Positions 1-31,120 of a DNA stretch of 31,120 nt are shown here, piece after piece. The position numbers and the translations under genes were made by a program. The notes below the pieces were generated by a model. It did not search any database, was not told the DNA's origin, and saw only the letters and a program-made list of their open reading frames with translations. Position 1 is the stretch's first letter. Each line of letters begins with the position of its first letter. Source of the stretch: a virus; IMG/VR virus record IMGVR_UViG_3300044981_000033, positions 1 through 31,120 of that record; one strand, 5' to 3'.

Positions 1-137
1 AGCTCGCCCGCGCCTCGGGCATCATTGATCGTCTCATACGGGCATGCCACACCTCTTGGAACGATGGTTATCTTCGTGCCCGCTGGGCTGACGCAGTCGG
101 TGTAGATCTGGGCCACCAGCACCACCATCTTCATCAT
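1..137 (-). CDS. Small protein, C-terminus cut by window edge
   Basis: The reading frame starts at 137 and runs off the left edge after 45 codons. It begins MMKMVVLVAQIYTDC. The start is well supported: a GGAGGAAG ribosome binding site lies about 5 bases upstream, and the ATG overlaps the TGA of the upstream gene in the 4-base ATGA pattern used throughout this operon. The visible part is a short beta-rich stretch with no motif I recognise. It is the most promoter-distal gene seen in the leftward operon. Function unknown. Confidence 0.7.
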   Translation of the reverse strand, partial: MMKMVVLVAQIYTDCVSPAGTKITIVPRGVACPYETINDARGAGE

Positions 138-475
138 CGTCGCTTCCTCCTGGCGTGGATCTTGTTGCGGCGCTCGATCTTCTTCCTCTCGTCGGCGTCG
201 ACACGCTTCACCTTGGTCACATGCCCCAGTCCGTCGATGGCCTTGTATGTGTCGATGGCGTGCGCCACGCTCCACAGCCATCGTGGGCTCTTGACTCCAT
301 ACTTGACCTCCAGCCGAGCCTTGACGAACTGCACCTTGTCCGATAGACTTCCGGCGTGCCGCCCACCGGCGATCGACCGGCACTCGGCGCAGGCGGGGAA
401 CTCGTGGTTCATGTGCTTGGCCCATTGCTCGGTAGCCACGCCGCAGAACAGGCAGCTGAGCTGTGGGTATCTCAT
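134..475 (-). CDS. Small zinc-binding (Cys/His) protein
   Basis: This 113-residue protein carries an N-terminal CxxC (C8, C11), a pair of histidines (H21, H24) and a second CxxC (C29, C32), a likely zinc knuckle. It continues into a segment (SLSDKVQFVKARLEVKYG) resembling small phage proteins where a CxEC motif precedes a helix ending in a KY-type pair; some of these are annotated as HNH-like. No clear HNH catalytic residues are visible, so nuclease activity is not claimed. The C-terminus is very basic (ERRNKIHARRKRR), consistent with nucleic acid binding. The start at 475 has a GGGAGGG ribosome binding site and an ATGA overlap with the KTSC gene. A longer frame back to 568 exists but would lie inside that gene. 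Confidence 0.75.
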   Translation of the reverse strand: MRYPQLSCLFCGVATEQWAKHMNHEFPACAECRSIAGGRHAGSLSDKVQFVKARLEVKYGVKSPRWLWSVAHAIDTYKAIDGLGHVTKVKRVDADERKKIERRNKIHARRKRR

Positions 476-810
476 TTCCCTCCCCCTTCGTGCCTGTATT
501 GATATTTCTTCATGATGTGCTCGCCCAAGAACTTGCCGTGCGACTCGGCGGTCATCAGCGCGCGCCACACCTCGGATGTCACCCCTATATACGTGTATCT
601 TCTACCGCCGTGGAACTCCACCGTCAGAGCTCGCTCCCACCGCACCGCCTTGATGTTGGACGACGCCACGTTCTTGAACTCGCCCTCCACCGCTTGACCT
701 CGGCGCATGACGGCTACCTGCAGATCAGCCGGCAGATGCGCCACGCCATTGGGCGTCACCACCACCGGTTCCTTGATTGGCTTTGTTCGCTTCAACGGCT
801 TTTTCATCAT
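472..810 (-). CDS. KTSC-domain protein
   Basis: This 112-residue protein ends in a KTSC domain at about residues 49-104. It shows the family pattern: an initial VASSNI, an aromatic strand (VRWERALTVEF), a GG turn followed by YTY, then a helix with a V-x3-L-x3-SHG-x-FL pattern and a closing Y. KTSC domains are small folds found in phage and bacterial proteins, sometimes beside RNA-linked domains; their role is unclear. The basic N-terminus (KKPLKRTKPIK) suggests nucleic acid contact, which is inference. The start at 810 is chosen over an upstream one at 876 because it has an AGGGAGAGG ribosome binding site and forms an ATGA overlap with the previous gene. Confidence 0.85.
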   Translation of the reverse strand: MMKKPLKRTKPIKEPVVVTPNGVAHLPADLQVAVMRRGQAVEGEFKNVASSNIKAVRWERALTVEFHGGRRYTYIGVTSEVWRALMTAESHGKFLGEHIMKKYQYRHEGGGK

Positions 811-1016
811 CCTCTCCCTTGTGAAACTCGACGAACTTGCTCCACGGGGATTGAGCTGCGCCACCCCGCGTCCCACCTGATGAAGACCATCATCCCCTTG
901 GTCGTCCGCGCCACCGCCTCGACCTTGCCGTAATGCCGGGGCTCGGACTTGTCGAATACACGCTCGCCCAGACGTAGACGTCCCGGTTGTGGATTGAGCT
1001 CGTTGGGCAGCTTCAT
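807..1016 (-). CDS. Small hypothetical protein, SH3/KOW-like
   Basis: A 69-residue protein with alternating hydrophobic strands (RLGERVFDK, YGKVEAVART, MMVFIRWDAG, SSIPVEQVRRV). The pattern suggests a small SH3-like barrel, as in KOW or Tudor folds, but no family is identified. The start at 1016 follows an AAGGAGA ribosome binding site and overlaps the SLOG gene stop by ATGA. Its own stop overlaps the KTSC gene start in the same way, so translation of the three genes is probably coupled. Confidence 0.75.
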   Translation of the reverse strand: MKLPNELNPQPGRLRLGERVFDKSEPRHYGKVEAVARTTKGMMVFIRWDAGWRSSIPVEQVRRVSQGRG

Positions 1017-1492
1017 CGTTGTCTCCTTCTCGTTCCCACTTCGATGTATGCTCCTGCTCGGGTCAGTCGGTAGGTGTGCATTCCTCCGTCAGGGTCGATG
1101 ACGATGATCTTCTTCTTCAGACTCTTGGCGTATCGGAAGGTGGCCCATGTGCCCGAGCGCAGCTGTTCATCGGCGGTCTTGGGCACCACCAGCATCAGTT
1201 CCGACGAGTCGACTATGTCTCTGTTTCTTTCCAGGTATGACTTGGGCGGCCATACTGCGTCGCCGTGGCAGAAGGCCCTGTGGTCGCCCCGGTCGGGCGG
1301 ATGCAGGATGATGGCGGGCACATGCAGCTCGCGGCATATGAGGTGGAACTGATCGTCCGCTCCGAGGCAGTCGCCGTGGTGGACGTGCTGTGGCCACAGC
1401 TTACCTATCAACCGGCGCATCGCTCTCAGCTGTTGCTGCGTGCCGCCCTTGCGCGTGCCGGTAAATCCGAGATGGTCGATGCGGTCGTCCAT
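1013..1492 (-). CDS. SLOG-fold (YspA/DUF2493-like) nucleotide-binding protein
   Basis: This 159-residue protein reads as a single Rossmann-like SLOG domain. Visible signatures are GFTGTRKG (9-16) after the first strand, HHGDCLGAD (38-46) for the glycine/aspartate loop, ERNRDIVDSS (88-97), SGTWATFRYA (113-122) and VIDPDG (131-136). SLOG proteins bind nucleotides or their derivatives; relatives include the DprA and LOG families, YspA/YpsA, and sensor domains in defence systems such as Thoeris. Substrate and role here are unknown. It starts at 1492 with an AAGGAG site and is preceded by a GC-rich hairpin (1512-1531). Its stop overlaps the next gene by ATGA. Family assignment is fairly safe; function is not. 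Confidence 0.85.
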   Translation of the reverse strand: MDDRIDHLGFTGTRKGGTQQQLRAMRRLIGKLWPQHVHHGDCLGADDQFHLICRELHVPAIILHPPDRGDHRAFCHGDAVWPPKSYLERNRDIVDSSELMLVVPKTADEQLRSGTWATFRYAKSLKKKIIVIDPDGGMHTYRLTRAGAYIEVGTRRRQR

Positions 1493-1511
1493 TTTAGCTC
1501 CTTGTGGGTTA

Positions 1512-1531
1512 GGGCGGGCCGAGACCCGCCC
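1512..1531 (-). other. GC-rich hairpin before SLOG gene ribosome binding site
   Basis: A perfect 7-bp inverted repeat (GGGCGGG at 1512-1518, CCCGCCC at 1525-1531) with a 6-base loop. It lies in the 48-base gap between two leftward genes, about 8 bases upstream of the AAGGAG of the SLOG gene. No T-run follows on either strand, so it does not look like an intrinsic terminator. A role in mRNA stability or in shaping translation initiation is inference. Confidence 0.55.
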
Positions 1532-1540
1532 CCCATAGAC

Positions 1541-1840
1541 TCAGTTGTCCATCGAGTTGGCGTTGTCGGAGCTGATCGACATCGCCGTGGCCACCAGCAG
1601 GCGGCGGATCCTCGCGTCACGCGGGCCGGTCAGATACTTGCCGCGTGTCTCCATGATGCGGCAGTGGATCACCTGGTCGATCAGGGCCTCGATGGTGAGG
1701 GCCACATGATCAGCCTTGCGGTCGACTATGGTCATCGCCGCGCGGGTCTTGCCTTGACCGTTCAACGCTCCCTTGATCCCCTCTTCGATGTTGTCGAGGG
1801 TGCCTTGGAAATCGTCGGTCTTGGGAAGTTGCTCGTTCAT
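1541..1840 (-). CDS. Acb2-sized small helical hypothetical protein
   Basis: A 99-residue protein, predicted mostly helical, beginning MNEQLPKTDDFQG. Two in-frame ATGs exist at 1843 and 1840. AAGGAG ends 3 bases before the first and 6 before the second, so 1840 is preferred. A central stretch (AMTIVDRKADHVALTIEALIDQVI) looks like long amphipathic helices, followed by a basic segment (RDARIRRLLVATAMS). In size and helicity it recalls small phage sponge proteins such as Acb2, but I see no diagnostic residues and do not claim the identity. It is separated from both neighbours by short gaps that contain hairpins. Confidence 0.7.
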   Translation of the reverse strand: MNEQLPKTDDFQGTLDNIEEGIKGALNGQGKTRAAMTIVDRKADHVALTIEALIDQVIHCRIMETRGKYLTGPRDARIRRLLVATAMSISSDNANSMDN

Positions 1841-1875
1841 CATTCACTCCTTACGCTGCGTGTGTGTTGATCTAA

Positions 1876-1897
1876 TCGGGGGTGCAGCTAACCCCGA
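1876..1897 (-). other. Hairpin spanning the stop codon at 1888
   Basis: TCGGGG (1876-1881) and CCCCGA (1892-1897) form a 6-bp stem with a 10-base loop that contains the TAG stop of the upstream gene. An alternative pairing is GGGGT (1879-1883) with ACCCC (1891-1895). There is no T-run after it in the leftward direction. It sits 25-45 bases ahead of the next ribosome binding site. Confidence 0.45.
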
Positions 1898-2175
1898 ATG
1901 CGGTTAATCCTTGCGCTGAGACTCGACTTGGGCTTGGGCACGTCGGGCCGGTTGATCGATCCCCCTTTGCGCTTGTCGGTGACCAGCCACCGCCCGCGAT
2001 GCTTCTTGATCGATCGTTCCTCGGCCAGGTCCGTCAAGGCGTTCAACACCTCTTCCGGCTCGTATGGCCCCCGGATGAAATGGGCGTTGAGATAGTTGCG
2101 TATCTCAGCGACTGTTCTTTGCTTGCCCGGCGTGTGGGCCAGGGCGACCATTATCTGATCGTGTATTTTGCTCAT
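1888..2175 (-). CDS. Winged-helix-like small protein
   Basis: A 95-residue protein starting MSKIHDQIMVALAHTPG. The helical layout (IMVALAHTP, then TVAEIRNYLNAHF, then PEEVLNALTDLAEER, then a strand KKHRGRWLVTD) resembles a winged helix-turn-helix in which the third helix would be the recognition helix. A basic, proline-containing tail follows. A regulatory or DNA-binding role is inferred from this pattern only. The start at 2175 is chosen over one at 2232 because of a TTGGAGAG site about 8 bases upstream. The gene overlaps the 3' end of the preceding gene by 71 bases, much longer than elsewhere in the operon. Confidence 0.75.
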   Translation of the reverse strand: MSKIHDQIMVALAHTPGKQRTVAEIRNYLNAHFIRGPYEPEEVLNALTDLAEERSIKKHRGRWLVTDKRKGGSINRPDVPKPKSSLSARINRIRG

Positions 2176-2329
2176 GTCTGATACTCTCCAATGCGACGAT
2201 CTCGATATACTGCCCCGCTCTTTGCTGATCACACAAGTCGTCGAACAACTTTCGGGCGTCGTCCTCGTCCGAGAAGTTGGTGACGTATGTGCCCGCCGCC
2301 GATTTGCTGATGACGCGCCAGATGATCAA
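2105..2329 (-). CDS. Small hypothetical protein with TTG start
   Basis: A 74-residue protein. The proposed start is TTG at 2329, because GAGGAAGG lies about 10 bases upstream and the TTG overlaps the upstream TGA as TTGA, the same coupling used elsewhere with ATGA. GTG codons further upstream (2371) would extend into the previous gene. The protein body (IIWRVISKSAAGTYVTNF, then a helix rich in D/E and R around DDARKLFDDLCDQQR) looks like a compact alpha/beta fold of unknown function. The last 20 or so residues read like a low-complexity tail and fall inside the 5' end of the next gene. Confidence 0.65.
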   Translation of the reverse strand: MIIWRVISKSAAGTYVTNFSDEDDARKLFDDLCDQQRAGQYIEIVALESIRHEQNTRSDNGRPGPHAGQAKNSR

Positions 2330-2541
2330 TTGCGTGGATCCTTCCTCACATACCACATGAACGACTCCCACCTGCCGACCGTCGGGCTCATGGCCCCGGC
2401 TGATGATAAGCGAACCTTGCGGTGGTCGGTGTGCTCGAGGGCGGCTACGTCATCGGGGTGCGATGGCCAGCATGCGTCGTATCGCAGCATGTCCAGAGGG
2501 AATGCCCCGCGCCCCTCGACGGTGAAGTGTTTGATCTTCAT
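2326..2541 (-). CDS. Small conserved-looking phage protein
   Basis: A 71-residue protein beginning MKIKHFTVEGRGAFPLDM. The phrases FTVEGRGAFPLDMLRYD, CWP and RWESFMW resemble a small phage family I have seen in other genomes (pattern: T-V-x-G-x-G-x-FP-x-DMLRYD ... W.SF.W), whose function is unknown. The start at 2541 has an excellent GGAGGAAT site 5-6 bases upstream. An alternative in-frame ATG at 2622 would give an ATGA overlap with the gene upstream but has a weak binding site; it would add 27 residues that look non-conserved. Confidence 0.7.
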   Translation of the reverse strand: MKIKHFTVEGRGAFPLDMLRYDACWPSHPDDVAALEHTDHRKVRLSSAGAMSPTVGRWESFMWYVRKDPRN

Positions 2542-2618
2542 TGATTCCTCCATTGATCGTCCATTGTCGCACACATCGGTCGACCTCGTCCCTTGACCGC
2601 AGTGCGGCATATTGTCAC

Positions 2619-3107
2619 TCATGACGACAATTTCTTTCTGGGCAACAGGCCGACCAGGCGGCCTTCGGTGAACAGGGATGGCTCCATCCATTTCAACTCC
2701 CCCAGGTGTGGGGGCTGATCCGGCGGGCGCACGATCTCTTGCACCGCGCTTATCCCCATCATCAAGTCCTCGTCCTCCAGCTGATACATCACGAGCTCCT
2801 CTCGCTTGGGGTGTTCGGCCAGGCCCTTGCGATGGTCGATGTCGCCGATTTCTTCCTTATTTCCTCTGACCACCCACGCCTCGGTGATGACGATGACCCA
2901 GACGGCGTTCTCGTCGGCGAGGATCTGGCGCACGGCGATGGCGGTGGCCTCCTTGTGGCTCGCGTCTTCCATCTCCGACGTGAGGAACCCCTCGCCATTG
3001 TCTCCCTTGTAATGGAAGATGGTGATGATCCCTCCCTGCTGGGCGAACATCTCCTCGATCACCGTGGAAACCCTACGGATCAGTTCTTTTCCCGCGTCTG
3101 GCGACAT
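2619..3107 (-). CDS. Hypothetical 162-residue phage protein
   Basis: The N-terminal half is helical. A beta-rich centre (VWVIVITEAWVVRG) leads to a segment HRKGLAEHPKREELVMYQLEDED. The combination of a SEAW-like strand followed by P-x-R-x-E-x-V recurs in phage proteins of unknown function that I remember, but there is no named domain. The start at 3107 follows GGAGAG. The 5' end overlaps the preceding gene by 35 bases. It is probably a cytoplasmic early protein; nothing further can be supported. Confidence 0.7.
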   Translation of the reverse strand: MSPDAGKELIRRVSTVIEEMFAQQGGIITIFHYKGDNGEGFLTSEMEDASHKEATAIAVRQILADENAVWVIVITEAWVVRGNKEEIGDIDHRKGLAEHPKREELVMYQLEDEDLMMGISAVQEIVRPPDQPPHLGELKWMEPSLFTEGRLVGLLPRKKLSS

Positions 3108-3324
3108 CCAACTCTCCTAACTTTATCATTATTGAACTCAACCCGTTACACAAGTCGATCCAGGTGGGATCGGCCCGCGCCCGGATGATGCTGAGAAGTA
3201 TCAGGTCGTGGATGATGGCGGCCATGCCATACTCCTCGACCCAATCCTCCAGGTCATCGATCCTGGTCTTGGGTCTGAACTCGCGGATCATGCGACTCAA
3301 TCGTTGATGGATCTCGTCGCTCAT
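3073..3324 (-). CDS. Small helical hypothetical protein
   Basis: An 83-residue, mostly helical protein beginning MSDEIHQRLSRMIREF, with a hydrophobic stretch (MAAIIHDLILLSIIRARA) that could be a buried helix or a weak membrane-associated one. The start at 3324 is set by a GGAGGAG site about 8 bases upstream and an ATGA overlap with the previous gene's stop. The frame is open far upstream (to 3552), but that part would lie over neighbouring genes. Function unknown. Confidence 0.7.
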   Translation of the reverse strand: MSDEIHQRLSRMIREFRPKTRIDDLEDWVEEYGMAAIIHDLILLSIIRARADPTWIDLCNGLSSIMIKLGELDVARRGKRTDP

Positions 3325-3521
3325 CCGATGATCTCCTCCAGCCATTCCTTCTCCCACGGCTCGTCGATGATTTCGCGCGCCGCTTCGACCAGCACGTCGC
3401 GGCGCTCTTCGTATAACGCCCTGGTGCGAGGCACGTCGTTGGGGTGCTGGGACAGCCTCCCGTGGATGCTGTTCAATTGGTCGATCAACTCGACCATCGC
3501 TTTGAATTCTTCCTTGCCCAT
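3321..3521 (-). CDS. Small charged helical protein
   Basis: A 66-residue protein rich in Glu, Lys and Arg, with a pattern of two amphipathic helices (EEFKAMVELIDQLNSI and RTRALYEERRDVLVEAARE). This suggests a helical hairpin or coiled coil. The start at 3521 has AAGGAG about 9 bases upstream. It lies 5 bases after the stop of the preceding gene, and its own stop overlaps the next start as ATGA. No family recognised. Confidence 0.7.
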   Translation of the reverse strand: MGKEEFKAMVELIDQLNSIHGRLSQHPNDVPRTRALYEERRDVLVEAAREIIDEPWEKEWLEEIIG

Positions 3522-3526
3522 GGCAC

Positions 3527-3739
3527 TTACTCCTTCTGCTTGGGTCTATCACGTCTCACTTTGACAGTATCGGGGTCCAGTTCCCACATCGGATCTGGAC
3601 TGTCGTCTTCGCGTTCATGCAGATACCCCGGATACAGTTGCCCCCGCCACGACTGCACCGCGGCCTCGATGTATTCTTTCATCTCGGAGATCTTGGCGCG
3701 GGGCGGTCTTTTGAACTCCACCTTGAATGTTATCTTCAT
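3527..3739 (-). CDS. Small hypothetical protein
   Basis: A 70-residue protein beginning MKITFKVEFKRPPRAK, with two strands, then a helix (ISEMKEYIEAAVQSW) and a basic C-terminus. The start at 3739 is chosen because it forms an ATGA overlap with the upstream gene. The ribosome binding site (AGGGA) is weak and distant, so translation is probably coupled. A longer frame to 3814 would intrude into the upstream gene. Function unknown. Confidence 0.65.
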   Translation of the reverse strand: MKITFKVEFKRPPRAKISEMKEYIEAAVQSWRGQLYPGYLHEREDDSPDPMWELDPDTVKVRRDRPKQKE

Positions 3740-4185
3740 CTTTGATATTTTCCCTTCCAGTCTTCGAGTCCCGGTTCGTTCTTCGACAATGCGTATATTC
3801 CTCCCGGCATGCACCTGATGACCTTACCGGATTTTCTCAGCATGTCCAAGCATGCGCTCACCCCGTCATCGCTGAGACCATTGACCAGGAATGACTTGCG
3901 TAGATGGGCGGATTTTTTGCGTCCGTCCTGGAGTTCCTTCATGATGACTTCGGTGGCGGTTAGTTCACTGCGCGGCCCCCGACGCTTCCTCCTCTTTCGC
4001 CTCCGATGATCGTCCGATGCGCCCCATTCAGGCTCGGAGGCGGGTTCGGAGACCTTGGCGGGAACTCGCGGCACGAAATCGACGATAAAGCTGAATTCTC
4101 TGACCCTTTGGAGAGCCATCTCCAGTATCTGGTAGATGTCATCCTCAGTATCGACGGCCCACTTCGAAGATCGGATCAGTCTCAT
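3736..4185 (-). CDS. Protein with winged-helix-like C-terminus
   Basis: A 149-residue protein in two parts joined by a very basic linker (RRRKRRKRRGPR). The N-terminal 50 residues form a helix and strand (DDIYQILEMALQRVREFSF). The C-terminal part (TATEVIMKELQDGRKKSA, SDDGVSACLDMLRKSGKV, then PGGIYALS) has the layout of a winged helix: two helices, a recognition helix and a beta wing. DNA or RNA binding is a reasonable inference. The start at 4185 has AGGAGA upstream and an ATGA overlap. The gene at 1888-2175 has a similar fold pattern. Confidence 0.75.
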   Translation of the reverse strand: MRLIRSSKWAVDTEDDIYQILEMALQRVREFSFIVDFVPRVPAKVSEPASEPEWGASDDHRRRKRRKRRGPRSELTATEVIMKELQDGRKKSAHLRKSFLVNGLSDDGVSACLDMLRKSGKVIRCMPGGIYALSKNEPGLEDWKGKYQR

Positions 4186-4877
4186 CGGTCGATCTCCTGT
4201 CTCAGCTTCACCCGGTCGCCCGCCGCCCATCCGGCGATGGTGCCGGACCCCAGCTTCTTGGGCCGGGACCTCGATACGCGCAGCGCCATCTCATTCATGA
4301 CCGACCGGTTCTCCTGGTGCAACAGGGCGAAGTGGTTGACCACCACCAGAGCTGTGGAACCCGAGAACTCCATCGCCGTCCTGTCGTCGCGCTTGACATC
4401 GGCCATGATCTTGAATGCCCGCGTCACGATCCGGCTGGCGCATGCCTGCTTGAAGGTGCGGCGGAACTCGGCTCGAGCGGCCACCGACAATCCCCTGGGC
4501 AATGCCTCCTTGTAGAACCGCTCGATCTGTTGCATCAGCCATTGCGCCGTCATCTCGGCCGCTTCGATGTTCATCGGGCGACCGATAAACTCGATGCCTG
4601 CCTTGCCGCGGTCATACATCACCAGGTCGCATCCGTATAGGACCCCGGCGGCCTGGTATGCGTCGACTTCGTATGGCCGCAGTTGTTGCATCGACCGCCT
4701 GCGGGTTGCCTTGGGCGTCTCGCCGGTGGCCGGGATGTCCTCGTGCCTGATGCCGTGCTTGGCCATCATGCCCGATGCCAGCCGCATCGCCGTGGCCGCC
4801 TCGTCCTCGGTAGCCCCCTTGTCGTTGGCTACCGCCAGTAACTTCTTGATCTTGTCAAGGATTGGATTATTTGTCAT
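4182..4877 (-). CDS. DUF2786-type protein
   Basis: This 231-residue protein is the first gene of the leftward operon. Its N-terminus (ILDKIKKLLAVAND, ATEDEAATAMRLA, MMAKHGI) is the helical DUF2786 signature: a KI-x-KLLALA helix, an E-A-x-A-A helix and a LM-x-KHGI motif. The middle and C-terminal part (strands VDAYQAAGVLYGCDLVMY and IEFIGRPMNIEAAEMTAQWLM, then a long helical region) matches the partner domain usually found with it. The family is common in phages and prophages; its function is unknown. The start at 4877 has AAAGG about 8 bases upstream, just inside the divergent promoter region. Confidence 0.88.
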   Translation of the reverse strand: MTNNPILDKIKKLLAVANDKGATEDEAATAMRLASGMMAKHGIRHEDIPATGETPKATRRRSMQQLRPYEVDAYQAAGVLYGCDLVMYDRGKAGIEFIGRPMNIEAAEMTAQWLMQQIERFYKEALPRGLSVAARAEFRRTFKQACASRIVTRAFKIMADVKRDDRTAMEFSGSTALVVVNHFALLHQENRSVMNEMALRVSRSRPKKLGSGTIAGWAAGDRVKLRQEIDR

Positions 4878-4907
4878 GGTTAACCTTTATGTGGTGGTGG
4901 ACGATGA

Positions 4908-4936
4908 ATTATGCCACACCTAAACCCTAAATGCAA
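4908..4936 (-). promoter_or_regulatory. Candidate leftward sigma70-type promoter
   Basis: Reading leftward, TTGCAT (4931-4936) is separated by exactly 17 bases from CATAAT (4908-4913). The -10 box matches 5 of 6 consensus bases, the -35 box only its TTG. Transcription would begin near 4901, about 24 bases before the start codon at 4877. A second, weaker option uses TTGACG at 4949-4954. Either would drive the leftward operon. Confidence 0.5.
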
Positions 4937-4988
4937 CCGGAGTTTTATCGTCAAATCAATAAGTTAAATGAAAAGATTGGGGTCGGGA

Positions 4989-5017
4989 TTGACAGGGGTT
5001 CGCCCATGCGCGATGAT
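4989..5017 (+). promoter_or_regulatory. Candidate rightward sigma70-type promoter
   Basis: A perfect TTGACA (4989-4994), a 17-base spacer and GATGAT (5012-5017, 4 of 6 consensus) lie 27 bases upstream of the NusG-like start codon. Transcription would start near 5024, giving a leader of about 20 bases. This is the only gap before a rightward gene that looks like a promoter region, so it is the likely origin of the long structural transcript. The near-consensus -35 suggests host sigma70-type use; this is inference. Confidence 0.55.
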
Positions 5018-5043
5018 ACGCTCCCATCGAGGGAACCTTTCCG

Positions 5044-5520
5044 ATGGGCCATTGGATCTGCGCATATACCAAGCCATCCGGCGAGCTGTGGGCCGCCGAA
5101 AATGCCCAGCTCCTGGGGTTCTCAACTTACGCCCCCGTTTATCTCGATGAACGCAAGGCCGAACGATTGCTGTTCCCCCGTTATCTTTTCATCTTCATCA
5201 AGGGAGTGTGGCAATGTCTTAAATCGACATACGGGATCGTCAAGTTGATCATGGAGGACGACCATCCTCGTCCAGTCCCAGGTCGCATCATCGACGAGCT
5301 TCGGAGCGGAGAGGACGGGGATGGTTATTTCAAGACACCAGAAAGATTTCATAGAGGGGATGAAATCCTTGTAGTGTCCGGGCCGATGTCCACACGAGAC
5401 ATTCCATTGAGAGCCAAGTTCGAGTATCGCAGTGCCCGTGACCGATGCTGGGCCCTGCTCGAGATGATGGGCGGCAAGGTGTCGGTGGAGCTATCGATAT
5501 TCGACATCGAGCCTGCATGA
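5044..5520 (+). CDS. NusG/RfaH-like transcription antitermination factor
   Basis: This 158-residue protein has an N-terminal NGN-like domain (about 3-90). It shows the opening WICAYTKP strand, the GFSTYAP turn, the LFPRYLFIFI motif (43-52) typical of NusG-family proteins, and a PRPVPGRIIDEL segment that corresponds to the VPxxII linker of the family. A KOW-like C-terminal domain (about 101-155) has FHRGDEILVVSGP and a final R-x-R-x-W-x-LLEMMG strand pair. NusG paralogues bind RNA polymerase and suppress pausing or termination. As first gene after the rightward promoter, it probably helps transcription through the long structural operon. The start at 5044 has GAGGGA 9 bases upstream. It is shorter than the roughly 180-residue host NusG. 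Confidence 0.88.
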   Translation: MGHWICAYTKPSGELWAAENAQLLGFSTYAPVYLDERKAERLLFPRYLFIFIKGVWQCLKSTYGIVKLIMEDDHPRPVPGRIIDELRSGEDGDGYFKTPERFHRGDEILVVSGPMSTRDIPLRAKFEYRSARDRCWALLEMMGGKVSVELSIFDIEPA

Positions 5521-5543
5521 CCGGATCTTATCGAGAAATGTAG

Positions 5544-5560
5544 GCGCCAAGACAAGGCGC
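5544..5560 (+). other. Hairpin immediately before TerS start
   Basis: GCGCC (5544-5548) and GGCGC (5556-5560) form a 5-bp all-GC stem with a 7-base loop (AAGACAA), extended by a possible G-T pair (5543/5561). It ends two bases before the proposed ATG at 5563 and would cover any weak ribosome binding site there. It may tune TerS expression, or it may indicate that translation starts at the ATG at 5584. Confidence 0.45.
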
Positions 5561-5562
5561 TG

Positions 5563-6243
5563 ATGGCGGAGCTAGAGAGGTGCATGCCGTATCGCAAGGG
5601 ACGTCTTCTCGACAGGAAATCATTCGTCCCGGCGGAGATATCAACTCCGCTGCAGAAGAGAAATACGTATATCCCCGAGGATCCTGAGGCCCGCCGCAAA
5701 CGTCTGGCGAAGAGCTTACCGAAACGTCTGGCGCGGCGCATCAAGAGGGGAAAGAAACCACCCCCGTCATTGCAAGGTATCAGGCGGGTTCCCAATTTCG
5801 TCAAGCAGAGGATACTGGACGCCGTGGTCCTCGGGTATCACGGCAAGGGGCTCTGCAAGAAAGCTGGCATCGGGTGGGTGCGCTTCTACAAGCTGCTTCG
5901 CATCGATCAGGATTTCGCCCGAGAATATGCCCAGGCCAAGCGGGATGCCACGGAGATAATGGAGGCCGAGATCCTTGAGATCGCCGACGATGTGAGCCAG
6001 GATCGCAAGAAGAATGGTCGGGTCAATAAGGAACATATCAACCGGGCTCGACTGCGCATCGACACGCGTAAGTGGGTCATGAAGGTTCGGGAGCCGAAGA
6101 AGTATGGCGACAAGCTGCTCAACGAATTCGGCGACGCGCCCGCCAAGGTGCAGTTCACCATGAAGTTCGACACCGCCGCCATGCGCGCCGATGAAGGCGA
6201 GGTCATCGAAGGCGAGATCGTCGACGAGACTGAGGGACCATGA
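5563..6243 (+). CDS. terS: Terminase small subunit
   Basis: This 226-residue protein would recognise the phage packaging site and load the large subunit. An extended basic N-terminus is followed by a helix-turn-helix-like segment (FVKQRILDAVVLGYHG, GLCKKAGIGWVRFYKLL). The characteristic terminase small subunit core follows: REYAQAKRDATEIMEAEIL with EIADD, then NKEHINRARLRIDTRKW and REPKKYGDKL. It ends in an acidic tail. The gene lies directly upstream of TerL and its stop overlaps the TerL start as ATGA. The start is uncertain: 5563 has only a weak AAGG partly buried in a hairpin, while 5584 has GAGAGG but only 3-4 bases of spacing. Confidence 0.88.
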   Translation: MAELERCMPYRKGRLLDRKSFVPAEISTPLQKRNTYIPEDPEARRKRLAKSLPKRLARRIKRGKKPPPSLQGIRRVPNFVKQRILDAVVLGYHGKGLCKKAGIGWVRFYKLLRIDQDFAREYAQAKRDATEIMEAEILEIADDVSQDRKKNGRVNKEHINRARLRIDTRKWVMKVREPKKYGDKLLNEFGDAPAKVQFTMKFDTAAMRADEGEVIEGEIVDETEGP

Positions 6244-7616
6244 TCAGTTTCGAGTATGTCCGGCCATGGATGTATCCCAAGCAGCTGGACTCGATATTCA
6301 CGCCCAAGGACCCGCGTGGCAAGGTCGCTCGATATTCCCTGATCGAAGCCGGAACCAAGACGGGCAAGACCATCGGGTGCCTGACGTGGCTATTCGAGCA
6401 GGCGTTCAGAGGACCGCCCAATCGCAACTACTGGTGGATCGCTCCGGTCTATAATCAGGCCGAGATCGCGTTCCGCCGCGCCAAGTCGGGTCTACCGGCT
6501 GAGCTGATCCGGTGCAACAACGCCGACATGATCATCAGGATCCGCGAGAAGAACTCGGCCATGTGGTTCAAGTCGGGCGAGAAGCCCGACAACCTGTTCG
6601 GCGAGGACGTGTGGGCAGCGGTGATCGACGAGGCGTCTCGCATGCGCGAGGAGTCTTGGCACGCCATCCGGTCGACCCTGACGGCGACCAAGGGGCCGAT
6701 CCGCATCATCGGCAACGTCAAGGGAAAGAAGAATTGGTTCTACGCTCTGGCGCGCAAGGCCGAGGGCGGAGCGGATGGCATGTCGTATCACAAGATGATT
6801 GCCGCCGACGCCATCGATGCTGGTATCCTGGCGCAAGAGGAAATCGACGATGCTCGCAATCAACTTCCTGACGCCGTTTTTCGCGAGTTGTATCTCGCTG
6901 AGCCATCCGATGATGAAGGAAATCCATTCGGTGTCAAGTATATCCGAGATTGCGTTGGTCCCTTGTCGACGGATCTGGTGGTCGCTTGGGGATGGGACCT
7001 GGCGAAGTCTAAGGATTATACCGTCGGCATCGGGCTCGATGTCAAAGGAAGAGTGGCCGAGTTTCACAGGTTCCAGCGGTCGTGGGAAGACACGCTGAAC
7101 TTCATCCGTCGCACCACTGGTTCTCTCCCTGCTCTGGTTGACGCGACGGGTGTTGGCGACCCGGTGGTCGAGATGCTTCAAAAGGAATTAGCCTCCAACT
7201 TTGAAGGCTTCAAGTTCACCGGGCCGTCCAAACAACAGCTGCTGGAGGGATTGGCGGTGGTGATCCAGCAGGGAGCCGTGATGTTCCCGCCTGGCGTCAT
7301 CGTCCAGGAGCTCGAGTCATTCGAGTATGAATACACCCGCACCGGCGTCAGATACATGTGCCCCAAGGGAGCATTCGACGACTGCGTGTATTGCCTCGCC
7401 CTGGCGGTTAAATGTCTGTCGCAGAACCGAGGGCTGGAGGTGTGGGAGCAGCTGGGCCGCGCGTCCCGGCAAGTCGCGGCGCAACCGCCGCCGCCTCATG
7501 TGCCTCCGCCCAGCCGCATCAACGGAGGCGATGGGCCGGTAGGTAACGTCATTCCATTCCGTCGACCTTCAGTATCAGAGGGAGATCGCATGAACCAGTT
7601 GCAGAGGATGCTCTGA
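6240..7616 (+). CDS. terL: Terminase large subunit
   Basis: This 458-residue protein is the ATPase and nuclease that pumps DNA into the procapsid. The Walker A-type loop is EAGTKTGKT (36-44). Walker B is WAAVIDEAS with D130/E131. A coupling-type motif (IRIIGNVKGKKNW) lies at 154-166. The RNase H-like nuclease part shows WGWDLAKSKDYT (D253), LVDATGVGD (D301) and FDDCVYCLALAV (D380/D381), giving the expected acidic metal-binding residues. Length and motif order are normal. The C-terminus has a proline-rich stretch (PPPPHVPPP). The start at 6240 overlaps the TerS stop by 4 bases, and the stop overlaps the next ATG. Confidence 0.97.
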   Translation: MISFEYVRPWMYPKQLDSIFTPKDPRGKVARYSLIEAGTKTGKTIGCLTWLFEQAFRGPPNRNYWWIAPVYNQAEIAFRRAKSGLPAELIRCNNADMIIRIREKNSAMWFKSGEKPDNLFGEDVWAAVIDEASRMREESWHAIRSTLTATKGPIRIIGNVKGKKNWFYALARKAEGGADGMSYHKMIAADAIDAGILAQEEIDDARNQLPDAVFRELYLAEPSDDEGNPFGVKYIRDCVGPLSTDLVVAWGWDLAKSKDYTVGIGLDVKGRVAEFHRFQRSWEDTLNFIRRTTGSLPALVDATGVGDPVVEMLQKELASNFEGFKFTGPSKQQLLEGLAVVIQQGAVMFPPGVIVQELESFEYEYTRTGVRYMCPKGAFDDCVYCLALAVKCLSQNRGLEVWEQLGRASRQVAAQPPPPHVPPPSRINGGDGPVGNVIPFRRPSVSEGDRMNQLQRML

Positions 7617-7846
7617 TGTCCATCCACATCTACCTTGACTACGGACCGTTCACCGAGCGCCTTCACCCGCGCAACCCCGGAGGCATGTTCGTATCATCTG
7701 GGCAATCTCGGGGCAAGTCGGGAGGTGGGGGGCGGGGCAAGGCCTCGCTCAAGGAGATCCACCGCATGTATGCGAGGGAAGTGGATCCTGAGAGAAAACG
7801 TCGATTGCGTCAGATCCTCAAACGCATGGGAGCAACAGTCGAATGA
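7616..7846 (+). CDS. Small protein with HPRxxxGxF motif
   Basis: A 76-residue protein starting MSIHIYLDYG and containing HPRNPGGMFVSSG, a motif like the HPRDxxGxFxSG found in small phage proteins near portal and MuF genes and at the N-terminus of some head proteins. A glycine-rich linker and a basic helix (RKRRLRQILKRMG) follow. Its role is unknown; a head-assembly accessory is inferred from position. It starts on the last base of the TerL stop (TGATG arrangement) and its stop overlaps the next gene. Confidence 0.75.
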   Translation: MSIHIYLDYGPFTERLHPRNPGGMFVSSGQSRGKSGGGGRGKASLKEIHRMYAREVDPERKRRLRQILKRMGATVE

Positions 7847-8319
7847 CAACCACAACAGACTCTCCATTGATCATCCTGGCCCAGGTGTATGGTCGTTTGC
7901 CTCACTCCATGGGTGCAACGTCGATGAACGAGTATAAGGGGGAGGAGGATGGGGAAGAAGGTGAGGCGACGGGGCCTCCGGAAAATGTCGACGCCCCTTA
8001 CCTCGATGGCACGGCGATGGTGGGCGAGACGCTCACGTCGACCATGGGAAACTGGACTAACGTGCCAGACGACTATAAATACGCATGGTATAGGGACGGC
8101 ACGGCCATCGCCGGTGAGACCAGGGAGTCGTATACTCTGGCGGATGCCGACGTAGGGAAGATGATCACCGCCGTGGTGACGGCTACCAACTCGTTTGGCA
8201 CTGCGGACTCGCCCCAATCCAATGGCGTGGGTCCAGTCGAAACCCCTGCCGAGTCTGAGGAGTCACAGCCCGGACAGCAACCGACGCGTCGGCCTCCTTA
8301 CCCCGGTCGACGCCGGTAA
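7843..8319 (+). CDS. Ig-like domain protein
   Basis: A 158-residue protein with one bacterial-type Ig-like domain at about 50-132. Visible features are GTAMVGETLTSTMGNW (W71), YKYAWYRDGTAIAGET (W82), SYTLADADVGKMITAVV and TATNSFGTADSP, ending VGPV. The same repeat occurs in large bacterial surface proteins and phage virion proteins, where it acts as an adhesive or decorating module. An acidic linker (EEDGEEGEA) precedes it and a proline/arginine-rich tail follows. The start at 7843 forms an ATGA overlap; no signal peptide is seen. Location between TerL and portal suggests a virion component, which is inference. Confidence 0.82.
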   Translation: MTTTTDSPLIILAQVYGRLPHSMGATSMNEYKGEEDGEEGEATGPPENVDAPYLDGTAMVGETLTSTMGNWTNVPDDYKYAWYRDGTAIAGETRESYTLADADVGKMITAVVTATNSFGTADSPQSNGVGPVETPAESEESQPGQQPTRRPPYPGRRR

Positions 8320-8585
8320 TGGCTCTACACGTCTATATCCACGACTGGTGGCCTAGACGGCGTCGTGATGACGTGGTTGGAGGGGACAATCCTTTTGCTA
8401 CGGGGTCGTGGCGTGGCTCGGTGGGCGGTCCTCTCACCGGATCATGGGTCAGCGGGCTCGGGTCGGGGCTCGCTCCCATCGGCCAGAAGGAACGTGAATA
8501 CTTCACCAATACCTACGGAGAGCGCAAAGCTCCCCGAGGGTCCATCCCCGAAATCTTGATGAAGTCCCGTGGCGGCGGCTCCTAA
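8319..8585 (+). CDS. Small basic/glycine-rich hypothetical protein
   Basis: An 88-residue protein starting MALHVYIHDWWPRRRR. The opening resembles that of the gene at 7616 (MSIHIYLDYG), hinting at a shared short N-terminal strand motif. A Gly/Ser-rich middle (GSWRGSVGGPLTGSWVSG) and a C-terminus EREYFTNTYGERKAPRGS follow. It starts on the last base of the upstream TAA and overlaps the portal start by 17 bases. Probably a head-associated accessory; function unknown. Confidence 0.65.
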   Translation: MALHVYIHDWWPRRRRDDVVGGDNPFATGSWRGSVGGPLTGSWVSGLGSGLAPIGQKEREYFTNTYGERKAPRGSIPEILMKSRGGGS

Positions 8586-10632
8586 GGCATCGTCGGCTCC
8601 CAAGCCGCGCATCCGGGTCCGGGTCGGCGACTCGTATGAGAATTTCGCCGCCCGCCTTGGCATCGGATCGGAGAACTACGCCACCCAGTCGACTTACGGG
8701 TTCAACCCGATCACCAGAGTCCGCGTCCTGCTCGAGTGGATGTATCGCGGATCGTGGCTGGTGGGCAAGGCTGTGGACTGCATCCCGCAGGACATGTGCA
8801 AGCGGGGCATCAAGTTCCTCGGCATTCAAGACCTCAAAAAAATCGAGACGCTTAAGCACGGCATGCGCAAGTATGGCCTGTGGCAGAGTGTGATGATGAC
8901 TCTGACATGGGCGCGTCTGTATGGCGGGGCCATCTGCGTCATGATGATCAAGGGCCAGGACGTGTCGACGCCGCTGCGCGTCGAGACGGTGAGCAAGGGA
9001 CAGCTCCAGGGGTTCCTCGTTCTCGACCGGTGGATGATCGAGCCATCGCTCGAGGATCTGGTCACCGACATGGACGACGCGGATCTGGGCAAGCCGCGGT
9101 TCTACACCATCACCGCCGACGCCCCGGCCCTGCCTCGACTGCGTGTTCACCACTCGCGCGTCATGAGGTTTGTCGGCGTCGAGTTGCCTTACTGGCAGAT
9201 GATCGCCGAGAACATGTGGGGCATGTCTGTTCTCGAAAGGTTGTATGATCGCCTGGTGGCGTTCGACTCGGCCACCCAGGGCGCGTCGCAGTTGATGTAT
9301 CGCGCCGACATCCGCACATACTCGGTCGAGGGACTGAGAAAAATCATCGCCGCTGGAGGTCCGGCATTCGATGCGCTCATCTCGCAGATCAAGCATAACT
9401 CTCTATGGCAAGCTAATGAACGGATGTTCGTTATTGACTCTACTGATAAGTTTGAACGCCAGCAATACGCGTTCACGGGCATCAGCGACACGATCCTCCA
9501 GTTCGGCCAACAGATCTCAGGTGCCATCGACATCCCGCTGACTCGTCTGTTCGGCCAGAGCCCCGCTGGGATGAACGCCACCGGCGAGTCCGACCTGGTG
9601 ACATACTACGACGGCATCTTGCAACGGCAGGAAATCGATCTGCGTCCGAGACTGGGGAAACCGTTGCGCGTCATCGCTCGGGCAGAGGGTGTGGATGATG
9701 AAGGGGTGTCCGACTTCAACTTCTTGCCGTTGTGGCAACTGACCGAGGAGGAGAAGTCGACGGTGGCCGAGAAGATCACCGCCTTGGCTATCGCCGCGGT
9801 CGAGTCGGGCATCATATCCGAGAAGACGGCGCTCAAGGAACTCAGGGCGCAATCGTCGATCACCGGCGTCTGGACGCAGATCACCGACGAAGACATCGAC
9901 AACGCCGATGATCAGAGACCGCCATCGCAGGCCGAAGTGGCCAAGCAGATGCAGGAACAACTCGAGAAGGAACCCGAACCCGGTGAGGTGGAACCTGGGG
10001 AGCCGGGTGGGGAAGGTAAGCCCCCTGGGGAGAAACCACCGCCTGGATCACCACCCGTTGAGAAGGCTAATCCCATCCACCTGGCGATCACCCGAGGAGC
10101 TGGCGACAGGGCGGTTCACTCTCAACGCCAGTTTCAAGGTATCCCCATTGTTATTGAGACTCCCAAGAACGGATGGCGTAGAGGGTTTGGGTGGGAGTCA
10201 AAGATGCCCGGCGACTACGGTTACATCGAGAACACCGGGTCGACCGAGGGCGTGTATGAAGGAATAGATGTGTTGGTCGGTCCCGACGCTGGTGCGCCTG
10301 ATGTCTGGATCGCCGATCTGTATCGACCCGACGGCAAGTTTGATGAGCACAAAGTGTTGCTCGGGTGGCCGACCGAGAAGGTGGCCAACGCGGCACTGCG
10401 CGCGTGCTACGACAAGCAGAATTGGCGGGAACCACTGGCTCACCTGACGGTGGAGCAATTCAAGACGTGGTTGTCGTCCGGTGATTTGATGTCGCCCATC
10501 TCTGGTCGACCAGGATCTACTCTGCCCGGCCAGGGCTCGTCGACTCAAGGTGCCGTCGGTGAGGTTCTCGTCGGCGGCACCCGCGTTCAGACTAAGCGGG
10601 TGAGGACGTTCATGCCGAAGAGGGTCAACTGA
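8569..10632 (+). CDS. Portal protein (DUF1073 type) with C-terminal InPase domain
   Basis: Residues 1 to about 450 are a DUF1073-type portal: RVLLEWMYRGSWLVGKAVD, YGGAICVMMI, the VLDRWMIEP segment, HHSRVMRF and RLFGQSPAGMNATGESD, followed by YYD and the Q-containing helix. A Pro/Gly/Glu-rich linker (about 455-500) leads to a second domain (about 505-640) resembling the InPase (inorganic pyrophosphatase-like) domain of phage polyvalent proteins: GIPIVIETPKNG, MPGDYGYIENTG (546-557), GIDVLVGP (565-572), FDEHKVLLGWP (591-601) and a closing FKTWL. Compared with cellular pyrophosphatases, the DGDPxD acidic cluster seems only partly kept (E564, D567). On related portals this position can hold the Acb1 anti-CBASS domain. 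The start is GTG at 8569 with a weak binding site. Confidence 0.92.
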   Translation: MAAAPKASSAPKPRIRVRVGDSYENFAARLGIGSENYATQSTYGFNPITRVRVLLEWMYRGSWLVGKAVDCIPQDMCKRGIKFLGIQDLKKIETLKHGMRKYGLWQSVMMTLTWARLYGGAICVMMIKGQDVSTPLRVETVSKGQLQGFLVLDRWMIEPSLEDLVTDMDDADLGKPRFYTITADAPALPRLRVHHSRVMRFVGVELPYWQMIAENMWGMSVLERLYDRLVAFDSATQGASQLMYRADIRTYSVEGLRKIIAAGGPAFDALISQIKHNSLWQANERMFVIDSTDKFERQQYAFTGISDTILQFGQQISGAIDIPLTRLFGQSPAGMNATGESDLVTYYDGILQRQEIDLRPRLGKPLRVIARAEGVDDEGVSDFNFLPLWQLTEEEKSTVAEKITALAIAAVESGIISEKTALKELRAQSSITGVWTQITDEDIDNADDQRPPSQAEVAKQMQEQLEKEPEPGEVEPGEPGGEGKPPGEKPPPGSPPVEKANPIHLAITRGAGDRAVHSQRQFQGIPIVIETPKNGWRRGFGWESKMPGDYGYIENTGSTEGVYEGIDVLVGPDAGAPDVWIADLYRPDGKFDEHKVLLGWPTEKVANAALRACYDKQNWREPLAHLTVEQFKTWLSSGDLMSPISGRPGSTLPGQGSSTQGAVGEVLVGGTRVQTKRVRTFMPKRVN

Positions 10633-10970
10633 TGGCCAGCGTGACGCCGATCAAACCTCCGACGCCGGGGCTGCGCATCGTTCCTGTGACGGCCACCACG
10701 CACAACACCTGGACGGTCGACACGGTTGACCTGATCCTCGTGGGCATGACCAATCGTGGTCCCTTCTCGATATTCAACTATGGTCCAGGCATCGTGTGGT
10801 GTAGCTGGCGTGACGACATGCAAGCCACCGTCGGTGACCCGAACTCCCTGAAGCTGGTGCCCAACATGGGGTATAACTGGGAGGGAGAGACATTGGCGGG
10901 TCAGAACCGGAAGCTGACGATCGTATCAGACACCGATGGCACCACAGTGGTGACGGTGGCTGGAGGTTGA
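10632..10970 (+). CDS. Hypothetical beta-rich protein, fibre-associated
   Basis: A 112-residue protein predicted to be almost entirely beta strand (NTWTVDTVDLILVGM, FSIFNYGPGIVWCSW, KLTIVSDTDGTTVVTV), with an N-terminal Pro-rich stretch. It lies between the portal and the first fibre gene and overlaps both by a few bases. The pattern resembles small phage head-surface or fibre-attachment domains (a sandwich fold with 'noisy' surface loops), but I recognise no family. It could be a head decoration or a fibre adaptor. Confidence 0.7.
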   Translation: MASVTPIKPPTPGLRIVPVTATTHNTWTVDTVDLILVGMTNRGPFSIFNYGPGIVWCSWRDDMQATVGDPNSLKLVPNMGYNWEGETLAGQNRKLTIVSDTDGTTVVTVAGG

Positions 10971-12625
10971 CGATGGGATTTATAGCAGGAACTAGTACCC
11001 GCACCACTGGAGGCACGGTGCCGCCAGGCGGCAATGTCGGTAGTGTTCTCGTCAAGAGATCACTGAACAACTTCGACATGGCATGGGACGATGTGCTGCC
11101 GCAGACGGTGGCAGACCTGCTGGTGACGGTGAGCAGTAAGGTCGACAAGTCTGGTGATCAGATGACCGGCGATCTGAGATGGCCCGGACTGACAGGCATT
11201 GGTGCCTTGGTCAATCGTAGCCAAGTCCGCGTCGATGATGGCACCGATGCGAGCGTGATGACCAGCACCGCGATATATGCCAACATGCTGCAGACGCCGT
11301 CTGATGTCGGTGGACTTGCTTTCGGCACGAACTTCTCCGAAGGTGGTATCTACAAGTCGCTCGGCACGGGTGTAGTGATACGTCAGTCGTCCGATGACTC
11401 GCGTGTCAGGGTAGAATTGAACGACGGTCTTGCTGGGTGGTCGATCATCGACCAGCGCGGCGGCTCACTGGTCGGCCCTTTGTCCATGGGAAATAACTAC
11501 ATCGCTGGTTTGCTCGATCCCAGTTCACCCCAGGATGCGGCGACCAAGGCTTATGTGGATGCCAATGCCGATGCTACCACCAGGGTGCTGAAAACTGGCG
11601 ACACCATGACTGGCGCTCTTACAGTTGTCAGTATAGTGACTGCCGATGGATTTAACTGTCCCGTTGACAATTCGGGTTATGGTTTCTATAGTGGCGGATT
11701 ACTTTACAAGAAAGGAGGCGCTGGCCTCGTAGTCCGATTGTCGAGCGGCAACCAGGAGCTACAGATCGAGAATAACAACGGCACCAATGCACGCAATGTG
11801 CTGACCAACTTGACCGGTGTGCAAAAGACCGGCGACTCGATGACCGGCAACTTGAACTTCCCCAACGTCGGGCAAGGCTTGACACTGGCTGGCGGCACGG
11901 CGTTCTACACCACTACATCGGGAAACCTGGGGATCAATGCCGGAACGCTCTCGGTGAACGGCGCGCTGACGGTTACCAGCAATGCGCAGATCAATGGCAG
12001 CTTTAGCGCGAACGGCGGCACCATGGGTAACAATGGGGGTCTTCGCACGTTGGGCCAAGGCTCGAACAACGTCGTCAATAACGGGATGAGCCTATGTGGC
12101 TCCGACGGTTGGCAGCATGTGTTATTTCGTGACACGCGGTCGGGTTTCTTCATCAATCCAGAAGCCAACTTGTTTATCCACGTTTCTTGCGGTGGATACG
12201 GCATGCAACAACTGATGCGGACCAACATTGGAGCACCGCCATCGGCGACCTTCAATGGCAATGTCAGCGCAGCTCAGTTCCTCACTGTTTCAGATAGCGA
12301 TCTGAAGGACGAGATCACGCCGGTCGATCCTGTTGGTGCTAGTGAGGCGTTGGATCAATTGCAGCCGGTGCGCTTCAAGTGGAAGCCGATAGAGATTACT
12401 GATCCGGAGACGGGTGTCAAGCGCATGGTGCCGCGCAGTGACGCGGATCGGGTTTACTGGGGCTTCGTTGCCGACGACATCAAGGAGATTGTGCCAGAGG
12501 CCGTCTACGAAGATGCCGAGGGAATGCTGTCATACGACCCGGTATCGATCATCGCAGTCACGGTGTCGCAGTTGCAGACGCTCAAGCAGGATGTTGCCCA
12601 ACTGAAATCGAGGAGGTCCCCGTGA
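10967..12625 (+). CDS. Tail fibre protein 1 with S74 self-cleaving chaperone
   Basis: A 552-residue fibre. Three TGDxMTG repeats, typical of phage fibres, start near residues 61, 209 and 287. The common fibre phrase SPQDAATKAYVDA occurs between the first two. A GGxxYK-x-G-x-VVIR module occurs twice. The C-terminal S74 intramolecular chaperone begins at TVSDSDLKDEI, giving the expected Ser442/Lys447 dyad, and continues through FKWKP, YWGFVADDIKEIVPEAV and YDPVSIIAVTV to a coiled-coil end. The chaperone trims itself off after fibre trimerisation. The start at 10967 overlaps the previous stop as ATGA. It is paralogous to fibre 2. Confidence 0.93.
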   Translation: MTMGFIAGTSTRTTGGTVPPGGNVGSVLVKRSLNNFDMAWDDVLPQTVADLLVTVSSKVDKSGDQMTGDLRWPGLTGIGALVNRSQVRVDDGTDASVMTSTAIYANMLQTPSDVGGLAFGTNFSEGGIYKSLGTGVVIRQSSDDSRVRVELNDGLAGWSIIDQRGGSLVGPLSMGNNYIAGLLDPSSPQDAATKAYVDANADATTRVLKTGDTMTGALTVVSIVTADGFNCPVDNSGYGFYSGGLLYKKGGAGLVVRLSSGNQELQIENNNGTNARNVLTNLTGVQKTGDSMTGNLNFPNVGQGLTLAGGTAFYTTTSGNLGINAGTLSVNGALTVTSNAQINGSFSANGGTMGNNGGLRTLGQGSNNVVNNGMSLCGSDGWQHVLFRDTRSGFFINPEANLFIHVSCGGYGMQQLMRTNIGAPPSATFNGNVSAAQFLTVSDSDLKDEITPVDPVGASEALDQLQPVRFKWKPIEITDPETGVKRMVPRSDADRVYWGFVADDIKEIVPEAVYEDAEGMLSYDPVSIIAVTVSQLQTLKQDVAQLKSRRSP

Positions 12626-12948
12626 GGCAGATACCGCTGCGCAACATCAAGATGGTCGACAAGCCGAACTTGGATTATAGGTTGGCGTTCATCGCCATCG
12701 TCACCAACGCCCCTGCTGAAGGGATGACGGTCAAGGAGATGGCTCCGGCATTGTCGGTTAAGAGGGCTCTCGATAATGCCGCCAACGATGACCATGTGCT
12801 CCTCGAGGAAGCTGATTGGCAATATCTGTCGCGTCGGTTGCAGGAGAACAAGTTTCCGTTCGCCAGCGAGGAAATCGCCGACATGGTATCTTCGGTGGTC
12901 GACGCTCCACAGGTGAACGTGGCCATCGCCAAGGGTAAGGCTGCGTAA
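12622..12948 (+). CDS. Small protein between fibre genes
   Basis: A 108-residue protein starting at GTG 12622, with GAGGAGG 5 bases upstream; the GTG overlaps the fibre 1 stop (GTGA). The N-terminus (QIPLRNIKMVDKPNLDYRLAFIAIV) is followed by helices (VKEMAPALSVKRALDNA, EADWQYLSRRLQ, SEEIADMVSSVVDA). A small helical protein beside fibre genes could be a fibre assembly chaperone or a tail-base protein. I cannot assign a family. It starts the pattern fibre, small protein, fibre. Confidence 0.75.
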   Translation: MRQIPLRNIKMVDKPNLDYRLAFIAIVTNAPAEGMTVKEMAPALSVKRALDNAANDDHVLLEEADWQYLSRRLQENKFPFASEEIADMVSSVVDAPQVNVAIAKGKAA

Positions 12949-14570
12949 TGGGCTTCGTCGTCGGATCGCTGGGCACTCCAGGCGCAGCGGGCGCGGACGT
13001 ATTCACCAGCCTGGTGGCCGACTTCACCATGCCAGCCGCTGGTGCTGTGGCCACGGTGGAACTATACGACGCGCGGGGGTTCCCTCCGGGGCTCATCGCA
13101 TTTGTCGAGAACGCTGGATACGTGATGGTGGTCAGGCGAGATCTGAACACTGACCAGATCGATGTGCGCAATCTTGGATACGAGATCAATCGGCCGCCTG
13201 GCACTGTCGCTCCGACCGACTCCGAGATCGTCGGATCAGGACCGCAAGGCATTCCAGGCACCGCCGGATGGACAATCCTGGCTCACGATTATGTCATGGA
13301 TGCCGTCGGGGTGCAGAACGCGGCTGCGGTGCGGAGCAACGATGGATTTGCCATCGGCGTCACTATCTACATCGAGACGCTGGGGTACTTCCGTCTCGAA
13401 AACCGCATCGGCACCGATCTGCTGGTGCTGAGCAACACTGGGGCGCGCGGTAATGCTTCTCCGGGAACCATCGCACCTATCGACACTATCGTCCAGGCGG
13501 CGGGCATTCCTCTGAGCGGATACTACGCTGGCGGATCGGTCGGCGAGCCATTGGTCAAGCAAAGTGGCGTCGACTTCGATACGCGATGGGGCGGCAATAT
13601 CACTGTGGCTACCATCAGTGCGGATGGTCTTATTTGCAGGAATGATGGTCAAGGTATAGATTTCTTCGGTGGGTCATGGCTACGCAAGGTGACTGGCGTC
13701 AACATGGTGATCCGCACCAACGGCTTTCAGATCGAGAACCTCGACGCGTCCAATCGGCGTAGCATCATCGACACGACGAACGGCGACGCTCGCTATGTGG
13801 CCAGGTCCGGTAGCACCATGACCGGTCAACTGACGATAAACAACGCACAGCTACAGCTACGCGCAGCGGACAATAACAATGGCACCTACACACAAGCCCT
13901 CAATTTCACCGATGCGTCGGGCAATGGGATCGCTTGGATGCGCGGCTATATCGCCGGTCGAAATGGCCCTCCGGAAGGTCAATTCGAGCTGTGGACCAAC
14001 AACGGAGGCTGGAGCAGTCAGCGGGTGATGTGGACTGATACCAACCCGCCGCCGAACGTCTATTTTGGCGGTACTGTCTACTCGCGCGGCGCGGCGTTGA
14101 TCTCGGACAGTGATCTGAAGGAGGATATTACGCCGGTCGATCCCGAACGGGCTGGACAGGCTTTCGATCTCCTTGCGCCGGTGCGGTTCAAGTGGAAACC
14201 CCAAGAGATTGATGATCCACTGGCAGTCGGGGGCCGGAGATCAATGGCGCTCAAGGAACCGGATCGGGTCTACTGGGGGTTCGTCGCCGACGACATCCAA
14301 GCTATTGTTCCCGATGCCGTTTACGAGACCGACGAAGGATTGCTGGCATACGATCCGACTTCAATCCTGGCGGTGACGGTGACCAAGGTGCAACAACTCG
14401 ACGGTGAGATGAGGGCCGTTCCCCAGTTTTGCCAGGATCTGATCACTCAGGCGATGAGACCTCTGGTGGATGTGAAGAGGTCGGTGGCCGCGTTGGAGAG
14501 ACGCGTCAAGACGATTGAGACTCGAGAGATCGATGCGCTGCAGAAGCGTATCGACGAGTTGAAGCGATGA
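12948..14570 (+). CDS. Tail fibre protein 2 with S74 self-cleaving chaperone
   Basis: A 540-residue fibre. The N-terminal 190 residues hold two diverged copies of one unit (about 20-102 and 107-190), each with a strand pair around (A/M)FVENAGYVMVVRRDL or IETLGYFRLENRI and ending PGT(V/I)AP-x-D. A collagen-like GPQGIPGTAG joins them. A TMTGQL repeat and an IEN-ending module match those of fibre 1. The S74 domain starts at LISDSDLKEDI (Ser386, Lys391) and has the same FKWKP and YWGFVADDI phrases as fibre 1. Unlike fibre 1 it ends in a long coiled coil (VAALERRVKTIETREIDALQ). The start at 12948 overlaps the previous TAA. Confidence 0.92.
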   Translation: MGFVVGSLGTPGAAGADVFTSLVADFTMPAAGAVATVELYDARGFPPGLIAFVENAGYVMVVRRDLNTDQIDVRNLGYEINRPPGTVAPTDSEIVGSGPQGIPGTAGWTILAHDYVMDAVGVQNAAAVRSNDGFAIGVTIYIETLGYFRLENRIGTDLLVLSNTGARGNASPGTIAPIDTIVQAAGIPLSGYYAGGSVGEPLVKQSGVDFDTRWGGNITVATISADGLICRNDGQGIDFFGGSWLRKVTGVNMVIRTNGFQIENLDASNRRSIIDTTNGDARYVARSGSTMTGQLTINNAQLQLRAADNNNGTYTQALNFTDASGNGIAWMRGYIAGRNGPPEGQFELWTNNGGWSSQRVMWTDTNPPPNVYFGGTVYSRGAALISDSDLKEDITPVDPERAGQAFDLLAPVRFKWKPQEIDDPLAVGGRRSMALKEPDRVYWGFVADDIQAIVPDAVYETDEGLLAYDPTSILAVTVTKVQQLDGEMRAVPQFCQDLITQAMRPLVDVKRSVAALERRVKTIETREIDALQKRIDELKR

Positions 14571-15187
14571 TGCACCTGCATTGGCATCGGGGTGAAGCCA
14601 GGACCCCGAGAGGACCCGTCGTCAAGAGGCAACCAGCCGCCCTCTTCCCCCCGCGACGGGTCCTCGACCATGATGCCGTGCCGCTCGGTCTATACGATGC
14701 GGTGCGTAAGGAGGTTGGAGACTTGGCGGCCGAGCATGTGCGCCGGGTCCTCACGACGTTTCCACAGCCCGACCGGAGAATTAGTCGAGATCACACCGTC
14801 AGGCTGCTGGCCATCTCGTCAGGCGATGGTCGGGTGACATACATCGACCGGCGCACTCCAGACTACATCTTCGCTCAGCGAGTCGGAGGCGGCACCGGCG
14901 CAATGTCACCCGATCGATCCTTGAACGAGCATGAAGAGATCGAATGGATCCTGATGTATCACGGCGGTCTGACGTATGTGCAGGCTCATCCGATCGCCAC
15001 CATCGCCGAGCACCTGGTAGTCGAGTCGATGGGGTTCGTCCCTTCGTCATACGAGGAAGTGATGCAATCGATGGTGACGTTCGCTAAGAATGCGGACGAT
15101 GATGATCCGCCGCCTGATCCGTTCTTGACCTGGGAAGACACGCAGTGCACGGATGACTGTGACTGCGCCCATTGCAGAGGAGAATGA
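14567..15187 (+). CDS. Protein with HExxE / AHxxAtxaE pattern
   Basis: A 206-residue protein. The central segment has an RRTPDYIF strand, EHEEIEWILMYHGG (HEEIE at 122-126) and YVQAHPIATIAEHLVVESMG (137-156). This combination of HE-x-x-E, AH-x-x-AT-x-AE and a helix occurs in uncharacterised phage proteins and polyvalent-protein segments near head genes. The His and Glu residues could bind metal, but catalysis is unproven. The C-terminus has a Cys cluster (C194, C198, C200, C203). The start is ATGATG at 14567/14570, overlapping the fibre 2 stop. A role in the virion or in the injected cell cannot be told from sequence. Confidence 0.75.
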   Translation: MMHLHWHRGEARTPRGPVVKRQPAALFPPRRVLDHDAVPLGLYDAVRKEVGDLAAEHVRRVLTTFPQPDRRISRDHTVRLLAISSGDGRVTYIDRRTPDYIFAQRVGGGTGAMSPDRSLNEHEEIEWILMYHGGLTYVQAHPIATIAEHLVVESMGFVPSSYEEVMQSMVTFAKNADDDDPPPDPFLTWEDTQCTDDCDCAHCRGE

Positions 15188-15188
15188 C

Positions 15189-15554
15189 ATGTCCATGATC
15201 GGCGCTAACCTAGCTAATCTCGGCATCACCAACAGGGCCATGCTGGCCGTCTTCAACATGGCGGTCGGCGGCCTGCCGGTCAGTGTGGCGGCCACCGCCT
15301 ATACCCTGCAACCCAGTGACGCTGGAAAATTCCTGGATTTCGCCGCCACCGGAGCGGTCACTGTAACCGTGCCGCCCGACACGGCTACGTCGAGCTTCCC
15401 CCCTAATGGCATCACCACACTGGAGGCAGGCGCGGGTGGCGTGACCATTGCTGCGGGCAGCGGCGTGACGATTGTTGGCAATACCGCCGCGCTGACGGCG
15501 GAGCAGGTTCGCCACTTGCGCAAGACAGGACCCAACGCTTACACGGCATACTGA
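15189..15554 (+). CDS. Small beta-rich virion surface domain protein
   Basis: A 121-residue protein starting MSMIGANLANLG, with a hydrophobic N-terminal segment. The rest (YTLQPSDAGKFLDF, AVTVTVPPDTAT, GAGGVTIAAGSGVTIVG, then LRKTGPNAYTAY) matches a widespread phage beta domain found in fibres and head decoration proteins: a-D-A-G-K, v-T-V-T-V-P, GaGgVTi, then a final strand. The start at 15189 is preferred because GAGGAG lies 5-8 bases upstream. It probably forms part of the virion surface; whether head or tail is not shown. Confidence 0.75.
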   Translation: MSMIGANLANLGITNRAMLAVFNMAVGGLPVSVAATAYTLQPSDAGKFLDFAATGAVTVTVPPDTATSSFPPNGITTLEAGAGGVTIAAGSGVTIVGNTAALTAEQVRHLRKTGPNAYTAY

Positions 15555-16256
15555 ATGCTCACTTCGCTACAACGCCGCACCGAGAAGATCACCGAGCAGG
15601 GACCGTGGCGCAGCGTGCGCAACGCCGAGAAATCATACGCTCGGTCCCTGCGGGTGATCGCGCGGCAATGCTGCGACATGATCAAGGGAATGCCATCTCA
15701 CCAGGGTGCGGACCTGTTGTTCCGGTATTCTCAGATCATCAGACCATGGGCCGAGTTCGCCGCTCGTCGGATGGTCGACGAGATCATGCGCCGCGACCTC
15801 ACGGCATGGATACGCAAGGGACATGAGATGCACCGTCCGCTGGCCACTCAGGCGCGGGTGACATCGAGCGAGGAGTTTGGCCGGGAGATGGTGATGCAAC
15901 AGGCAGCGATCATCATCGAGATGCCGGTGGTGGCGGCGCAACGTCTGGCCGATGGTTATAGCGTCGGCAGGGTGATGCGGTTGCTGGAGACGGAAGCCAA
16001 TACAGTAGCTCGTCGGGAGGTGGCCCGCGTGGCTTCGGCTGTGGTGAGACTCCGGGCGTATTATCTGGGGTCCGAGGGATACATCTGGCGCACCGCTCGA
16101 GATACGAAGGTGCGCCCCCGTCACCGTGCCCTCGAGGGGAAGTTCTTCCGGTGGAGCGATCCCCCGGTGGTTGACGATAGAGGCATGCGAGGCCACCCCG
16201 GCGATGCTCCGGACTGCCGATGCATCCCCGAACCCGTGGTTGGAGAATACAGATAG
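15555..16256 (+). CDS. MuF-like head morphogenesis protein
   Basis: A 233-residue protein with a helical N-terminal part and a C-terminal MuF domain (about 150-230): VARREVARVASAVVRLRAYY, a GYIWRTARDTKVRPRHRALEG phrase (split here for length as GYIWRTARD and VRPRHRALEG), FFRWSDPP, then GHPGDAPDCRCIPEPV. These are the hallmark D-x-x-V-R-x-x-H and H-P-G-x-x-x-x-C-R-C motifs. MuF-family proteins are minor head proteins that associate with the portal. Usually this gene follows the portal directly; here it lies 5 kb away. ATG at 15555 directly follows the previous TGA. Confidence 0.93.
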   Translation: MLTSLQRRTEKITEQGPWRSVRNAEKSYARSLRVIARQCCDMIKGMPSHQGADLLFRYSQIIRPWAEFAARRMVDEIMRRDLTAWIRKGHEMHRPLATQARVTSSEEFGREMVMQQAAIIIEMPVVAAQRLADGYSVGRVMRLLETEANTVARREVARVASAVVRLRAYYLGSEGYIWRTARDTKVRPRHRALEGKFFRWSDPPVVDDRGMRGHPGDAPDCRCIPEPVVGEYR

Positions 16257-16266
16257 GAGATAGATC

Positions 16267-17154
16267 ATGACGGGTTTGACCGACTACACCGCCGACGCCC
16301 AACTGAACTGGATCACCGGATCGATTGCCATGCCGCCTCTGCCTGCGGTGTGGATGGCTCTGTTCACAGGCGTGGGTAACGACTCGGGGGCCGGCTTCGC
16401 CGAAGTGGCGACGGCGGGCACCGGATACGCTCGGGCTCAGGTCGCGGGCACTGATCCGACATCAGCTGCCACAGCGGTCGGCAACGCCATCTTGAACTTT
16501 GCGTCGGCGGTGCCTTCGTGGGTTGTGCCGGGGATGCGTATCTTCGACCACAGTCAAAGCGCGGCGATCCCGCCTGGAACCACTATCCTGTCGATAGCCG
16601 GGTCGTCGGTCACCATGTCGGCTAACGCCGCGGCACCAGGTGTGGGTGTGGGCGACGTTATCGGCTTCACCGCGTTCGGTGGTCCTTCGGGATCGGCACC
16701 GAGTCAGATTGCCAACACCGGCCAGATCAACTTCCCCACAGCCTTGACACCGTGGGGCCAGGTGGTAGCATTCGGCTTGTATGACGCGGCCAATGGCGGC
16801 GATCTCCTGGATTGGGATTATCTGGGCAACTACGTCTGGGAACCGACGACAGTCAACTCGGCGTCTCCTGCAGTGATGACATCCCATGTGCATGGCTTCA
16901 ACGTCGGAGATCCGGTCGTCTGGTCCACCGAGTTCGGTGGCGTCAGCCCGACGTTCTCGCAGTCGAACTTTACCGGCATCCTCACGGTCACCGCGCCGGT
17001 CACCGCCGATAGCTACACGGTGGTCAATGCGGGAACTGCGGTCAACACGTCTGGAACTGGGTCTGGGTCGATGCGTAAGATCGTCGAGCAGCAGATACCC
17101 ACAGGTGTCACCGCGTCGTTCGTCGCTGGTGCCATGATCCTGACGGCTGCATGA
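16267..17154 (+). CDS. Gp80-like tail/fibre protein with inserted beta modules
   Basis: A 295-residue protein. The start (AQLNWITGSIAMPPLPAVWMALFTG) and the later QINFPTALTPWGQVVAFGLYD with GGDLLDWDYL match the Gp80-like phage family (roughly 150 residues in simple members). Two extra beta modules interrupt or extend it: about 77-136 (VPGMRIFDHSQSAAIPPGTT then SVTMSANAAAPGVGVGD) and about 205-265 (HVHGFNVGDPVVW, then SYTVVNAGTAVNTSG), both recurrent in phage fibres. It is probably a structural tail or fibre component. The start at 16267 has AGGAGA 6 bases upstream. Confidence 0.78.
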   Translation: MTGLTDYTADAQLNWITGSIAMPPLPAVWMALFTGVGNDSGAGFAEVATAGTGYARAQVAGTDPTSAATAVGNAILNFASAVPSWVVPGMRIFDHSQSAAIPPGTTILSIAGSSVTMSANAAAPGVGVGDVIGFTAFGGPSGSAPSQIANTGQINFPTALTPWGQVVAFGLYDAANGGDLLDWDYLGNYVWEPTTVNSASPAVMTSHVHGFNVGDPVVWSTEFGGVSPTFSQSNFTGILTVTAPVTADSYTVVNAGTAVNTSGTGSGSMRKIVEQQIPTGVTASFVAGAMILTAA

Positions 17155-17155
17155 C

Positions 17156-18814
17156 ATGGCCTGGCGTATTCTCGACCGGGTAAGATTTACCACCCCTACG
17201 GCGGGCACGGGCAGCGCCGCCGTGGGTGCTGCCCTGATGGGATTTCAAACTCCAGCGCAAGCTGGAGCTGCCAATGGTGACACCTTCGATTATGTCATCG
17301 AGGACATGGGCGGGGCATGGGAGATTGGGGAAGGAACGTATTCATCGGCACCGGCCTTAGTTCGCACCACGATCATCGGTAGCAGCAACGCCGGGGCGGC
17401 GATCAACTTGTCAGGATCTGCCGTTTGCACCATGACGCTGCCCACTTGGTCCACGGTGAGTCCCAGGGCCCTAGCCGGTCACATCGGCGGCCTCGCATTG
17501 ACGCCGGACGCTGCCAACGGTGTTCTCGACATTGCCGTGGGCTCGGCTACGTCGGACGACGGCGTTGCCGTGATGGCTCTGCAGACAGCGTTCACCAAGA
17601 GCCTCAATGCCGTCTGGGCATCAGGCACGGGCGTGGGCGGTCTGGACACTGGCGCGGCGGTGTCTGGCACGGCATATTACGTCTATCTCATCGGACCGTC
17701 GCTGTATTCCAACCAGACCCTGCAACCCGATATCTTGTTCTCGTTGTCGGCGACGGCTCCGGCGATGCCATCCAACTATACGCGTAAGAAGCTCATTGGA
17801 TCGGTGAGGTTCCTGGGGGCAGCGGCATTGGATGTGGCCCAGAGCCCCGGAAAATTTGGTTCTCTCTCCTGCCACTCCAACATTCCATCAACACCATCAT
17901 TCCAGGCTGATACCTATAGCTTTGTGGGTGGTGGTCTTACCACTTCTACATTTGCTTATCTTGCAGACAACTGCTATTTTGATGTAACTCTTGGTAATTA
18001 TAGGATTGCCGCTACACGTAGCGATGGTGCAGCGGTTCTTGGTGTCAACGCCACAGTCCTTTCGTATTCGCCTCAGGCTGGCGCTGTGACTGCTGGAAAT
18101 ACCTGGTCGGGAACCAGTTACAATGTCTGGACCACACGCGATTTTCCGACGGCACCAGTCTTAATAGCCGGCAGTACGATGACGGGTCAGCTTACCATGA
18201 GCGGCCAGGCCATCGTCACCAACAACGGCTTCTATGCAAATGGTGCCGGATCGGCCATGGCCAATGTTACGACTGCGAACGGAGCTCCCAGCGCAGGGTG
18301 GTCGGCGGCTTTCGGATGCTGGGCGACGGCATCTGGCGTCGGTTATGCCGGGTGGGGGCGCTCCGATAGCACCAGCGCCTATCTTTGGTATTTCTCGGCG
18401 GGAGGCACCAACGTCGGCAATATCTATACCCAGGGATCAACTACAGCTTACAATACGACGTGCGACAGGAGTCTGAAGGAGAACATCCGAGATCTCGATG
18501 ACGACATCGACGTAGGTGAACTCATCGACAGCATGAGGCCGGTCGCATTCGAGTGGAAAGCTCCATCACCTCAGTTTGATGTCGTTGCCCAGACTAGGTC
18601 ATCAAACACCGGACACGGCTTCATAGCCCAGGAGCTGTTTGACGTGGCTCCCCAAGCGGTTACACCCCCGTTGCCAGATCCACCCGGCAAGAAAGCTGCA
18701 GATCAGGGGCCTCACTTGTGGGGGGCCGACTACTCCAAGCTGATCCCATACCTGGTCTCTGAGCTTCAGTCATTACGTAAGCGCGTTGCCGAACTCGAGA
18801 GCCAGCTACCGTAA
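17156..18814 (+). CDS. Tail fibre protein 3 with variant S74 chaperone
   Basis: A 552-residue fibre. The N-terminal 100 residues are a common phage module: TAGTGSAAVGAALMGFQT, NGDTFDYVIED, WEIGEGTY, LVRTTIIGSSNAGAAINL. A middle of glycine- and serine-rich beta segments includes a STMTGQLT repeat. The C-terminal S74 chaperone reads TCDRSLKENIRDL, MRPVAFEWK, GHGFIAQELFDVAPQAV, YSKLIPYLVSELQSLRKR and a coiled coil. The residue five before the catalytic Lys441 is Cys436 where Ser is expected. The segment near 17870-18010 is visibly AT-richer than its surroundings. The start at 17156 follows the previous TGA by one base. Confidence 0.92.
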   Translation: MAWRILDRVRFTTPTAGTGSAAVGAALMGFQTPAQAGAANGDTFDYVIEDMGGAWEIGEGTYSSAPALVRTTIIGSSNAGAAINLSGSAVCTMTLPTWSTVSPRALAGHIGGLALTPDAANGVLDIAVGSATSDDGVAVMALQTAFTKSLNAVWASGTGVGGLDTGAAVSGTAYYVYLIGPSLYSNQTLQPDILFSLSATAPAMPSNYTRKKLIGSVRFLGAAALDVAQSPGKFGSLSCHSNIPSTPSFQADTYSFVGGGLTTSTFAYLADNCYFDVTLGNYRIAATRSDGAAVLGVNATVLSYSPQAGAVTAGNTWSGTSYNVWTTRDFPTAPVLIAGSTMTGQLTMSGQAIVTNNGFYANGAGSAMANVTTANGAPSAGWSAAFGCWATASGVGYAGWGRSDSTSAYLWYFSAGGTNVGNIYTQGSTTAYNTTCDRSLKENIRDLDDDIDVGELIDSMRPVAFEWKAPSPQFDVVAQTRSSNTGHGFIAQELFDVAPQAVTPPLPDPPGKKAADQGPHLWGADYSKLIPYLVSELQSLRKRVAELESQLP

Positions 18815-20085
18815 TGCCTGGCATAGGTCCCATCGCCGCGTCGCCGACCGGATCGTCGGCTCAGCTCATATCGGTTCTGGTGGGGGCGACGGACGCGCAG
18901 GCCAAGACGAGGGGGCAATCATTCTTCCTGCAGCAGATGATTGCTCGAGGGGCGATACGCAACGCGCCGGTGCCTGGACTTTCATCTTGGACACACATTC
19001 TGGCGAGAGGATCCACGCAAAACGTCGGCGAGGTTCTGTCGACCGATTTCGTCTTATACGAATACTTGACAGCGACGGTGCGACAGGTGGTGGCGGGACT
19101 GGCGTTCGGCGCATCGACTCTGCTGACGGCTAAATCTCGTTCGGTGGTCAAGGAGCCTGCTGGTGTGTCCACACCGGCGCTGATGCTGATCGAGTCAGGA
19201 ACCAGGATCGCCGGTCGATCTGGAGCTCATTTGACCACGCATCTGTCTGGAGCCGGGGCGACACGCAGCCGGATGGGCATCGTCGAGAAGGTTACGATAT
19301 ACTTGACCGGCCGCATCAAGATGAGCTTCCGTGATAACCTGACCGGCGCTGTGGGTATAGCTCATCTGACCGCTCGTTCCACGACAGTCAATGACATGGG
19401 CGTCCAGCGCCATGACGTAGTGGCGCTGATCGCTCGCGGGTTGTCATGGGCGGCGGGGAGGTTCAGATCCACCGCATCGACTCATCTGTCGGGACAAGGG
19501 TCGAGCGCCGAGCAGTCGCACGCCGGGATCGGCGGTGTGGTCCAGGTCACAGCCATTCACGGGCGCACCGCCGCCGGAGCTCAGGGTCGAGCTCGGATGT
19601 CGCCCATGGCGATGATGCGGTCGACAGGTGCCGCATCCGTCAAGGCTCGACTGCGGCCTGTCGGGCACGTTGTCTTGACGGCAGTATCTGGGATGATGGC
19701 AGTAGCTGGGGCGGCGGTGGGACCTCGAGAAGTCTACGTCCACCTTCGGGCTCGGTCCAAGGTGATGGCGGCGGCCATGGTTGCCAGATCGGTCGGGACC
19801 GTCCATCTGTCGGCGTCCAGTAAGACGGCGGTGCGGAACCGAGTGAAGCCCATGTTCTCGTATCCCCTGATGGCTGCGTCGGCGATGGCGCGCGGCGGCG
19901 GGGCCGCGTTCCTCTGGGTCCAGGAACTGGTGGCGTCGTCGTGGCACGCTGCTCTTGGATCGGTGCAACCTCTGTATTTCGCCCCTATGCCGAACGTCAT
20001 GCCAGGTCGATACGTGGTCAACTGCAAGGGGCGGGTGCGCACCGTTTATCGGATGATGACGAGTCAGGAGCCATGCGATTGTTGA
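18814..20085 (+). CDS. Basic repeat protein of the fibre block
   Basis: A 423-residue protein very rich in Ala, Arg, Ser and Gly and poor in acidic residues. From about residue 100 to 335 it is built of roughly ten imperfect units of about 21 residues. The units share a strand such as AHLTARS, THLSGQGS, VHLRARS or VHLSASS, then a variable part, then a Gly-Val turn. This suggests a beta-solenoid or fibrous fold. The C-terminus ends YVVNCKGRVRTVYRMM and EPCDC. I do not recognise a family. Position after fibre 3 makes a virion role likely. ATG at 18814 lies on the last base of the fibre 3 stop. Confidence 0.75.
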   Translation: MPGIGPIAASPTGSSAQLISVLVGATDAQAKTRGQSFFLQQMIARGAIRNAPVPGLSSWTHILARGSTQNVGEVLSTDFVLYEYLTATVRQVVAGLAFGASTLLTAKSRSVVKEPAGVSTPALMLIESGTRIAGRSGAHLTTHLSGAGATRSRMGIVEKVTIYLTGRIKMSFRDNLTGAVGIAHLTARSTTVNDMGVQRHDVVALIARGLSWAAGRFRSTASTHLSGQGSSAEQSHAGIGGVVQVTAIHGRTAAGAQGRARMSPMAMMRSTGAASVKARLRPVGHVVLTAVSGMMAVAGAAVGPREVYVHLRARSKVMAAAMVARSVGTVHLSASSKTAVRNRVKPMFSYPLMAASAMARGGGAAFLWVQELVASSWHAALGSVQPLYFAPMPNVMPGRYVVNCKGRVRTVYRMMTSQEPCDC

Positions 20086-20192
20086 GCTCTGAGCGACTAC
20101 CACCTCGGGCACAGTTCGACCTCGCTGCTGTCCCGGTCGCTCGGCCATGGGGGCGGCGCGTTCCATGGTGCCGCCCCCATAGGAGGGACTGA
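20073..20192 (+). CDS. Possible 39-residue small ORF
   Basis: ATG at 20073 opens a 39-codon frame that overlaps the previous stop and ends with a TGA at 20190-20192 whose last base is the A of the next ATG, the arrangement seen at most real gene junctions here. It fills the only gap over 100 bases in the rightward operon. AGGAG lies just 2 bases before the ATG, which is short. The product is Arg/Pro-rich (PWGRRVPWCRPHRRD). Its 3' third is a large inverted repeat, so the frame could be accidental. Confidence 0.35.
   Translation: MRLLSSERLPPRAQFDLAAVPVARPWGRRVPWCRPHRRD
20147..20180 (+). other. Perfect 11-bp GC-rich hairpin before a ribosome binding site
   Basis: ATGGGGGCGGC (20147-20157) and GCCGCCCCCAT (20170-20180) pair perfectly over 11 bp around a 12-base loop. 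The AGGAGGG ribosome binding site of the next gene starts on the next base (20181). No T-run follows, so termination is unlikely. The hairpin would sit at the 5' edge of the initiation region and could protect the downstream head-gene mRNA or mark an RNA processing point; both are inference. Confidence 0.7.
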
Positions 20193-20611
20193 TGTATTGC
20201 GGCCAAGACTTCGATGTCATTCAGCCGAACGAGGTCGATGACTTCACCATCGACTTCGTCAACGATCTGAAATCGAATGAGTTGATCTTGGCCGCGCGGG
20301 CGAGACTGTATGTGGCTCGGGCATCGATTGGCGCGGATCCTAATCCGATGGCGCATATCGTGTCTGCGGTGAACATCACCGGCACCATGGCCACGGTGAA
20401 GCTTGGCAACAAGATGATCGACGGTGTTCTGTATGGCCTCGAAATCCAGGTGCAAACCGACTTCAATAACAACATTGCCTTGTGGTCTCACATCCCATGC
20501 CAGACTCTCGATTGGGCCGGGACGCAGTGGATGCAGGCCACAGGGTATTCCGGCAGCCAGGGCAACGTGACGCCACTGGTGCTAACCTTGAGGAGACGGA
20601 ATAGTGCGTGA
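20192..20611 (+). CDS. Small structural protein, Gp77-like pattern
   Basis: A 139-residue protein beginning MYCGQDFDVIQPNEVDDFTI. The pattern (P-x-E-x-x-D-F-x-I-DF then LKSNELILAAR, GTMATVKLG, and YGLEIQVQTD) resembles small phage proteins with a P-x-E-x-x-D-Y-x-I-D-W start and a two-sheet fold that are annotated in some phages as Gp77-like or fibre-tail adaptor-like. A virion or connector role is likely but not shown. The ribosome binding site AGGAGGG ends 4 bases before the ATG. Its end overlaps the protease gene by 8 bases. Confidence 0.75.
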   Translation: MYCGQDFDVIQPNEVDDFTIDFVNDLKSNELILAARARLYVARASIGADPNPMAHIVSAVNITGTMATVKLGNKMIDGVLYGLEIQVQTDFNNNIALWSHIPCQTLDWAGTQWMQATGYSGSQGNVTPLVLTLRRRNSA

Positions 20612-22121
20612 CTATTTCACCACCGAGAGCATCGGTCCTAAGAGACACCTGACCCCCGAGGGGTTCATGATCTGCAAGGACGTGCCTATCGGGCGCACCG
20701 GCATCCAGCAGTATTCGCACGATCAGGTGCCTGAGGTTCCTGCGGGGTTCGGCGGCATCGTCGACATGGAGAGACCAGCCGACGAGGTGTTTCGCCCGAT
20801 GACCATGGCGTCATTCGAAGGCAAGCCGGTCACCAACGATCATCCTTACACTGGCGGTGTGGGACCTGACAATCACCGGGAGCTGTCAATCGGCCACGTC
20901 CAGAACGTGCGCCGGGGCGCTCATCCCAACGATGACCTATTGCTGGCGGACCTGTTCATCAACGATCCTAACGCTATCGTAGACATCAATGACGGCGGCA
21001 AGAGAGAAATCTCCTGCGGATACGATCACGATGTCATCGTCGTCGATAGGGGTCGAGGAAGGCAGGTGAACATCGTCGGCAATCATGTAGCGCTCGTGGA
21101 TCAGGGCCGGTGTGGCCCGCGATGCGCTATAGGCGACACCGGCAGACGCAGGGTCAATGACAGGAAAGGAAGGGTCATGGCCAAGAACTTCATCAGCGAC
21201 CTGATCTCTCGAGCATTCATGGCCAAGAGCAAGGATGAGCTCGATGAACTCAGGAAAGAAGCGGAAGGAGCGACGGACGGCGAGGGTGCTCTGATGGGCG
21301 GTGGCCCGGACCAGCACGTTCACGTTCACCTTCCATCAGGATCGGAGGCGAAAGTGAAAGACGACAAGGACGAAGAAGAGGAGAAGAAAGAGAAGTCTGA
21401 GGACGCGGCGCTTCGCACCATCGTCCAGGACGGCTTCTCCAAGATCACCGAGAGCTTCAAGAACCTCGATGCTCGCCTGACCAAACTCGAGACCCGCGAC
21501 GCGGGTGACTCCGAGGACGAAGAGGACGAGCTTCCCCCGCAGTTCAAGAAGAAGGGCGGGGACGATGACGATGAAGACGACGACAAGAAGGGGAAGAAGG
21601 ACGAGTTCCCCGGTGCCAATTCCGGCAAGAACCACAACCTCGGGAAGCTCGGTTTCGAGAACCCGTTGTTCAAGTCGGATACCAAGGACAAGGGTCGTCG
21701 TTCGTCGGCAAAGGACTCGGTGGCGTTGGAGGAAAGCTTTGACGACATGTTGGCACGGGCGGAAATCCTCGTGCCTGGCATTCGCATGCCGACATTCGAC
21801 GCCAAGCTATCTCCACAGCAGACGGTGGAGAGGGCATGTGCATTCCGTCGCCGGGTGATCGGTGCGGCGATGCAAGAAGACGACGCCAAGGACATCCTCG
21901 AAGATCTCAACGGAGGGCGTGCCCTTGACCTCAAGCGAATGAGCTGCGACCGGGTGGCTACCATCTTCGACGCAGCGGCAACCATCAAGCAACGGGACAC
22001 TGTCTCGTCTCAGATGGGATCGGGTCGTCAGGCAAAGACGCTCAACCCGGTCACGAGCATCGCCGATGTGCAACAGCGCAACGACGACTACTGGAACCCG
22101 CGCGTCAACAAGCGCCACTGA
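20604..22121 (+). CDS. DUF2213-type prohead protease fused to scaffold
   Basis: A 505-residue protein starting at GTG 20604, with GAGGAG 8 bases upstream. Residues 1-180 match the DUF2213 protease type: KPVTNDHP (74-81), LSIGHV, KREISCGYD (133-141) and NIVGNHVALVDQGRCG (156-171), which carry candidate catalytic His and Ser residues. Residues about 190-350 are highly charged and low in complexity (long Asp/Glu/Lys runs such as DDDDEDDDKKGKK), as expected of a scaffold core, with a coiled-coil stretch (ITESFKNLDARLTKLE). A conserved-looking C-terminus (360-505) would bind the capsid protein. It lies directly before cement and major capsid genes. A nested start for the scaffold part is at 21177. 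Confidence 0.88.
   Translation: MRDYFTTESIGPKRHLTPEGFMICKDVPIGRTGIQQYSHDQVPEVPAGFGGIVDMERPADEVFRPMTMASFEGKPVTNDHPYTGGVGPDNHRELSIGHVQNVRRGAHPNDDLLLADLFINDPNAIVDINDGGKREISCGYDHDVIVVDRGRGRQVNIVGNHVALVDQGRCGPRCAIGDTGRRRVNDRKGRVMAKNFISDLISRAFMAKSKDELDELRKEAEGATDGEGALMGGGPDQHVHVHLPSGSEAKVKDDKDEEEEKKEKSEDAALRTIVQDGFSKITESFKNLDARLTKLETRDAGDSEDEEDELPPQFKKKGGDDDDEDDDKKGKKDEFPGANSGKNHNLGKLGFENPLFKSDTKDKGRRSSAKDSVALEESFDDMLARAEILVPGIRMPTFDAKLSPQQTVERACAFRRRVIGAAMQEDDAKDILEDLNGGRALDLKRMSCDRVATIFDAAATIKQRDTVSSQMGSGRQAKTLNPVTSIADVQQRNDDYWNPRVNKRH
21177..22121 (+). CDS. Nested in-frame scaffold protein (internal start)
   Basis: Met192 of the protease-scaffold frame is preceded by AGGAAAGGAAGGG, a strong ribosome binding site, only a few bases from the ATG. 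Starting here would give a 314-residue scaffold without the protease domain, beginning MAKNFISDLISRAF. The border between protease and scaffold falls exactly here. Lambda C/Nu3 and several other phages use the same nested arrangement. The internal start is inferred from the sequence and not shown to be used. Confidence 0.6.
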   Translation: MAKNFISDLISRAFMAKSKDELDELRKEAEGATDGEGALMGGGPDQHVHVHLPSGSEAKVKDDKDEEEEKKEKSEDAALRTIVQDGFSKITESFKNLDARLTKLETRDAGDSEDEEDELPPQFKKKGGDDDDEDDDKKGKKDEFPGANSGKNHNLGKLGFENPLFKSDTKDKGRRSSAKDSVALEESFDDMLARAEILVPGIRMPTFDAKLSPQQTVERACAFRRRVIGAAMQEDDAKDILEDLNGGRALDLKRMSCDRVATIFDAAATIKQRDTVSSQMGSGRQAKTLNPVTSIADVQQRNDDYWNPRVNKRH

Positions 22122-22138
22122 GAGAAAGGAGACAGCAG

Positions 22139-22666
22139 ATGGTTGCTTATGCATACCGCATGCCCGCCGGTATTCCCGGCGAGGTCACGCGCTACTCGGT
22201 GGGCACCACTATCGAGCAGCAACTGGTGGACCCGAACGCGCCGCCTCCGTCGTATGGCATCCCTGTGGTCATCGACGCAGTTACGCATGGCGTGCGCGGC
22301 ATGGTGGCTGCCGATGTTCTGGGCTTCAACGTGCCCTACGGGTGCGTCGTGCGGCCATACCCGATCCAGCCTTCGGCGGCGGCCAACTATGGTGCGTCGC
22401 CTGTAGGAACGCCGGGTGTGCCCCCGACTCAAGGTATCGTTGATATCTTGAAACGCGGATACATGTCCGTGTCGGTGGTCTGGGCTACCACTCCACCGCT
22501 CAAAGGCGCTCCGGTGTATATCTGGACCGCCGCAAGCGCTGGAGTTCAGGTCCAAGGTGGCTTCACCTCGGACTCGGCCCCAGCTGGCAGCGTCGTCGCA
22601 GCCCCCGCGTATTTCACCGGTCCCGCTGACTCCGCTGGGAACGGCGAGATCGCCTGGAACATCTGA
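22139..22666 (+). CDS. Structural cement (capsid decoration) protein, Gp24-like
   Basis: A 175-residue protein beginning MVAYAYRMPAGIPGEVTR. The start pattern (Y-x-x-RMP-x-G-x-x-G-x-VTR), the middle GCVVRPYPIQP, the QGIVDILKRGYMSV strand and a KGAPVYIW phrase match the Gp24-like structural cement family, which stabilises the capsid shell. It lies between scaffold and major capsid genes, its usual place. The ribosome binding site is AAGGAGA. Length is normal. Confidence 0.85.
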   Translation: MVAYAYRMPAGIPGEVTRYSVGTTIEQQLVDPNAPPPSYGIPVVIDAVTHGVRGMVAADVLGFNVPYGCVVRPYPIQPSAAANYGASPVGTPGVPPTQGIVDILKRGYMSVSVVWATTPPLKGAPVYIWTAASAGVQVQGGFTSDSAPAGSVVAAPAYFTGPADSAGNGEIAWNI

Positions 22667-22678
22667 AAGGAGAGATAG

Positions 22679-23653
22679 ATGTTCACTTTCGACCGCCGCA
22701 CCCTCGACGGGACGGGTGCATTTCTCAACGGTGAATTGGAGCGTCTCGACCAGACGCTTCATGATCCCCTCGTGGCCGTTACCTGGTCACGCGACATCGA
22801 CCTCCGCCAAGACGTGACGGTGGCTGACGACGTGTCATCTTTCACCAACAGCTCTTATGCTGCACCAGGAGGAATTAATCCTGGTGGCAAGAACTGGATT
22901 GGCAAGGACACGAATGCCATCACCGGCATCGCCCTGGACATCGGTAAGACCACCCATCCGCTGTTCCTCTGGGGCACCGAGCTCAAGTATACGATCCCCG
23001 AGCTCGAGTCGGCGATGAAGCTTGGTCGACCCATCGACCAGCAGAAGTATACCGGCATGCGCCTCAAACACCAGATGGATATTGACGAGATGGTGTATGT
23101 GGGCGACATCCCGCTCAACTATCCGGGCCTGCTCAACTCGGCTCAGATCGTCCCCAGCAATGTGGCGGTCGGCGTCGGAGGCGGCACGGCTTGGACATCG
23201 AAGACCCCGGACGAGATCTTGGCCGATGTCAATACACTGGTCACCACGACTTGGCAGACCAGCGCATGGGCGGCCATCCCCGACCGGCTGCTCCTGCCTC
23301 CGGCCCAGTATTCATACACCGTCTCGCAGAAGGTGTCGAATGCTGGCAACATCTCCATCCTGCGTTTCTTGGAGGAGAACAACCTCGCCGACCAGAACGG
23401 CGGATCGCTCAAGATCCTCCCGGCCAAGTGGCTGATCGGCATGGGTGTCGGCGGCACTCCGGGTCAGGTTGGAACGGTGGATCGGATGATCTGCTACTCC
23501 AAGGACCGCGAGCGGGTTCGTTTCCCGATGACACTACTGATGCGCACTCCGCTTCAGTATGAGTCCATTTATCACAAGGCAACCTACTTCGGGCGTCTTG
23601 GGGTGATGGAATTCGTGTATCCCGAGACCATAGGGTATGCGGACGGTCTCTGA
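22679..23653 (+). CDS. Major capsid protein (DUF2184 type)
   Basis: A 324-residue protein matching the DUF2184 major capsid family in size and position. Visible phrases are ERLDQTLHDPLVAVTWSRD, a glycine-rich loop, PLFLWGTELKYTIPELESA, the MDIDEMVYVGD segment, PGLLNS, the DRLLLPPAQYSY strand, ILRFLEENNLAD, and a C-terminal RMICYSKDRERVRFPM with MEFVYPETIGY. It forms the icosahedral shell with an HK97-like fold expected. No cleavage site is identified, although the upstream protease suggests processing of partner proteins. AAGGAGA precedes the ATG by 5 bases. Confidence 0.93.
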   Translation: MFTFDRRTLDGTGAFLNGELERLDQTLHDPLVAVTWSRDIDLRQDVTVADDVSSFTNSSYAAPGGINPGGKNWIGKDTNAITGIALDIGKTTHPLFLWGTELKYTIPELESAMKLGRPIDQQKYTGMRLKHQMDIDEMVYVGDIPLNYPGLLNSAQIVPSNVAVGVGGGTAWTSKTPDEILADVNTLVTTTWQTSAWAAIPDRLLLPPAQYSYTVSQKVSNAGNISILRFLEENNLADQNGGSLKILPAKWLIGMGVGGTPGQVGTVDRMICYSKDRERVRFPMTLLMRTPLQYESIYHKATYFGRLGVMEFVYPETIGYADGL

Positions 23654-23674
23654 CATTGATAGGAGGTCGATAAG

Positions 23675-24112
23675 ATGTCAACCGTGCAAGTCAACCTTGC
23701 TCACGCATTCAACCTACGGGTCATCGTGGGCAAGAACACTGTGATGTTCCCGCTTCGGCGGGGACTCAACTGGATCGACGAGTCGCTGAAGGAAACGCCG
23801 GAGTGGAAGGCGTTGATCACCCGCATCGAGCTACCTATCGAGGCGGTGCAAGCGCAACTCGCCGATCCAGTTCGGGGACTAAGCGGCGGGGTGCCAGCTA
23901 ACCCCGACGCCGCTGTGGCTCTGGCGAAAGCCAACGCTGAACGCGCCATCGAGGAGAACAGGCTATACGAACAGCGTCAGAAGGAGAATGAGGAGATCGA
24001 GAAGTCTCGGGCCAAATCGGTGTCCGAGGCCGAGCAGGATCCCGGTCCCCTACACGGCCACCCTGTGGACGAGCGCATTCCCAAATCCGCTCGGAGAGGT
24101 AGGAGGAAATAA
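23675..24112 (+). CDS. Head-region hypothetical protein
   Basis: A 145-residue protein starting [19 protein letters not shown]. The N-terminal half has strands ([19 protein letters not shown]) and a helix ([16 protein letters not shown]). The second half is a long charged helix ([20 protein letters not shown] and beyond), a likely coiled coil, ending in a basic tail. Small proteins opening with FNLR and a turn of this kind follow the capsid gene in several phages, but their role is unknown. AGGAGG lies 8 bases upstream. The stop overlaps the next start (TAATG). Confidence 0.75.
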
Positions 24113-24414
24113 TGCCTCTTAAGCAAGGATCCTCGAAAGAGACCATCTCTCAGAACATACGAGGGGAGATGCACAAGGGGAAACCTCAGAAGCAGGCTAT
24201 AGCCATCGCCATGCGCACGGCGGGGGTGCCGAAGAACGATCAGACACCTCCGTCTGCGACTGCCGCTCCGTCTCCTTCGGTCACCCCTCCCTCCAACGTA
24301 ACGGTGGGGCCGAAGGGAGATGAGAAGATTGCCGACTATCGTCCCGCCGGTCCTCCCGGACTGTCGCTCGACGACATCCAACAAGCAGCCGATAAGCTGT
24401 GGAATAAGAAGTGA
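24112..24414 (+). CDS. Small protein with SSxxTISxNI motif
   Basis: A 100-residue protein whose first 35 residues ([20 protein letters not shown], then [13 protein letters not shown]) match a short motif common in phages: KxGSSxxTISxNIxxxxxxGxPQKQAxAIAL. Its function is unknown; such motifs occur as stand-alone small proteins or at protein ends. The rest is Pro/Ser-rich, and the C-terminal helix is [17 protein letters not shown]. It lies between capsid and connector genes. Confidence 0.82.
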
Positions 24415-24842
24415 CAGCGACCATCACCACCTTCAGGGACCATTACCCTGAATTCTTTGATGTCGGGGCCTATCCCGACAGTTTAGTGACATTCTATCTG
24501 CAGTGGGGATACGACATGCTCAACAATGTCCCTACGCAGGATCCTAACTTCGTCGGCATTCCTGGGGCGTTGCGATGGGGCAAGATGCTCGACCGATATG
24601 TCGAGCTGTGGTGCGCCCATTGCATCACTCTGGAACAGCAGGCTAAGAAGACCGCCGACGCCGGTGGCACTCCTGGAATTTCCACAGGGGCCATCTCGGG
24701 ACAGACTGTCGGCCCTATCGGCGTCACCTATAACGCGTCGGTGGGCGTCGAGGAGAACGCCGGATGGTTCGGTCTAACCATCTACGGCAATCGTCTATTC
24801 GCCATGATCCTGATGGCGGGATCGGGCGGCCTGGTAATCTGA
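24411..24842 (+). CDS. DUF4054-type head-tail connector protein
   Basis: A 143-residue protein starting at GTG 24411, overlapping the upstream TGA. It matches DUF4054: [19 protein letters not shown] opening, a helix with [19 protein letters not shown] (His in the AHC phrase), a Gly/Ser-rich [15 protein letters not shown] strand and a final [18 protein letters not shown]. These proteins probably act as head completion adaptors under the portal. Position fits. Confidence 0.85.
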
Positions 24843-25333
24843 TGCCCGCGCGCATCACCCTCGTCACTCAGGTGGACAACATGCCGCTGGTCCAGGCGTG
24901 GGTGAACTCAATCCAGAAAGTCAGCTTGTATGTGGGCATAACCGAGGAGACTAATCCGCGTGACGTGCCGAGCCGGATTGGCAACATCGCCCTGGCGGCT
25001 ATCATGGAGAGTGGAGCCCCATCGATGAACGTGCCGCCTCGACCGTTCATGAAGCCAGGAATTGATCTGGTGAAGAGCGACGCGCGGGTGATGATGAAAC
25101 GGGCGGCGGAGGCTCTTTACAGAAAAGATAAAACTTCGGCTAAGAATATATTGGAGGAGCTTGGACGAGTATCTGTGGTCTCCATCCAAGGAGTGATCGA
25201 GTCCAGCCCGCCACCGCCTCTCGATCCAGGATCGGTCAAACGGCGCAAGCAGCGCGGCACGATGAGCACCAACACATTGGATGAGACGGGACAGTTGAAA
25301 GAGTCCATCACCTCCGAGGTTAGGGGTTTGTGA
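24842..25333 (+). CDS. Gp10/neck-type head-tail joining protein
   Basis: A 163-residue protein starting [13 protein letters not shown] at 24842 on the last base of the previous TGA. The phrases VSLYVGITEE, NIALAAIMESGAPSMNVP, RPFMKPGID, a long helix, PPPLDPGSVKRRK and DETGQLKESIT match small HK97 gp10-like neck or tail completion proteins: an N-x-x-x-A-x-x-x-E-x-G-AP-x-x-x-VP-x-RPF motif and a C-terminal TGQLxxSI. It would join the tail to the head. An upstream in-frame start at 24764 lies within the neighbouring gene and is rejected. Confidence 0.85.
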   Translation: MPARITLVTQVDNMPLVQAWVNSIQKVSLYVGITEETNPRDVPSRIGNIALAAIMESGAPSMNVPPRPFMKPGIDLVKSDARVMMKRAAEALYRKDKTSAKNILEELGRVSVVSIQGVIESSPPPPLDPGSVKRRKQRGTMSTNTLDETGQLKESITSEVRGL

Positions 25334-25334
25334 T

Positions 25335-25721
25335 ATGCCTGGCTTAGACGTTAACGATGTCCTCGCCAATCCGTTGTTCTTCACATACTTTGATGTGTTC
25401 CGTTACGACCAGGAACTGGTGGATGGCGTGACGCACGTATCTAACCCGAAGGATTTTCGCGGTGTCTCGGGTGTGGTCACTGCCATTCGGGGCCGGGAGC
25501 TCGAGCGGTTCCCGGAAGAGGAGAGACTCTCGGGCGCGATCCAGATCTATACCAAGTTCCGATTGACGGGAGGCAAAGGGGCGACATCGGCGGACGAGGT
25601 TGAATGGCCGGTCAACTCTGGTGTCTTCTACATCGTCATTCAGGTGGATGACTGGTCGCAGTTCGGTCGCGGTTTCGTGCAAGCGATCTGCACTCTTGGG
25701 CAACTCAATCCTCCGAGGTAA
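25335..25721 (+). CDS. Connector/tail-completion protein
   Basis: A 128-residue protein beginning MPGLDVNDVLANPLFFTYFD. The opening (MPG-L-D-V-x-D-V-L-x-x-P-x-F) and the later strands (IQIYTKFRLTG, NSGVFYIVIQVDDWSQFGRG and a final FVQAICTLG) match small phage proteins that sit between the neck and tail terminator genes. The fold is likely a beta barrel with an interface for the tail. The start at 25335 has only a modest AGGGG site; the previous stop is one base upstream. Confidence 0.78.
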   Translation: MPGLDVNDVLANPLFFTYFDVFRYDQELVDGVTHVSNPKDFRGVSGVVTAIRGRELERFPEEERLSGAIQIYTKFRLTGGKGATSADEVEWPVNSGVFYIVIQVDDWSQFGRGFVQAICTLGQLNPPR

Positions 25722-25723
25722 CG

Positions 25724-26455
25724 ATGACTCGTGGCGTTCCCATCAATCCTCCTCGCCCGCCGCCCACACCTCCACCATGGGATCAGTGGACGCAACCCGA
25801 TAGCCGGGTGTTCGGATATGTCCAGCCGACGCCGGACAGCCCGCCATACCTCGAGGACTACGACCTCGAGCATTTCTTGCAGCAGATGGTGTTCGGCATC
25901 ACCGGTCTGCCGACTAACATGGTGCGGCCGCGGTGGCAGGAACTTCCGCCCAAGTCACCGGAGCGGACCGTCGACTGGTGCGCCATCGGCATCCAGGAAG
26001 AGACACCGGACGACAACGCCGCGTTCATCCACCATGGCTACTCGACGCAGAACCAGTTGGGATACGACGAGATGCAGCGGCACGAGGAGCTGACCATTCT
26101 GGCGTCGTTCTACGGTCCACACTGCCGGGGTAACGCCCACCTGTTGCGGGACGGGTTGTCGGTGGCTCAGAACCGAGACGCCATGCTTCTCAACGGCATG
26201 GGCTTCGTCGCGTCGGGATCGGTGCGCCAGGCCCCCGAGCTGGTCAACATGGCATGGCGGCGGCGATACGACTTCGACTTCACCATTCGCCACGTCGCCG
26301 TCAGATACTATCCGATACGCAACCTGCTCACGGCGCATGGTCTTATTCACCGGGATCCTCCTGGAGATATCGAGAATTGGGAGACGCAGCCTTATCCCGA
26401 GCCGCGTCAATTGAAACTACCACTGGAAGGAGAAGGCAATGGTCAAGGGTCTTGA
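25724..26455 (+). CDS. Tail terminator / neck terminator protein
   Basis: A 243-residue protein. After a Pro-rich start ([11 protein letters not shown]) it has [60 protein letters not shown] and [15 protein letters not shown] with a V-R-Y-Y ending. These match the phage tail (neck) terminator family seen beside DUF3383 sheaths (pattern GLP-x-x-x-V-x-PRWQ, LRDGL-x-x-x-QNR, R-x-D). It would cap the tail tube and sheath. The last 17 bases overlap the sheath gene. A Pro/acidic C-terminus follows. Confidence 0.87.
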
Positions 26456-28274
26456 TGTCAGCGATGTCGTAAACGTCCAGGTCGTCATCCAGCCCCTGGC
26501 CGCGCCGCTGCGCAACTTCGGCACGTTGATGATCCTGGGATCTTCCCCGATCATCGACACCAACGAGAGATACAGGCAATACTCCAATCTCACCGAGGTG
26601 GAGGACGATTTCGGCGTAGCGTTGCCCGAGTCGCTCGCCGCCGATTTGTTCTTCTCGCAGTCTCCGCAACCAAGTATCTTGTATATCGGTCGATGGGCTC
26701 AGAACGATACGTCGGGCGAGATGCATGGTGCCATCCAGACACCGGCTCAGCAGTCGATCCAGAACTGGATACCTATCGCCAACGGAGCGATGAACATCTC
26801 TGTCGATGGCGTGCCGGTGCGTCTACAGGGAATGAACTTCACCGCCATCACTAATCTCAACGGTGTGGCTGCTATCATCCAGACGGCTCTACGCGCCGCT
26901 CCTCCCGGCGGTCCGGGTATCTCTGGGGCGACGGTGCAGTGGGATCCTTTCAATGATCGCTTCAACATTATGTCGGGATCGACTGGCCCCACGTCGTCAG
27001 TCAGCTGGGCCAGGCCGCCAACGGCATCGGGGAACATCTTGTTCTCGGCTATCCCCAACAATGGAGACACCATCACTCTCAACGGATCAGTGATCTCGTT
27101 TGTCACCGGACCGGCGCAGAACGCCTCCGAGGTGGAGATCGGCCCCGACGTGCCGACCACGCTGGAGAGTCTCATGTCGGTGCTCCAGTCGAGCACGGAC
27201 ACCAACGTCCTGCTATTCTCCTTCTGGGAGGATGGCGTCGACACCTTGTATCTCGAGGCGGCTGCTCCCGGAGTGGGTGGAGCGGCATTGACCATCGCCG
27301 CGTCGGCGGCCACGGTTAGCGCTCCGACATTGCTGGGCGGCGCTGGCACGGACATCTCGGCAGTGGCGTTCCTCACCGAGGCGAGCGGCGCTCCGGCTCC
27401 GGTCGATGGTGTGGACTCTGAGACGCTGCCCGAGGCGGTGGCCACATTCGCCGATATCTCTGGTGACTGGTATGGCCTGATGTATGCGGTGACCACACCT
27501 CCTCCGATTGCCGACATCATTATCGCTGCTGAGCAGATTGAGGGATACGACACGTCTCGGATATTCGGCATCACCTACCAGAATACCGACGTGCTCAATT
27601 CTGCCGTCCAGTCTGATCTGCCATCGCAGCTCCAGTCCCTCGATCTCAAACGGACGTTCACCTTCTACTCGCAATCGTCACCCTACGCTGTGGCGTCGGC
27701 GTTCGGGCGGGCGTTCACCGTGAACTTCGAGGGGTCCAACACCACCATCACCCTCAAGTTCAAGCAGGAGCCGGGGATCGTGCCCGAGACGTTGACCGAG
27801 TCTTGGGCGGCGACGCTGCGGGCCAAGAACTGCAACGTCTACGTCAGGTATAACAACTCGACCGCCATCATCCAGGAAGGTGTGATGGCCAACGGATACT
27901 TCTTCGATGAGGTGCATGGCACCGACTGGCTGCAGAACCGGGTGCAGACCGACGTGTATAATCTGCTCTACCAGTCGACCACTAAGATCCCACAGACCGA
28001 CGCCGGGACGCACCAGATCGTCAACGTCATCGAGGCGGCCTGCGTCCAGGCTGTGACCAACGGGCTGGTCGCTCCCGGAGTGTGGACAGCTGGGGGCTTC
28101 GGTCAGCTATCAATGGGCGACACATTGACCAAAGGCTTCTACGTATACGCCCCACCTGTGGCGACGCAGGATCAGGCGGATCGTGAAGCGCGCAAGTCGG
28201 TGCTCATTCAGGTCGCCGCCAAACTGGCGGGGGCCATTCACTTCGTCGGTGTCATTATCAACGTCAATAGGTAA
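26439..28274 (+). CDS. Contractile tail sheath protein (DUF3383 type)
   Basis: A 611-residue protein beginning [17 protein letters not shown]. The DUF3383 features are [35 protein letters not shown], the [16 protein letters not shown] phrase, internal beta modules ([25 protein letters not shown]), then [39 protein letters not shown] and [16 protein letters not shown]. Sheath proteins form the contractile outer tail. It is longer than usual for the family because of the inserted beta modules (about 200-300). The SD GGAAGGAG lies 8 bases upstream. Together with the downstream tube gene this sets the phage as a myovirus. Confidence 0.93.
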
Positions 28275-28286
28275 AGGAGGTCATCT

Positions 28287-28748
28287 ATGTCTCAGTATGT
28301 CTATTCGTTCCTGGACATCCTGGGGGCGGTCACCGGCCCTGGCATGTCGTTCTCCATCGGCATGGACGAGGGGATCGCCGAGGAAGGCATCACCATCGCC
28401 ATGGACGAGAACAAGAACACCAAGACCATGGGCGCGGATGGATCGGGCATGCATTCGCTGCACGCGGGCAAGGGAGGGTCGGTCACCATCCGCACCCTCA
28501 AGACTTCCCCGCTCAACTACATGCTGGATCAGGCATACAACTTCCAGACGACATCGTCTGCGAACCACGGACAGAATATCATCTCGATCCGCGACGTGGC
28601 TCGAGGTGACTCATTTACCGCCCAGCAATGCGCGTTCCGTAAGCTTCCAGACAACATCAATGCCAAGGACGGCGGCACCATGGAATGGGTCTTCGATGCT
28701 ATCATCGTCGACATGCTCCTGGGCAATGGCACACCTGCGGTTACGTGA
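28287..28748 (+). CDS. Tail tube protein (DUF3277 type)
   Basis: A 153-residue protein matching DUF3277: YSFLDILGAVTGPGMSFSIG, then EGITIAMDENKNT, MGADGSGMHSLHAGKGG, VTIRTLKTSPLNYMLDQAYN, NHGQNIISIRDVARGD, FRKLPDNI and an EWVFDA ending. In known members of this tail gene order, it follows the sheath and forms the inner tube. AAAGGAGG lies 6 bases upstream of the ATG. Length is normal for the family. Confidence 0.92.
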   Translation: MSQYVYSFLDILGAVTGPGMSFSIGMDEGIAEEGITIAMDENKNTKTMGADGSGMHSLHAGKGGSVTIRTLKTSPLNYMLDQAYNFQTTSSANHGQNIISIRDVARGDSFTAQQCAFRKLPDNINAKDGGTMEWVFDAIIVDMLLGNGTPAVT

Positions 28749-28756
28749 GGTGAGCC

Positions 28757-29236
28757 ATGGAGTTCGAGGTCAATGGCCGGAACTACCGGTCCGCCAGGAT
28801 GGATGCGATGACTCAGTTCAACGTCATCCGTCGACTCGCTCCGATCATGGAGCCATTGGGTCAATACATCAAGGAGAGCTCTAAGGTCGTCCCCAAGCTA
28901 AACGGAGATGGTAGTCTGGACACATCGGCGACAAACCAGGAAGCGGTGGTCAACGCCATGCCGATCATCAAGGCCATCGCCGAGTTGCCTGAGGAGACGA
29001 CCGACTACGTCATATCGACGTGCATGAACCTGGTGAAGCGGGATGAAGGCCAGGGTCGCGGATGGGCTCCGGTGTGGAATGAGCGGGCGCATCGCCCGCA
29101 GATGGAAGACATCGACATGGGGTCTATGCTGCAAATCGTGATCAATGTTCTCGGAGGGTCGTTCGGACCTTTTTTTCCAGAGAGAAACTGGTCATCAGAA
29201 ACCAGGAGAGACGGTCCATCGATTTTGAACCAGTGA
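28757..29236 (+). CDS. Tail assembly chaperone, short form (gpG-like)
   Basis: A 159-residue protein. The beginning (MEFEVNGRNYRSARMDAMTQ) and helical body (FNVIRRLAPIMEPLG, MPIIKAIAELPEETTDYVI, MLQIVINVLGGSFGPFF) match tail assembly chaperones found between tube and tape measure genes in this phage type. Translation of the normal frame ends 20 codons after a run of seven T's (29170-29176). A -1 shift there would join it to the second frame. The chaperone coats the tape measure before tube assembly. The ATG at 28757 follows a GAGGTGAGCC leader. Confidence 0.82.
   Translation: MEFEVNGRNYRSARMDAMTQFNVIRRLAPIMEPLGQYIKESSKVVPKLNGDGSLDTSATNQEAVVNAMPIIKAIAELPEETTDYVISTCMNLVKRDEGQGRGWAPVWNERAHRPQMEDIDMGSMLQIVINVLGGSFGPFFPERNWSSETRRDGPSILNQ
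29170..29176 (+). other. T TTT TTT slippery heptamer (-1 frameshift site)
   Basis: Seven T's lie in register with the reading frame as T TTT TTT, the X XXY YYZ form. A -1 slip lets the ribosome continue in the downstream frame up to the stop at 29421. Short inverted repeats follow (CCAG at 29177-29180 with CTGG at 29188-29191; CTGG also with CCAG at 29202-29205), which may or may not act as a stimulator. Confidence 0.8.
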
Positions 29237-29421
29237 GATTGCCCGACGATCTCGATTACATGATGGGGCCAGTCGATGCTGGCATGTGCAAGTTCGAGAG
29301 TCTGATCGATGGCACGTTGGATCTGTCTCACGTCGATCTGATGAACGACACCCTGCGGGCCAAGTCTGAAAATGAAACCAGAGCTCACGAGGCAATGCGT
29401 CGCCGAATGGAGAGGAAGTAA
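29176..29421 (+). CDS. Frameshift extension of tail assembly chaperone (gpGT-like)
   Basis: Read in the -1 frame after the T run, this region continues without a stop for 81 residues: SREKLVIRNQERRSIDFEPV, then RLPDDLDYMMGPVDAGMCKF, SLIDGTLDLSHVDLMNDTLR and a charged C-terminus. It has no good independent start (a GTG at 29233 lacks a clear SD), and its content (LPDD-x-x-Y-M-x-G-x-x-D-x-G-M-C-x-F-x-x-L) is like the C-terminal part of this family. The fused product would have 221 residues. Frameshifted tail chaperones are known in many tailed phages, but the shift is not shown here experimentally. Confidence 0.78.
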   Translation, partial: SREKLVIRNQERRSIDFEPVRLPDDLDYMMGPVDAGMCKFESLIDGTLDLSHVDLMNDTLRAKSENETRAHEAMRRRMERK

Positions 29422-31120
29422 ATGGTCGACGAGGTTCTGAAAAGATTTCTTGTTGAACTCGTCTACAAGATGGACCAGAATACCTGGAACCAATTTAACC
29501 AGACGATCAATAATACTACCGTTCACATCAACCAGTTCAATCAGACCATCAATGTCCTGTCTAACAGGATGTCGGTGTTCATGGGAGGCGGGGGCGGAGG
29601 AGCTGGTGGTGGCGGCGGAGGTGGTGCCGGGGGTGGGAGTTCCAACTGGGGTCTCATAATGCAGTTGCCCGGCATGTCTGGCATCGCCGGATCGGTCGGT
29701 CTGATACGCACCGGCGGGGTGATGGGCGCTCTGGTGGGCGGCCTCCAGATACTTGGCAATGTTCTTGGATACGTAGCTCGGGAAGGCATCAAGACATCTC
29801 AGATGATGGTCGGCCTTCACTGGGCCGCCGTGCGTGTCGGCACCAGCATTGGGTCTCTGTATGGGGCCGGAATGATGGACCAACTGATGGGGGGAGTCCC
29901 CTACAAGGAGAGTGCCATGACCATGGGCACTCAACTTCGAATGTATCCATCCCTGGCGCGCACCATCCGAGCTCGGTTCCCAGATCTCGCCAAGCAGTTC
30001 ATGTCGGGAGATGATCCGAGCAAATGGGACATCAACAAACTCCAGATAGGTATGGCGGAACAGATCTCCAGGACATCTTCGTCGTTCGCCGCCGGTATAT
30101 CTCAAGCTGGAGTGTTCGGCATATCGCCGGAGGTCTACGCCGTCGCATCGACTGCCGAAGGAAGCAAAAGCGAACAGGAGAAACTCAAGAAGATTGATGA
30201 GATTAACCGGAAAACCGGATGGGATCCTAAGGCGGCAGCCGATGCAGCCGATAATCTCAACACGGCAATGGTCACGTTACAGAAAACCTTCGAAATCTTC
30301 TTCATGCAATTGACTACAGAATTTATTACTTTCTTGACCAGTCATCAAGCGGAGCTCAAACAGGTTTTTCAGGATATAATGAGTTTCTTGGAGTGGATAA
30401 TCAAATTGGCGGGAAAAGCTGCCAAGCCCCAGCCGGATTTCAAGATAGAACATGGAAGGCCGGAGGAGTCGGGGGTCACGCAATGGCTATGGGACAAGTT
30501 TCATGATATATTTGGAGGTGGTGATAAAAAGGTTGATGAGAAGAAGAATACCGATGCCACCCAGAAGCAGACTGATGCCACCGACAAGAACACCGATGCA
30601 TTGAACAAGATCGTTGAGGCGGGGACAACCTATACGGCGCTCGAGTCCGGCGGCATCAGCGGACTGCCTGCATGGGGGAGTAAAGGAGGAACTGTCGCTG
30701 CCGGTCGTGGGGGTCGAGGAGGAGGTGGCGGTGGTGGTAATGGGGGTGGCGGCGGCATGATCACCACTGAGGAGTGGCAGAAGGCCAGTTCACACGCGGG
30801 AGCATTGACGGCTCTGTATAAGGCGGAAGCCATCAAAGCGGCAGGCGGAGATAATGAAGAGGCACGGCGCATCTTCATGACCATGCAAGGCATCCGAGCC
30901 GGTGAGAGTGGTCACGGCTCCAAGTATGATTACAATCCGAGAGATCCCAGTGGAGGTGCATGGGGACCTTTCCAGATGGTCGGCGGGGGACGTATGGGCA
31001 CGCAATTTGAGAAGGCTCATCCAGGAATGAGCATCAGAGACCCAAGCACCATTCCTACTCAGGCAGCTTATGTAGCTAAATGGATACATGAGCATCCACA
31101 CGCTAATATTCATAGCACAT
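29422..31120 (+). CDS. Tape measure protein with lytic transglycosylase-like domain (partial)
   Basis: The frame is open from ATG 29422 to the window end (566 codons). It begins with an Asn/Gln-rich coiled coil (NTWNQFNQTINNTTVHINQ), a poly-Gly linker, then hydrophobic segments (GVMGALVGGLQILGNVLGYV) and helices. Another Gly-rich run (about 431-453) leads to a domain with a catalytic-type Glu in GESGHG (E495) and, 23 residues later, GPFQM (Q518). This spacing is typical of transglycosylases that cut peptidoglycan during DNA entry. Position after the chaperone fits a tape measure protein, which sets tail length. The 30250-30620 stretch is AT-richer. The C-terminus is beyond the window. Confidence 0.82.
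   Translation, partial: MVDEVLKRFLVELVYKMDQNTWNQFNQTINNTTVHINQFNQTINVLSNRMSVFMGGGGGGAGGGGGGGAGGGSSNWGLIMQLPGMSGIAGSVGLIRTGGVMGALVGGLQILGNVLGYVAREGIKTSQMMVGLHWAAVRVGTSIGSLYGAGMMDQLMGGVPYKESAMTMGTQLRMYPSLARTIRARFPDLAKQFMSGDDPSKWDINKLQIGMAEQISRTSSSFAAGISQAGVFGISPEVYAVASTAEGSKSEQEKLKKIDEINRKTGWDPKAAADAADNLNTAMVTLQKTFEIFFMQLTTEFITFLTSHQAELKQVFQDIMSFLEWIIKLAGKAAKPQPDFKIEHGRPEESGVTQWLWDKFHDIFGGGDKKVDEKKNTDATQKQTDATDKNTDALNKIVEAGTTYTALESGGISGLPAWGSKGGTVAAGRGGRGGGGGGGNGGGGGMITTEEWQKASSHAGALTALYKAEAIKAAGGDNEEARRIFMTMQGIRAGESGHGSKYDYNPRDPSGGAWGPFQMVGGGRMGTQFEKAHPGMSIRDPSTIPTQAAYVAKWIHEHPHANIHST

Follow-up and report, generated by a model that had tools for sequence, protein, structure and literature searches.

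Why a phage portal protein should carry a pyrophosphatase-like domain at its C-terminus, and whether that domain is a regular part of the portal or an exchangeable cargo, is the question raised by the locus described here. The window, by which we mean the whole 31,120-nucleotide stretch of viral DNA that was analyzed (IMG/VR record IMGVR_UViG_3300044981_000033), contains an open reading frame at 8569–10632 (+) that begins with GTG and encodes 687 amino acids. It lies in a contiguous head module comprised of a small terminase (PF20901), the large terminase, the portal, a MuF-like protein, a DUF2213 protein, a cement-like protein, and the capsid, and its product is a portal protein (PHROG 146) with both a PF06381 core and a C-terminal PF18823 InPase domain. 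The core (residues 56–404; 8734–9780, +) is a clear member of PF06381, also named DUF1073 or Phage_portal_3 (Pfam E 7e-102; 341 bits versus a cut-off of 33.8). Further along the protein are a Pro/Gly/Glu-rich linker (residues ~455–518; 9931–10122, +), an InPase domain of OB-fold type (residues ~519–645; approximately 10123–10503, +), and a C-terminal tail of low predicted order (10504–10629, +; pLDDT 49–63). A preliminary description of this DNA had assigned an InPase to 10066–10632 based upon the phrases GIPIVIETP, MPGDYGYI, GIDVLVGP, and FDEHKVLLGW. All four occur in the frame where they had been reported and the interval does contain the domain, although it also includes the end of the linker as well as the low-confidence tail of approximately 40 residues. 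The domain is unlikely to be translated on its own: the linker of the window has no ATG, the sole in-frame ATG/GTG/TTG between residue 472 and the domain is a poor GTG (GAG-GTG-GAA), and an internal start is not conserved among 65 InPase portals, of which 54 possess an ATG in frame close to the linker but just 22 possess one accompanied by a Shine-Dalgarno-like site.

The identification as an InPase is upheld by profile search and structure prediction, both of which the preliminary description had proposed. Pfam matches residues 519–635 to PF18823 (phage InPase) over positions 13–134 of its 135-position profile, and an E value of 3e-22 with 79 bits, roughly three times the cut-off of 26.8, implies that the assignment is not due to chance. 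AlphaFold (AF2), supplied with 53 unaltered homologues, yielded a confident model of the trimmed domain (pLDDT 94, pTM 0.88), and the 34 top Foldseek matches of this model in the PDB were all pyrophosphatases (best E 1.4e-3, probability 1.00, TMq ~0.35–0.52), placing the domain within the family I fold. An untrimmed 188-aa model, which retained the disordered ends, had no significant PDB match; as trimming these ends resolved the discrepancy, the trimmed result is preferred. HH profile-profile alignment of the InPase against a set of cellular family I pyrophosphatases (n=10, from bacterial genomes) gave a probability of 93.6% (E 2e-7), while a search of the PDB with a profile built from 85 InPases recovered cellular pyrophosphatases (E 0.002). 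When the single domain was used as the query of a PDB sequence search, the sole match was Pa193 gp19, the InPase region of which is without density. Thus, the window domain is a phage-type InPase having the pyrophosphatase family I fold minus the cellular beta-hairpin, which corresponds to ~15 cellular residues between the E20 and Y55 equivalents that have no counterpart in the HH alignment. Its likeness to the cellular enzyme, such as E. coli Ppa (PF00719), extends to the fold and to equivalents of E20, Y55, D70, and probably K104. Unlike Ppa, the window portal has no Pfam match to PF00719 at E ≤ 1, glutamates plus an insert stand in for D65 and D67, and the C-terminal PPi-binding Y141/K142 region of Ppa is not aligned with it. 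Likewise, Pfam detects no PF23474 (Acb1) in the window portal, this domain being present in relatives only.

The active site region of the domain departs from the classic pattern in an orderly manner. In the HH alignment, E530 (10156–10158, +) is the equivalent of E. coli E20 and Y550 aligns with Y55, whereas the acidic cluster DGDxxD is replaced by E560-G-V-Y-E564-G-I-D567 (10246–10269, +), in which E560, E564, and D567 align with D65, D67, and D70 and V562 and Y563 constitute a two-residue insert. The preliminary description had considered this cluster to be only partly kept (E564 and D567), which does not hold, as E560 also falls on the triad and the pattern is a conserved variant. The form S[AT]EGxxExxD was present in 20 sampled copies and in a 21st (L126) having Q in the middle, all of which are fused to portals of the broader branch that includes the window, whereas polyvalent, stand-alone, and Pbunavirus/Wifcevirus-type portal copies have DGDxxD or small departures from it. 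Conservation of the motif is partly circular, since the variant and classic groups were defined by the motif itself; however, neither the two-residue insert nor position 558, which is serine in 20/20 variant copies and glycine in 61/61 classic copies, was used in that definition. Position 530 is glutamate in 19/20 variant and 61/61 classic copies. Further downstream, the FDEHK motif (D592-E593-H594-K595; 10342–10353, +) contains E593 and K595, which by motif spacing probably correspond to D102 and K104. These two residues together with R537, Y550, G551, and D567 are invariant across 85 diverse InPase copies and the window retains every one. Because E-x3-E-x2-D is conserved in 21 copies, the window InPase is better classed as a variant subtype than as a canonical member, and its putative metal site is re-set, not partly lost.

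Comparisons with close relatives address both the maintenance of the domain and its dispensability. The closely related portal of L002 likewise carries an InPase domain according to Pfam, and between the window and L002 the domain is 79.5% identical versus 93.4% for the portal core. The corresponding dN/dS values are 0.18 for the domain, 0.07 for the core, 0.31 for the linker, and 1.4 for the C-terminal tail (37 codons). Given the value of 0.18 and the near-invariant residues, all of which are kept in both the window and L002, the window domain is maintained under purifying selection. The portal of L003 has a core 87% identical to that of the window, yet it terminates just before the InPase position. 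Its last residues are ...PLRLSIIRGNS, at the place of ...PIHLAITRGAGD... in the window, and the next gene begins 12 bp past its stop codon. Pfam shows only the portal domain in this protein and no InPase remnant was found in the L003 contig. This rules out the InPase as an ordinary conserved part of all such portals, the outcome that would have undone the preliminary description. L003 may have lost the domain, or the lineage of the window may have gained it. L013, which among cousins without an InPase is second only to L003 in closeness to the window, has a free-standing gene for topoisomerase IB after its portal (4853–5908).

A broader view of this C-terminal position was obtained by collecting PF06381 portals with four seed alignments and reducing them to 266 non-redundant proteins, thereby providing the listing of C-terminal domains that the preliminary description had called for. 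No domain was found in 120 of these tails, while the others contained InPase (65), Acb1 (62), Nudix (7), PBECR1 (1), or other sequences (11), a mixture that is biased and not a census, as InPase and Acb1 portals served as seeds. When seeded by the portal type of the window alone (n=73), the sample included 67 portals with no domain, 4 with InPase, 1 with PBECR1, and 1 other. Acb1 (PF23474) was confirmed by Pfam at the same position in PF06381 portals of Rhizobium and Pseudomonas phages, as the preliminary description had stated, and Nudix and PBECR1 tails were confirmed in further members. The slot occupants look active, since two HxT/S motifs occur in 62/62 Acb1 tails and an intact Nudix box occurs in 7/7 Nudix tails (L352, L355, L328, L323, L338, L321, and L317). 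L428 (762–2780) encodes an Acb1 portal (PF23474, E 1e-19) within the InPase-rich, Pbunavirus/Wifcevirus-like clade A5 and is a direct swap of InPase and Acb1 inside one portal clade. On a FastTree phylogeny of 142 portal cores, the InPase label requires 16 changes, at least 11 of which are forced by well-supported (starred) branches, and all labels together require 26; the use of FastTree and thin sampling make exact counts unsafe. The results nonetheless support a tail that changes often, a conclusion that is independent of the exact count, as well as a slot that is exchangeable and occupied mostly by phosphate-bond hydrolases, much as the preliminary description had supposed. Missed frameshifts were rejected as an explanation for the tail-less portals, as a relative of a slot domain was located nearby in just 8/120 loci; in five of these the relative is a separate stretch of Acb1 or Nudix sequence, while the rest match extra tail domains beyond InPase. 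Nudix-like stretches occur 0.8–1.9 kb downstream of the tail-less portals of L055, L057, L353, and L449.

Several relatives extend further still. Stop-to-stop frames in L410 (2387–6127; 1247 aa) and L416 (2267–5434; 1056 aa) encode a portal, an InPase, and an ADP-ribosyltransferase (PF03496) in that order, whereas in L412 (2405–5722) and L426 (2066–5527) the third element is a topoisomerase IB core (PF01028). These four are polyvalent proteins having the portal as their base, and a portal role for the ADP-ribosyltransferase and topoisomerase IB extensions is not obvious. Disparate activities are thus fused in a single virion protein both in the window (portal and InPase) and in these relatives. 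Two other kinds of C-terminal extension were encountered. L087 (949–3045) and L073 (212–1870) end in a short cysteine cluster, CGxCEYF...C...C, once following an InPase and matching no Pfam family, and the portal of L452 (2177–5413) has a 576-residue extension with a P-loop and a weak likeness to zeta toxin (PF06414, E 5e-4, below the cut-off).

Portal-fused InPases and the thought that they act upon nucleotide signals both have precedents. Iyer et al. (2017; PMC5512222) characterized the InPase family as being without the cellular hairpin and recorded an InPase fused to the portal of Burkholderia phage BcepF1, as well as portals with a fused 2H or PBECR domain; they proposed that InPase attacks infection-induced nucleotides or clears PPi and suggested its packaging in virions. 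Hobbs et al. (2022; PMC9117128) demonstrated that Acb1 degrades CBASS cyclic nucleotides, the family member T4 57B having a tested anti-CBASS activity; their article never uses the word "portal". Fusions of Nudix and ADP-ribosyltransferase domains to head proteins were noted in a 2022 survey (PMC9503650). New here, unless reported earlier, are the variant triad, the presence versus absence of the domain in the closely related portals of the window and L003, the alternation of InPase and Acb1 within one clade, and the InPase-ADP-ribosyltransferase and InPase-topoisomerase IB portals. The window domain shares PF18823, the missing hairpin, and a portal fusion with the polyvalent and BcepF1 InPases, but it has E-x3-E-x2-D rather than DGDxxD and belongs to a clade found exclusively on portals; in addition, the majority of members of its PF06381 portal branch are without InPase. 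The Pbunavirus/Wifcevirus portals (E217, Pa193 gp19, and phage Mansfield) similarly pair a PF06381-type portal with a C-terminal InPase, although theirs is of the classic DGDxxD form, has a longer linker, and belongs to a separate clade. The Acb1 portals of Rhizobium phages RHEph04 and RHph_TM3_3_3 and Pseudomonas phage MR15 share the PF06381 portal, the linker, and a small C-terminal hydrolase, which in their case is a 2H phosphodiesterase (PF23474) of unrelated fold that acts on phosphodiesters. In the InPase tree, which is based upon 140 columns only and leaves the inner order unsure, the window copy falls within a set of 30 copies exclusive to A1/A4-type portals (99*), whereas the Pbunavirus/Wifcevirus-type copies form another clade (97*) nested among polyvalent InPases. 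The simplest reading of these two clades is two separate captures by portals. InPase and core distances are correlated overall (Mantel r 0.56), versus r 0.10 for pairs with a core distance >0.35, a pattern compatible both with swapping and with ancient inheritance followed by losses.

The explanation we favor, at a likelihood slightly short of even, is that the InPase tail serves counter-defense or nucleotide control, a theme common to other slot occupants such as Acb1 and Nudix. The portal would be a chassis that bears an exchangeable enzyme domain at its C-terminus via a flexible linker, and this end would point into the head, as in the solved E217 and Pa193 relatives. The window InPase would be a divergent, metal-dependent phosphoanhydride hydrolase, predicted to be active, whose substrate would most likely be a pyrophosphate-containing nucleotide (a defense signal, such as a derivative of ADP-ribose or NAD) or PPi in the infected cell. 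Catalysis, substrate, and anti-defense role are all inferred, with the domain being most likely active; to our knowledge, no activity has been reported for any portal-fused InPase, and replacement of the DGDxxD triad by a two-glutamate form could have altered or abolished catalysis. Because portals remain in the phage head, delivery by the virion would require proteolytic release inside the head followed by entry with the DNA; alternatively, the InPase could work at a late stage of infection within the cell that makes the virions, scaled to the amount of portal. The latter would be the simpler route, since it needs no release step. T4 Alt is an injected protein, and by analogy the ADP-ribosyltransferase and topoisomerase fusions would favor the release-and-entry route. 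Counting against our preferred explanation, the InPase region has no model in two virion structures: of a 765-residue portal of the InPase-carrying kind, residues 97–528 were built for E217 (PMC10329688) and residues 94–528 for Pa193, whose authors report no density for 529–765 (PMC11042391). The Pa193 authors leave a pyrophosphatase undiscussed, the word having zero occurrences in PMC11042391. Absence of the domain from most close relatives would fit an accessory function and points to no particular target. In a more ambitious form, which we consider doubtful, the PF06381 portal C-terminus would be a dedicated swappable dock for counter-defense enzymes (Acb1, Nudix, InPase, PBECR, and ADP-ribosyltransferase) and the E-x3-E-x2-D InPase would be re-tuned to destroy a pyrophosphate-linked immune nucleotide, not PPi. 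If the tail is a cargo mount, portal tails would be a cheap hunting ground for new counter-defense enzymes, any conserved domain therein being a candidate, and would offer a direct test of enzyme delivery by structural proteins. The E-x3-E-x2-D InPase would itself be a defined enzyme, and its substrate could bring to light an immune nucleotide to which no phage countermeasure has so far been linked.

Other explanations fare less well. It is unlikely that the domain simply hydrolyzes pyrophosphate from phage replication or transcription without any role in defense, even though it shares its fold and the majority of its conserved residues with enzymes that hydrolyze PPi. The hosts own a PPase (10/10 genomes tested), packaging motors release Pi rather than PPi, the triad is altered, and the swaps with Acb1, Nudix, and PBECR1 would be left unexplained. 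Iyer et al. (PMC5512222) had already listed PPi clearance as an option. Also improbable, and somewhat more so, is a non-catalytic structural or binding domain in which the PPase fold would bind metal, polyphosphate, or DNA in the head, for instance to tune packaging or portal-barrel dynamics. The altered triad, the location in the head lumen, and the E217 portal barrel, which folds only around packaged DNA (PMC10329688), could all be accommodated in this way, yet catalytic-type residues are invariant in 85 divergent copies, the domain is cleanly missing from the L003 portal, and the slot is shared with enzymes whose folds are unrelated and whose active sites are intact. Avs defense systems recognize portal proteins (PMC11249213) and tails of unrelated folds do alternate, from which one could suppose that bulky exchangeable tails hinder this recognition irrespective of activity; such shielding seems quite improbable, given that active sites are strongly conserved in all tail types, most related portals have short tails only, and a flexible linker separates the tail from the portal. 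Least probable of all is a decaying passenger with no present function in the window phage, since the faster divergence of the domain relative to the core, its absence from L003, and a copy in L079 degraded at its N-terminal side are outweighed by the low dN/dS and the full set of near-invariant residues.

Lastly, a few other features of the window are worth recording. A 159-aa protein encoded at 1013–1492 (-) has a weak likeness to DprA/SLOG nucleotide-binding proteins (PF02481, E 0.004; PF12694, E 0.04; both below the cut-offs). Three tail fiber-like ORFs of the S74 (endosialidase chaperone) type, at 10967–12625, 12948–14570, and 17156–18814, are located among the portal, MuF, and capsid genes, which is an unusual position. 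The C-terminal parts of the first two are 35–36% identical, and L002 encodes a single mosaic relative of both.
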